NCBI GenBank assembly: GCA_920105625.2
Contig: OV050030.1
Span: 406,921,034 to 406,985,033 of the forward strand
DNA from: Clusia tigrina
Lineage: Eukaryota > Arthropoda > Insecta > Diptera > Clusiidae
Direction of reading: 5' to 3'
DNA length: 64,000 nucleotides
Shown: piece by piece, positions 1-64,000 of the stretch
Layout of the letters: the number at the start of each line of letters is the position of its first letter
Numbering within the stretch: position 1 is the first letter of the stretch
The notes under the pieces: model-generated
Databases searched by the model: none
What the model saw: only the letters and a program-made list of their open reading frames with translations
Told to the model about the DNA's origin: nothing
Position numbers and translations under genes: made by a program

Positions 1-1260
1 TATTTTGTACGCGTTTCTCCGTTGGTGCTGGTGTCTTCTTATCTGTCGCTTCCGACGCAGCTATCGGTATAGTCGTTGTTACGCCCTGATCCCTTTTGGA
101 AATGCGCTGCCTCTTAGATTTGGGCGTACTGCAGATTTCTTTTGGCGAGATCGGTGGACCCCTGAACCTGCTTGCCGATACCGGCGTCGCGGTGAGAAGG
201 TTCGAGTTACCGCTCTTCCTCTAATCGACTCCGCCTGCTGTTTTCCAATTCTATCTAGAATTAGCAGCTCCGAGTGCTGCCGACGTAGATCCAGCGTACC
301 CTCCACCACCTCCGTTTCAAGATTTTGGCGTCTTTACCACGTTCTCTAGCCTCTTTATAGCAGTTTCCATTTGTGTTCGCAAGATAGTCCTGCTTTTGTT
401 AATGCTGACCAGAAACTCGTTCTCGTGTACTGATGGTTGCACGGTCTGCACCATTTGCTCAGATGCACCTATCTGTGGGTTAGTTGCAGATCCCGTGATT
501 CCTGCTGCCACCTCTGAGTATGTTATGGGAAGGGAGAGGTTTTTGCAAAGAGAGGCGTTTACATACCTTTCTTCAATCGCTTTTCTAGTTTTTCTACTGG
601 AATTTCATAATTTTGTGGTTTTGCATTTTACAGTTTGTGCGGCATTTTGATATTTACATTTTGTTGCTGTTTTTATTTTTAGAATTTCCTGCCTTTGCTT
701 GATGTTTGGGCAGTTTCTGTTGTTTTCTCTGTGAGCATGTTTTCAGTTTATGCATTCGACCTTGGTGCATGGTATTGGGTCATGGATTGCAGACGCGCAC
801 ACTCCACACTTTGCTTCAGTTTTGCAATATTTTTTCGTGTGTCCCAACTTCAGACAATTTTCACATTGCAGAGGAGATTGAATGTATGCTTCTACTTAGG
901 AATCCCATATTTACCTCTTTTGGGAGTTCGTATTTTTTTAATGATATAATGTGAATGAATAAATTTTTTAAGTTTTTGGCACTCTACTACATCTTGATTA
1001 TTTAGTCCGTCAAGAATTTCTGTTTCGGACAAGTCTCGCAGTGGAGGAGCGAACACAACTCCTTTTACTCGGACATATTCCACATAAATTTGTTGCTTTT
1101 AAAAATTTGTTTGTTTGTTTCTCATTTTTTGTGAGAATCAATAAATTGCCGCCTCGTGTAAATGTAATTTCTTGGACACTTTGAGAACAGATTCCTTCAA
1201 GAAAAAGATTGAAACTTTTGAAGGGTTTGGTTTCCACTTTGCTCTTTAAAACAACGAATT
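1..1260 (-). pseudogene. Non-LTR retrotransposon ORF1 (gag) remnant, jockey-like
   Basis: Read on the minus strand, several frames together give a gag-like protein. Near the 5' end (about 1237 to 1010) is a segment like the RNA-binding domain of jockey-type ORF1 (LLILTKNEKQTNKFL). It is followed by a stretch around 1083-892 with LSETEILDGLNNQDVVE, and then by a CCHC knuckle near 880-780 (CENCLKLGHTKKYC) with a second Cys cluster (CGVCASAIHDPIPC). A charged tail runs to the window edge, where ORF2 would lie outside. Several frameshifts and stops mean it cannot encode a full protein. The family call rests on the order of fold and zinc knuckle and is inferred; the exact clade is unknown. Confidence 0.65.
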
Positions 1261-1690
1261 TTGGGCTGTGAATTTTTCCATAAATGGGTTTTGAACCAAG
1301 AATGGGGAAATCGTGTTGGTTGTCGATGTTCTGTCTGGGTCTAGCAATTCAAAATTGTTTTATGTATTTATCCAGAAAAAGAGTAACAGTGACACACAAT
1401 TTTTTTTGTTGCTGTTGTTTTTTTTTAAAGCACTTTGGAAAGAAATGAGAAGCGAAACAAACACAACACTTGAACGATTGAAGAGCCCCAACTTTAGACC
1501 GAACTGTTCTGTTTTGAAATATATAATTTCTTTTAAGTCATGGTCATTCTTTTCATATTTTCTAATTCTATATTTATTTGTTCTCCATATATTGGTTCAC
1601 ACCAGGATTCCCATGCACATTCCCTGGTGTGGACCGTTGAGGCGCTTTATGTAGCTACCAGAAATCCCTGTGTTTTAAAAACACATCCTA
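1261..1690. other. No recognisable gene; transposon 5' region and junction
   Basis: T-rich sequence upstream (minus strand) of the gag remnant, probably the 5' end of that element, up to the leader of the neighbouring LTR element. The short ORFs here match nothing recognisable. Confidence 0.4.
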
Positions 1691-1705
1691 CCGACTGCGC
1701 CAAAA
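1691..1705 (-). promoter_or_regulatory. Primer-binding site of LTR copy 1
   Basis: On the minus strand the bases directly after the LTR read TTTTGGCGCAGTCGG. This matches the primer-binding site type of 17.6/297-like gypsy elements, which use a tRNA-Ser primer. About 50 bases of leader remain beyond it before unrelated sequence. Confidence 0.7.
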
Positions 1706-2216
1706 TGTTAGGGTCCTGTGTGTTGTCGTCGCTTGTTGTAGTGAGCGCCTTTTCGCTGCCAGTAATAGGCGCTGGCGTGGGCGAACAGCAGAGGTGGTTA
1801 CTAAAAAGGCGCTTATAGCTGCCAAAGTAAAACTCTGTCTTCCTTTCAGTTGTAAAATACAAGAGAGCTTTATTGCTTAAAATCATAAGTCTTATATACT
1901 ATTTTACAGTCTAGGTAAGCACCCTTCTGGTGTTCCAGTTACGCAATAGTTGATTGGTGTCAGTTGGTTAATCAACAGACCTACTGAATATGAGAATGCC
2001 GACGCTGCATTCTAAAGGCCAATGCATAGTTCACATAATGATTAATCATAAGTCATAAGTTTATTTATAATACTTGAACCCTAAAAATATTTGATTGCTT
2101 AATTGGTTGATAATTATACTACTTCTAAATGCTAGCTACACCAAATGTGTAGTGTCTATCAGGAGTTGATGCTGTGAGTCAACTACGCGCAGGTAGTTTG
2201 ATTCTGACCCACAACA
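1706..2216 (-). repeat. LTR of a Ty3/gypsy element, copy 1
   Basis: A 511 bp LTR in minus orientation, beginning TGTTGTGGGTCAG and ending in TAACA next to a primer-binding site. It shares blocks with the LTRs at 14175-14664 and 60099-60579: the end segment, a TATATAAG promoter box, the segment GGTGTTCCAGTTACGCAA, and the TG...CA ends. The copies are clearly diverged from each other. No polypurine tract or internal coding follows on the upstream side (2217 onward), so only the LTR and a scrap of leader remain. Confidence 0.85.
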
Positions 2217-5200
2217 AGTGATTCGCATTGACACACACAGAAAGTAGGGAATAACCTTTATATCGTAAACATGCTTCGCCAATAGTTGCCAAGTGGATGC
2301 ACTACTTAAGTTAATTTGGTATTAAAGTGTTGCTTCAAATGTGCCACTCTCGGAAGAAGCATTTGCAGGCTATGTATATGTATATGTATATCTATATCTC
2401 TATGTAAATGCAAATGTATATGTATTTATATATCATTGTAGTACATCTACTTGAACGGAGTCCGAATGATGATACCTATTGGCACACAATCCAAATAATT
2501 TTTATATCGGTGCGTTTTTGATTGTTCATTTTTATAGAGTCTGAAAATAGTTTATAAAATGGTATGCAATCCAAACAGAACCTGGCATAGACAAAATTTG
2601 TTAAACTTACATTTGTTAAGGGAATGAAACAAAACCCTGTGTAAAGCACGCTGCCAGCTACTGTGCTCAAGGTCTGTATGCTTTCATACAACTTCACCCC
2701 GCGCTTATTCAATACCACATCCAGTGTATAATGCATGTTCTCTGGATGATTACATTGACCTAACTAACTAACTTTGACAATGAGCACGGGCGTTATACTT
2801 TCTACTGCCAGTTAGGCAGTGTCTAGTGTACTTGGAGAATCTTTGAGAAACGCAAACAGGGATTCTTCTGTATGTCTACAATTTTTAATGAGTGCTCCTA
2901 TGTAATCATAATAGTCGCTTTATTATTATTATTTTTCACCATCAAAATCGGGGAAAAATTCTGCAGTTGAAGATTTGGTTGGTGGTATTATATAGGGTGC
3001 TATTATTTGCTGGTTTGAAATAAATGGACAGTTATTTTGGGCGACAGGTGCAAAAAATCTTTGTGTCTACAACGATTCCTGAAAATGCTGTCTTGCGAAA
3101 GAGTGTGATAGCGAAGAGAGTGCGTTGAACTTGAAATTTCCTTTCCCAACTATGTCTTGAAAAAGAACAAACTAATAATTAAGATTTAATGATTTATTAA
3201 AATGAATTGAATATGATACTTCTGATCTGAATAAGCGAACAAAGAATTTGTAAAACCAGAAAAAATATGTAAACCATAAAAGAAATATAAAGCAAAAAGT
3301 GAATGTGCTTTGAACGTTATAAAGGGGGCATCACACGACGCTATTATAGTGGCTCGTTCACATTTCAACATCATCAACATATGCGGTTGATGCCCGGGAG
3401 AAATGTGGAGTATGTGTGTTGATGTCTGAGCCGAAACTCCTCTTAAAACTTTGTGAACGTCTTCAACAGTTTTTTCTGAGAGTTTGTCCAGACACCTGTG
3501 TGCCAAAACAACATAAAGAAAATATACCTAACCTCTGCACACCCGTGAAAAAGATATTTATATATATATATCCCCATCTCGACATTATTGAGATTATTCT
3601 TTCCGAATAAAGGCATTTTGATTGTTTCTTGCACGGGGAGTTTGTCTCTAATACAAAACGGGGGTTTGTCCGGTGCCGTTGCCGGTGAAGAGTCGACCAT
3701 GTGGTCCAGCACTGTTAGGAACCGCCTCAGTGGTGACTGGACAGTTAACAAGGATAGCGGGAGGTTGACCGCTTGGTTTTTATGGTAGGTTGGGGACTGA
3801 TGGTAGATGGACTAGAGTTGCCATTGGAGCTGGCCGTGTTGCCGGCAACGCTAGGTGTGTTGCTGCGACGTGCTGCTGTGGGACTATGTAGCTCCGTCCT
3901 CTCCAGTTCGCGGTGAGCTTCTATTATAATCTAGATGCGGAAAGAAAGAAACTGTTAGTTCATGGTTGTGATATGTTGCAACAAATCAAGCAACCAAATA
4001 CGTGATAAACTATTCTATTACTGACAAAGTCTCTACGCTCCGCATCGTTATAACATAGGTCTAAGTGGTACAGAGTTGCTAAGAGTATTCGTGCCAAGCC
4101 CTCCCTCTAGATGGGTGTAACCTTTTACATCTTCACCATGTTTCTCTCGGCAAAATGTAGCGTGGCTTCAAGAGAGTTCCCGAAGTCGCGTAGCAACCGG
4201 TGATTAACTTCGTATCCTTCTTGGGAATTAAAGAATTCAGTTACCAACTGGCAACTCAGGGCACAGCTGAAACCTAGTTCACTGTGGCGGTGTTGCCACC
4301 TGTTCCACAAATAATTACCCTTGGTTCGCATTTTGTAGCACAAATAACATCTGCACATCATTCTTTTTAATGATTGGTTTTTTATGTTTCTTATATTCTT
4401 ATTCTATATTCTTATATTTCATATTCTTATCTTGTATTATTCGGAGACTACTAAAATAACCCCAGAAATATTTACTTACGATCAGCGCAAATCAAAATGA
4501 TTCTGCCACTGGTTGCGTTAAACGCTGTTTCCCCACACTCAGATGAGCTCAGTTTCCTATTAAGTTATCTTTACCTCATTAAATGAATTGTTCATTTCAG
4601 CTATTTAAGTTATTTAAGAAAAATCAAAGAAATATATAAAAATCTTTCAATATTCTTGTAAAATTGTGAGCAGCCCACGTTTATAATGGGACACGCCTTC
4701 AAAATAGAAAGAGTCCATAAACAAATATTAACAAGAAACTTGTACGAACTTTGATTGAAAAATTATGTTTGTGCTTTAATACCTTAACATAAAAATTGTT
4801 ATTTGAAATATAAAATAAAAACAAATTTTGAAATTAAAGAAAGGTTTGTTTTAATTGAATCCGAAGTCCCAATGAGCAAGGGTAAGTAAAGGTCTAGACG
4901 ATAGCCTGGGTTAAATGGAGACTAGTAAGACGACTTGGTTGGTTTACTGAGTTAGAGTAGTTTATTGGTGCTGGTGCCTTTGTGATTTAGAACTTGCATC
5001 CTTAGAACCTAGTGAAGACCTGACCTCAAGTGAATGACGTTACTCCACAAGAGAGGTCGAGGCCTTAGCTTCGTTGCTGTGTTGTTCTGAAGCTACATTC
5101 CAGATGGTGCAAAACAGTAGCTTAACACTTCCTTCGCAGTTACATTGGTGGGTCCCTTCAACAGAAGAAGTCTCGCAATGACTAGAACAAAAACACTCAA

Positions 5201-6094
5201 GTAATAAATCACGAAAAGTGGAGGAAGACAGTTGTGTATCCTAATATTCTGCGAGCTTTTTGTAATGTTATACAAGAATATATAGAATATCCTTGATTGG
5301 TTGATCAGTAATGCCCATCAACAAACGTCTGTAGTAGAAGCGTACTCGCACCTTTTATTGTCCTGCTCTAAAGGGCAGGGTAAATTGGGGGCTAAAGAAT
5401 TATTGTTCACATCGAAGAGAGCAACATAGGCCAGCGTAATTAATCCCAGGGACAGTTTTGGGAAGGTAATTGGAGTATCTGCATAATAATCGGCAAAGAT
5501 TCCTATATAGAAGTGGGCGCTGGTAATAATCACGACCAACAGGCCTCAGATCTTTCATTTTGGGGTACTTTGAGGGATCTACGAAGAATTGCTTAGCAGT
5601 CTTTGTGCATCCGTTTATTGTTTGGGCAGGGACCAACTTTGGGCTTAAGTTCAAATGAAAGAAGTTTCGCTTTTATTTCAACTTAGCAGCAGTTTTTTTG
5701 TGACCCATTTTGTTTTTCAATAAAAATAGAGCAAACTTTTCTTTTTGTTTTGTTACAAAGTACGAATATAATTTTCTGAATTATTTTGGCCTACTAAAAA
5801 CAAATTTGACATAGAAGAAAATCTAGGTCTGATCAGATATTTTTCGATGATGGGAATACTGTAAAAAATGGCTTCATTGATCGTTAAACATGATATTGGG
5901 ATGAAAATATGCTCGGAGCCTATTGGTGGACATTACTACGCGAAACCGATCTGAATATATACAAGAGAAATAAAATAATTTTTTCTGAATAAGTCCAAAA
6001 TATGCTATTCTGGAATATTTCAGAACCGATCGGACCTGAATTTTTCTTCGGCAGATTCCTGTTTAGACAATCTTATATAAAACCCTATATTTTT
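2217..6094. other. Non-genic stretch with only weak coding-like patches
   Basis: AT-rich DNA with short ORFs only. A TATATG-type simple repeat lies at 2371-2433. Two minus-strand patches (3737-3924 and 4125-4361) look more protein-like than their surroundings and are listed separately. Another minus-strand patch, 5093-5660, has frames reading MVVIITSAHFYIGIF and NLSPKLVPAQTINGC; it may be a decayed coding sequence, but I do not recognise it. Confidence 0.35.
3737..3924 (-). other. Possible terminal coding exon, unrecognised
   Basis: On the minus strand a pyrimidine run ending in a CTAG acceptor (around 3925-3950) is followed by about 62 open codons. They begin IIEAHRELERTEL, continue through a Ser/Thr/Asn/Pro-rich tail typical of disordered fly proteins, and end at TAA. 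The combination of acceptor-like signal and biased composition suggests an exon or an exon fragment. No partner exon or known domain is visible, so it may equally be debris. A second patch at 4125-4361 (minus; LLRDFGNSLEATLHFAERN) could belong to the same remnant. Confidence 0.2.
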
Positions 6095-6650
6095 AAACCC
6101 TTTACCTTTAAAAAAGGTAAATAGGGTATACTAATTTTGTGCTTTTAAGAGGGGTTGCAATTTCAAGAAGGAGGCGTGGTAGGTATGGACTTAAATATAC
6201 AGAAACGATCAAAATCACTTTCTAAACAATTTTGATGTTGTCTGTCCGTCTGACCATCTGTGGCCACTTTTTTCTATACTGCTAGAGCTATCTTATTGAA
6301 ATTTTGCGAAAGTATAGTCTGGATAAAGAGACAGAACCAGATTGCTATATGGGCCGATTTGGACAAAGACCACGCCTAGGGAGGTAGGCGGAAAGGAACT
6401 TTTCTCACCTTTTATAAAATGACTATAACTTCGGTCCAATTGATGGAATCGTGACAGTTATGCAGATATGGGTCCCACTAAACACTATGCAGAAAGAGGG
6501 CGGTATATATTAACTGCCACGCCCAGAGAGTTATGTGAAAATGTGAACATTATAAAGCTATCTGCAACAAATAGGGTTGATCAAGGAAAAGACACGCCAA
6601 CTTTTGATATAAGGACATTTCGGGTCTAAAATTCAAATTAGCCTACCAAT
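6095..6650. repeat. Probable dispersed repeat of fly genomes
   Basis: This non-coding block opens with AGGGTATACTAATTTTG and contains TGTCTGTCCGTCTGACC, a phrase about pressure-like GCTATC spacing, and a GGGCCGATTT segment. That ordering is characteristic of a widespread non-coding dispersed repeat in flies. I recognise the pattern from general experience and cannot name a family; the ends are not defined. Confidence 0.35.
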
Positions 6651-8429
6651 GCTCGTATTGATGCCATCGGAATAAAAATTTGCAGAAATATGCATGGGGG
6701 GGTCGATAATAGTGTGGGTGCAGAATATGGAGATCGAAAATCATTACTAGGTTCCTTAAAGGTTGATCAACGAAACTCCAAAGGAAGGTTGCGCCATCTG
6801 TCGAGAAAAACGCCACGAACTTTTTCCCAGCCACAATATTATTACCTAAAGGAATGTGATGATATCACAGCAATATTTAGAATGCTAGTAAAAATATACA
6901 TAATTATAAGGGCGCTCCAGAAAATATAAATCCCATGAAATTGTAGAATAATGTCTTTGGAAATAGGAGAATGAATACAAGAGGCCTTTTACGAATTTCG
7001 CAGTATGATTAGAAAGGAACGACAATATTGCAACTAATATTTCATTGTTACGAAAATTAGTTTTCCACTCGATTAGTTCGGTCACTGGATTGTGTTAAGT
7101 AGTACCCAAACAGTTTAACAGCGATTCACTTAAGAAATTGGAGTCACACTGTTCCTTAATAGATTAAATGTACTTTTTTGTACTCATTTTATATCATTTA
7201 CTGCAATTTATCCCTTTTTTTATGATTAACATCGTAAAACGTATCAAATACTTGCGGAAGTCAATAAAGTCAGTCTCGCACTATCAACTGACTAGAAAGG
7301 TTTGTCGATTACTTCATACATATATCAGCTTAGCTACGAGAGCTCACCCTACGATACGGAGTAACAAAACTTATATTATAGTCCACTAACGTCATTGCCA
7401 ATTACTGCCTCACACACTTTATTGACTTATATCACTATTTTCGCTGGTGTTTCTAAGTCACAACTGGACTCTTTGTCACAGCACGTTCTGGTTTATTTAC
7501 TTAAAATATTTTCGATTTAAACTAATTTAAGTTTGACTTGTAATCAGTCTTATGGCTGCTTTCAAACTCACGGCTGGTCCAGTGTTCTAAATGTAAATTG
7601 CAATTTGCATCCACTTCTCTTTAGCCACGAATGCAAAAACATTAATTTCATCACACATATGTTGTTAAGCAAACCCGAGTCCCTGTGAGCAGGGACAAGT
7701 TAAGAATATGCTCACAGTACGGCCTGCTTGTCGTAAAAGGCGACTAAAGGGCTTATTTGTCCATTAATTTTCAAACAATTTCTCAAGCTCAATTTACGAT
7801 TATTATCATTAAAAAAATTAATGATCAAATTCATTCGTATTAGTAGACTTACTGTAATAATTTGCCCCAGGCTCGAAATATGTCGTACAAGCCAATTATT
7901 TCTATACCCTACCTGGCCTTATATGCACTTTGGGAGCATTGTGGAGCTTTCCAACTTTCGGACTCGTTCAAAGCAGCTGCATCTCCGTGAAAGCTCCACT
8001 AACAAAATCACAATATTACAATATAAAATCTCCACAAAAATCTTAAAATCGCACTACACAAAATTAGGAAATCTTTTCAAACATTAATTTCCAGTGTTCG
8101 GATATATAGGGTGTTTTTCTACCAGTACCCAAAATGACTCCTATTTTATTAATAAATCTAATTACAAACTATGCAAAGCTCATGTACGAGTTTCTTTAAT
8201 GTCATTTAATATTTAGTCTTGGAAGATTGTCACTCCAAGTACTGCGGTTCTCCTTGTTACTGCTCATTAAGACAGAAACTAACTTTAAATAGACCTTTAT
8301 TTTGGACATACATTTCCACAATTTGTCAATGATGTCCTGCTTCTATCTTTCCCTGATGATTTGCCAAAGTATTCAAATCACAGACCGCATCTTGAATCTA
8401 AAATATGACTCATATTTTACAGTGTTATC
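6651..8429. other. Non-genic stretch
   Basis: Only short ORFs without recognisable content. Around 7700-7755 there is a segment (GGCCTGCTTGTCGTAAAAGG) that occurs near non-LTR insertions in many insect genomes, but nothing else supports an element here. Confidence 0.4.
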
Positions 8430-8491
8430 ATATGGAAAATGTATGAGAGTCCACAAAGAGATATGGGAAATGTATGAGAGTCCACAAAATC
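8430..8491. repeat. 31-bp tandem duplication
   Basis: Two adjacent near-identical 31-base units (8430-8460 and 8461-8491), each containing ATGTATGAGAGTCCACAAA. Confidence 0.85.
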
Positions 8492-8678
8492 ACTCTATAC
8501 CATAATTGAAATTGGTGAAAAATTTATAGAACTAAGAGTCAGAAACACTTTGGTCATAAGTGAGAAGTTGACAACGGCATGCCAACTTTTCACCCTTCGT
8601 CATTCAATCATTTTTGATTGATGGATTTAATTCCAGGCTTTGTACAAAATATCCTCTGCTACTTTCTTAGTTCACGTA

Positions 8679-8891
8679 CGAGGACTGTTCAAAAGTATCG
8701 CGAATTTTGAATTTTCGCTGGCTACGGATGCTCGATTTTCGATCTTTTTGTGGCGTTATGTTGGGACTCATGACCCTCACTTATGTTGACAATCTCGGCC
8801 ATTTTGAATGTTCAGTCAGTTTTTGACAGTTATTTTGCGTGGACTTGTTTTAGCTTGGTCGCGATTCGCGATACTTTTTGAACAAACCTCG
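8679..8891. mobile_element. Mariner-type MITE
   Basis: This 213 bp non-coding element has terminal inverted repeats of about 27 bases. The left end is CGAGGACTGTTCAAAAGTAT; the right end, read in reverse complement, is CGAGGTTTGTTCAAAAAGTA. It is flanked by TA on both sides (8677-8678 and 8892-8893), the Tc1/mariner target duplication. It contains no transposase and so would depend on one encoded elsewhere. Confidence 0.85.
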
Positions 8892-8992
8892 TATGTTCTA
8901 AACATGACCTTTGTTTAATGCAGTTTTTATCATAGACCGGGCATAAAATTATATCAGTGGTACTGGGTTCAGCAGTTATAATGATTAATTCC

Positions 8993-9180
8993 AAGATCCG
9001 TTGAATTATCGAATTAATTTCAAAAAGAAATAGTCTCTGATTCAATCTTTGGCGCATATAAAGATCCATTGAATTATCCAATTATGTTAAGAAATAAATA
9101 CTTTCTGATTCCATCTTTGGCTCCTTCCAAGATCCAATTCATTTGAGAAAGAAATAGTGTCTGATTCAGTGTTTTGGCTT
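8993..9180. repeat. 68-bp tandem repeat, about 2.8 copies
   Basis: Three imperfect units start with AAGATCC at 8993, 9061 and 9129, an exact 68-base period. Each contains an A-rich core and TCTGATTC followed by a TTTGGC-like end. The array lies about 0.5 kb upstream of Atg10. Confidence 0.8.
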
Positions 9181-9706
9181 CAGTTCTGAAAGATGGCAAC
9201 GGAAAGACGACTCGATGAAATTGGTTCGCTTCGCCAGTTTAGTGCCGATTCTTATGCTCCGCACATTTCTGAACTGACCCAATTGAACGGATCGTTCATT
9301 TTGCATCCGTCAGTTTTTATCGCACCATTCATTTCTCATCACGGCCTTCATCCTACATCGCACCAATCAGTTTCAACTTACACTTCATTTTGTTCCTTTC
9401 ACTGATTCTTCGAGTTCGAATATCAAATCCTATCTCAACTGTCATATAAAACTAATAAGCAGCCTTCCCTGCGACTGACCATATTTATACGGAGAGTGTC
9501 TCGTGCATCCGTTGAGATCACTCCGGTTTGACTGACTGGGATGATGTGAAACGGTGTGAATTGGTCGATGTTTGTTGTTGTGTTATTCTAGTTGATGTCT
9601 CCAAACACATATCAGCGGGCATATTAGTGATAAATATTTCTTTCATTTCCCCAGCTTAATTATAAAACCGAACATTGGAAAAAATATTTCTTTTAAATTG
9701 ACAAAC

Positions 9707-10566
9707 ATGTCTGAAGCAACAATGACCTGGACGGAGTTTCTCAAAGATTGCGAAAGCTTTCTCAGAATGTCCGAAAGTCTGGGCGATACCTGGATACTGT
9801 ATAAAAAGGTTAGTTTACTGTGAAATGAATGAAGAAACAAATCCACAAAATCAAAGACCCCGTATGTGGAGTTACCCTCCCACCACCCCCTAACACCGTT
9901 TCTAATTTCAGAATGACAACGAAGGCAACACTTACCTTGTCTTCAAACAGAAAATACCCTATAAAACGGGAACACCCATAACTGTAGAAGCAGGTGACAC
10001 AGAAGACACCTCACCTAAGACAGCTGACACAGCGGAAGAGGAGGTGATCCCAGTGGACACAACGGCGGCGCAAGACCTCACAGTGGGCACAGCGGCGGCA
10101 CCAGAACTCGCAGTGGACACAGCAGCCATCTCTGACTCACCGGAAATGGTGGAGCTGGAATACCATATTGTCTACAGCATTTCTTACCAGGTGCCGGTGC
10201 TGTACTTTCGGGCGCACAGAAGCGGTTTGTAAACTATGATCTCAAGTCTTACTTCCAGATTCTATTCAGTTAATATACTTGTCTATTGCAGATGGCTCAC
10301 TGCTGGGTCTAGAGGATGGTTGGCGTATCTTTCGCTGTTACAACAACAAGTTCAATCAGCAACGCTCTGACATGCTGGCGATTTTAACACAAATGGATCA
10401 TCCAGTGCTATTCAAGCCGTACCTGGCCCTCCACCCTTGCCGCACCGCTACGCTATTGGCTCAAGCGGGCACCAGTCGCAATCTCGTTCTGACCTTCATC
10501 AGTCTGATGGGTCCCTATGTGCAACTGCACTTGAGCGAGGCGTACTGCACGCTGGCATGCAAATAA
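9707..10566 (+). CDS. Atg10: Atg10, ubiquitin-like-conjugating enzyme of autophagy
   Basis: Three exons (9707-9808, 9912-10224, 10292-10566) joined by canonical GT-AG introns of 103 and 67 bases give a 229-residue protein. Atg10 is the E2-like enzyme that transfers Atg12 to Atg5 during autophagosome formation in the cytosol. The autophagy C-terminal domain shows EYHIVYSISYQVPVLYF, a DGWRIF segment, and the catalytic-cysteine motif HPC in PYLALHPCRTATLL, followed by the FISLMGP end motif. The length suits the family. The first ATG (MSEATMTWTEFLKDC) is preceded by ACAAAC, an acceptable fly start context. An acidic Thr/Ala-rich linker with repeated DTA-like units (about residues 55-105) separates the N-terminal part from the E2 core and looks like a local expansion. 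This is the only evidently intact host gene in the window. Confidence 0.9.
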
Positions 10567-10679
10567 TGGCAACGGTTCACATTCTAGCAGAGAAAACAAA
10601 ATATGTATTTATATTTTTATATATACACTAATTTACAAGAAATCTCAGGAAATACATTACATAACGTTTGTAACTAGTT

Positions 10680-10689
10680 AATAAATAAA
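10680..10689 (+). promoter_or_regulatory. Polyadenylation signals of Atg10
   Basis: Two overlapping AATAAA hexamers (10680-10685 and 10684-10689) lie about 115 bases after the stop codon, a normal 3' UTR length for flies. Confidence 0.6.
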
Positions 10690-11432
10690 TTGTACATAAT
10701 TTCATGGTGTTTTTTACATTTTGGTGTTAAATTTAAACATTTTCAACCCAAATTTTCAAACTGTGCTTCAATCAAGTTTCAAATATTTATAATTTTATAA
10801 GTTTTTGTGAAACAAAAATTTGTGTTTGGGATCCAGTTCTACGAGAAAAACTGTAGTAACAAAAACAAAGAGAATCCCGTATAACCCAGGCATATTTGGT
10901 CTACATTTCCTTGGAGAAAGGTCCCACCTTTTTAGAGATTATGGCAATCAAATGCTTTTGAATCTGAATCCTGGTTTACGTGTTGGTTATAATTGTCAAT
11001 CTTAGTATGTGGACTGTGGGACTCTTTCTAGAAAATGTTCTCTTCAAATCGCTGTCAAGACTGCACAAATTAATTTTTATTTATATTTAATTAGATATGA
11101 AAGTATATTGGTATCTCGGGACAAAATGGTCCTTTGGACAGGTAATGAAAATCTATTTATGAGATAAAAACACATTTTTTTAAATTTTTTAAATAAATCG
11201 TAAAAAGCACTCATGAAATAATAATAATTTAGAAATCGGAGTCGGGGTTAAGTACAATTATGGTCATTATAGAATAATTCTAGTAATGTAATATTCGGAA
11301 ATTGTATTTCTTTCTCACTACTTATCCGTATACTCGTCTATGCGATCGAGAAAGAATTTTCTTCTAGTTTTTATGCAGAATGGTTCTGAAAAGATTGATT
11401 GAAAATATAATATCGTTAGATCATAAAATTAA
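10690..11432. other. Non-genic stretch
   Basis: AT-rich sequence without recognisable coding or repeat structure. Confidence 0.4.
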
Positions 11433-12165
11433 ATGGCAGCCCTTGGACATAATATAGATGAATTCACTATAAGTGAATCTTCTATACAAAGCATCCGTAC
11501 GGCACAACCGGGACAACGCACGGAAGTCATACAAGTTGATTTCCAAAGCGAAGAACCAGACGTTCTCACTGTTCGTGGGATGGTAAACTGCCCGAAAATT
11601 GAAAAAAGAACATCTTCCTGTAGTGATTTCGTTTGGAAAGAAAGAACAACTCAACGCTGTGTCAACATTAGAATGTCCTACTGACAAAGAACAGACGCAG
11701 ACTGTTCGGAAGGCGAGCACAGACTCGAATCTCGAAGATAAAGTGCAGATTGTTTGTTGCTTCGACTACAGGTCGTGTCAATGATGCCTGTGTGCTGCTG
11801 CAGCAGAAGCTTCACAGAGAAGTGCTAGTTTTCGCTTATCGTCAACACGTTTTTGAACTAGTTTTAAGAAGCATATTTCAAGTGAAAATAAGCGAAGTGA
11901 CTACAGGCCTCGTTATCCCAATCTTTAAAAAAGAGTTCTGGAAAAGCATTGATGGAAATATCTCGAAAGCAAGCAGCATGTGTTCTATTTGACTGAAGAA
12001 GTGGCAATCTTGTACTTAGTTAACGATGTTATGGGTCAAGAAGCAAAGCTAAAAATTGTGACAAATTAGCAAAATGGCAATGCATCGAACAATGGGAAAC
12101 GCTAAATTTCAAGGATGGAAGAACTTGTGGCTCATTGTATGGTAAGTTTCACAAAAAGTTGAGTC
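11433..12165 (+). pseudogene. Decayed ORF of a repeated insect protein family
   Basis: Three overlapping frames (11433-11684, 11599-11784, 11750-11992) read as one broken protein. The best-preserved part (11755-11960) has TTGRVNDACVLLQQKL, then AYRQHVFELVLRSIF, then TTGLVIPIFKKEFWKSID. This resembles a multi-copy, transposon-like family in aphids and flies in which a Thr-Gly segment precedes a conserved His and Glu. I recognise the pattern but not a named family. At least two frameshifts are present. It sits directly 5' of an I-like element remnant. Confidence 0.4.
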
Positions 12166-12169
12166 TTTT

Positions 12170-13095
12170 ATTTCTCTGTTGAAGGCTCTAAAACGATGGA
12201 TGGTGTGGGAGCGGGCATCTACTGCTCAGAGTTGGGAATTAGGCAGCCTGTAAAGCTGCCTGACCAGAGCAGTATCTTTCAAGCGGAAGTCTTCGGTGTT
12301 AGGAAAGTCGCAGAGCTAGCCTACAGCAAGACAGGAAATGACTCAAAAATAAACATATACGTGGGCAGCCAGGCAGCGATAAAGGCGATTAACTCATAGT
12401 ATAAAATCCAAAAATGTCGTACAGAGCTGGGACGGTATAAATAGGTTAGTCACAAATGGAAGACTGCATATCAATTGGGTACCTGGTCATAAGGGCATAG
12501 AAGGGAATGGAATAGCAGATGAGATTGCAAAAGACGCTGGTCTATTTGGTACTTGAAAAAGAAAACGATATACAGAAACCTTAAAGAACTATTCAATGAA
12601 TCGGACGGACACAGGAGAGGTGAATACAAGGTGGCACAGTTTAAACACCTCCAAAATTGCAAAAGTTATGTGTAGGGTCACCGATAGGTACGTAACGCGA
12701 TTTGGTGCTCTCACGAAAATACTATAGAACTATCATAGGTACAATGACAAGCCATCATTTACTGGTGGCACATGCACACAAGATAGGAATTTCGGACAAT
12801 GACGAATGTTGGAACTGTAGGGAGGTTGGAGTAAGGGAGACTCTAGAACATCTCCTTTGTATATGTCCGGCGTTATCAAAAACGCGTTTAAAATGCTTAG
12901 GAGCCCCACAATTTGGAAGATTGGACGACAGCTCAGGAATGGAGCTGACAGCACTGCTTAAATTCGCAAGAAGTGTTGACATCCTACGAGATATCTACTG
13001 GAAATCTGCATAAAGGTCAGACCCCATTTGGTATCGCTGGGGACCAATCGGTCTATGCGTGGCTTTATGCCAGGTTAACCGAACCTAATCTATTT
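12170..13095 (+). pseudogene. I-clade non-LTR retrotransposon, RNase H and 3' end remnant
   Basis: An RNase H domain starts near 12180 (GAGIYCSELGIRQP, then SIFQAEVFGVRKVAEL). It ends with the active-site strand reading YVGSQAAIKAI, where the catalytic Asp of the usual DSQAA has become Gly. After several stops the sequence resumes with the terminal Cys/His segment (12702-13013; ECWNCREVGVRETLEHLLC, then ALSKTRLKCLGAP), typical of the C-terminus of I-clade ORF2 proteins. A short 3' UTR follows. RNase H in such elements removes the RNA strand during target-primed synthesis; this copy is dead. Confidence 0.8.
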
Positions 13096-13339
13096 TTCTG
13101 TTGTTAATTAATAGCGTTTGTAAACTAGCATTATTTACTTTTATTATAGAGAAAAACATCGATGATTCTGTACCAGCCAAAAGCAAGGCGTTGTTCTTCC
13201 GTCCAAAATCTAGGACAACTTTCACCACGAAAATCCTTCTTCATGGACGAATATTTCAGCGTTTCCAGAAGCTAAAAGTCAGTTTCTATGATTAAAGCAG
13301 TAAATGAAACTGCGGAAAATGTTTTCAAATTACTTGAGG

Positions 13340-13698
13340 ATGCGAAGACCTGTCAGCAGGAGTATTCCTCTGGGCGTCGTACTATCTCCTCTCCTTTGGC
13401 TAATGAAAAAATTGTTAAAGAACTTAGAGGAAAGATCGTGGTATCACATTAGGTGTGCTCAAGTGTGCTTTTCGCAAACTAGGCTGCCACTGCTACCTAC
13501 CTACCACGTTGTTGCCTATGCAATCGATGTTACAATCACGGTAAGAGGTAAATTCTCCAATATGCTTTGCGAGCAATGCAAAGCTTATTGAATGAGCTAA
13601 ATCTATGGTCCAAATCATGTGGTTTAGTCGTAAATGCTAACAAAACAGAACTGGTACGGTTTAGTAGGAAACATAGTTTGTCAGGTGTAAGGCCCGGT
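13340..13698 (+). pseudogene. Non-LTR reverse transcriptase fragment
   Basis: The palm region of an I/R1-type reverse transcriptase. IPLGVVLSPLLWL stands where the family has the GCPQGGVLSPLLW motif; YAIDVTITVRGKF replaces the YADD box (a D is lost); and CGLVVNANKTELVRF is the strand after it. Frameshifts occur around 13450-13570. It stops abruptly at 13698 where an LTR begins, so it was the target of the gypsy insertion. It may belong to the same family as the upstream RNase H remnant but cannot be the same copy, because the order is reversed. Confidence 0.75.
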
Positions 13699-13845
13699 GT
13701 TGGGGTCTGTGTTTACTGGTGTCCTTGGGGAGCGTCCTCTTGCTGCCTGTACTGGGCGCGCGTGTAGCTGCAAACCTAAAATCACTCTTGATAAATAAAA
13801 CACTACATCACTCTTTTACGTTAAAACATCAAGCCCCTACAAAAA
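13699..13845 (-). repeat. Partial gypsy LTR (R-U5 end)
   Basis: Plus-strand sequence starting TGTTGGGGTCTGTGTTTACT matches the PBS-proximal end of the neighbouring complete LTR, including CTTGGGGAGCGTCC and ACTACATCACTC. The rest of the LTR is missing at 13845, where element leader sequence follows. Its other side is reverse-transcriptase debris with no primer-binding site, so this is the outer end of a 3' LTR. Confidence 0.75.
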
Positions 13846-14174
13846 AAAATCCTCACAGCTAGGACGACATACATAGACCGTCCGATCATACTGACGGTTT
13901 ATGGTTGCCCATACAAAGCTGCGTGCAACAGCGCAAACGCGCCTATTCGTTGCAACTTCTTTGACCAGCGCTACGGCGGATTCAGGGTCGCAAAAGTATC
14001 TACTTATATTACGCTACTATACTTTTCACTCACTATTATCCTGTCTGATGACATCTCCTCTTCCGGGTTCGCTGCCTTGGGTAATCCTTCAAATTTGTTG
14101 CATGATGCTTCCCTGCTTCGGGTTCCTTGCCCTGGGATTCCTCCAATAGGTCCTTAAGACCGGCTACGCCAAAA
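13846..14174 (-). mobile_element. Gypsy element leader with primer-binding site
   Basis: This matches, in reverse complement, the leader at 60580-60910 of the gypsy element at the window end: shared blocks include CCTATTGGAG, GATGTCATC, GTAGATACTT and the CGTCAGTATGATCGGACGGT segment. The primer-binding site at 14160-14174 reads TTTTGGCGTAGCCGG on the minus strand. All coding sequence of the element is absent between the leader and the partial LTR, so a large internal deletion occurred. Confidence 0.8.
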
Positions 14175-14664
14175 TGTTGGGGACCGTATTTGTTGGTGTC
14201 CTCGGGAAGCGTCCTTATGCTGTTTGTATCGGCCGCGTGTGTAGCTGAAACCTAACAATCACTCACAGTATAAACACTACTTCACTCTAAGTTCAAAAAC
14301 ATCAATCCGTTTATTCTTAAAATCATAATTCTTATATACTATTTACAAAGAACAATTACAGTCTACATATTGACTTTTCTGGTGTTCCAGTTACGCAACT
14401 GTTCATTGGTGTCAGTTGCTCAAGCCAACGTCGGTGCTTTCTAAATGCCCTTCGTCGACTCGACTGCGGAACTGTAACATCCTAAAAGTTTACATAATAA
14501 TTAATACATAAATACTATTCATTTACAATATTTGCACCCTAAAAATATGAGCTTTATTAATGAATTTAATTGCTTAAAACTAACCACACCGAATGTGTAG
14601 TATCTGTTAGGAGTCGGTACTGTAACTCAACTACTCGCAGGTAATTTGATTCTAACTCACAACA
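14175..14664 (-). repeat. Gypsy LTR, copy 2, flanked by element DNA on both sides
   Basis: A complete 490 bp LTR (minus; TGTTGTGAGTTAG to CCCCAACA) with the conserved TATATAAG promoter. On its downstream side it is followed by a primer-binding site and leader, as expected of a 5' LTR. On its upstream side it is preceded by a polypurine tract, as expected of a 3' LTR. One LTR therefore joins two element units head to tail. Confidence 0.85.
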
Positions 14665-14706
14665 TCCGTCCCCTCTTTCGAAAAGAAGTTAGTGCAACTA
14701 ACTTCT
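14665..14706 (-). promoter_or_regulatory. Polypurine tract and adjacent hairpin
   Basis: On the minus strand, CGAAAGAGGGGACGGA lies directly before the LTR start, the position and composition of a plus-strand priming polypurine tract. Just upstream, 14684-14693 and 14697-14706 form a perfect 10-bp stem around a 3-base loop. Confidence 0.7.
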
Positions 14707-15860
14707 AATGAGAGTTTACAATCATTTCTGCACTTTAAACGATCTGTGCATTTTCTTAAACCTATACTATATATATATATACTTTCTTTTATGTTTTTTT
14801 GAAATCGCCTTATTTGGGTTCTATCATGGTTGTTTTTCTTGTATTCTTTGCTTTTCTATATTTTTTTTTCTTTGGCTTTTGTCTTCTTTTGTAGTTTTTT
14901 CTTTATTTTATTTTTGTTCTTTTATTTTTATCTATCTATTTTTTTCCTTTTTTATATTTTGGTCCTTTATTGACTCTTTTCTCAATGGCGTGTATACAAA
15001 CATCTATATAAATTGTACGAGGGATTCTAATTCTATTCTATACCTCAAATTTTACATTATACTGCGACCTCTGCTAGCTGCTGGTTCGGTTGACGGCCGT
15101 CGTTGTCGGGGTGAAATCCCTCAATGAACACTGCATACCCCTCCCTTCTTTCTGGACCGGTACGTATGATATTCTAGGCTGGCGATTTTGTTTACCATTA
15201 AAACTTCGCTTGTAGTGGCCTTCTTCTTTTGATTTATATATTGTGCCCCAACGGTCGTAGGTGGTACAGCCTCTGCTTATAGTCTTCAGCTTATAAAATG
15301 CATTTGAAATACATGAGAGATTACAATACTCCTCCGTTATTTACTTTGCAGCAATGCGTTTTATGCTGCAAGTGTTTCTGTTGAGCTTTCTCATAATATT
15401 ATTTGACTTCGTTGACCTCGATGTGTAGAGTATCGGTATTTCTCTGCGATACACGGTTAATGACCCAATTTGCGTACTCCGATCAAATACCAGTCTCTGT
15501 GTCTTCTTCTAGTAAATCAATTTCATATGCGAATAAAATTTCTTATGTTCATCCCCTAGATTGAACATATACTTTAATGAAGCAATTGACTTCCGTAAGA
15601 CAAATTTCCTCTGCTTATTATATTTGGTGGTGGTTTCAGTCACCCTCCTTATGTTTTTGCCCATCTTCAGCTTATTCAAAAACGATTCTGTTAAGGTTGT
15701 GATACACTGGGTGGACATTGTAACGTAAGACTGTCCAATGCAAAATATGACACCGCAAGAAACCCCGTTTATTTTTCCATTGTTTGTCAATAAACCCTTC
15801 TACAGCGTGATCAAACACTGCGGCCATATGCTGTTACGAGAAATATCACATTAGTCGCCA
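14707..15860 (-). mobile_element. Probable decayed 3' internal region of the tandem gypsy unit
   Basis: By position this should be the end of pol or env of the upstream element unit. On the minus strand, 15790-15509 is an open stretch rich in Lys/Thr (LTESFLNKLKMGKNIRRV), followed by broken frames. I cannot assign a domain. The plus-strand 139-codon ORF at 14708-15127 is a by-product of a long T-rich tract and is not a gene. Confidence 0.35.
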
Positions 15861-17059
15861 TTCATCCCCAAACCATCGAATAATACGTTGGTCCTTTAGT
15901 CCGCACCGTCTTCCGATATACGCTGTTCCCGGAACTTCCTGCTTCGATTCACATCATCAGAACTGAATACTTATAATAATCTTCTTAATTTTCTAGTTAA
16001 CATTTTGGTTTGATATCTTTCTATGTTTAATTTTAGTCGAACATTTCATAAGTTAATTCAATAAATCAATTTCAAAATTATATAATATTTGAATAAATAT
16101 ACTATATGTACTATATATACTCTTGGGCATAATTTTCCTATTTAGTATAATTTGTGTTTTCTTTGGATTATTACATTTATTTCATTATATATTTAGATTT
16201 TAAATAATTAATTTCTGTAACTCCAATTATTTTCTAAACTACTTTTGTTTTTAATGTGAACTTTTACACAGATTATAATTTTTTAGTTTATAACTTTTCT
16301 TAATGCGAGTACATTTTGCATCTGTTTTCGTTCGAATAAAAATATAATTACTTTTAATTCATTCGTTTCCATCTATATTTATTTGTTCTTCATATATTTG
16401 TTTCTTTTTACTACTTTTTTTTATTTATTTTTTAAATATTTCATAATTCCTTCCATTTCATTTTTCTTCTTATCCCATATCTTTTAAAAATTTTTCAATT
16501 CTGAGCAAACTCATTTGCCCTCTGACATAAACAAGAATATTTAAGATAAACCCGTTTATGTGAACAAATTGTCCATTGCAAGACTAAATTTTTCATTGCA
16601 TCTAAATATTCTATATATTTAAATTTACTTCTAGCCTGGTATGTATATATCCATAAACAAGTGTATTTTCCTACACCCTGCAACTCGCTCGTATATGAAT
16701 TCATACATACGAGTACATTGAAGGCACTTTCAATTGTTCATAGCTAATTGCTACAGTTATTACATAATGTTGTAATGTTAAGCTAAATATATTCTTCAAT
16801 TTCAACATATCCATACATTTCAATTTCCCACAGGCTAATTTCCTAAGCGATAACCAGAAAAATCTATGTATGTAAATATCTGCAAATTCCCAATTCCCCA
16901 TCGAATGTCCCTATATACTTACTTTTTAAATATACGTTCGTACATTCACTCTGTATCTTTTACACATATATACATATATATACTTACTTCACCAGCGGTT
17001 CCGTTGCCTGGCGTTAACGCTTACGCGTCGGATTTCAGTGCATAAACTGCCGTATGTAA
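15861..17059. other. AT-rich stretch before the bacterial insert
   Basis: Very AT-rich with a TATATACA-type microsatellite at 16964-16987. No coding content. The left edge of the Wolbachia-type block lies between about 17040 and 17100. Confidence 0.4.
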
Positions 17060-17089
17060 GTTAAGTTTTATATTACTTACTCCCGATTG

Positions 17090-18559
17090 TCTTATGATTT
17101 TTTGTTGGAGAAGTATATGAATACGATGTAATCAACGATGGTGTTGCAAGAGATTACAGCTATAGTAATGTTGGTACTCCTACTGTTCATTATCTTTCAA
17201 ATGCACTGGCTGAAATTGAAGGGAGTGGACAAGCGTTAATCTACCCTTCCGGACTATTTGCACTTACTTTTGCTATTTTGACTTTCACTAGAACAGGTTC
17301 TCATGTATTAATTCAGGATAAGAGTTATTACCGACTCAAGAGATTTGCCGAAAATGAGTTACCAAAAAGGGGAATAGAAGTAAGTTTTTATGATCCAACA
17401 CAGGATATAACTGATTTAATTCAGAGTAATACTTCATTGATAATGATCGAGACTCCTGGTTCTATAACGTTTGAGATTTCAAATATAGAGCATATAGTAA
17501 AAGTTGCTAAAGAACGTGGAATTGTAACCGTTTGTGACAATTCATGGGCCACTCCTTTGTTATTTAAGCCGCTTGATTATGGAGTTGATGTCGCACTATA
17601 TGCGGTGACAAAGTATCTAGCCGGTCACTCAGATTTAGTGATGGGAGCTATGGTTGCTGTGATCCACCCGAAATTATTGGATTTATATGCCACTATGACA
17701 ACAATTGATAATGAAGTTTTCTTCACCAGCCACTTTTGGAAGCAATTTTCTTCCAGCATTCAGAAAAGTTTTCCAAAGGAATTGCAACGAATATTACAAG
17801 TTAAGCGTTGATCCTTGCTTCTTGTAGAGGAATGCGCAAATAACTTTTCGCAACTGCACTCCAGTACCTGCCCATAATTGAGTTTCCTATTACGACTAAC
17901 TCCCCACGCACCTCGATTATATCCAATTCGATTACCAGCAACAAACTACAATCCGTAATGACATTTTAAAACTTGTATTTATGATACAGAATGACATTGA
18001 GGGTGAAATTTGTAAATTGCTTTATGAGAGCTATACAAATTATGGGGTAACCATTCAATCGCACGACTGCTACCTTGCACATAGGGGACTAAGAACACTG
18101 CACACACGTATGAAAAGGCACCAAAATACAGCAATGGAAGTGGCAAAGTGGCTAGAAAAACATTCAAAAATCCAAAAAGTTTTGTATCCAGCACTTCCCT
18201 CCCATCCTCAACACGAATTATGGAAAAGTTACTTCAAAGGAGCAAGTAGCGTATTTAGTATAATACTGGATAGAGAATATTCATGTGAAGAACTAAGCTG
18301 CATGGTTGATCATATGAAAATTTTAAGTATTGGTGCTTCTTGGGGAGGGTGCGTCAGTTTGATATTACCAATAGATCGTAGATCTATGTCAAGATGTGTA
18401 ATGAATTCAGATTATGGTGGAAGTTTTATACGGATATTTTGTAGACTAGAAGATCGTGAAGATTTAATCTCTGATTTAAATGCTGCACTAGCAAGGTTGC
18501 CATGTTTGAATATCAAAGCTGGCAGAGTAAAGCATGAAACTGAGAGAATTACTACATAA
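17090..18559 (+). pseudogene. metC: metC-like cystathionine lyase, Wolbachia-type, disrupted
   Basis: A PLP enzyme of the Cys/Met-metabolism family (cystathionine beta-lyase type), which cleaves cystathionine. The frame from about 17100 starts inside the N-terminal region (GVARDYSYSNVGTPTVHYL) and continues through the cofactor region (YPSGLFALTF), IETPGSITFEI, and CDNSWATPLLFKPLDYGVD. The PLP-lysine motif is intact as SVTK-like VTKYLAGHSDLVMGAMVA. After GCT at 17658 a foreign 0.34 kb block breaks the frame; homology resumes at 17999 (EGEICKLLYESYTNYG) and runs to the natural stop at 18559 (ASWGGCVSLILPI). The first 30 or so residues are missing. It overlaps murE by 26 bases. The codon bias and gene packing are bacterial, unlike the flanking fly DNA. 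Confidence 0.85.
17659..17998. other. Insertion within metC, origin unknown
   Basis: About 340 bases interrupt the metC reading frame between the codons for MGAMVA and EGEICKLL. The insert contains no recognisable domain, no inverted terminal repeats that I can see, and no clear target duplication. Because 340 is not a multiple of three, the two halves of metC lie in different frames. Confidence 0.6.
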
Positions 18560-20004
18560 CATTATTGATGTTGACTTTGATGTTGAAATCAAGGGCGTTA
18601 CCTTTAATCCCAAAATATTTAAGGAGGGGTATCTTTTTGTTTGTGTGCCAGAAAGGGATCGGATTTACATAGATTAGATATTATCTTGTGGAGCTAAAGC
18701 GATAATTGCAAATGATTGCATAACAAATGGTGTCATTCCAGTGCGTGACACTGGAATCCAGGAAAAAAAGATGGATCCCAGCGTCAGCTACTTGGATGAC
18801 AGAAGCTTCAAGCCTTGGTATCATTCCAGTGCGTGATGCTGGAATCTGTATCTTCCACCCAAACCCTCAAGAAATATACAGCGAAATAGTCGGCAGGTTT
18901 TATCAATTCAAACAGCCGAAATAGGTTGCTGCTGTAACCGGTACAAATAGTAAAACTTCATTAGTTGAATTTTGCCGCCAGATCTGGCAAAACTCTGGCT
19001 ACAATGCTGCGTCTATTGGAACACTTGGAACATGCATCAATAATGGCAGTAAAGGTAATAGCAACAGATGACCTTTACGCAACATTGCGTGGTAGAAATG
19101 TAGAACACTTAGTGTTGGAATCCTCAAGTCGTGGAATTGATCAATACAGAATCCATGGATTAAAGTTAAGTGCTTGAGTACGAATTTCTCGCGAGATCAT
19201 TTAGATTATCATTAAAATCTTGGTGAATATTTAGAAACTAAAAAAAGGTTATTTGACGAGGTATTACCAGAAGGAAAAACAGCGATTTTAAATGCGGATA
19301 TAGATGAATACGGCGCATTGCTTAAAATAGCTGAAAAACGCAGCAACAAAATTATCACCTATGGAAAAACAGGCTCTGATATTACTTTATGAGAGCAAAC
19401 ACCAACCCCTAATGGTCAACATCTTATAGTATAAATTGATAGCCAAATTTACAATACATTTTTCCCAGTTTTAGGAAAATTCCAAGCATATAATCTGCTA
19501 TGTGCAATTGGTATATCTGGATTAAATTACAGAGAAATATGCGTAGAAAAACTCTTTTCTCCACCAGAAAGAATGGAAAAAGTGAAAGCTTTTGCATTCG
19601 TGGATTACGCTCATACTCCGAATACGCTTAAACAAGCCCCATTGTCTTTAAAATGGCATATCAACAAAAAAATAATTCTAGTTTTTGGATGCGGTGGAAA
19701 TCGCGATCAGACGAAACGTTCAGAAATGGGCAAAATATCGTAGCACAATTGTATGCAGACAAAGTAATAATTACAGATGATAATCCGCGTGCTGAAGATC
19801 CGGCAAAAATTCGCCACGATATTTTGCTACATTGCCCTGATGCACTATAGATAGGAGGTAGGAGAGAAACTATAGAGAAAGGCGTAGATAACGAGGGTAT
19901 GATTCTGCTAGTTGCAGGAAAGGGAAATGAGAAATTCCAAATTATAGGCAAGCAAACTTTTGAGTGGTGATGCTGAGGTTGTTAAAAATAAAGTTGCATC
20001 TTGA
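18534..20004 (+). pseudogene. murE: murE, UDP-MurNAc-tripeptide synthetase, broken
   Basis: MurE adds the third amino acid of the peptidoglycan stem peptide. The natural ATG at 18534 overlaps the metC stop. Recognisable blocks follow in order: an N-terminal domain (MKLRELLHNIIDVDFD); an in-frame TAG at 18675; a palindromic-repeat insertion; and the ATP loop as TGTNSKTS, with Ser in place of the invariant Gly of TGTNGKTS. Then come GTLGTCINNGSKG; the central domain with TAILNADIDEYG; FVDYAHTPNTLKQA; VFGCGGNRDQTKR; and the C-terminal LVAGKGNE-like end closing at TGA 20002. At least six stops or frameshifts are spread along it. The full gene order is preserved, so decay followed transfer. Its stop is one base from the convergent ankyrin gene. 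Confidence 0.93.
18730..18847. repeat. Wolbachia-type palindromic repeat inside murE
   Basis: It holds a short palindrome (TCATTCCAGTG, CGTGA, CACTGGAATCC) at 18731-18759, a downstream GGATCCCAGCGTCAGCTACT arm ending in TTGGATGACA, and a second copy of the palindrome half at 18820-18847. This TGTCATTCCAG ... CTTGGATGACA architecture is that of the small palindromic elements abundant in Wolbachia genomes, which are known to lodge within protein genes. Confidence 0.8.
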
Positions 20005-20005
20005 C

Positions 20006-21193
20006 CTATCTATTCTGGCCAGCTTCTTGCACAAAACTCTCTGTTTTTTCCATTTTAGTGTTAGGTTTTGACATTACGTACGCATTGCAAACAGATACTA
20101 ATGCAATTGATACAGATATACTCGTTATAGGTAATTCAACAATGGACCCACTACCCGCTACTACCAATGCAGTTGCAATGCCACCTACGGCAATCATCTT
20201 TGCTTGCCTTTTTTCTTACATTCCATTTCTCTTTTATGTTTTTCATCTTCTTCTTTCTTTAAAGTAGCATTTTCCTTATGTTTATTTTTCTCTGCTTCCT
20301 TCAAGACAGCAATCACCTCTTTGTCTATAGCAAACATACTGGCAATGGAATTATTATTATCTAGTGCTAAAGGACCAATAGCGAGCCTATTGACACAGAA
20401 GTTAAAAGACGCAAGTGGAGCTGGATAGGGCTCATTCTGCGTAGAGAAGACGCCAACATTGCAAAGAGGGCCTTTCAATGGAACCCACATGGTAGTCGGA
20501 AAGCAGGACGCCCACGACAAACATGAGTACGCACTATCCACGCCGAAAGTCCCCACAGAGCCACCTGGAACGAAATAAGACACCTGGCTGCTGATAGAAA
20601 CCGTTGGAGAGCTTTTGTTTCCGCCCTATGCTCGACTAGGAGCGATATTTGACTCTTTTCTTTATTATGTCTTTTAGTTAACTTTGCTAGCATAAGTATA
20701 GTTTTATTGTGTCCAAAGGACTAGCTGTTTTATTTAGCAGGTACCTCACTGTATTTATATGATTATTAGTAGCAGCAAAATGCAGCGGTGTTAAGCCAGG
20801 TTTAGAACGTGAGCGAATGTGTGCTCCTTGTTCTAGCAGTAATTCTATGATTTCCGTATTGCCGCTGCTAGCGGCACAATGCAGAGCAGTGTGTCCACCA
20901 CCATCGCGTGTACTAACCTCTGCACCCTTCTCCAGTAGACGTCTTACTGTTTTTACTAAGCCTTTATGAGCAGCAATGTTTAATGCTGTAGTGTAATACC
21001 GAGAAGAGTGGACAATGGCTTGCCGTATTTCAATTAGATGATCTATGTGAAAATTAAGTCTTTCCCACTGATTATACGTATCTTTGTGGCATGCGAAAAG
21101 CTTTTGCTCAATTTCCACAATTATGTTGCTTTTTTTTGATTCTTGCTCTATTTCTTGGAATACAGCATCAATTTCTTCCTCTTTTATACTCAT
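20006..21193 (-). pseudogene. Ankyrin-repeat membrane protein, Wolbachia-type, interrupted
   Basis: The 5' part (21193-20687) starts MSIKEEEIDAVFQEIEQES. A helical N-terminus is followed by about three ankyrin repeats, each with the TALHxAA-type core: TALNIAAHKGLVKTVRRLL, TALHCAASSGNTEIIELLL, TPLHFAATNNHINTVRYLL. The 3' part (20395-20006) carries a charged coiled region (KEAEKNKHKENATLKKEED) and then two hydrophobic segments (MIAVGGIATALVVAGSGS; ISVSIALVSVCNAYV), suggesting a membrane-anchored C-terminus. A fragment of a non-LTR element separates the parts, and a one-base frameshift lies at about 20195. Ankyrin proteins are abundant candidate effectors in Wolbachia; no function can be assigned to this one. 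Confidence 0.85.
20368..20655 (+). mobile_element. Non-LTR retrotransposon 3' end fragment in the ankyrin gene
   Basis: The plus strand reads the C-terminus of an endonuclease/reverse-transcriptase polyprotein: KRRKWSWIGLILRRED, then KAGRPRQT, a stop, then ATWNEIRHLAADRNRWRAF and an LCSTRS end. These are the typical last residues of such ORFs in insects. It is inserted in opposite orientation into the ankyrin pseudogene, showing that a eukaryotic element invaded the bacterial DNA. Confidence 0.85.
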
Positions 21194-21597
21194 TTGCTCC
21201 TCAAATAACTATAAATAGTTTTAATGATGAAGCAAAAGAAAGTCAGGATTTTATGTAATAGCCTCACAATCACTCACTGTGACAGCACTCGCACTTCTTT
21301 TGCACCGGAGTTTAAAAATTCTTGAGAGCAGGACCTTACAGTTGCTCCGGCTGTTACCACATCATCAACTAATATCACGATTTTATTTTCGATAATTTTC
21401 TTGTTGCTTATTTTAAAAGCCTTTTTTTAATTTTTATCACGCAGTTTAAGTGAAAGACCAGCTTGAGGCGCAGTATGGCGAAGACGTTTTATTGCAAATG
21501 GCGTATAGGATAAATTGGACAACTTACTCAATTCTTTGGCAAGCAACGCTGCTTGATTTACGTTTAAACAAACGCATTTTATGTAACGGTATAGGAA

Positions 21598-23281
21598 ACA
21601 CGAAAACGGGAATTTAGTGACGGATGTGCAGAGCATATTCACGTTATGGAGGGAACACTTCTCGAAGCTGCTGAATGGCGACAGCGCTAATGATAACAAT
21701 GAAGATGAACCCGACCCCACGGTTGCTGACGATGAACATGAAGGAGTGCCCCCCGACTATGACGAGGTCTTGCTAGCTATTAGGCGGCTCAAAAAGAACA
21801 AAGCCGCCGGAGCTGATGGTATACCAGCGGAGCTATTCAAGGCTGGCGGCGATGAGCTCACGAAACGCATGCACCAGCTCATCTGCAAAATATGGTCGGA
21901 GGAATCCATGCCCAGCAACTGGAACCTAAGTGTGCTCTGCCCAATCCAGAAGAATGGTGATCCGGCAATCTCTGCCAACTACCGCAGGATCAGCCTTCTG
22001 AACATCGCATATAAGGTCCTGTCGAGCGTACTCTGTGAAAGGCTGAAGCCCATCGCCAATGAACTGATTGGGCCTTATCAGTGTGGCTTCAGGCCTGGTA
22101 AAGGCACCATTGACCAAATGTTCACACTACGCCAAATCCTGGAGAAAACCCTAGAGAAGCAGATCGACATACACCACCTTTTCGTCGATTTCAAAGCTGC
22201 ATTCGACAGCACCGAAAGGAGTCAGCTGTACGCCGCTATGTCTGAATTTTGCGTCCCTGCTAAGCTAATTCGGCTGTGCAAAATGACGGTAAGCACCACC
22301 ACTGGCTCAGTTAAAATCGGTAATGACTTGTCCGAGCCGTTTGTTACTGAGCGAGGATTCAGACAAGGTGACTCCTTATCGTGTGTTTTCTTCAATCTAA
22401 TGTTGGAAAAAATCGTACGCGCAGCAGATCTAAATCGCACAGGCACTATCTTCCAGAAGAGTGTCATGTTACTGGCGTACGCTGATGATATTGACATCAT
22501 TGGCCATAACAGCCGCGCCGTGAGTGTTGCATTTTCCGGCTTGGAGAGAGAAGCGAGGCGAGTGGGTGTAGCGGTAAACGAGGACAAAACGAAGTACTTG
22601 GTGTCAACACACAAAGAGTCTCAGCGTCTTGGACACCACGTCACTGTTGGCGACTACCAATTTGAAGTTGTGATGGACTTCATTTATCTGGGAACCAGCA
22701 TCAACACCACGAACGATGTCAGCAAGGAGATCAAGCGAAGAATCAATCTTGCCAACAGGTGTTACTTTGGGCTCAGTAGGCAATTGAGAAGCAGAGCCCT
22801 CTCTCGACGAACAAAAATTACGCTCTACAAAGCCCTCATCCTTCCCGTCCTGCTGTATGGTGCCGAAACCTGGACGATCGCAAACAACGATGAGCGAGCT
22901 TTGGGGGCGTTCGAGAGAAAAATTCTTCGAAGGATCTATGGTCCTATATGCGTCTGCGGAGAGTATCGAATCAGATGGAACAACGAGCTGTATGAGCTGT
23001 ACGCCGACATTGATATAGTTCAGCGCATTAAAACGCAGCGGCTGCGCTGGCTGGGACTGGATGAAGGTGCTCCGGCGAAAAACGTGTTTGAATCGATGCC
23101 GCCGGGTGGCGGACGCAGGAGGGGGAGCCCACCACTACGTTGGAAGGACCAGGTTCAAGAGGACCTGGCTGCACTTGGTGTTTCCAATTGGCGCCAGCAT
23201 GCGCGAAGCAGGGACGACTGGCGAAGGCTAATAACTCAACAAATAACCAGAAATGGTTGTACGCCAATTATGATGATGATG
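21598..23281 (+). mobile_element. 5'-truncated RTE-clade retroposon with 7-bp target duplication
   Basis: The insert ends with the trinucleotide run ATGATGATGATG typical of RTE elements. It is bounded by ATAGGAA at 21591-21597 and 23282-23288, a direct duplication of comF sequence. Removing the insert and one ATAGGAA restores continuous comF homology. The 5' end is truncated inside ORF2, as usual for target-primed insertion. The reading frame is undamaged, so the insertion is young relative to the decay of the bacterial genes. Confidence 0.9.
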
Positions 23282-23302
23282 ATAGGAACCTCTGCGTTCT
23301 GA
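21599..23302 (+). CDS. RTE ORF2 reverse transcriptase, N-terminally truncated, open
   Basis: The frame is open from the element border at 21599 and reads into flanking comF DNA before a TGA at 23300. It lacks the endonuclease domain. It carries the thumb-to-palm order of RTE polymerases: WREHFSKLLNGD, KNKAAGADGIPAELFKAGG, NYRRISLLNIAYKV, GFRPGKGTIDQMF, FVDFKAAFDS, GFRQGDSLSC, the catalytic box YADDIDIIG, and NEDKTKYLV. It ends with the C-terminal LPVLLYGAETWT and RIYGPICVCGEYRIRWNNEL segments and a GGGRRRGSPPLRWKDQV end. The catalytic Asp residues are intact. Because it lacks a promoter and the endonuclease it is unlikely to be active, but it is the least decayed ORF in this block. Confidence 0.9.
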   Translation, partial: HENGNLVTDVQSIFTLWREHFSKLLNGDSANDNNEDEPDPTVADDEHEGVPPDYDEVLLAIRRLKKNKAAGADGIPAELFKAGGDELTKRMHQLICKIWSEESMPSNWNLSVLCPIQKNGDPAISANYRRISLLNIAYKVLSSVLCERLKPIANELIGPYQCGFRPGKGTIDQMFTLRQILEKTLEKQIDIHHLFVDFKAAFDSTERSQLYAAMSEFCVPAKLIRLCKMTVSTTTGSVKIGNDLSEPFVTERGFRQGDSLSCVFFNLMLEKIVRAADLNRTGTIFQKSVMLLAYADDIDIIGHNSRAVSVAFSGLEREARRVGVAVNEDKTKYLVSTHKESQRLGHHVTVGDYQFEVVMDFIYLGTSINTTNDVSKEIKRRINLANRCYFGLSRQLRSRALSRRTKITLYKALILPVLLYGAETWTIANNDERALGAFERKILRRIYGPICVCGEYRIRWNNELYELYADIDIVQRIKTQRLRWLGLDEGAPAKNVFESMPPGGGRRRGSPPLRWKDQVQEDLAALGVSNWRQHARSRDDWRRLITQQITRNGCTPIMMMMIGTSAF

Positions 23303-23849
23303 AATGTATCCTGATTAGCTTGGTGTATCCACTTTGCATAGATTTTTACGTAATTCAAATGATCAAAAAATTTTAAATTTATAATCATGTTGATCATAAG
23401 CAAAAACTGATCTTAATACTTTAAACGGTGGAGGATTGATGATGCACTTACCACACGTGTAAATATTGCCTGAGATTACTACGCCACAAACATTGCAGTA
23501 ATGCTTAGTTAGAAAATTGTTTTTTTTTTAGTTGCATTCACTACACAGATTAAGATTTTCGTCAATGATACATTCGCAACTTCCGCATACGCTTGGAAAT
23601 ATGAGATTTGTAGCTTTCTTTAGTAAGCGAAGGTTCACAACTCATTAAATATATTATAAAATAATTTATATAGTATAGCTAAAGTAACTTAAGCCTACAC
23701 CCTTTCACTTTTTATTTCATTTCAATATAGTTCATACTGCTGAGGGCCATAAAAGCAGAACTTTTAACTCAGTTTGTGGTATACCATTGACTTAAGTAGT
23801 CTTTGAATTATCCTTAGAACCTGTACATGATCTCAAGAAAGGAATAAAC

Positions 23850-24660
23850 TAAGAGATAATGTATATAAGTTAGGATATATGAGGAGTGATATAAGTCGGG
23901 AAAGATTTGAGATTATGTTACCAGATCTAGAGTCCTGTAGAAAAAAACAAAGCCAAGAAAACTTGATTTCTACGATGTATTTTGTGGAGTGTTAACGTTC
24001 TGAAAAGCGGTTGTCAGTGGAGAATGCTACCAAAAGAGTTTCCAAAATAGCGCAATTGTTACGACTATTTTAAGAAGTGGAGTGAAAAACCAGATGCAGA
24101 TAAAGAAAGTGTTCTGGAGCTGGTGTTAAAACAAAATAGTTGGCGTGGTCCGTCAAAACAATGGTCGGAAAGAAAAAACCCGCTTCTGCATAATTGATGC
24201 ACAGAGTGTAAAAAATGCAGATACTGCTGAAGAAAAAGGCTATGATGCAGGCAAAAGATTTCAGGAATAAAACTCCATATTGCAGTAGATACGCAAGGTG
24301 TGCCCCATGCAGTTTATATAAGAACAGCAGAGATAACTGACCGTAGCAGTGCTGTGAGAATGGTCGAAAATGCAAAAGAAAACCTCTCGGGAGTTAAAAA
24401 TGTACTGGTTGATGCAGGCTATACTGGAGAGAGTTTTGCAACTCTAATAAAAACGATTTTTGGTGCAACCGTTGAAGTGATGAAAATAAATGAATTACAT
24501 TCCTTTGTTGTATTGCCCAACAGATGGGTTGTGGAGCGATCTTGTGCTTGGTTAGAAAAATGTAGAAGATTGTGCAAAAATTGTGAGCGAAAACTCAATA
24601 CTAGCCTACAAATGGTCGTTCTGGCTTTCACTGCCTTACTTCTGAAAAGATTATGAACAG
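23850..24660 (+). pseudogene. IS5-family transposase, Wolbachia-type
   Basis: A frameshifted transposase runs from about 23879 (MRSDISRERFEIMLPDLES), through a region in several frames that includes CIIDAQSVKNADTAEEKGYD. It ends in an open C-terminal part (24300-24656): GVPHAVYIRTAEITDRSSA, NVLVDAGYTGESFATL and VVERSCAWLEKCRRLCKNCE. These are the second Asp and the catalytic Glu contexts of IS5/IS1031-group DDE enzymes common in Wolbachia. At least four frameshifts precede 24300. It sits between comF and the protease gene. I could not define its terminal inverted repeats. Confidence 0.85.
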
Positions 24661-24682
24661 GCTGTAATCTTGATGACTTCCT

Positions 24683-26166
24683 TTAGATCTCATATATAGA
24701 ACCACTCCTATGTTCCCCATTTCTTCGATCTGGTAAACGATTTTCCTTATTTTGCAAGGATTCCTGCTCTATAAAAATAGCCTCTTGTAAGTTCATTATA
24801 TTACGCAAAGGTATTACAGATAGTTTCTTTCCTGGCCAAGTGTTAAGAAACTGTACTCCTCCAGTATAAACAGCCATCAACGCATAATAAACTGCCCACC
24901 AACCACAGTCACTTCCATTCTTTAAAAACTATTTCGTTCTCTTTACAAAAAGGGAGCAATATTAAGGTAGTCTGATCATCCACAAAGGTTGTACCCTTAG
25001 TCAAACCTTCCTTTAATCTTTCAGGAATCTTTTTTTCAGCAAGAGAATCAAAAAAGAAAACTTGATACTGATCATTATTTATTTCTTCACCCAATAAATT
25101 TCTATATTTTTTAGGCAGCAATACCCAGCTAATCCAGTGAGAACCTCCTTCTTTTTTATCAATACCAGTCGAATCATTAGTAAGAACTGTTTCAGTGTTA
25201 GCTATAGAAATAAAAGGCTTATCTACCTCAGCACCATAATGATCATTTATTTCAGAACCATCTTCAACTCTTTGACAAATATGTTTCAGTGAATCTCTAA
25301 AAGCTTCCTCGTTATTAAACCCGAAGTTAATAGGACTAATATAATAGGCAACCCGATTATCATTATTTGCAATCGCCTTATTCATAAAATTCTTTATATG
25401 ATCAATATCTGCCCATTCTCTAGAATTACCTGAATCATCACTACCGAATGTTACTTGGTTTAGTCCATGGTAAATATCAATTGCAGTAAGATGAATTTTG
25501 CCTTGTAAAGAATCGTGATTAGATTGAGCCTGCACTTGTGACTGTTGTTCTGCTCCTTCCTCAAAATCATAAATGAAAGAAGGGCTGTTTCTATCTACTA
25601 CACCATAAATCTCTTCCCTAGAAACTTCTATAGCTTCTTCAATATCTTTTTCAATGCTACTAAGAAGTGGTACAAAATGGTTCCTGTAATTAACTATATA
25701 AATTAATATTAATCCATCTATCTCTTCATCTCTTAATTCTATAACCTTAATTTTCACGCCATACTCTTCACATATCATTTTTCCTTCAATTTCGAGTCTT
25801 CATCAACTTTAGAATTTTTACCTCTGAGTCAGAACTAGGATTTTTAATATCTTCTGCAGTGAATTCAATACGTGGTGAGGTTTCTCACTCTCTCTATTTA
25901 GAGACTTATTAAACCATGAATCATTTTGCAGAGCACTCAATTCTTTCTGTGCATATTACTTGCAGCTTCTCCGTAAAGACTTTGCTAAACCTTTTATCAC
26001 TTGTAATTAGACCATTACTTTTTAGTTCATTCAACCCTTGAGCAACTGAATCAAAAAAACAATCCCCTTCACCTACAGCAGCTCCTATTTTAAAGCCTTT
26101 AGGTAATTCTTCTCTTAATTTCTTTAACAGTTTTTCACGTTCTTTTCTTTCCGCTATTTTCTTCAT
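24683..26166 (-). pseudogene. OTU plus Ulp1 double cysteine-protease gene, symbiont-type
   Basis: The N-terminal part (26166-25921) starts with a basic helix, then the OTU nucleophile motif GEGDCFFDSVAQGL. After a stop at 25921 and a frame change near 25800, OTU homology resumes with MICEEYGVKIKVIEL and NHFVPLL, carrying the expected His. From about 25500 a C48/Ulp1-type fold follows: LTAIDIYHGLNQVTFG, the His motif GGSHWISWVLLP, the Asp motif QVFFFDSLAEK, and then the Cys motif GSDCGWW at about 24890, one frame away from the preceding ORF. Such enzymes remove ubiquitin or ubiquitin-like modifiers. OTU and Ulp1 modules occur together in large Rickettsiales effector proteins, including relatives of the CifB family. 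At least three lesions make it inactive here. Confidence 0.8.
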
Positions 26167-26622
26167 ATATGAGTTTAAAAATTGAAATAGGATCCCTAGT
26201 AACTTATCTAGGAGCTCCTATCACGTCATAATTTTGATCTTGTTGACCTTGCATAACTTTCACCTATCAATATCTATCTTAGTAACTATTTGAATTGTAT
26301 AACTTTCATCATACTATTTATTACTAAAATATTGTTGCAATTCAATATATTTCTTTAATAAAAATTTAATCATCCATAGATGGCGGCAATATAATTGATA
26401 GTGGTGTTCTAAAGAGAACTTAATTAAAGCCAACCAAAACGAAAGAAAAGCGATGTTTTTTATTTCGATTTCTCTTTGCTATTCTTAAATCAATCTCTAT
26501 TAATTTAGCATTAAATATTATGAATATCTAAATAATCTTATTTCAGCAACCAAAACCAGCTGTTGTGAGAAGATATTGTTTTGGGATGTGTTGGTCTACC
26601 GTGCAAGATCATTGATATCTTC
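26167..26622. other. Intergenic spacer between repeat-protein and protease genes
   Basis: AT-rich, about 30% G+C by eye, without ORFs. Both flanking genes run on the minus strand, so the spacer would hold the upstream region of the protease gene. No promoter can be assigned. Confidence 0.45.
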
Positions 26623-28903
26623 TTATTTGCTTTTCCCTATTCCACTAATACTCTGTTGTTGAAGCGATATATCATCCAAGGGAGTGAAAGGAACTCTTCT
26701 AACTTTTTCATATAGTGTACTAAATACCTCACGCCGATTATTTTTGACAAGATTGTTTAAATATTCTGTTCTATTTCCTGCCTTATCAAAACAAAGATCA
26801 TATAACTTTTCAAAAATGTGACAAGTATTTATCCCTACTCCATATAATATCTTACTTGATAAATTTTTTGGTGTAAAAAGTTTTTCCTTGGCGAAGAAGT
26901 GATTTAAATGATTTTCTTTAAAACATGATGTGTGAAAATTTCTTAAAATAGAAGAGGCATTCTTTCCTGCCATGGTTAACACATTTGATAGATAATCCGG
27001 CTTAAAACCAACCTTATAGAAATCATTTAAAAACTGTGTTGCGTTTCCCGTCTCATCAAAACAAACATCATGAAAATTTTTTAAAGCAGAACAAATATTG
27101 GCTTTTGCTCCGTGTAATATCCCAGATAAATTAATTGCTGTAAAACCTCCTTCTTTATTTAAAAAATGGTATAAATACTTTTTTGTCTCTCCTATAAAAC
27201 AAAAATCGTGAAATTTTTTGAAACTATCAGCTGATCCACTCAGTATACTACATAAATCACATGGCCTAAAACCTTCCTTATAGAAATCATTTAAAAGCTT
27301 TGTTCTTTCCCTTTTCCCATTAAAACAAACACTATGCAGCTTTTTTAAATTAGAAGAAGCATGAACCCCTGATCCACATAACATACAGGATAAGTTGCTT
27401 GGCTTAAAACCCTCCTTACAGAAATCATCTAAAAGTTCTGTTCTTTCCCCTTTTTCATCGAAACACAGATCATGCAATTTTTGAAAAGCATCCTTAGCAT
27501 TAGCTCCTGCTCTACTTAACATACTAGATAAGTTATGTAGCGTAAAACTTTCTTCCTCATCTTTTTTCTTAACAAAGTGCTCTAAATGTTGAGTTTTACT
27601 TCCTTCTGCATCAAGCCAAAGATCATATAATTCTTTAAAAGCTTTTGCAGCATTAGCTCCCGCTCCACCTAAAATACTTGATATATTAGATAGATTTATT
27701 CCTTCTTTTCCAAGAGTTTTTAAATATCGTGACTTTTTTCCGTTCTGATCAAACCAAAGATCATATAATTCTTTAAAAGCTTTTGCTGCATTAGCTCTTG
27801 ATCGATGTAAAATACTGGACATATTAGCTAAACTCATTCCGTTTTCTTCTAGACTTTTTAAATATTGAGTTTTATTTCCTTCTGCATCAAACCAAAGGTT
27901 ATATAATTCTTTAAAAGCTTTTACAGCATTAGCTCCTACTCCACTTAAGATACTAGACATACGAACTAGATTTACTCCACATTCTTCCAGTTTTATTAAG
28001 TATCGTGTTTTTTCCCCGTTCTGATCAAACCAAAGGTCATATAATTCTTTAAAAGCTGTTGTAGCATTAGCTCCTGCTTTACCTAAAATACTGGATACAT
28101 TAGGTAGATTTACTCCTTCTTTCTCTAGAGTTTTTAAATATTGAGTTTTATTTCCTTCCGTATCAAACCAAAGGTCATATAATTCTTTAAAAGCTTTTGT
28201 AGCATTAGCTCCTACTCCACTTAAGATACTAGACATACGAACTAGATCTACTCCACTTTCTTCTAGTTTTATAAGGTATCGTGTTTTTTCCCCGTTCTGA
28301 TCAAACCAAAGATCGTATAATTCTTTAAAAGCTCTAGAAGCATTAGCTCCTGCTCCATGCAAAATACTAGACATATTAGCTAAACTCATTCCCGTTTCTT
28401 CTAGAGTTTTTAAATATCGTGTCTTTCATATAATGCTTTAAAGCTTTTACAGCATTAGCTCCTGCCTTACTTAAAATACTGGAGATACTAGATAGATTTA
28501 TTCGGTTTGCTTCTAGAGTTTTCAAGTATTGAGTTTTATTTCCTTCTGCATCAAACCAGAGATCGTATAATTCTTTAAAAGCTTTTGCAGCATTAGCTCT
28601 TGATCGATGTAAAATACTGGACATATTAGCTGGGTTTATTCCATTTCTTTTCAGAATTTCTAGTCTTTTTTCTCTAATTAAAAAATCTAAGAACTGATCA
28701 AATTCAGGTGTTCCATCTCTACCAATCACACTTTTAGCAAATTTAGTTTCCTCATTGTGTAGCCTCTTCGATACTACGTCAACACAACGCCTCCGTTTTC
28801 CAGAGCTAGGACCATCTTTAGGACTTTCCTTGGCTGAACTCCTTGAATCACTACTTTGTTCTCGTAGTCGTTTCGATTTTGCCAGAGTGTCGCTAGGATC
28901 CAT
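26623..28903 (-). pseudogene. Tandem helical-repeat protein resembling TALE-like repeats
   Basis: The start at 28903 gives an N-terminus with basic, nuclear-signal-like patches (KSKRLREQ; GKRRRCVDVVSKR). Fourteen repeats of about 46 residues follow. The core is a short helix (NMSSIL), two highly variable residues (HG, SG, GK, HR, GG, SR, CG, TM, YG and others), then GAN and a second helix (AFKELYDLWFD), a turn with G and a third helix (YLKTLEE-like). The first seven or so are nearly identical at DNA level; the last five are diverged and Cys-rich. Helix, variable pair, Gly-containing loop and long helix is the plan of TALE and Bat repeats, though these units are longer than 33-35 residues. A deletion near 28430 in repeat 2 shifts frame. 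The end is KSK at 26623. Function is unknown; DNA binding is inference. Confidence 0.75.
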
Positions 28904-31900
28904 ATTCGATGTGGGTGTTAAGACCTCTTCGCCGTAGCGCGCTCTGCGCTACTCTCCCTGGAGAACTGCAGAAACTACAAATCTTGTTTATTTTACGGTC
29001 GCGAATTACCACTTAGCACTTATCACCAGGGTTAGCTATTCGGCTACCCTTTCCACAATTTCCGCACAATATTTTATAACTACCTTGGAAGATTTTCAGA
29101 AATAAATTCCGCACCAAAAAAATTGCAACCGTCAACACGCTCTTCACAAAAATGTGTGTGAATCTGCCACATAATTCCAGGAATACAATATCGTTCTCAC
29201 TCAAAGCGGCACGACCAGGGCACACCTAAAAGGTAGTCGCAAGGGAGAATTGCTCTTCTTCTTGTTTTCGTTTTGACGTGTCCTTGAAAGCTACTAAGTT
29301 CGATATACAGCAGCCAAAGTGTGGTAAGAAGTAAGTTTGCTGCAGCTGACGCTTAATAGGAGAAAAATTCAGAATTGCTTTGCATAAAAGCAAAAGTAGT
29401 TGGAATTTGAAGGTGGTTATACGAGTATACAATAAAAAGATACAAGGTGGCTGCAAGAACAAATTTTTTTCAACCAACTTTCCCTCAGTAGCAGTCAAAT
29501 TTGAAATTATAGAAAAATGCGATCAAAACAAATACGCAAACAATTGCAACTAGAGTTTTGATTCGAGTGAATAAGAGTTTTTTAATTATTATTTTTGTAA
29601 AGTTTGAACATTATGAAGAAATTAGGAGACTATTTAACCATTAAATATGTTTTAAATGAATTGTGTGCCACTTTAAGCAGCTCTTATGTATTCTTCCATT
29701 CCTCTCAATTTCGTTTATTTTGATTTCACATTGCTTATGTTTGACAATTCCGGAGGTACGAAATTCACCTTGCAGCCACCATGTAAGTAAATTCACCTTG
29801 AAAAAGATACAAACTTATGTGCAAAATAAATTTTAAAAATCATGTTTTTAATAATAAAACTGAATTTGTATAAATAAAATCCATAAAATTAAATAATAAT
29901 TAAAAAAAGTATTAAATGAAAATTACAATAAACTCATTTTAGGTACTTGGTAGTTATAAACCTGGTTTCGTTTACTCCCAAAGGGAGCAGAAAAAAGGAA
30001 GAAAAAGAAGAGAAATTTCACAAAAAAGAAATGGTTATTAAAAACATTATTTTGAACAACAAATTATAAAAGAGTAAGCTAGGAATATTATAAATTTATA
30101 TTGTTTTTTATTTATAATAATTCAAGCAATATAATGATTCTTAACTCTAAACGTGTCGGCATATGATACGACAGCGTCTGCGGCTCATCCGCTACGCGCA
30201 GGCTCGGTAGAGTATGATTCATCTGGACACGATGACATTTTATACCAGCAATACATCAGTTGATAGATTTATAGATTTTTTTTCAAGAGGGAGGGGAAAT
30301 CTCCAAAAAGTCACGGGGGCTACGACCACACAAGATTGCGAGATTTTAAGTCGCTAAAACAATCATCCTAACCTAACAGTTACGCTAATCCTCAAAGGCC
30401 TGGTAGCGATTTAGGAAGGGTATTAAACAGATATACAAAGAGAATTACTCGCGGTTTGAAAGAAAAAGTGTTATTTTCGATTTTAACATATGTTTGGTTA
30501 CATTCAAAAAAATTTGCAGTATTATTTATATCGAACTGAATGAAATAAAAAAATATAAATATTGTCGCATAAAAATATTTCTTATTATTTTTATTATTGT
30601 TGTATTAATTTTTAATTTACTAATTAGAAATACTATACATTTTATTTTGATTTCACCTGGCAATGCTCCAAATTCCATATTCAAATTCCATTCCAATCTG
30701 TTCTCCGAACAACACAAGAAATCTACAAAACAGCTGGTCAGACGCAAATCGGCTTTTCGCAAGGAGTAAAAAAATTTGAAATAAAGTAAAGCCGCGAAAT
30801 TATCGACTGTGGTTGGAAAATTAAATTTATTGCAGTTGGCAATGCAAGGAAAACACTTGAGGAGTTAAATTATGTGAACAAATTTGGATTTTGCCTGATC
30901 ACAAATTGCAAATGCAGACTTTACAGCAGTTGCAACAAAGAAAATATTGAATACCGCGCATTTGTTTAAATACTTCCTTGGAATTGAGAAAAAAATCCTA
31001 AATTGTGAAATTGCTTAATATGAGGACATAGCAGATGGATTTCCAATGAAATAGCATAATATTTTTGGTGAATCAATACGCAAATGCAATGCACCGGTGC
31101 AAAAATGTAGTTAATACAGAAGACGATTGTGGCAGGGGAAAAAAACTGCACTGTTGGGTTTCGATGGGCTCGTAGGCTGTGTCGGCAAATTCAGTTACGC
31201 CGATTTGGCCGAGATTTATTAAATGGTTGTTTTTTGCCACTTTTATAATTCAGTCCAACACAATTTGTAATAGCCCGGCGTCTCATTGGTACATATAAAT
31301 TGAAAATTTTTTATTTTTGTATAATATAAAAAATACTTTTCGTATTATTTCCAGACTGTGCATACTTGAAAAAATAATACGGTCGATTATAACGGGGAAA
31401 GTGCACTGTATGGATCGTTTTTCCTGTGGTTGTGTCGTGTTATGAACACGATTTATTAGATGCGTGGTTCCTGGCATTTTTGTATTTCATTTAACCCGAC
31501 ATTTAATTAATTTCTAATATCCCCACATCCAGCATAAGTACGTATATATTGAAAATTTTGTGTTTTTGGAAAAAAATAATAGATTTTTTTTGTATTATTT
31601 CCAAGTAGTGCATATTTTGCACCCCCTTCTGTCGTTCAAAGAGGCGTAGCTGAACCATTATAAACCCGCGGGTAAGATAGTTTTCATTCCACATATTGTC
31701 TCTTTACTATCGTATGCAAAAACAACCACCCAAACCTATGCCAAAGCGGCACAGCGGTGTTGTGGGCTTTTTTCACAAAATTGCCGCTGGCAGAAATCAC
31801 TAACTTTGCGAGTGAGGAGATAAATTTGCAAGCCACTGTAATGGATGCTGGCGCTCTTGTATTGACTATGAAGTTTATGTAGCAGTGCTCTACTGAGGCC

Positions 31901-32559
31901 GTCGCCGGCGATGTGACTGGGCGTCGGAGTTCTCCAGTAAGGCCGGCAATGTTACTGGTGTAAATTAGCCGAATTGAACATTTGTGGAAGCATATTGGCC
32001 ACCTTCAACGCTGTTCAGTATGAGAACTCAAGCAGGTGAATAGTTTTAATTTAGTTTGTAAGAAAGTCAAAAACGGCTACTACTGTAGGCGTATCCAAAA
32101 TGAGTTGCGTAAATATTTGTGAAATTCTCATAGCTAAATTTGGCTGCTTATAATTTAGGCTTAAGTTTAATTAATAATATATTCTTTAATAGTATAAACT
32201 GAGCTCATTTGAAATTAAGGAATTTTGAATGTGTCTGCATTGGAGTTTTCCATTCCTAAGCATTCAATTTATCCAAATGAATGCATCACTTTGATATTCA
32301 TGTCCGACGCCTTTTCTTTTGTCGTCTTAAATTATTCTTGTGGACTTGTTTTAATTAGTTCATTATTCACGACATGGAGATGATAATGGTCAAATTATTT
32401 ATTTTATTTACAACAATTTATTATAATACATAATGCTATAATATTATAATTAATTAATATTATGAGTGCTTGCTGTTGAGTCCATTTAATTGCGTTAGTT
32501 TGGTGTCTAGTTATGTAAAAAAAAGAAAAAACTACTTATTATTTGCTTAATTAAGGTGA
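28904..32559. other. Non-genic fly-type DNA after the bacterial block
   Basis: No recognisable gene. The border of the bacterial block lies just beyond 28903; directly outside is a G+C-rich inverted pair (GTAGCGCG ... CGCTAC) at 28933-28953. The region 31200-31690 contains two diverged copies of a segment with ATATTGAAAATTTT and GTATTATTTCC spaced about 240-260 bases apart. Short ORFs elsewhere (for example 29013-29498) have no recognisable content. Confidence 0.45.
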
Positions 32560-33393
32560 TATAAATCGGCAGATTTTAGAAATATAATGAGTCTGCCTCT
32601 GTTTGAGGGATTGACATAAGTGCTGAAAACGGTGGATTAGAGTTGAAGTATTGCCGCATGATTTTTCAAAAGCGACACTATCATCCATGAGATGGTGAGG
32701 AGTTAGGGTAGATCCGCATCCTTAGCATGTTGGTCCACTTTCTCCGGTTAAAAGATGAAGGTGTGATATTTTTGTATGGCCAATTCTCAAACGAGTTACG
32801 ACCGAACAATCACGACGATTGGAATTCGCTGGAAAGCGTGTGGTATATTTTGATGGGTTGATGGCTTTATACGCGTGATTGAAAGAAGCCCTCTAGTTTG
32901 ACTCCACTTTATATTGTTGAGTATCTCTCTTTCAATGCCAGGGATAGCTACATAAATGGCAGGGGTGTGTGCCGGCGTTTCTGGTGGCTGAGTCAGCTAG
33001 TTCGTTGCCCTCTACGCCTTGGTGGTTGGGGACCCACAGTAAGTTTATTTTTCTGGCAGATTTAATGGAAATTTCGCGTATTTCAGCGAGTAAATTGTTG
33101 TTATTGTAGAGATCTTGTATCCCAAAGATGGTTGATAGGCCGGCAGTAGCGATTACAAACTTCCCTTTGTTGGTCTGTGCATATTTTGCCGCTTCGAAGG
33201 CAGCGGCTGCTTGAGCTGCAAATACAGAGTAGTAAGATGGGAGTATGCCTGTTGATATGTTTGATCCATTCGAATTGACAACAGCGAAAGACGTGACTGT
33301 TTCAGTCTTCGATCCGTCGATATATAACCATCTCCAGTTCTTCCGGTTGTGCTCAGACAGTTCTTTCATGAATAGTTTTTGTAAAATGTACAA
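32560..33393 (-). pseudogene. Non-LTR retrotransposon RNase H and C-terminal remnant
   Basis: The open part (33393-32932) is an RNase H domain: WLYIDGSKTETVTSFAVV with the first catalytic Asp, SVFAAQAAAAFEAAKYA, KFVIATAGLSTIFGI, where the usual TDS has become TAG, and LLWVPNHQGVEGNELADSA near the fourth acidic position. Past a stop, further frames show VTRLRIGHTK and a Cys/His terminal segment (about 32830-32560). This arrangement fits I/R1-type ORF2 ends. The loss of the second catalytic Asp and the stops make it inactive. Confidence 0.75.
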
Positions 33394-33461
33394 CTAGTGG
33401 TTAGTTTGCTATGTTGGTGAGGTGCGGTGTTGATTAATGAATGGTTTAGTAACTAGGGAGC

Positions 33462-33570
33462 TGTTTTTTTTTTTTTTTTTTTTTTTGTTTATTGTTCCAG
33501 TTTATTGATTATTGATTAAGTACAAAACACATTTTATAGATATTAACAATCATATCGAACGATGAAAAAT

Positions 33571-33612
<42 letters not shown>
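33462..33612. repeat. Poly-T run and (TA)n microsatellite
   Basis: A T run at 33464-33486 and a pure TA repeat at 33576-33612, with another T-rich run to 33786. Because the neighbouring retrotransposon lies on the minus strand, these correspond to A-rich 3' tails. Confidence 0.8.
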
Positions 33613-33616
<4 letters not shown>

Positions 33617-33840
33617 TTTTAAAGTTACTGGATCCTCAGACGGCTTATTATTCCGTGTATGAGAGGATATATAAAAGCAATAGAAAAGGAAAAGAGTAAT
33701 AAATATATTATCAAAAAACAAAGAAAACAAAAGAAAAACTTATTTTTGTTTTTTTTGTTTTTTTTTTTCTTTTTTCTTTTTTTTTTACGTATAAAGCTAA
33801 TTAGATATCACAATTTTTAGTTTTAAGCTTTTAGATTTAA

Positions 33841-36585
33841 CTATCTTAAGTTCAGTACATATAGCTTTAATTTATTTTTGAAGATATTGATAGATTTTGC
33901 GTTTTTGATTTCATCAGGTAGTGTGTTGAATTGTTTTATTGCGCTGTGCTTGAAACTTTTCAGTTGTTTTGTTGTTCTGGCTTTTGGAACTTCCAAGTTG
34001 TGTTTTTGTCGCGTGTTATGGTTGTGAATTGTATTTCTTGTTGTTAGTGCCAATTTAGATTTGAGCATGCAGTTCTTGACTTTGTAAATATATTTACATT
34101 TTTCTACGTAAATCAGCTGGTTGATGTCCATTTGTTGAGTATTTTTGTATAAATTTTTTGTTGAAATCGTTGGATTTTGGTTATATAGGACTCTAATTGA
34201 TTTATTCATCAGCCTTCCAATTTGCTCTACTTGAAATTTGTTGCTTTGGCTCCAAGTGCATAGGTTGTAACGAATTTTGGAAAGAATGTATCCCGTGTAT
34301 GTACGTTTTGCTGTTTTTCTTTCAAGTGTGCCAAGTCTTTTTACCGCTCGTACTATAGGTAGAATGGAATTTTTTATTTCTTTAATGTGTTGCTCATAGT
34401 TTAGTTTTTCATCAATAACCATACCCAGGTATTTTGTAAGCTTAACCTTCTCGATTTCGATATCGTTGATTTTTACTTTTATATTTATTTCAATGTTGTG
34501 ATTTGTTCTAAAGATAATGTAATTGGTTTTTTGTATGTTAATGCTAAGTCCATTTCCACATGCCCACTCATAATATATCTTCATGTCATGGTTTATTCTG
34601 TCTTCTAGTTCTTTTTCTGTTCTTGCTGTTGTAATAAAATTCGTATCATCGGCATAAATGTTGTAGACTGAATTAAATTTGCAATTTTTTATGTTGTTTA
34701 TATATAATAAATAAAGTCTTGGGCCCAGGATCGATCCTTGAGGCACTCCAATTATACTTGTGAGCTCTTCACTACATTCGCCATCGATTCTTACGATATG
34801 AGGCCTGTTGTTGAGGTAGCTTTGTATCAACTTGTTAGCTACTCCTCGTATACCTATATCATTTAGAGTATTAAGCAATTTTGTATGATCAACAAGGTCA
34901 AATACTTTTGAAAGATCTATAAATGTTGCTGCAACTAATTTTTTTTCATCTAGTTCGCCGTATATTTTTTCCATCGATGATGTTATCGCTGACTCAGTAC
35001 CGCTACTCGCCAGGAAACCAAACTGATTTTTGTCAAATCCTATTGTTGTATTGATAAAGCCTTCGATTCTATTATCAATCGCTTTTTCGAACACTTTGCT
35101 AAATGCATTCAATACTGAGATTGGCCTGTAGTTTTCGCAGTTTTCTTTTTTACCCTTCTTATAAATTGGTGATATAATGGCCTTTTTTAAACAATTTGGG
35201 AAAATTCCAGTTGTGAAACATTTGTTAATCATATCGACAATTATAGATGAGATTGTTGGCAGCAATAGTTTTATATCCTTAACAGATATTCCATCCACTC
35301 CCTTTGCCGCATTGCTATTAAGGTTTGTAATAATGTGTTGTATTTCATTCTGGCTAACTGGTTTAAGAAAAATTGATTTTGGATTTACTATATTCGATGT
35401 AACTATATTTGTTGTTCTAGTGTTTTTCGCTAAATTTATTGCTGCTTCATTAAAGTATTTATTAAACTTGTTTGTAATTATTTTTTTGTTTTTAGTTGTC
35501 TGTTCTTGACTTATACTTGAGGTGTTCTTTGTTTCATCCTTATTTTTAAGTGTTGAGTTAATAACGCGCCATAATTGTCTTGTTGTGTGTATGTGTTTCT
35601 GCCTGTTGTTTTTTATTAAAGACTCTACATCCTTTTTAATTTTTTTGTATTCATTGTGTTTATTTTGATCATAAGGTTGAGATTTCCATTTTTTGTATAG
35701 TTCTTGTCTATGCTTTAGTTTTTTTTTAAGTTCAGCTGTGATCCAATTGTTATCTCGAGACCTGATTTTGATATGTCTAGTAGATATTTTTTTCGCATTT
35801 TGTATTATTTGTATTAATTCTTCTAGTTCTATTATTGTTCTGTTATTAACCTCATTTTTTACTATATCTATCATTTTATAATAATTTGTTTTTGGTATGA
35901 TATGATCTTTCATCGGTTGTTTTTTCGGTTTTAGTTCTGTTATTTTTGCCGTGGTATATTTGTGATCGGAAATGTCCGTATCCTCCAGATTAAAGCTTAT
36001 TTCGTGTGTTGTATCGACATTTGAAATAATGTGATCTATAAGTGTATTTGAGTTGTTCGTTTGTCTTGTAGGTAAATTGTTGTTAACAAATGTAAATCCG
36101 TTGGTAAGTATCAGGTCTGAGTATTTGATGACAGTATTTGTTCGTTCTAATAAGTTAATGTTAACATCGGCAAAGTAGATACAGTTTTTTCTATTTAGCA
36201 GCTTTTCTTCAATGAAATCAATAAACGTGTTATTATTTTCATTCGGAGCCTTATAAAACGTACCAATCGATATAGGTTTTTTCATGTTTGTTATTTCAAT
36301 TAATGTTAGGTTGTAATTTTCTTCTTTAATGAGTTCATTGTATGTAATGCATTCTTTAATAAAAATTACAGTACCACCACCACGTTTTTCATTTCTACAG
36401 TTATGTATGGAGTTATAATTTGGTATGTTGTATGTTTTTATTTCGTTGTAATATAGCCATGTTTCTGTGACAATTATCACATCTATATTTTGCAAGTTAT
36501 TGACCATTATTTCTAAGTCATATAATTTATTTCGAATACTGCATATGTTTAGGTAGAATATATTTAGGCTAGAGTTTTCTTTCAT
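33841..36585 (-). CDS. Jockey/CR1-like non-LTR ORF2, endonuclease plus reverse transcriptase
   Basis: An uninterrupted 914-codon ORF. The APE-type endonuclease (about residues 5-215) shows VTETWL, RGGGTVIFI, FADVNINLL and the SDH motif at 206-208. The reverse transcriptase (about 410-700) has GVDGISVKDIKLLL, YRPISVLNAFSKVFEK, FIDLSKVFDLVDH near 560, GVPQGSILGPRLYLLYIN at 613 and YADDTNF at 644-650. No RNase H domain follows, which favours the CR1/jockey-like side over I. The start ATG at 36585 overlaps the ORF1 stop as ATGA. The product nicks target DNA and copies the element RNA onto it. The frame is intact, but ORF1 is truncated, so autonomous activity of this copy is doubtful. Confidence 0.9.
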   Translation of the reverse strand: MKENSSLNIFYLNICSIRNKLYDLEIMVNNLQNIDVIIVTETWLYYNEIKTYNIPNYNSIHNCRNEKRGGGTVIFIKECITYNELIKEENYNLTLIEITNMKKPISIGTFYKAPNENNNTFIDFIEEKLLNRKNCIYFADVNINLLERTNTVIKYSDLILTNGFTFVNNNLPTRQTNNSNTLIDHIISNVDTTHEISFNLEDTDISDHKYTTAKITELKPKKQPMKDHIIPKTNYYKMIDIVKNEVNNRTIIELEELIQIIQNAKKISTRHIKIRSRDNNWITAELKKKLKHRQELYKKWKSQPYDQNKHNEYKKIKKDVESLIKNNRQKHIHTTRQLWRVINSTLKNKDETKNTSSISQEQTTKNKKIITNKFNKYFNEAAINLAKNTRTTNIVTSNIVNPKSIFLKPVSQNEIQHIITNLNSNAAKGVDGISVKDIKLLLPTISSIIVDMINKCFTTGIFPNCLKKAIISPIYKKGKKENCENYRPISVLNAFSKVFEKAIDNRIEGFINTTIGFDKNQFGFLASSGTESAITSSMEKIYGELDEKKLVAATFIDLSKVFDLVDHTKLLNTLNDIGIRGVANKLIQSYLNNRPHIVRIDGECSEELTSIIGVPQGSILGPRLYLLYINNIKNCKFNSVYNIYADDTNFITTARTEKELEDRINHDMKIYYEWACGNGLSINIQKTNYIIFRTNHNIEINIKVKINDIEIEKVKLTKYLGMVIDEKLNYEQHIKEIKNSILPIVRAVKRLGTLERKTAKRTYTGYILSKIRYNLCTWSQSNKFQVEQIGRLMNKSIRVLYNQNPTISTKNLYKNTQQMDINQLIYVEKCKYIYKVKNCMLKSKLALTTRNTIHNHNTRQKHNLEVPKARTTKQLKSFKHSAIKQFNTLPDEIKNAKSINIFKNKLKLYVLNLR

Positions 36586-37104
36586 GTTTGGTAGCTAATT
36601 CGTTCTCTTTCCGCATTTATTTTTGCTATGTGTACACTACAATTTTTCGCACCTGCTCTATGATCGCAGGCAAAAGTAGATCCATGTTTATTTGCTCTTA
36701 AACAATTAATGCACTTGTAATTTCTAGTTATTTTACATGTTCTAGTGTCATGACTTTCTGCACACATTCCGCAAGCTTCTTCTCCTTCGCATTTTTTACT
36801 TGAATGGTGATATTTTTGACATTTAAAACATCGTGTGACCGATACATATTCTTTTACAAATTGTGACCTATAGTTAAGCATCACGTACCTGTTTGCCATT
36901 TTTTCTAGCGTTCCTCCAGAGACTTCAACGATATAATTCCATAAATTATTCTTTCTATTGAGATACTTATGTGCCATGTTAATTGTATCATTTGTGTCGA
37001 TAAAATAATTGGTTGCAACTAATTCTTCTACTAAATCCTCTTCATTATATTCGTGGTCTATATTAGAGATTAATATTTTTGGTGTTTTTATTTTAATAGG
37101 ATTT
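36582..37104 (-). pseudogene. Non-LTR ORF1 (gag), 5'-truncated
   Basis: The frame is open from the junction at about 37104 (PKILISNIDHEYNEEDLVEE) to TGA at 36582. It contains the end of an RNA-binding domain (GGTLEKMANRYVMLNY) and three CCHC-type knuckles: CFKCQKYHHSSKKC, CGMCAESHDTRTC and CINCLRANKHGSTFACDH. The usual N-terminal half is absent because the element ends here against the BEL LTR. An ATG at 36977 could still start a 131-residue protein. Its stop overlaps the ORF2 start, suggesting coupled termination and re-initiation. Confidence 0.85.
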
Positions 37105-37417
37105 TATATTTGATTTTATATTTAATTTTTCACTATTGATCGCCGATCCGCACTTGCAGCAACTCCAGAACAGACTGAAAAACGGCGCAAAGAGAGAAGC
37201 TGCCGCTGCTTCGTAGCCCCGCGCCAAAATATACCAACAGTTAAAGATGGCTTCCGCACAAATACGGTATGCACCTGCCTCGACTGTTCTCTCGCTCTCC
37301 ATCGCACAACACGTGCTTTCGCACCGTACCGAACGATGGAACGCAGAGATAGGCCGACAGCATGGCGCCCCAGGTACCAGGCGGAAGCCACCTGAACATT
37401 AGGATTCGGAGTGAACA
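37105..37417 (-). repeat. 3' LTR of BEL/Pao element 1, truncated
   Basis: It matches the LTR at 44922-45272 almost base for base over about 290 bases (from CGCCGATCCGCACTTGCAGC to GGATTCGGAGTGAACA). It lacks the terminal 50 or so bases, where the jockey-like element abuts. A polypurine tract (minus strand GGGGGGCGGTA) lies directly before it at 37418-37428. Confidence 0.88.
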
Positions 37418-37926
37418 TACCGCCCCCCTTGCATTATTGCAAGATAAGAACATAATCCACGCCGGATCCCGTTCATACAATCAGGCATCATGGAGGGTGG
37501 TTTCGTGCCCGAGGGTGCAGCTTCAGGAAGCTTGCGCACCCCTCAATTCGGTGGCCCATCTGCTAAAACATAGTGCAGATGATCTGCGGAGTAGGGCGTA
37601 GCTGCACCGGCCCCTCTCTAATACCCAGGAAGGGCGGAACAACGCGGGATAGTTCCCGCCTGGTCTCCTCCTGACCTTGGTTTGGCGCTTCCGGAACCAC
37701 GCAGCCAGGTGGCGCCGGCGACAGAGAGGTGAAGCTCGATGGGAGGTCGAATGTAGTTGACCTGGCCCGACGAGGTGCGGGTCCGGTGGCACCGCCATGG
37801 AGAGTGGAGATGGTAGCACGGCCACACTCGAAAAACTGGCAGACAAAAAGCAGCACCCGTCAGAAAGCGAGTAGCGGGTCTTGTGCACCGAGTGGGCCGA
37901 GATCTGAGAAAATATCAAAAATTTAA
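37418..37926 (-). mobile_element. 3' untranslated region of BEL/Pao element 1
   Basis: About 0.5 kb between the pol stop and the 3' LTR. The small ORFs on both strands here show no domain and are considered chance. Confidence 0.6.
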
Positions 37927-40189
37927 TTAGTACAAGAAGGGAATACATCTAAAAGAAAACATAAAAACTATAAAATAAAAAAGTACAAGGTACGTTATAC
38001 CCCTCCGCTGGTAGGAGGCGGCTCTTCTCCCGGTAGGATCACCACCTTCGTGATAGCTTCGAATTAGCATTCCACGTGCGGTCCGCACATCCGCAACACG
38101 CACTTTTCCATCAGGACCAGGGTGCGTATCGGTGACCCTGCCCAGCCGCCATTCTTGAGGCGCTATTTTGTCTTCCCGCACAACCACTAACTCACCCACC
38201 TTGACATTCACTTGAGCCGTCCGCCACTTACTCCGCCGTTGACACTCGAGAAGATATTCGTTTTTCCACCTGATGCTGAATTGATGGGCCAGCGCCTTCA
38301 GTTTTTGCCATCGGTTCAAAATTGAGAGAAAGGGTGTTGTATCCGGAGGCTCAGCTGGTGCCAACAGTGGCGCACCCACCAAGAAATAACCAGGCGTCAG
38401 CGCCTGGAGATCCGTGGGGTCCTCAGACAGAGCGCTGATAGGCCTAGAATGAAGACACGCCTCGATGCGCGCTAAGAGAGTCACAAATTCTTCAAACGTG
38501 TACTTAAGTTGCCCTGCCATGCGCTTTAAATGGTGCTTGAAACTCTTGACCGCTGCTTCCCAAAGGCCCCCCATATGTGGAGCGTGGGGGGGATTAAAAT
38601 CCCACTCGATCTGAGTATGAAAGTGACCCACCACGGTTCGGTCACGGATTTCGCGGAGCACCCGCTGGAAATCAAGCCTCAACGCCTTTTCCGCGCCCAC
38701 AAAGTTCCGACCATTATCCGAGTGCATTTTCAAAGGACATCCCCGGCGGGCGATAAACCGAGACAATGCCGCAAGGAAGGCAGGAGTACTCAAATCGGTA
38801 GTCGCCTCAAGGTGAACTGCTCTCGTAGCGAAGCATACAAAGATGCAGACGTACCCCTTCGTAACGTGGCATGCCCACCCCTTATAGTGCTTGATATCAA
38901 ACGGCCTCGCGAAATCAACTCCAGTATGGGTAAAAGGACGTGATCACGTGGTACGTTCAACCGGAAGAGCTGCTGTTGTCGACGCTTCTTCCACAGAATA
39001 CATGTCTTACATTGGAGAATTGTGCTTTTAATCGTCGTTTTCGCTTTTGCAATCCAATATTGGGTCCTGATTAGCCGCAGCATTAGCTGATTCCCCCCGT
39101 GTAGGGACACCTGATGGATGAACTTCACCATTAGACGAGTCAAATGACCATAGTATGGCAGAATGATCGGGTGTCTCTCCGAAAATGGCAAATGTGTAGT
39201 GACCGCCAACCGACCATTTACGCGCAGAGTACCATCGGAGTGCACGAACGGATTCAGAGCCAAAAGCGACCTGGAGCTGGATATCGGCTCCCGTGCCACA
39301 AGTGCGCTGTATTCTTTTGGGAAATACATTTTCTGCGCGAGCACAATAAGGCAAGTGGTCGTTTTAGCGATTTCTCCCCGAGTAAGCGGGGACCCCCTGT
39401 CAGGAGTCATGTCCTGATGTTTCACCGAACAGTGGCGCATAAAGCGGCGCACGAAACTCAACACTCGGAGGGCCCTAGAAAATGAGGAGAAGCGCAACAT
39501 TGGGTCGTCCGCAGAGGACACATATACTACATGACATTTTGCAGGTCGTTGCCCTTCATCGGTTGCTAACACGTTTTCGTCCAACGGAGGTGGCCACCGT
39601 TTCCGCTCTTGCTGCAGCCAGGCCAGGCCTTCCCACCAGAGTTTGTTGTGGAGTAGTGCATCAGGTGCCACACCATGGCTAGCTAAATCTGCTGGGTTAT
39701 CTTCTGAGCGGACATGACGCCAGTTGTTCACACCTACTTTACTGGTAATGGCAGTGACTCGATTCGCCACGAAGACTTTCCACACGTGGGGTGGCTTTCG
39801 CAGCCATGCCAACACAATCGTAGAGTCGGACCAACAAAACAAGTTATCATCTGAAATATTTAATAGCGGTTTAAGAGGGAAAATCAGCTCTGCTAAAAGT
39901 GTTGCCCCACATAGTTCTAAACGTGGAAGAGAGATAGTTCTCAATGGGGCCACCCGCGATTTCGCCACTAGCAAATGGGTAGAGATGGAATTTTCACCTT
40001 TACACCGAACGTAAAGGGCTGCAGCATATGCTAGCTGAGAAGCATCACAGAAGGCGTGGAACTCAATATCGCGATCAGGTGCAGATCGTACCCAGCGAGG
40101 CACGCGTACTTGAGAGATTGCCTGATACTGCGATAAGAAGTGTGTCCACCTTGTTAAAGTGGTAGGAGTAAGTTGCTCGTCCCAACCTA
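37927..40189 (-). pseudogene. BEL/Pao 1 pol, RNase H and integrase part
   Basis: From 40103 the RNase H-like domain reads PRWVRSAPDRDIEFHAFCDAS, LPRLELCGATLLAEL and LFCWSDSTIVLAWL, then VRSEDNPADLASHG. The zinc-binding part follows with LIRTQYWIAKAKTTI and LQCKTCILWKKRR. After two compensating frameshifts (about 38945 and 38800) the integrase core shows DNGRNFVGAEK and FNPPHAPHMGGLWEAAVKSF, with the DUF5641-type C-terminus (VGELVVVREDKIAPQEWRLG) and a stop at 37927. The integrase inserts the DNA copy into the host chromosome; this copy cannot make a continuous polyprotein. Confidence 0.9.
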
Positions 40190-40198
40190 TTTGATCCA

Positions 40199-40918
40199 GG
40201 CTCAGTGAATAAAGGCCTAACGAACTAACGCCTAAAAAAAAAAAATGAAATAATGCCTAAAAATTGCAACAAAAAATTATATAGGAATTAGGCGGTTGTT
40301 CATTATGAAAGAATGTCTAATATTTTAGGCATTCCTTCATTAAAATTGTTAGGTGATTTTTCATAATGAAAGAAAGCCTAAGAATCAAAAATGAAAAAAC
40401 GCCTAATTAGATATTTATTCATTTTTGATTGTTAGGCTTTCTTTCATTAATGTTAGGCGATTTTTCATTTTGCTAAAAGTGTGATTTTTATTCATTTTTC
40501 ATTCTACCCCTGTTACCAGCTACACAAATAAATGCGGTTTTTGGGAACATAAAAAAAGAATTGATGAATACAAATATGCAAGAATTATTTACACCATTCA
40601 TGATTTATTATGAAAAGCAATGGTTACGAAAGGTAAGTTCCCTTTTACAAAATGTTAAAATAATGGTATTAATTTTCCCTTTTACAAAATGCATACACTA
40701 TCTTGTAAACATTCAGTTGTTAGGGTTTCTTTCATTAGGTGTTAATTCATAATGAAAGAAACCCTAACAATTTAGACTTTCTTTCATTTTTAAAATTAGA
40801 CTTTCCTTCATTTTTAAAGTTAGACGTTCTTTCACTTTCTTCTTAGGCGTTCTTGTTTAGGCATTCTTTCATTTTGAAAAATTAGGCATTAGTTCGTTAG
40901 GCCTTTATTCACTGAGCC
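40199..40918. mobile_element. Mutator-type MITE, 720 bp, 9-bp target duplication
   Basis: It starts GGCTCAGTGAATAAAGGCCT and ends with the reverse complement, giving inverted repeats of about 37 bases with one mismatch. The flanks carry TTTGATCCA at 40190-40198 and 40919-40927, an exact 9-bp duplication of BEL pol sequence. The interior is built of repeated GCCTAA/TTAGGC and TTCTTTCATT motifs in both orientations and holds no transposase. The 9-bp duplication points to the Mutator superfamily. Confidence 0.9.
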
Positions 40919-40927
40919 TTTGATCCA

Positions 40928-42241
40928 ACCATATCTGTTGCATCAAGATCTTCGCGGAGAAGACAATAGGAGCCAACCATCCCGCTGGGTCAAACAGCTG
41001 TGCGATGACCGACAGGACCTTACGTTTGCTGTATACGGCAACGATTGGCAAAGTTGACACGTGGAAATAAAACCAATCCTCCCGCGCATTCCATCGAATG
41101 CCCAAAGTGCGAGTGGTGCTGGTCTCCTCGAATTGGAGAAAATCTTCCCTAAGCAGATGCCCTGGAGGCAAACCGGATAAAATTTCTGTAGAATTTGCTG
41201 CCCATTTTCGCATTGAGAACCCGGCTGAATCCAAGCTCTCAATCAGCTCATCCCTAGTGCGAATGGCAGTAGCAATATCATGTGTACCCACTAGAGCGTC
41301 ATCCGCGTACATCGAATTACGTAGCACCTGAGAAGCCAATGGGAACCTGCTCTCCATGTCGTCTGCCAATTGCAAAAGTGTCCTTATTGAAGATAAGGAG
41401 CACAATTCACCCCGAAGGTGACCGTTTTCAATTCATAGTCAGAGATCTCGCTGTCGGGAGATTACCTAAACATAATTCTCTGGTATGATGCCTGGCTTGG
41501 CTCAACCAGAATCTGACGATACATCTTTTGTATGTCCCCGTTCAGGACATAGCGAAACATACGCCACTGGATTATTAGCCGGGTCAGATCGGCTTGTAAC
41601 ACTGGCCCTGTGTGTAACACGTCATTCAAGCTGACCGTGTTGGAAGTCGCCTGTGAGGCATTGAACACCACGCGAAGTTTGGTGGTTGTACTCTCTGGCT
41701 TAATTACTGCATGATGTGGCAAGTAATAATTAGGCACAGGAGTTACTGACGGCGGTGGAACCTTGCGCATGTGATTTAACGTCACGTATTCAAGTACCAC
41801 CGCGTCGTATTGTCGCTTATCGGCCGGGCTCTTTACCAGCCGGGACTCATTGCGCTCAAATTGCCGAAGGGCAATATAGCGCGAGGCTTTTAGAGAGTTC
41901 TCCGGAACAAACCATTGTTTGAACGGCAGAGAGACTATGTATCGCCCCGTAGCATCCCGACGAGTACTCTGGGAGTACAAATTAAGGCAGTCTTGATCAG
42001 TCTGGGACAGCTTTCGATCTTGCGGAGGCTGTTCCATTTCCCAGAACTGTCGTAGAAGGTGGTCGAGCGAAGCAGTTTCAGACACTTGCACGCGAGTTGT
42101 GAAAGTGGATATCCGTTTATCCGGCAGAGGCCCTGTAAGGATCCAGCCGAATACCGTTTCTTGGGCAATTAGTGACCCCACCAGGTTGCGCCGCAACCCA
42201 TCAAGCATGACCTGAGGGCAAAGATGCCCTCCGATTAACAA
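40928..42241 (-). pseudogene. BEL/Pao 1 pol, reverse transcriptase part
   Basis: The 5' segment (42241-41462) starts LIGGHLCPQVMLDGLRRNLV and proceeds to TKLRVVFNASQATSN and LNGDIQKMYRQILVEPSQAS, the first catalytic motif. After a frameshift near 41455 it continues (41405-40905) with LLQLADDMESRFPLAS, the YADDALVG catalytic box, and FSMRKWAANS, then VLSVIAQLFDPAGWLAP. The MULE MITE interrupts the following connection region. This enzyme copies the element RNA into DNA. Confidence 0.9.
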
Positions 42242-42246
42242 ATCTG

Positions 42247-42849
42247 TTAAGCTAACCTGAAATGTCTCAGTTTGTGTTGCTCTCCTTTACTCAATAGGAG
42301 CGGCGGCAGTTCACCTGTCAGGGTAGGCAACACCAAAGCCGATACTTGGAGACGCACAGTGGCATCGTACCGCGACCCGATGGTGATATGACATGCTTTG
42401 GTAACGGTGCCAGCAAGGGTATTGCTGACCCCCGATACCTGAGCATGTACTGAGTGCGCCGGCAGCTTAAGGCGCTTTTGGAGGCGGTCCGAAACAAAGG
42501 ACCCCTCAGAACCAGAATCTATCAGAGCCCGGGCTGTGTACCATACTCCTTGATGTTTTATCGTGACTAAGGCCGTACCCAAGATAACATGATTGGAGAG
42601 GCGGCCACTTGGATGACTTGGACTCGGCCCCGCCCTATCTGCCGGACGCGATACCTGCGCAGTGTGGAAAGAAGACTTGGGTACGGGTGGATGGACCAGG
42701 GAGGAGCGTCCATTTGAATTGGAGCGTCCCCTCCCCGATGTGGATGGTGGGTTTGGCGTCGCAGCGGTTGACGACCCAGTGGCGAGTCCGTATGCAGCAA
42801 AGTGTGGTGCCGCTCCCGACAGGTGGAGCACGAAAAGGAGTTGGGGCAA
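42247..42849 (-). pseudogene. BEL/Pao 1 aspartic protease domain
   Basis: A frame distinct from gag contains the retropepsin active site ALIDSGSEGSFVSDRLQKRL and the flanking GTALVTIKHQGVWYTAR, matching the DUF1758-type protease of BEL elements. The stop at 42247 falls in the linker to the reverse transcriptase, where the family normally has a continuous frame, so a small deletion is likely. Confidence 0.85.
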
Positions 42850-43966
42850 TTTGCCACTCTATGTGAAGCTGACAAGCAATTCACACACAACCCGTGTTTG
42901 CGCACCAAGCCCCACCGAGCTGATACGGTGGCGGCGTGGAACGCAGGACAATTTCGCACCGAGTGTGCAGACCGCCTGCACACTTTGCACCCTTTTGGGG
43001 GCAACACTTACTGGATGGGTTTGCACCCGTGCTGTTCGCGGTTGATTCGGCTGAACCCTTATTTGTGATGAACTGGAGCCTTGCGACCGGAGATCCGAAA
43101 TCGCCTCGAGTGTATGAAACCGCAATGACAAGAAGTCATCCATCGCCTTCCATTCTGGAATATCTGCGCGGCCCCCCATGGTCTGTTCCCACAGGGACAA
43201 TGTGAGCTCAGGCAGCCGCATGGAGCACAAGTATACTAAAATGGCATCCCAACTCTCAACGTCGATGCCGTAAGATGTCAGTGCAGCGATACAGTTGCCG
43301 ATGTCACGCTGTAGGCGTTTAATTTCCCCACCATCTTCTCTTCTAACCGGGTCAAGGCCCAACAGTGTCTTCAATTGGTTGTTGATCTGGATGCGCTTGT
43401 TGTCGTAGCGCTCCAGTAAGTTTTCCCACACTTGCTGAAAACCCGCCTCAGTAATTGGAATTTTGGGGACAATTTCATGTGGTTCTCCCCGGGTCTTAAG
43501 GGACAAATGGTAGAATTTCTCCGGATTAGACAGCCGCGTGTTGTTAATGAATAGTGCTGTAAACATGTCACGAAACGTTGGCCATGCAGCATAACTCCCT
43601 TCAAAGGGAGGGATATCACAAGGGGGTACGTGGATGCTGTGCGCCAATGATAAAAATGGCTCCCCTGTAGTAGGAACGGGAGTTGCCTGCTCTAAACGTT
43701 GTCTCACTTCCGCGATCAAAATACGACCCCGCTTAAAAGTATCAAAGCTTGACTCGAACCGCTGTCCGATTGACTCTAACAGTGATTCACCGTCTTTCAT
43801 GACCCGCGCCTCGGACATGGCAGTTATTTTTGCAGTTTTAAGCGAAGCCCACCGAGCATCCAATTCTGCTTCATCAAGTTGAAGTGATATAATGGAGTGA
43901 CTGTCCGGCGAGCACCGTTCAAAACGACTTATGAACATCAGAAGTTCATCTGCCGCCGAAATATAC
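42567..43966 (-). pseudogene. BEL/Pao 1 gag
   Basis: From 43966 the frame carries the coiled region (ISLQLDEAELDARWASLKTA), the DUF1759 capsid-like domain (PPCDIPPFEGSYAAWPTFRD; VWENLLERYDNKRIQINNQL) and a linker. After a frameshift near 42980 it continues with zinc knuckles: CKVCRRSAHSVRNCPAF, CVNCLSASHRVANC and CSTCRERHHTLLH. The N-terminus is interrupted at 43966 by an LTR-like insert. The ORF's apparent start at 44046 (MGLRAHCMCLRR) lies inside that insert and is not genuine. Confidence 0.88.
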
Positions 43967-44413
43967 TGTAGTGTATGAAAAGTATATGTACACAAACGCC
44001 AACACCATACGCGGCGTAGGCACATGCAATGTGCGCGGAGACCCAACGTAAGTACATCGAACTCTCATGTAAGAATATTTACGTTACGAAGCGCGAACAG
44101 CGCGCACGTTTTTGATTACGTTGCATTCTAATGTTCGATGCCCTCGAACGAATGTACGCTGGCATTGACTGTGATACTTTCCGCTGACATTGCAAAAGCC
44201 CTCTTTATTAAGAACTATATTATATACTAAGTCTTAGTACATAAGAAATTAAAAGTATAAATAGCAATAAGATTTTATCAATAAATCAGGTTCGATCTGG
44301 AAACCAAACCTTTCGTTTCTCATCAAATATTTGGCTGTACTCTAGTAGTCGCCGATTGAAATTGTGCGCTAGCTCACGCGCCGCTAAATTAATTAATTGA
44401 GCCCATCTTTACA
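43967..44413 (+). mobile_element. LTR-like insertion in BEL/Pao 1 gag
   Basis: Sequence unlike gag begins TGTAGTGTATG and ends CATCTTTACA. It contains a TATA box (GTATAAATAG, 44253-44262) followed about 25 bases later by AATAAA, the order of an LTR promoter and polyadenylation signal. The bases after it (TGGCGATCCTGCC) could be a tRNA-Arg-type primer-binding site. No target duplication is seen, so the borders are provisional. Confidence 0.4.
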
Positions 44414-44921
44414 TGGCGATCCTGCCATCTTTACAATACGAGTCCACCATTTTGCGGAACTTATGCGCCTGCGAACGCAGCTCAATATTGGCTTATATGC
44501 ACCTCCGAACGCAACCGCACTGAAACCACGCCCAACACTTATCGTTTAAACGCACTGCGACAGAAGGGCCCACAATGTTCAGGAAACCAATTGCTACCCG
44601 TAACCGGCCCTGCTTCACAAAAGAAGTAGAGACAGCAGCTGATCGCACGAGCCACTGACCTACTTTTCTTATTCTGCTTTCTGCATTAGCCACCAGTACC
44701 TAAAAACGGCGATAATGCAGCGAAGACAACAACAGCGCAATGGTTTTAATAGTCAGCAGCGCCGACAGAGCACAAACACCCGAACGCACGGCAAACCCAA
44801 CCGAAACACAAAAAAGAATCAATTTGTGTATAAATCAAATTTAAATTATTATTAATTTATAATAATAATATTTCTAATTCAATTAAAACAATCGACACTT
44901 ATCCGGCTCGAAGGACCAAAA
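44414..44921 (-). mobile_element. BEL/Pao 1 leader with primer-binding site
   Basis: The 5' untranslated leader, ending at 44904-44921 with a primer-binding site that reads TTTTGGTCCTTCGAGCCG on the minus strand, the type used by BEL elements. It has no long ORF apart from the probable gag N-terminus near 44450-44410 (KMVDSYCKDGRI). Confidence 0.75.
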
Positions 44922-45272
44922 TGTTGTGCTTTGAAAAATATATTTTTTTTTAGGATTTATAACATATAAAACGTATGTTAAATATTAACTATTGGGCGCC
45001 GATCCGCACTTGCAGCAACTCCAGAACAGACTGGATACGGCGCAAAGAGAGCAGCTGCCGCTGCTTCGTAGCCCCGCGCCAAAATATACCAACAGTTAAA
45101 GATGGCTTCCGCACAAATACGGTATGCACCTGCCTCGACTGTTCTCTCGCTCTCCACCGCACAACACGTGCTTTCGCACCGTACCGAACGATGGAACGCA
45201 GAGATAAGCCGACAACATGGCGCCCCAGGTACCAGGCGGAAGCCACCTGAACGTTAGGATTCGGAGTGAACA
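44922..45272 (-). repeat. 5' LTR of BEL/Pao element 1
   Basis: A 351 bp LTR (minus: TGTTCACTCCGAATCC ... AAAGCACAACA) next to the primer-binding site. It is nearly identical to the copy at 37105-37417 over the shared part, indicating a fairly recent insertion. The two bound an 8.1 kb element. Confidence 0.88.
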
Positions 45273-45479
45273 CCTAGTAATATTTATTTATTAAGAAGTT
45301 TTTTTTGTTTGTAGGTTCGCCGGTGACGTTTGTAACCAAATTATAGTTGGGCGCCAGTTTTCTTTTCTGATTTTGATACTCGACGTCCACTGTATTATTT
45401 TATTTCGTTCGAAGTACGCTTCGAACTGATTATTTCAAATTTAATAAGCAACTAAACATACGCGTACGCAGTCCCGCTT

Positions 45480-46855
45480 CTGACCTGACCATCCTTTGCC
45501 GACAATATATCAACCACGATGTATTTAGGCCGGCAATTTCGCGGGAGGTCCTAGTCCACAACCACAACGGCATCTCCGACTTTTACTGGGGGTTTGCTTA
45601 GCAAACCACTTGCTTCGCCTTGATATTCTCGGCACATACTCTTTGAGCCATCAGCGCCAAAACTGATCCGCAAATCTTTGCGTTTGACACCAGCGTTGTC
45701 GTAAGTCCACGTTATCACCACCTATGGGTTTGTAGCCATCGGATGACCCAATCAGTAAATGATTTGGGGTAAGCGCCTCGCCATCATTTGGTTCGACAGA
45801 AACGAAAGTGAGCGGACGAGAGTTTATAACAAATTCAACTTCAAATAAGGCGCTTCGCAGGCTTTCGTCGTTAAACTGTCTTGTCGTGATTGCATACATC
45901 ACGATTTTAACGGACCTTACAAGCCTTTCCCATGCCCCGCCCATATGAGGCGCTGTAGGCCGATTAAATTTCCAATTTATTTTGTCAAATGTTGAAGAAA
46001 CTTGAAATTTTTCGATTCGCCCCACAAGATTTTTTCTGCGGCTTTAAAATTCGTTCCATTATCGGTGCATATTTCTCTGGGTGGGCCGCGTCGTGAAATA
46101 AAGTTGCGGATTGTCATGATACACGAACTGGTGTCCAGGCTGTGTGCCACTTCAGTGTGAAAATTACGCCCCACCTCTTCTCGCGTCGTCTGCCTACAGC
46201 CACGAAAAGTGGACCGAAAAAGTCAATGACCACATACGAAAATGGCTCTTCGAACGTGCATAGTCTTGCTCGCGGTAGAGCTGCCATTTGCGGTATTTGT
46301 GGCTTGTCATTTTCGTTTTTATAATGTTGGCACATTCTGCGCATCTTCCTATATAAGCCTCGCTGTCGAGGTTTATAGTACTGACCTTTTATTTTGCTGA
46401 TGATGGTTTCATGCATCTGGTGATGAAAGTCTTCATGGAGTTGACGCACCAGAAGTAAGGTCGCGTGTTGAGAATGAGGTAGAACAAGAACCTATTCGTG
46501 GTTGTTTGGGTACTCTTCAAGCCTCTGCTTCTAATGATGCCAGTTTGGTCTAAATATACATTTAAAGCTGCCGGTTATCTACTTCTTTCGATTAATTTGC
46601 CTTGTTTGAGGCGATTAAGATCTTCGTCGTACTCTTCGGAATGAGCGCATTTGAAAAGAAATTGTTGAGCTCTCTGCAGCATTTCGACGGTGTGTCCTTT
46701 TTTGCTCAAAGTTGTAGCGTCCTTGAGTCTCTCAATGTACAGGATGAATGTGGCAACGGTTCGGTATAAGCGCCTCCCATTAGGGAAGTACTCTACGATC
46801 AGCTTCAGAGGTGCATCAGTTTGCCCTATGACTACCAAATATAAACAAATCACTT
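45480..46855 (-). pseudogene. BEL/Pao 2 pol, linker and integrase part
   Basis: A second, different BEL element. From 46855: RTVATFILYIERLKDATTLS (the linker after RNase H), then the zinc-binding region (QLHEDFHHQMHETIISKIK; MRRMCQHYKNENDKPQIPQM) and PFSYVVIDFFGPLFVAVGRR with the first integrase Asp. Next is EICTDNGTNFKAAEK with the second Asp, and FNRPTAPHMGGAWERLV with the Glu region, followed by NSRPLTFVSVEPNDGEALTP. At least four frameshifts. BEL/Pao 1 inserted downstream of this pol at 45272. Confidence 0.88.
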
Positions 46856-47148
46856 TATTTTTAATAATAATTTATTAACACAATACAATATTTGACTTGC
46901 TCTCTTGAGCAACCTTTTATGACTGACTTCTATTGCCATTTTTCTGGCTCTTTTATATCTTCTTAATTCTACTTCATCAATGTTCCGTGGGAACATATCC
47001 TAATGTGCAGATACGGATCCGTGGGATCGTTTTTGAATGCGTAAAATAAAATACGCATTCAAATCTGTTCAAATGCATATTTTATGCGCAAAAAGTGAAT
47101 TTCGAAGGAATTTACTTTTTGAGTGCGCAAAACCGCTATTTGGACATA
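46856..47148. other. Insert flanking Tigger 1 inside BEL/Pao 2
   Basis: This stretch and 49377-49450 on the other side of Tigger 1 seem to be halves of one unit that itself interrupts BEL/Pao 2 pol. It carries AAAATGCGCATTCAAA-like and TGCGCAAAA motifs in both orientations. No coding content. Confidence 0.4.
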
Positions 47149-49376
47149 CAGTGCTGTCTTGGTAGAGTGAACTAATTTTTGCAGAGCAATTTCATAATAC
47201 CCAGGTTGTTCACTAAATGAAGGTTGAATTTTTTTTGTTAAAAATACGAATTTATTTATTTTAAATTAATTTATATGTTATACATTTTATTTTTTTTCAT
47301 ATAGTACTTTTAAGACTGGAAAAAACTAGTAATTGTTGTTTGTTTTTTTTGGTTTGTTTACCGATATTTGCACTGCTTGATCACGAAGGCAATGTAAAGC
47401 TTGTATATTCGCGAAATTTGTGGTATTAGCCTCATTCGATACCCTTATCAAAAACCTTAATGGCTTCAGCAGCTGATATCGGATTTGTGTTTGCTGGTGT
47501 TTCTCCATTGTCTTCATCGTCTGATATATCAAATGTGCCGGCGATATCTTCCACAGGATTTAGCTCTCTGTTCTCTATTGAATTCCAGTTTTCAATATCT
47601 TCTTCAGTATAGTTTGTCTGAAAATAAAAATAAAGAAAAATCAACATGCATACGTGTATAAGCTATAAAACAATTTTCCTGCAAACTTACATCTGAATTA
47701 ATGATCTGAAGTAAATTTTGGATTTGATAAACATCTTCGTATCGTTCGGCTAACAACTTTTGCCGAAGTGCACTCAACGTCATTCCTTCTTCTTCATCAT
47801 CACCGTTTGAAATGGGTTCAACTGCCGTGCTTTTCAAAATAGCTACCCAACATTTTTTTATAACATCAGCTTTCAATTGATTCCATGCAAGCAGCAACAG
47901 CGACAATGCATCTTTCAACGTTAATGCTTTTAGGAACTCTGTGATGTTTTCCCTTCCAACAGCTAATGCCAGAAGATTTTTCCTGTAATGCAGCTTTGTT
48001 ATACGGATCACGTTTTGATCCATAGGTTGGATCAAGGGTGTTACATTCGGCGGCATGAAAATCACGAATATGGCTCCATCATTTGTTCTTAATTGATCAA
48101 TCGGAGGGTGACAGGGAGTATTATCCAACAAAAGAAGAGCTTTTTGTGGTAACCCCTTTAGCTGCAGAAATTTCTGAACCTGTAAGATACATACCCGTAT
48201 AATTTATGTAAACGGTTAAACTTTGGTTATAAGATTCTTACCTGTGGAACAAAGCATGAATTTCAGATGTCATCCAAGCATTCTTAGAATTTCGATAATC
48301 TACTGGAATTTTAAACGATTTAAAAGAACGCGGATTTTTTGCACGACCTATTACCAATGGCTTGATTTTATGCTCGCCAGTTGCATTAGTGCATGCAAGA
48401 AAAGTAACTCTTGCTTTCTCCATTTTTCTACCTGGACCCACTTTTTCAGAGCTGCTCACATAAGTTTTTTCTGGAAGCATTTTCCAAAACAAGCTAGTCT
48501 CATCTGCATTGTAGATTTGACTACTACACAGCTGTAATTCGCGAATTACGTCATTTAACTTTTGTTTAAAAGGCTCAACAGCTTGTTGATCTGAAGACAA
48601 TTTCTCGCCGCACACCTTTAACAGTCGAATTCCATAGCGTGACTTAAATCCTGCCAACCAGCCAGAACTGGCATTAAAGCCGCTTTCCTTCTCTTGAATG
48701 TCCCCATGTAATGCCTTTGCCTTTTCCTTGAGCATATCGCCACTGACAGGAAAATTTTTCCGACGTTGTCTAACAAACCAGTTGTACAATGCTTTTTCCA
48801 TGCATGGAAACTCTCCTTTTTTAAGCGTATTTCTTCTTTGGGTTCCAAATGAATAGTTACCGATAAGCTTCAATACTCCAATACTATTTTCTTTTTATTT
48901 ATTCCACAAATTGTCGATTTTGCAACGCCATAACGCTGTGCCAAAGAAGTAACACTAGCACCTTTTTCGATTTCTTTTATAATGTCGCTTTTTTGTTTTA
49001 AGGATAAATACTTTCTTTTTTTCGAATCCATTTTTATGTAACAATTACGTAACACCAATATTCACAAATCAACATTGAGACGCGATATTAATGGAACACG
49101 CGCGCAGACATAACTAGATCCACACTTCATAGATTACGTATTTGTGGGAGAAACTCGTCAACTTACTCTAAAAGAATCGTTATTTTACCGTTATTTTTTG
49201 TTCCCTTTTTCTTTGTTTTTCTCTTTCGCCCAACCTAAAAACTTACTATAAAGTATATTCACTGTATAGAGGTTCATGACTGTTCACTCTACAGAGTAGT
49301 CAATGTAAACATTCTGGTGTTCACTCTAACGCGGTGTTCACAGCATCGGGGGTTCACTCCACCCAGACAGCACTGT
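47149..49376 (-). mobile_element. Pogo/Tigger-type DNA transposon 1
   Basis: A 2,228 bp element whose ends read CAGTGCTGTCTTGGTAGAGT on the left and the reverse complement of CAGTGCTGTCTGGGTGGAGT on the right, flanked by TA on both sides (47147-47148; 49377-49378). Subterminal GTTCACTCTA-like boxes recur near 49280, 49310 and 49353, and at the left end; these could be transposase-binding sites. It carries its own transposase on the minus strand. Confidence 0.9.
47326..49058 (-). pseudogene. Tigger 1 transposase, three exons, lightly damaged
   Basis: Exon 1 (49058-48242) starts MDSKKRKYLSLKQKSDIIK, a pogo/CENP-B helix-turn-helix, then has the CENP-B DNA-binding domain (FNASSGWLAGFKSRYGIRLL) and the first DDE motif (IYNADETSLFWKMLP). 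Exon 2 (48179-47691) has the second Asp (LLLLDNTPCHPP) and the FMPPNVTPLIQPMDQNVIR motif. Exon 3 lies at 47618-47432 or to 47326. Introns 48180-48241 and 47619-47690 have canonical GT-AG ends. Frameshifts at about 48875, 48250 and 47455 break it. It would cut and paste the element at TA sites. Confidence 0.85.
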
Positions 49377-49454
49377 ATTTCAAATGCTTAAATTCTTAAA
49401 ATGAGTAAATTTTTGAATGCGCATTTTGCCAACGCATATGTAACTTGTAAGCTC

Positions 49455-49500
49455 GGCGTCGCCACCATCGCCAGCGTCGCCACCATCGCCAGCGTCGCCT
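49455..49500. repeat. 18-bp minisatellite, about 2.5 copies
   Basis: GGCGTCGCCACCATCGCCAG-type units repeat with an 18-base period, in G+C-rich contrast to the surroundings. Located at the edge of BEL/Pao 2 pol. Confidence 0.8.
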
Positions 49501-49509
49501 GATTCGAGT

Positions 49510-50170
49510 GTTTCACATTACGGCCAACTATTGGCATGAGATAATAAAAATGCAGGTCCTGAAAACCAAATTTCAGAGTTTGTCCGCGTGGACATTTTCG
49601 TTGTAAAGTCAGCGAGATTCATCTTGGACGTTGTTGGAAGTTTTTGGGGACCATTCGTAACCATTTGAGCACTGTCTTTTAGTCTGCCCACCAAAATTCC
49701 GACGTTGTGCGTATGCGACGTACGTTTAGTTGCTAGTCGTACCCCAACTACTGCCGCCTGCAACTCTAACCGTGGGATCGGGTCGGCCACCTTTGATTTG
49801 GAGGTCACCAGAGCAACAGAAACTTTGTCAGTATGTTCGACGCGCAGGTAGCATATGGCAGCGTAGGCATTTTCACTAGCGTCGACGAAGGTGTGCATTT
49901 GTACATCATGCGCCTCTTTCAGCCCCTTAGGAGTAGCATCGAGGTATTTGAACATACGTAATAAGCTGTACGACTAATTTCCATTGACACCAGTTTTCAA
50001 ATAGAGTTTTGTCCCAACCTACACCAGACCGCCATATGTTGTGGAGCAGAATTTTGAGTCCTATGGTGTAGCACGGTTCAACTCCGAGAGGGTCAAAAAT
50101 TGTCATTAGCACTTGCAGCGTATCGCTCTTTACCGGTGCGGCGAGTTCGTTTCGTCAGGACGCAATCTAG
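49510..50170 (-). pseudogene. BEL/Pao 2 pol, connection and RNase H part
   Basis: The minus strand shows VLMTIFDPLGVEPCYTIG and NIWRSGVGWDKTLFENWCQW, the connection region. Then comes the RNase H-like start VQMHTFVDASENAYAAICYL and VADPIPRLELQAAVVGVRLA, followed by a decayed KMNLADFTTKMST segment. It belongs to the same BEL/Pao 2 copy as 45480-46855, separated by the 2.6 kb insert that contains Tigger 1. Confidence 0.85.
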
Positions 50171-50519
50171 CAAATCTGCAAATATGCCAAAACATATCAT
50201 TAGTGGGGTCCCAAAATATACCTGAGTAGTGGAGCCCCAATTGGATTTTTGCCCGGCTGATGGATCTTATTTAATTAAAAAAGTTCCCAATATTTCCATC
50301 CTCAGGGTCTACAATTAATGACAATTATACCAAAATGTTTCAAATCAATAAATATCTTGACACTTACGATTTTCTGATCTGTCAACTTAAATGTAAATTA
50401 CAGACTAAATATAATATTACCTGCCTGACATTAAACGGTGGTCTTAATGTTTGTGTTTGGTGTTGTTATTTTGTATGTTTACTTTTCTCTTAGAAGGTGC
50501 ACAGCTATCCGTGTGCGTT

Positions 50520-51830
50520 TTATAATGAAATCATTGTTTTGTTGGTATGTTGGTGATATGTAGCATTTCCAGTAGGTATCGCTTGTTGTAGTGTTGTCCT
50601 TGTTGTAACACGTGTGCTTCTTCGAAGCTCGGGTGACGAGTACAGTGATCTGCAAGTGCCGTTTTTCGTTCTAGAGCTGTGCTTCTGTTTTTCCTATCCG
50701 ATTTGTGCGCTGATATTCTCGTCCTTAATTTGTGTTTGGTCGTACCAATATATACTTTGTCGCATAAATTGGACCCGTCTCCACAACAATTAATTTTGTA
50801 TATCACGCGCGCCTTATCTAATTTGTCGATCGGACTTTTTGTGTCAGTTTTTACAGTGAGTTAAAAAAGTTTGTATGCAACCTGTAAATAAAAATTCAAG
50901 TGGAAATTTCTAGTTGCAATGTGTTATTCCTTTTATGTGCTATGGAACTTTTCTTTATTGTACATGTTCGATGTTTTGAATCTTTCTGATAATTCCCTTT
51001 GTATGTCATTGATTTGTATATTTTTGTTGTATTCTCTATTTTTGTATTGTCCTTTTTCATTTTGTGGTTTCTGATAAGTCTGTTATGTAGTTGGTCTATT
51101 CGGGAAATCGTTATTCTTTATAATCGTCTTTATTTTTGTAATATTCTCCTTGTGAAACACTTTGTCGCTAATTGTTAGGATTCTACGTATTAGATTGGTC
51201 GCCGTGTTGAAAATTACTCCTTTTGGGTGTTTTGAGTAAAAATTTATTATTCTACCCGACGCGTTTGGTTTTTGATACCAATTTACTTTTATCGTATTAT
51301 GTCTTCTAACCAGGAGCGTGTCCAAGTATGGCAATTGTCCATATTCTTGTTCTTCTATTGAACATTTTATTGTTGTGTGACAATTGTTTAACTTATTTAA
51401 TGTGTTTAGTATTTCATTTTTGCTTACAATTGCGAAAATGTCATCTACAATACTTGGTCAAGGATCTAGGGTTTTTTCCACTTTTCATTAATTTGTCCAA
51501 TATTTCTTCCATTACAATGTCCGCTATTATGGGTGATGCCGGCGAACCCATTGGCATGCCAGTACGTTGTGTATAAATGTTGTCCCTATATTTAAAATAT
51601 CTATTTTGTTTTATGGAAAATGTCGATATTTCCATAAATCACTCCTTTGTCATGTGTGTATGTTTCTGTATGATGTCCCATTTTTTACTTATAATTCCTA
51701 TTGCGTAGTCAATTGGGATGCTGGGAAATAGAGACACAGCGTCAAATGAAACCATAATTTCGTCATCGCATGTATTGTTCATCTTGTTTTTAAAGCATTT
51801 GCCGGCAACATATTTTAGTATTATGAATCA
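50520..51830 (-). pseudogene. Penelope-like element, reverse transcriptase and GIY-YIG endonuclease
   Basis: Minus-strand frames in order: EIMVSFDAVSLFPSIPIDYA (palm motif A, about 51790-51720), QRTGMPMGSPASPIIADIVM (51590-51530), then MPYLDTLLVRR and VNWYQKPNASGRIINFYSKH. They are followed downstream by the GIY-YIG nuclease (50820-50531), VYIGTTKHKLRTRISAHKSD and ALADHCTRHPSFEEA. This pairing is unique to Penelope-like elements. Three frame breaks are visible and the N-terminus is missing. The 5' border against BEL/Pao 2 is near 50300-50500. Confidence 0.88.
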
Positions 51831-52057
51831 GAAAATTATGAACTTTGAAAGCAACCAATTTAACATATAAAATCAAGAATCTTACAGAAACCATCTCACG
51901 TGCTCTTCTTAAAAGGCAATATCAATTTTTACTTACATTTCAATATCACCAATTGGCTTATTCCAGTTAAATTCAAGGTGCGGTGCCATTATCGAGTGTA
52001 CACCTATAAAATAAAAGAAACTTTATAAACATAAATCTTTTAATTCGGTTACCTATA
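51831..52057. other. Spacer before Tigger 2
   Basis: AT-rich, no recognisable content. Confidence 0.4.
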
Positions 52058-52059
52058 TA

Positions 52060-54377
52060 CAGTCAACGCTCGGTATAACGAATGATATATTGTCAGGCCC
52101 ATTCGTTAAAGCGAAAAATTCGTTATATCGCGAAGTTTTTTTTTAAGTTGCAATTTTATTTAAAAAAACATAAAAGTCAATTCACATTTCAATGCATTTC
52201 TAACAACAAAAAAAATAATAATTAACATAATAACAAAGGCAAACATTTATATACATACATACACTTAAAATTAATGTTGTGTAAAATAATCCCTAATCAA
52301 TGTTTGTTTTGGATTGATTTGAAGACTTTTTTGAATAGCTTCTTCCTGTAATTCTCTTAAAGCTAATGATTTTGAAATGCATATATTGTTTTGCTGGCTC
52401 CATGTTATGCAAGTTTCAAGACACTTTATTCTTTCATGTTTCATGCTTCTGCATGTTTTATTTTGGTTTCGCTTATAGGTGGTTCCTGTTCTAAAATTTG
52501 CAAATTTCCATCATTTTCTTCATCGGAGTCAAACTCATTAATGTCTACCTTGAGCCAATTATTGTAATCATCTGAAGAAAATGGAATCTACAAAATGTAA
52601 GACGTACATAAAAGCATCAATACGGTTAAGTAAAAATCAAGATAAACTTACATTCGGAAAAACGTTACTTAAGAGTCTTACTCCACGTCTAACGCACATA
52701 ATTTCCTCATTCTCCATAAGTCGTGATAGAGGAATTTCATCTTCTTCGTCAAATTCCAAATTCTCAGAAATTAGAATTTTATTCCAGCAATTTTTTAAAG
52801 CATCTGTTGTTACTTTATTCCATGCAAGACCAATCATACATGATGCATCATACAGATTTATGTTTTTTAAAAAATTTACGACGTTATCTGGAGCAGAGGT
52901 CACAATTTTGGAAAGAAGACTGTTCCTATAATGCAATTTTACAAGCCGAATTGCATTTTGATCCATTGGCTGAATCAGAGGCGTAACATTTGGTGGCATG
53001 TATATTACCCATATTTTACCATCTTGAGTCTGTTTTACGAGATCTTCTGCACATGGGTGACTTGGGGCATTGTCGAGAATCAATAAAGCTTTTATTGGTA
53101 AATTCTTCAATTTTAAGTAAGACTCAATCTAAGAAAATACATTTTTGTTAAAAAAGTTCCTTCAAAGTCATGCACATAAAGCTTACCTCTGGGACAAACA
53201 TATTAAAAAACCACACTTTAAAGATTCCTGAATTCATCCAAGCATTTTTGGAGTGAAGATAATTTATGGGCAAAATTTTGTTTCGGAATGAACGTGGCTT
53301 TTTAGCTTTTCCAATAAGAAGAGGCTTCACCTTTTTTGTTCCAGACGCATTTGCAGATAAAAGAGCAGTTATCCTTTCCTTTGAAAGTTTTCTGCCTGGA
53401 GCTGTTACCTCTCCAGCATGAACATATGTCTTATCGGGTAGCATCTTGCAACATAAACCTGTTTCATCAGTATTAAATACTACGTCATGCGTCAAGCCCT
53501 CGTTTATTATGATTTGGTTAAGCTTTCTCTTAAAGGGTTCTACCAAATCATGATAACTTTTCGCCAGATTCTTTTAAGAGTCTTATGCCAAACCTTTTTT
53601 TAAATCTGGTCAACCAACCATCACTAGCATTAAATTCAACATCATTGATATTTTTTTGGATTTCCATTGGTTTTGTTTTCAGCCCTATTCCATTCACAGG
53701 AACAAATAATTTTCTTTGCGTAAGGAACCATTCATATAACTTCTCTTCCATCTCAGGATATTCTCCCTTTCTCAGAGATCGGCGGTTTTTTGAACCATTA
53801 TTGGTGTTTTCCAGATTATTTAAAATTTTTCCTTTCATTGTTTTTAAAGTGCATATTGAAGACTTCGATATTCCATACTTTTTTGAAATTACTGAAAGGG
53901 ATAAACCACTTTTACAGTCTTCCAAAATTTTAACTTTTTCACTTAAACAAATTCGTTTTCTATTTCCCATGATATTTTTAAACCATCTAGCTCAGAAGAC
54001 ACAAAGACACTGCGTTTTTTATGATCCAGAGAACAAGTGTGTACAATGTAAACACAAAAACCAAACGGTATTATAACCGTCAAAGTCAACAGATGCAAAC
54101 AACACACAGCACACATACATATTATGTGGTTTTTGTACAATAATAGTCTATGCCTGAGAACAAGTATGATGATATTGATGTAGGGACAGCGTTGCAACAT
54201 GTTTACATATTTTTTATAAGACAAACGCATTATTTTTTGTACCTTTCGTTATACCCATTATAAATTTGGAAAACGTTCGTTATATGCGGTAGTCAGTGTA
54301 AAAAATGCAAAAATTTAGCTCATTCGTTATATCCCGAATTCGTTAAACTAAGTATTCGTTATACCGAGAGTTGACTG
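52060..54377 (-). mobile_element. Pogo/Tigger-type DNA transposon 2
   Basis: A 2,318 bp element with ends CAGTCAACGCTCGGTATAAC and, at the right in reverse complement, CAGTCAACTCTCGGTATAAC. It is flanked by TA (52058-52059; 54378-54379). Repeated ATTCGTTATA boxes occur inside both ends. It belongs to a different subfamily from Tigger 1, since the termini share only CAGT. Confidence 0.92.
52637..53970 (-). pseudogene. Tigger 2 transposase, two or more exons
   Basis: It starts MGNRKRICLSEKVKILEDCK at 53970, with a pogo-type helix-turn-helix (GISKSSICTLK) and a CENP-B domain (FNASDGWLTRFKKRFGIRLL). A frameshift at about 53548 is followed by VVFNTDETGLCCKMLPDKTY with the first catalytic Asp. An intron at 53129-53186 has GTAAGC and CTTAG ends. 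Next come ALLILDNAPSHPCAEDLV with the second Asp and YMPPNVTPLIQPMDQNAIRL. The C-terminal acidic tail ends near 52637, possibly with one more intron towards 52560. One frameshift only, so decay is limited. Confidence 0.87.
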
Positions 54378-54379
54378 TA

Positions 54380-54619
54380 AATGTATTTTCAGATGCATAC
54401 CCAATAAAAAAAAAATCACAAAGAAATATGGATACAGCTGGCGTAGAGCCGAACACAACCTTCTAAAGAAATTCAAATAACGACTGCGGCAGAATAATTT
54501 AAGAACGGAAGAACGAGCGAATGAAATTTAGAACACGATAGATCACCTGATTCCTTTCTCCTCTATCTAAATATTGTCTAAGCAAATTATTAACTCTTTT
54601 GGAAGTACTACAATTTGCC
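54380..54619. other. Spacer between Tigger 2 and gypsy LTR region
   Basis: No recognisable content. Confidence 0.4.
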
Positions 54620-55203
54620 ATCTGATTGGTCATGCCTCCCGTTAACTTTTAAAAGACGAGTCGAAGTAATTCACGGAAAAAAAGAAAAATACTAATAGTT
54701 ATCAAAGTTAAATATCTCCTGCATACATCTAAAATTATAAAAATATTTAATTATAGAAATATTGTTTTAATTTTTATTTTAATATTTAATTATTCTAATC
54801 GCTCTTCTCCTTCGAGCTCCTGCCAATTAAAAGATGCGAGCTCTCGTACTCGGGTTCTTTTTATACGTTTTCGCCGCCGACAATCGCAGCGTTTCACGGT
54901 TGGGCTTGGTGGCACCGACATACAACACATGTCTCGCCAATTCCTCCGGCACCGAGAACCATCACCTTCTACCGTATCTACGCGTAGCGGCTGTGCCGCG
55001 TATTTTGTACAATGCTTTGCACCGCTGCGCTAGCGCATGGCGCCAATGCTCTCCGTCTTGTGTTTTCTAACGCACCGAGAACCAGCACCGTCTACCGTGC
55101 CCCTGCGCAGCGGATGGCAGCAGACGCTGTTGCAGCGTATTTCGTACAATTCTTTGTACCGCTGCGCAACGACATGCAACTCGTATGTTGCTAACTTACA
55201 CTC
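54620..55203 (-). repeat. Probable 3' LTR of the decayed gypsy element
   Basis: It follows the end of integrase homology. On the minus strand it begins TGTAAGTTAGC and contains a TATAAAAAG promoter box (54865-54857) followed by GAGCTCGC. It holds two imperfect tandem units of about 123-137 bases (starting 54951 and 55074; CACCGAGAACCA ... ACCGCTGCGC). The other LTR was not found near 58.5 kb, so the assignment rests on position and promoter layout only. Confidence 0.45.
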
Positions 55204-55319
55204 CGATAGCTCTTGTCGGACCATACCCATCTTTCGACTGCCCTTTTTACTCTGTTCCTTTTGCCATTCGCCGTGCAGGGTTGCGTGTTTGTATAGTATT
55301 TTTTTGAATACTATTTCAC

Positions 55320-58300
55320 CAACCTCACAGTCGGCCATTCCACCATACAGGAGGCGTCCTCGTCTCCAACGTCGTCACTTTCGTAACCTTCGAAATTCGG
55401 TAAATTGCACCATGGTTTCAGTTTATCAGAAGCGTACACCGAAGTGTCATGTCCTTGTTTACGTTTAGATCCAGGCACATCTTCGATCACATACCTGTCG
55501 TTCCCAAGTATCTTTGTTACGATGAATGGACCTTTATACGGTGGCTCTAATTTACGTGAGGCACCTGTACTTATTGGTTCGGTTTCTGCCAGTACAAGAT
55601 GTAGTATGCTGGTTCACGGCGCTTCGCGTCAAACGATCGTTTGGCCTTAGCCCGCTGCTCGTCGATTCGCGATGCTTCTTGCTCCTGTATTATTCGTAGT
55701 TCCTCGTCCCCTTTCACTTCATCTTGATGTAAGGATAGGATTAATTTATTTTGTAGTGTCTCTCGGTCGATAGTTGAATAACAATTCGTGCGGCAAACGT
55801 CCAGCCGTCTTATTCTTCGCTGAGTTGATTGTCCATTGTATCGCTCGGAGTTCTTCGTCCCAACACTTTTTCTCGTTCATTGATGGCAACAAAATTGCCA
55901 AGATTGTTCGGTTCGTTCGTTCAACCTGCCCGTTAGCACGCGGTGAGCGTACTGCATTACGAATTTGTTTTATGTCGTGGTTCTGACAAAACTGCTTGAA
56001 TTCGCGGGATGTAAATGCGGTTCCGCGATCATAAACTATTCGAGTCGGACTCCCGAAGTAGCTGTTGACTTCGTTGAGCACAGGGAGAACATGCTTGGTT
56101 GCAGTGCTTTTTGCTGCACGTACTATTGTTAACTTCGTGAAAGCACACACAATCACTAGAATATGTTTGTTCTGCTTCTTGCTCTTCAGAAATGGTCCTA
56201 AATTGTCTTGAATGGTCTTGAATGGTATCGGTTCGATGTAGTTATAATGATACTCTCCTTCTTTCCTACCGCCTCGTTGCTTATTGTAAGCGCATTCCAC
56301 ACATGACTTTATAAACGCCTTGACGAAATTTCGCAAAAGTGGAAACCAAAAATATTTTTGGGCTTCTATCGTTTTTTCGGTGCCAAACTTTTTCATGCAC
56401 ACCTTGTATTACGTTATATCGTAATGATTTTGGTACCACCCACCGTTGGACACCTTTCTCCTTCCGAAATAATCTGCCGTTCTTAATTTGGTATTCGTCA
56501 CTCGCAATTTGTTCTCCACGTGTTACTCGTTCTACGATCTCGTGTATCTTCTCATCTTGAAGTTGCATACTATACAACCAGTCTGTCTCTAAATTAACCT
56601 TCGCCACTTTTAAAGATGCAGTGTCCGTTTCGCAGCTGCTTTCGCATGGTGTTCTACTGAGAAAATCTACATGTTCCATCCGTGTTCCCGGTCGATGCTC
56701 TAGTATTACATCAAAGTCCTGTATACGCAGCCATCACCGCGCTATTCTTGGTATTAATTCACTTTTCTGCATAGCCGTCGTAAGTGCGTTACAGTCGGCT
56801 ATGACCGTAATCTGTTTACCTTGGACATAGTACCGCAAACGTTCCAAACTATTAACTACCGCCAACGCTTCAAGTTCATAACTATGAAAATTGTTCTCAC
56901 TGTCACTCGTTGATCTGCTTTAATACGCCACCGGTTTCCAATCTCCATTGTCATTCTGCATTAACACGCCGGCGAGGCCAATCGCGCTCGCGTCGCTATG
57001 TATCTGATGTTTTGCGTCTTCTCGATACGGTGCCATAATGGGCTCCGATGTTAGTGCTGTTTCCAATTCATTAAGAGCTTTCTCTTGTTTATCCTGTCCA
57101 CTCGAAAGGCTGTTCTTTACATAGAAGCAGTGGCTCGCTGATAATTGAATAACCAGGCACAAACCGTCAAAAATACCCACTTAATCCTAGGCATTTACGT
57201 ACTTCTGTTGTGGACACTGGTGTAGCAAAGTCTCTCACTGCTGCCGTCTTAACAATTCCCGGCCTCACTCCGTTAGCGTTAAGTTGATGCCCTAAGAACT
57301 GTATAGTCTGTTTCAAAAAGTCGCATTTGTTTATATTCAATGTTAAATGTAATTGTCGTAGAGCCTCGAAGGCACGCCCTAGTTTCTTGTACATTTCATT
57401 GCTACCTACCAGGATGTCGTCCATGTAATGGATCTATCGCCCGGTTCTTTTTTACCTTTGATACGCTGCATTAATCTCTGAAACACCGCCGGATCATTTT
57501 TAAGCCCGAATGGCATCCTCTTGAATTCATACAGCCCCTCTGTTGTAATGAAGGCGGTATATTTCTGGCTGTTTTTCTCGAATATCCACTATTTAGGTCC
57601 AAAATTGAAAAATATGAGTATTTCACTGCTTCGCTCAGGCGCTCTTCAATGTTTGGTGTTGGATATATTTCCTTTACTACCTGCTGATTCAGTCTCCTGT
57701 AGTCAACGCAAAGCCTTTCGTTGCCGTCCTTCTTCTTCACTAGTATCATTGGGCTAGCGTATGTTGACTCAGATTTCGTTATAATGTCGTTTTCCAAAAG
57801 CTCATTAAGCATCTTTTCTACAAGGTGTTTCTTCGGTTCTGGTACTCGCTATGGCTTTTGGGTAATTGGTGTGTTCGCCGTCACGTCAATAGTCATTTCC
57901 ATGGCATCCGTGAGACCAATGTTACTCAGATTTTCCGCAAAAATATCAATATATTCGGCTAGAATATGTTTCAGATCTTTCCTTACCTTTTCATCAGCTA
58001 TATTACATACGATATTTTCCAAGTTGATACTTCTTGGTTCTACACTAGTCCTTGCCACTTTCGACGAGGCGAATATTAGATTGGCATTCCCAATTACTGC
58101 TGTCAAGCCTGGTTTGGAGAATAAATCCTGCCCAAGGAGTACACCGGTAGTTAATGTGTCATCGTTGACTACATATAAATCTAATTCTACATTCACGTCG
58201 TCAAGGTGAACGGTTGCCTCTAGTTTTTGATGAATTTCCTGCTCGCCGCCACATATGCCTCTGATCGATTTTCAAGTTTATTAGCAGTTGTTTTTCGTAT

Positions 58301-58432
58301 CATACTACACTCACTACCCGTATCAATAAATGTTGTAGACGCCGTATGATCCACCATTATGAATTTTTCCCCAAACTTTGGTTGCACTTGGCAGTGTTTG
58401 ACATTTGCCTTTTTCCCACAATTTTCTATCAT
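55320..58432 (-). pseudogene. Ty3/gypsy pol, protease to integrase, multiply broken
   Basis: Minus-strand order: protease (FIDTGSECSMIRKTTANKL, about 58340); reverse transcriptase (YASPMILVKKKDGNERLCVD, then SILDLNSGY; the catalytic YMDDILVG near 57425); RNase H (HQIHSDASAIGLAGVLMQND; VIADCNALTTAM, about 56800); H2C2 zinc region (KSCVECAYNKQRGG). It ends with the integrase: DNLGPFLKSKKQNKHILVIV, TRIVYDRGTAFTSREFKQFC and SPRANGQVERTNRT with D, D and E present. A GPFIVTKILG-type C-terminus continues in other frames to about 55320. Roughly eight frameshifts or stops. Clade not assigned. Confidence 0.87.
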
Positions 58433-58930
58433 ATTTATTCAGACGATGGTTTGTTCTTTATTTGATCAGAATATTATCGCAATTCTGGCCACAATAGGAC
58501 AAATGCTTTTTACATGTTTTTAGTTTACCAAATTGTTTTCATTTGTAATTCACACGAGCTCCGCCCTTCCGACATTTCTCGTTGTTTAAAACAAAATAAC
58601 AATTTTTACAAATTCCGCGAAAGAGACGATTAAACGAAAGTGCAAGTCTTCAATACAGTGTCTAGTTCTGTTTAGATAAACTAAATACTTATAATAACTA
58701 ATTTATAATTTAATAAAAGTGATAAAGAAACAATCAAACAAACAAAGGAACTGTTATATACATATATGAGTTAAAAGTTGAAAGAGACAACAAATAAAGT
58801 AATCCCGGTTGTGTGGTGTTGCCACAGTGGACTCTGGCCATAACAATTGGTTAGAGTTACCACACCAAATTTTGTTTATATAAATATTCGCGTATGATTT
58901 TGACTAAGTATGGAGCAGCCTGAAATGATT
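58433..58930. other. Gypsy 5' remnant or spacer
   Basis: Minus-strand frames contain scattered Cys residues upstream of the protease that might be a gag zinc knuckle, but no clear motif. Otherwise non-genic. Confidence 0.3.
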
Positions 58931-60098
58931 TCAGCGCTTGTATGATGAGATCCGACCTTGCGCATTTCGGATGTCCCACGTGATGATCGCGCAATATCTC
59001 CGAGTATTTATACTGCCCACCGTGGTGTCTGATGCGATCGTTGTGACTCGTTTTATAGCGTCTATCGTTGATCTGCCGCGTCGGAAACTAAATTGATCTT
59101 TTGATAGCTTTGGATCGACTCGACGCTCATCTGGCTTCTTTCCGGGCTTGAGCGAGAGAACCAGCCGTTGCTTTTTCCAGACCCCTGGAAAACATCCTGC
59201 TCTTAAGCACTCGGTATACATGCTTGCAAAGATCTGCGGACGCTCGTGGATTGCAAGATTCAGAGCAATGTTCGGAATACTGTCTGGTCCTGGCGCCTTC
59301 TTGTCTCCCATCCTAGCTGTCGCATCCAGTACTTCCTCTGAGGTTACCTCCGGAAAATTATTGACTGGCACATCATACTCTGGAGTTTCTTCCTGCATTG
59401 GGAATAATGTCGCCACTATGTCCCTTAGTAGTGCTGGGCATGTTGGTTGCGGCGCCTTCGGACCGTGGACCTGCCGGCATAATCACCTTATATACCTTAC
59501 CCTATGGACCGTTATTTGCAGCGTCGATGAGCTCACGGTATGCACGCTTTTTAGTAGCTGCAATTTCCGTTCGGAGCTTTTTTCGTAGCTTGGCGAACTC
59601 GTAATGAAGATGCTAGAAGTCGGGATTGCGCCATGCTCTTTGGCTTTTCCTCCTAGCCTTGATGCAGTTTGCTATGATTTCTGCGATCTCGTAGACAGGC
59701 CTTCTTGGCAATCTGCTCTTTCTGGCCGGCATTGCTGCGTCGCACCATTTCATAACTGCTGCCATTGTCCTTGTTACTTTTGATGTGACTGTTGCATTAC
59801 CTACGGTCTGCGCAAAATTGTTCCAGATATGTACGAAAAGGTCTTTATCAAGCCTTATCGACACCCATCCCTTAGGTGTCGTGGCTTTGGGTTTCGTTCG
59901 AATATTCCGATTTAGCTGTATTTCCATTACTAGCGCCCGGTGATCGCTCTGTGTGTGCATGTTGCTTTTCCTCCAGCGCATTTTCTTTGCCATGTTACTG
60001 TTGGCAATGGCCAGATCAATGATCGACTAGCTTCTGCATTCTCAAACGTAGTCACGCCAGGGGTGTTCAGCAGCGACAGGTTTAGGGCTCTGATGAAC
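58931..60098 (-). pseudogene. R1-like non-LTR element fragment, endonuclease end and reverse transcriptase
   Basis: From 60098 the endonuclease C-terminus reads TPGVTTFENAEASRSLIDLA and SDHRALVMEIQL with the SDH motif. It continues with a spacer containing KARRKSQRAWRN and then, after a break at 59613, the reverse transcriptase N-terminal palm: DKKAPGPDSIPNIALNLAI, QRLVLSLKPGKKPDERRVD and QFSFRRGRSTIDAIKRV. Internal deletions remove the motif between the last two. It stops at 60098 where a gypsy LTR begins, and at 58931 in unknown sequence. Confidence 0.82.
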
Positions 60099-60579
60099 TG
60101 TTGTGAGTTAGAATCAAGCTACCTACGCGTAGTTGACTCACAGCAACGGCTCCTATTAAATTCATTAAGAACGCACATATTTTTAGGGTGCAAATATTGA
60201 AAATGAACAGTAATTATTCATTAATTATGATGTAAACTTTTAGGGTGTCACAGTTCCGCAGTCAAGCTGACGAGGGGCATTTAGAATGCACCGACGACAC
60301 TTTTACTTGCAGTAGGTCAGCGGGCTTGAGCAACTGACACCAAGTAACAATTGCGTAACTGGAACACCAGAAAAGTGAAGACGTAGACTGTAATGTTTAT
60401 TTGTAAATAGTATATAAGAACTAGCATTTTAAGAATAAAGCTCTTGTTGTTTTAAACCTAAAAGAGTGCAGTGCTCATTTAAGAAAGTGGTGTAGGTTTA
60501 CAGGTTCCCGCGCAGGACAAGCCGCGACAGGATATTCCAGAGGACGTCTCTCGCCGACAAGCAGATACGGACCCCAACA
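60099..60579 (+). repeat. 5' LTR of gypsy element 3
   Basis: A 481 bp LTR, TGTTGTGAGTTAG ... GACCCCAACA, with TATATAAG at 60411-60418 and AATAAA at 60434-60439, the compact promoter and polyadenylation layout of an LTR. It is homologous to the copies at 1706-2216 and 14175-14664. The element inserted into an R1-like fragment. Confidence 0.9.
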
Positions 60580-60580
60580 T

Positions 60581-60597
60581 TTTGGCGCAGCCGGTCT
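60581..60597 (+). promoter_or_regulatory. Primer-binding site of gypsy element 3
   Basis: TTTGGCGCAGCCGGTC, one base after the LTR end, complementary to a tRNA 3' end of the type used by 17.6/297-like elements. Confidence 0.8.
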
Positions 60598-61545
60598 AAA
60601 GGACCTATTGGAGCAATCCCAGGGCAAGGAACCCTGAAGCAGAGAGGCATCCTGCAACAAATTCGAAGGACCTCATCTAAGGACACTGTGGAAAAAAGGA
60701 TGTCATCGGGAAAAATAATGGTGAGTAGAGTGTATAGTAGCGTAAAATAAGTAGATACTTCTGCGACCCTGAAGGCGCCGTAGCGCTGGTCAAAGAAGTC
60801 GCAACCTATAGGCGCGTTTGCGCTGTTGCACGCAGCTTTGAATGGCAACCATAAACCGTCAGTATGATCGGACGGTCTATGTATGTTCATCCTAGCTGTG
60901 AGGATTTTTTTTTTAGGGGATTTGTGTTTGTTTGTCGGTAGGGACATTTATATGATTCAATTTATATTGTTTTAAAATCAAAATAAAGATTGATTTAAAT
61001 ATTTGGCATTTTGAGTTTAGGGTATTAGGTGAAGAGGTGCAGACAACACGTGTTGTTGCATTAAAGTTTTTTGTAGTTCGGAAACTACGATTTGCGTAGC
61101 AATGTTGAAGAAAACATTTAAATGCTATTATTATGTGGCGCATACGTTACGGGTTTATTTTTAAATATGGATTCAAATTTCCGGGAATGAATCAAGACAC
61201 TTTTGCCGGTAAATCAAATTTCGGTTTTTACAAACATATGGCCTTTTCTATGGATTCTTGGATGGTGAGAGGAAATCAAGGAGTATCTGTGGGAAGTCAA
61301 GAACCAATTTGCATTGATGGAAGGACTTAATGGACGCCGGTAGACAGCGGATATGGAACTTTGTGATGGAAAACAAGTATAGCAGAATATGTATATAAAG
61401 ATAGAATTTACGGTGGAATGTTTTTTTTTGAAATTGGTATTTATCAATAAGTAAGATGGAATAAAATATTGGGAATAACAAGTTTTATCAATTATTGGAT
61501 TTTTATTTGTAATTGGGATACGACATCTGTTCTGGCATTTGGGAT
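60598..61545 (+). mobile_element. Long leader of gypsy element 3
   Basis: About 0.95 kb of non-coding sequence between the primer-binding site and gag. The first 330 bases are conserved with 13846-14174. No long ORF in this strand. Confidence 0.65.
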
Positions 61546-63906
61546 ATGACGAAGGAAGCGCAAGGATTACTGCTGAGACAGGAACAAATTGGCGAAACGA
61601 TTGAAAAGCTGGTCCGTAACTTTAAGAAAGACGGCAGGTTACGTAAGGACAACGTGTATTATCGCAAGCGAATAACACAGTTGCAAGGTCTGGGGAGAGA
61701 GTTCAACAATAATCACGGACTGTTGTTGCCTCACGCAGTTGAGTACGACAAGGGAAAATATTTTGCGGAAAACTACGCAGACTACATAAATAGTCTGGTC
61801 AACGAATGGGCAGATACATTTAGTTCTGAATTAGAAGGACTAGGGCAACAAACAGTGAGTTTGGTTTCGCCAGACGAGGAAGTAAGGAACAGACTAAAAT
61901 CAATATAGTCAGAGGTGAAACTGTTTACTGGGAAAATAGTTGACCAGTTCGAAGCGAGTACAAGCAGGGAAGAAGCTCAGGAATTGTGGAAGCAGGCGAA
62001 TGCCGGAGGAGCTGTGTCACCATTAGAAGTAGCGGATCAAGCCTTTACGGCAATCCAAAGAAGAACAGAAGAAAAGTTATTCAGTTTTCATAAGAAAACA
62101 GAAGATTTGAGAGCACAAAAAGAGTATCTTGAGAAAAAGGTAAAGGAACTTTCTCAGAGATTGACGGAAACAGAGGAAGCAGCAACGCTGTTGGAAAAGG
62201 AGTGTGCAGGATTGAAAAGAGGACGGGCGACCAATAGCAACCCACATAGAAAGGAGAGATCAAAATCAGCATCGGCTGGATTTACACAGACAGTGTTGAC
62301 ATTGCCTCCTGAAGTTCGCTGGCTGGAGTATTTAACTCCGGAAGGGATAGGTCGTGTGGTAAAGCCTAGATTAGTATTGACTGGAGAAAGTGAAGCGGGA
62401 TTTTTATTTGACGCATCGGAAATCGGTGTCGAGCCATTTACTCCAGAACGTCCGGTAACTAATAAAAATAAGGGATATACGCCAAAAGAGCCAGAAGCAA
62501 TAACGGTACAGGACAGGCCCAATACTGTGGACAGTATTTCGCCTGTACGAACAACCGATCGAAGACTAATTAGTTTGAGTCCGTCATTGGTCAATTACCT
62601 CTCAGATCCGGGAGAAGTGAATCTAGGAACGACCCACAAAGATAGCGCTCAAGTTTTACCGGTCATAAGTAAAACAAAAATACGTAAAATGGGTATAGAG
62701 GAGATTTCAAAGACCGTGTCCAGGCTAGTACCTGTGTTTACTGGTGCTGCTTCAGAAGATTTAAGGTCCGAACTCAGTAGGTTCATTCAAGGTTGTGAAC
62801 TTGCAAAGCGAAGCATAGGCCCTGATGAGTTGCAGGACTTCTTTGACTGTGTTAAGCAAAGGTTATTTGGAGATGCGTACAACCTTGTGCTGCCAAAACA
62901 ATTCGCCAGTGTGAATGAACTTTACGGCCTTCTGAAGAGAACTTATCTAAAGGAGAGAACTCTGGAAGACATATCCCAAGAAATTAGAATCGGGAAACAA
63001 CTGGCAGGTGAAGACATACGCGCCTTTGCCAGGCGTTTGGAGTCACTTCGGATGATGGCCCAAGAAGTAATCAAGAATAAGTACGATGGCGTTGGTGATA
63101 CCGCGTTATTATACGAAGTTGACAAGTCGGTCTTAACGACTTTCGTAGTGGGGCTCCGCAACTCCGCTCTTAAAATTCATATGCTGAATAGCAAAACAGG
63201 AAATCTGGAGGAATTGGTAGAAGAAGCAATTCGAGCGCAAGTCCTTGTGGAACGGAGTACGGCCGGATTGGGGGAGATACATATGTTGGAAAATAGACAG
63301 GACAATTTAACTGCCGCTGTCATGGATAGAGAAGGAAATAATTTCGTCCCAAACGTATACAGAGGAGCGTATAATCCCGGTATCTCCGACAGCAGAGCCG
63401 CGTATCAGAGAAATCCGCACAGGGGGGTTGTACAGAAGGCTCCCACATGTTCGTTCTGCCATAGGCCAGGCCATACAAGAGATGAATGCATTACACGCAA
63501 GAATACGCCCTATTGTATGGAGTGCCAAACATATGGTCATGAGGCAAGTAGACAGTGCCAATTAGACAATAAATGGGATCAAAGTAGAAGGCAGCCAGGT
63601 ACGCGGCGCCCAGATCCACCCTTAAGGGACAGCAGGGGTAGTGGTCCTCGAGTCAACTCAACGGAAGGGATTAACCAAGGAAGAAATCCTTTCAACACGG
63701 GGAATGGTCAGCAGCGACCAAATTAGAATTTTAGAGGTGGACAAAGGTTAGGCAACACCCAACAGGGGTTGAAATGCTTCTCATGTGGACGGATGGGGCA
63801 TCGTGCTGCGGAATGCAGGGATAGACAGTTCCAACAAAGGAACCAGGGAAACTTCCAGCGGCCCAGTCGAGGCCAGTAGACTGGAAAGCCAAAAGAAAGA
63901 GAGTAA
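61546..63906 (+). pseudogene. Gypsy element 3 gag, one frame with in-frame amber codons
   Basis: A single frame from ATG 61546 runs to TAA 63904, interrupted by TAG at 61906, 63724 and 63877. It has an N-terminal helical region (LLRQEQIGETIEKLVRNFKK) and a coiled coil (KEYLEKKVKELSQRLTETEE), then a capsid-like core with LRSELSRFIQGCELAKRSIG and EDIRAFARRLESLRMMAQEV. Three CCHC knuckles follow: CSFCHRPGHTRDEC, CMECQTYGHEASRQC and, after the second amber, CFSCGRMGHRAAEC. Gag packages element RNA. The first two ambers fall where a CAG codon would fit, so they may be recent point changes. Lineage within gypsy not assigned. Confidence 0.85.
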
Positions 63907-64000
63907 TAATAAGGCCGGAAATACGTGGGACTAGTAATGTAGGAACTACAGTCCAGGAGAAGGAGGAGCAGGAGGCTCTCCAGTATCACGAAGAGTTAGG
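63825..64000 (+). CDS. Start of gypsy element 3 pol, -1 frame, partial
   Basis: The -1 frame relative to gag is open from 63825 to the window end (VDWKAKRKRVIIRPEIRGT, then QEKEEQEALQYHEEL). Starting from the slippage heptamer at 63846 it would be read as a Gag-Pol fusion. The protease active site is not reached within the window. Confidence 0.6.
63846..63852 (+). promoter_or_regulatory. Programmed -1 frameshift heptamer GGGAAAC
   Basis: GGGAAAC sits in the gag frame as G GGA AAC, exactly the X XXY YYZ phase needed for tandem -1 slippage. The -1 frame is open downstream to the window end and the gag frame stops 25 bases later at the TAG 63877. This is the classic layout for Gag-Pol expression. 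Confidence 0.65.

What the first reader, a model, noticed from the sequence alone, without database searches (positions are those of the whole stretch)
26623..28903. TALE-like helical repeats with a variable residue pair
About 14 units of 46 residues. Each has NMSSIL-like helix, then two residues that vary strongly (HG, SG, GK, HR, GG, SR, TM, YG), then GAN and a long helix AFKELYDLW. The position of the hypervariable pair before a Gly-containing loop is the same as the specificity-determining pair of TALE and Bat repeats. The N-terminus has nuclear-signal-like basic patches. A TALE-like family with 46-residue units would be new to me in Wolbachia.
Basis: partly seen in the sequence, partly recalled or inferred. 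Interest (0 to 1): 0.9.

Follow-up and report, generated by a model that had tools for sequence, protein, structure and literature searches.

The report
TALE-like repeat arrays in Wolbachia effectors
A broken copy of a Wolbachia-type protein sits among retrotransposon genes here; in relatives with near-identical repeats the repeats differ most at two or three residues, the array is predicted to fold like the DNA-reading repeats of plant-pathogen TAL effectors, and it likely lets the symbiont aim enzymes at chosen host DNA.

Summary
The repeats are real: 14 units in two overlapping minus-strand ORFs (12 + 2). The window is not ordinary Wolbachia sequence: its flanks carry LINE and BEL/Pao genes, and the repeat gene is a frame-broken Wolbachia-type copy beside OTU-protease and IS5 fragments. 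Homologues occur in Wolbachia and Rickettsia (fused to OTU or SET domains in some) and in many arthropod records. Within arrays position 11 varies most; in near-identical repeat pairs positions 11-12 hold 31% of differences (mean of 8 arrays) against 4% under a uniform spread. In Wolbachia wPpe (58-aa units, SET fusion) codons 11-13 hold 35% of amino-acid-changing differences among units 2-10 and no synonymous one. TAL-effector-type entries fill the first 34 and first 14 structural ranks for two predicted arrays. The wPpe model puts the variable residues in the loop between the first two helices in 11 of 11 units, the weaker window model in 7 of 12. Best reading: a TALE-like nucleic-acid-reading domain of animal symbionts, not a TALE family member by sequence.

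The parts
28376..28903 (-). Upstream ORF (175 aa): N-terminal basic patch, degenerate repeat-0-like stretch and two repeat units (triplets HRS, SKA); the second unit loses the repeat frame
   Evidence: best local alignment 62% identical (107 of 172 columns) to the N-terminus of homologue P0002
28787..28801 (-). Basic patch GKRRR, at the place of a recurrent RKRxR-like patch
   Evidence: (20 of 80 proteins); bipartite NLS test not above chance
28640..28759 (-). Possible degenerate 'repeat 0' (EETKFAKSVIGRDGTPEFDQFLDFLI...)
   Evidence: Sequence; similar stretch in P0002, P0039, P0018; reading it as a worn repeat is by eye, inference
26623..28389 (-). Main ORF (588 aa): six LYDLWF-type units, six divergent C-terminal units and a short tail
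   Evidence: 24 homologues at E <= 1e-3, 77 with the alignment
27547..28389 (-). Units 1-6, LYDLWF type; triplets at positions 11-13: HGA, SGV, GKA, SGV, HRS, GGA
   Evidence: variability in the family
26740..27546 (-). Units 7-12, divergent C-terminal block; triplets SRA, CGS, SGS, HGA, TMA, YGV
   Evidence: aligned block in A1
25921..26166 (-). Fragment of an OTU-protease domain
   Evidence: 73% identity over 60 columns to the OTU region of Wolbachia P0039; that region matches solved wMelOTU, E 3e-14
24909..25778 (-). Continuation of the OTU protein (first 61 aa, 61% identical to P0039), then a stretch that looks Ulp1-like
   Evidence: the Ulp1 reading is a recalled motif, with no Pfam match and no solved-structure match better than E 0.95
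24300..24656 (+). Fragment of an IS5-family transposase
   Evidence: NF033580 E 5e-25, below its curated cut-off; DDE_Tnp_1 E 4e-9
21617..23302 (+). Reverse transcriptase, flank
   Evidence: RVT_1 E 2e-30
33841..36585 (-). Endonuclease and reverse transcriptase of a LINE-type element, flank
   Evidence: RVT_1 E 1.3e-27, Exo_endo_phos E 1.1e-5

Best explanation
This is a frame-broken copy, lying among retrotransposon genes, of a Wolbachia-type protein whose helical repeats are predicted to fold into a TALE-like superhelix and likely read nucleic acid, about one base per repeat, through two or three variable residues in each repeat's first loop. Shown here: the repeats, the break, the retrotransposon genes in the flanks, the Wolbachia, Rickettsia and arthropod-labelled homologues, the concentration of repeat-to-repeat differences at positions 11-13 in near-identical arrays, and fusions to OTU and SET domains. 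Predicted: the superhelix, and the place of the variable residues between helix A (from position 3) and helix B (from about position 14). Inferred: that the array binds DNA, that the protein is secreted and enters the host nucleus, and that it carries the fused enzyme (an OTU deubiquitinase or a SET methyltransferase) to chosen host sites. The copy in this window is most likely a decaying lateral transfer from Wolbachia into an arthropod genome and probably no longer works as a whole.
Confidence: 0.58

Rival explanations
1. A protein-binding solenoid: an ankyrin- or TPR-like adaptor in which the variable residues select host protein partners for the fused deubiquitinase or methyltransferase.
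For: Wolbachia uses ankyrin repeats to target fly proteins (PMC13170367, title and start of abstract in a search listing), and one homologue, P0024, also has ankyrin Pfam domains. OTU and SET enzymes act on proteins.
Against: Residues at 11 and 12 are nearly all small polar or basic, few hydrophobic. The top structural neighbours are DNA-binding TAL effectors.
Confidence: 0.21
2. An RNA-binding or structure-selective nucleic-acid solenoid (MTERF- or PPR-like), not a DNA sequence reader.
Confidence: 0.13
3. Neutral repeat turnover: the site varies because it is among the least constrained parts of a structural solenoid, with no recognition role.
For: Positions 4, 15, 18 and 31 vary nearly as much within arrays, and more than 11 in family-wide entropy for 4, 15 and 31.
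Against: In near-identical repeats the changes sit at 11-12 first; wPpe has no synonymous change at 11-13 in 36 comparisons, Robbsia's array is otherwise dominated by synonymous change, and the restricted alphabet is shared with Robbsia.
Confidence: 0.08

Closest known systems
TAL effectors, RipTALs, Bat/Btl (BurrH) and MOrTL proteins
   Same: Predicted superhelix with about one-to-one repeat correspondence to dHax3; variable residues after the first short helix, just before a mostly conserved Gly (272 of 344 at position 14); variable-number central repeats with divergent end repeats; a basic patch.
   Different: 46-58-aa repeats instead of 33-35; a third helix and hairpin; variable site at 11-12(-13) instead of 12-13; no PF03377 match; fused enzymes (OTU, SET); animal-associated Rickettsiales; no known code or binding.
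MTERF family (organellar nucleic-acid-binding solenoids)
   Different: Lower structural score; no hypervariable loop pair known to me (recalled).
CifB-type and other OTU/Ulp1 effectors of Wolbachia
   Same: OTU domain close to wMelOTU; PMC11342252 (passages read) reports OTU and Ulp1 domains in CifB types V and VIII, and OTU relatives in non-cif Wolbachia loci and a spider genome.
   Different: No NCBIfam or solved-structure match to CifB. 'TALE', 'helical' and 'SET domain' occur 0 times in the texts of PMC12445526 and PMC11342252.
C80-peptidase protein of a Robbsia andropogonis plasmid
   Same: 47-aa LSTNNIASIL-xx-AGGN repeats with the same variable site and a similar alphabet; 22% identity over 470 aa of P0003, E 2e-7.
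   Different: Betaproteobacterial; another fused enzyme (Peptidase_C80).

Membership tests
TALE-like proteins (TALE, RipTAL, Bat/Btl, MOrTL) | Tandem repeats of 33-35 aa (stated in PMC11261895, passage read) | tested here: not met
   46 aa for most units in the window, 47 in Robbsia, 58 in wPpe; distant P0079-P0082 about 38 by eye
TALE-like proteins (TALE, RipTAL, Bat/Btl, MOrTL) | Repeats conserved except for a variable diresidue at positions 12-13 | tested here: inconclusive
   A variable pair leads in near-identical repeats, but at 11-12, with 13 joining in wPpe; residue-level structural register to a TALE was not obtained
TALE-like proteins (TALE, RipTAL, Bat/Btl, MOrTL) | Sequence match to the TAL_effector Pfam profile PF03377 | tested here: not met
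   Not listed for 13 repeat proteins or pieces scanned at E <= 1 nor for 4 at E <= 0.01
TALE-like proteins (TALE, RipTAL, Bat/Btl, MOrTL) | TALE superhelical fold | tested here: met
   On predicted models only: TAL-type entries fill ranks 1-34 and 1-14; Foldseek alone is significant for one of the two models
TALE-like proteins (TALE, RipTAL, Bat/Btl, MOrTL) | Sequence-specific DNA binding by the TALE code | not testable with these tools
   No binding assay or complex prediction available
TALE-like proteins (TALE, RipTAL, Bat/Btl, MOrTL) | Nuclear localisation signal | tested here: inconclusive
   RKRxR-like patch in 20 of 80 proteins; bipartite pattern not above shuffles (16 of 41 against 13.5)
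MTERF family | Match to the mTERF Pfam profile | tested here: not met
   Not listed for the window ORFs; only distant P0080, below cut-off
CifB (cytoplasmic incompatibility factor B) | Core of REase (PD-(D/E)XK) domains | tested here: inconclusive
   No profile or solved-structure match for the N-terminal halves of family members; a PD-(D/E)XK-like look is recalled only

The most novel reading that the evidence does not exclude
Animal symbionts evolved their own programmable DNA-reading domain, with 46-58-residue repeats and its own residue code. They use it as a natural sequence-guided histone methyltransferase (array-SET) and deubiquitinase (OTU-array) on host chromatin, and arthropod genomes have captured the genes many times, with some copies kept as long open genes.
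Probability: 0.4. Interest if true: 0.96.

Novelty: new variant of a known kind. Interest (0 to 1): 0.83.

Why it matters
TALE-like DNA reading is known from plant pathogens, endofungal bacteria and marine metagenomes, with distant fragments in a Mycoplasma genome (PMC11261895, passages read). A counterpart in Wolbachia and Rickettsia would give heritable animal symbionts a way to address chosen host loci, a direct candidate mechanism for manipulating hosts. It would supply natural fusions to a methyltransferase and a deubiquitinase, offer a new repeat scaffold with a possibly different code, and make the question 'how do symbionts choose host genes?' testable with one binding assay. In ten literature searches no listed title or abstract start reports it; several of these listed only the top 10-15 of many papers, and subscription papers and most preprints are not in that library.

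Tried and rejected
Rejected or unproductive: Pfam and NCBIfam hits on the repeat ORFs (Rtt106_N, LXG, rSAM_mat_DynA and others) are below cut-off and land on different units; I read them as repeat-composition noise. The same holds for above-cut-off Pfam hits without a single passing stretch inside the repeats of wPpe, Robbsia and P0053. PDB sequence searches with the window ORF, alignments A1 and A3, and P0080 gave nothing relevant. PHROGs gave only unknown-function families on repeats. Phage records and viral contigs: no relative. First genome-contig scan: no relative. Two Klebsiella plasmid matches to the Robbsia protein: the one looked at lies beside ParB with no annotated gene; taken as chance. 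Nine Escherichia plasmid matches to P0080 have E about 3; dropped. Bipartite NLS enrichment: not found. TAL-effector sequences were deliberately not fetched, so register to TALE rests on helix borders. No row titled ankyrin or TPR appears among the 50 rows shown or the 50; this excludes nothing.

Full report
WHAT IS THERE. The minus strand between 26623 and 28903 holds two overlapping ORFs in different frames. Together they carry 14 repeat units, 12 in the 588-aa ORF and 2 in the 175-aa ORF. Tandem Repeats Finder sees the same array as 138- and 276-bp periods. The first units follow NMSSIL-xxx-GANAxKAFKELYDLWFDxxGNKTQYLKTLEKEG. The last six are a divergent block that aligns in homologues. The second unit of the upstream ORF leaves the repeat frame, so the array is broken; I describe this and do not mend it.

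WHERE IT LIES. The flanks carry retrotransposon genes. ORFs at 21617-23302 and 33841-36585 are reverse transcriptases, the second with an endonuclease domain. 38790-40103 is a Pao retrotransposon peptidase; 37927-38793 and 42859-44046 match DUF5641 and DUF1759 (parts of BEL/Pao elements, recalled); 55746-56402 is an integrase (8 of the 10 ORFs scanned there had a hit at E <= 0.001). No tRNA was found. On the repeat gene's strand follow pieces of an OTU-protease protein, 73% and 61% identical to Wolbachia P0039, and on the other strand a piece of an IS5 transposase. The simplest reading is a Wolbachia-type fragment of about 5 kb inserted in arthropod DNA. That the host is an arthropod, and that this is an insertion rather than an assembly error, is inference: the genome search was unreachable 15 times, so the assembly could not be looked at.

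THE FAMILY. A single-sequence search gave 24 homologues and the alignment 77 (in both, only about 8,000 candidates were scored). Wolbachia-labelled members reach 1,599 aa and arthropod-labelled ones 1,662. P0039 has an OTU domain (Pfam E 7e-6; solved wMelOTU E 3e-14). A SET domain is fused in P0053 and P0068 (Wolbachia-labelled), P0022 (unnamed) and the wPpe protein. The second genome scan found two loci: Wolbachia wPpe (L002) and a Rickettsia endosymbiont of Bradysia (L003, repeats interrupted by a transposase-like stretch). In wPpe the gene sits between adk-like and rpoA-like genes of the ribosomal cluster (names from sequence by eye). A tblastn of plasmids found a distant relative in Robbsia andropogonis, 22% identity over 470 aa, E 2e-7, with a C80 peptidase domain. 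A last protein search found four more proteins with repeats of about 38 aa by eye.

THE VARIABLE SITE. A profile made from 339 seed units found 770 units in 80 proteins. 551 of 769 aligned units had at most three gaps and were kept; 218 were dropped. Split by the LYDLWF tryptophan there are 344 distinct variable-type and 201 distinct other units. Across the family position 11 is only fourth in entropy (2.78), behind 4, 15 and 31, and position 12 is modest (1.71, Gly in 229 of 344): against the reading. Family-wide entropy mixes divergence between proteins with differences within an array, so I compared repeats within arrays. In 35 arrays of five or more LYDLWF-type units position 11 differs most (0.77), then 15 and 4 (0.66 each); position 12 is thirteenth (0.47). 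With 51 non-overlapping arrays of three or more units position 11 leads again (0.79) and was first in 1912 of 2000 bootstraps; position 12 is eleventh (0.53). Among near-identical pairs, where recent change is best seen, positions 11 and 12 together hold, as a mean over arrays, 30.6% of differences (<= 4 differences; 36 pairs, 8 arrays), 17.6% (<= 6; 70 pairs, 15 arrays), 13.0% (<= 8; 152 pairs, 22 arrays) and 11.6% (<= 10; 249 pairs, 28 arrays), against 4.3% under a uniform spread. That null is generous, because other positions are structurally constrained.

wPpe AND ROBBSIA. The wPpe protein has ten full units spaced exactly 58 aa and an eleventh that diverges after position 18. The triplets are NGV, NGT, NGT, RKA, NGT, SGA, NGT, HKA, NGV, HKA, NGT. 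In units 2-10 codons 11-13 are the first of 56 three-codon windows, with 67 of 194 nonsynonymous differences (34.5%, uniform 5.2%) and no synonymous one. Outside them codons 2, 25, 42, 49, 53, 57 and 58 also change. In the Robbsia array (15 units) codons 11-13 are again the first window: 151 nonsynonymous and 25 synonymous differences, while the whole array has 910 and 1266. In the window's own units 1-6 the stretch 11-13 is tied for first (32 of 239; 13.4%). Residues used are S, N, H, G at 11 (289 of 344) and G, R, K at 12 (314 of 344). Robbsia uses S, N, H, D at 11 and G, S, R at 12.

MECHANISM. I commit to this: the array is a modular nucleic-acid reader in the manner of TALEs, most likely on double-stranded DNA, and it carries fused enzymes to host chromatin. 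Shown: array anatomy, variable site, fusions. Predicted: fold and loop position. Inferred: binding, secretion, nuclear entry, targeting. An RKRxR-like basic patch recurs in 20 of 80 proteins, but a bipartite NLS test was not above chance.

MEMBERSHIP. By TALE criteria (33-35-aa repeats with one variable diresidue, PMC11261895, passages; position 13 next to one base, PMC4066763, passages) the family fails on repeat length and on the PF03377 profile, is undecided on register, passes on predicted fold, and is untested on binding. So it is not filed as a TALE-like protein; it is proposed to work like one. An earlier screen for TALE-like architectures (PMC5472282, outline and passages) searched repeats of 30-43 residues only, which would have passed over 46-58.

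LITERATURE. In ten searches of the held library no listed title or abstract start describes this; some searches listed only the top 10-15 of 272, 18, 1,568 and 54 papers. Term searches within PMC12445526, PMC11342252, PMC13320244 and PMC13170316 showed no passage on it. Subscription papers and most preprints are not in that library.

Noticed in passing
P0049 (Nasonia), P0062-P0064 (Trichogramma kaykai), P0058-P0059 (Eretmocerus): Long proteins of 1,036-1,502 aa on insect contigs of 0.16 to 192 Mb, at only 27-42% identity to the window ORF: possible domesticated host genes of this family.
   Followed up: no
P0018, P0038, P0039 N-terminal halves; alignment A3: Two related tandem domains with IHIQIEN...FSIN.YF.SF...IIYTN motifs precede the repeats. 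They look PD-(D/E)XK-like (recalled), but no profile or solved structure matched. If active, this would be a natural array-nuclease.
   Followed up: partly
P0020, P0027, P0038 C-termini: A shared C-terminal domain (DFAIHLVTSNHVVAIYR...) of unknown family follows the repeats; no Pfam match above cut-off there in P0020 or P0027.
   Followed up: no
P0079-P0082: Unnamed proteins with about 38-aa NISSIL-xx-SG repeats and a similar S/N/H alphabet, intermediate in length between the Wolbachia and TALE repeats; P0080 weakly matches mTERF.
   Followed up: partly
window 24909-25778 and about 24800-24910, minus strand: The OTU protein continues into a stretch with a GGSHW motif and, in another frame, a DCGWW motif resembling a Ulp1 protease (recalled); broken.
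   Followed up: partly
L003:9968-17102: In the Rickettsia endosymbiont of Bradysia the array is interrupted by a transposase-like stretch; P0065, whose contig has the same length (1,348,403), is probably a second copy in that genome.
   Followed up: no
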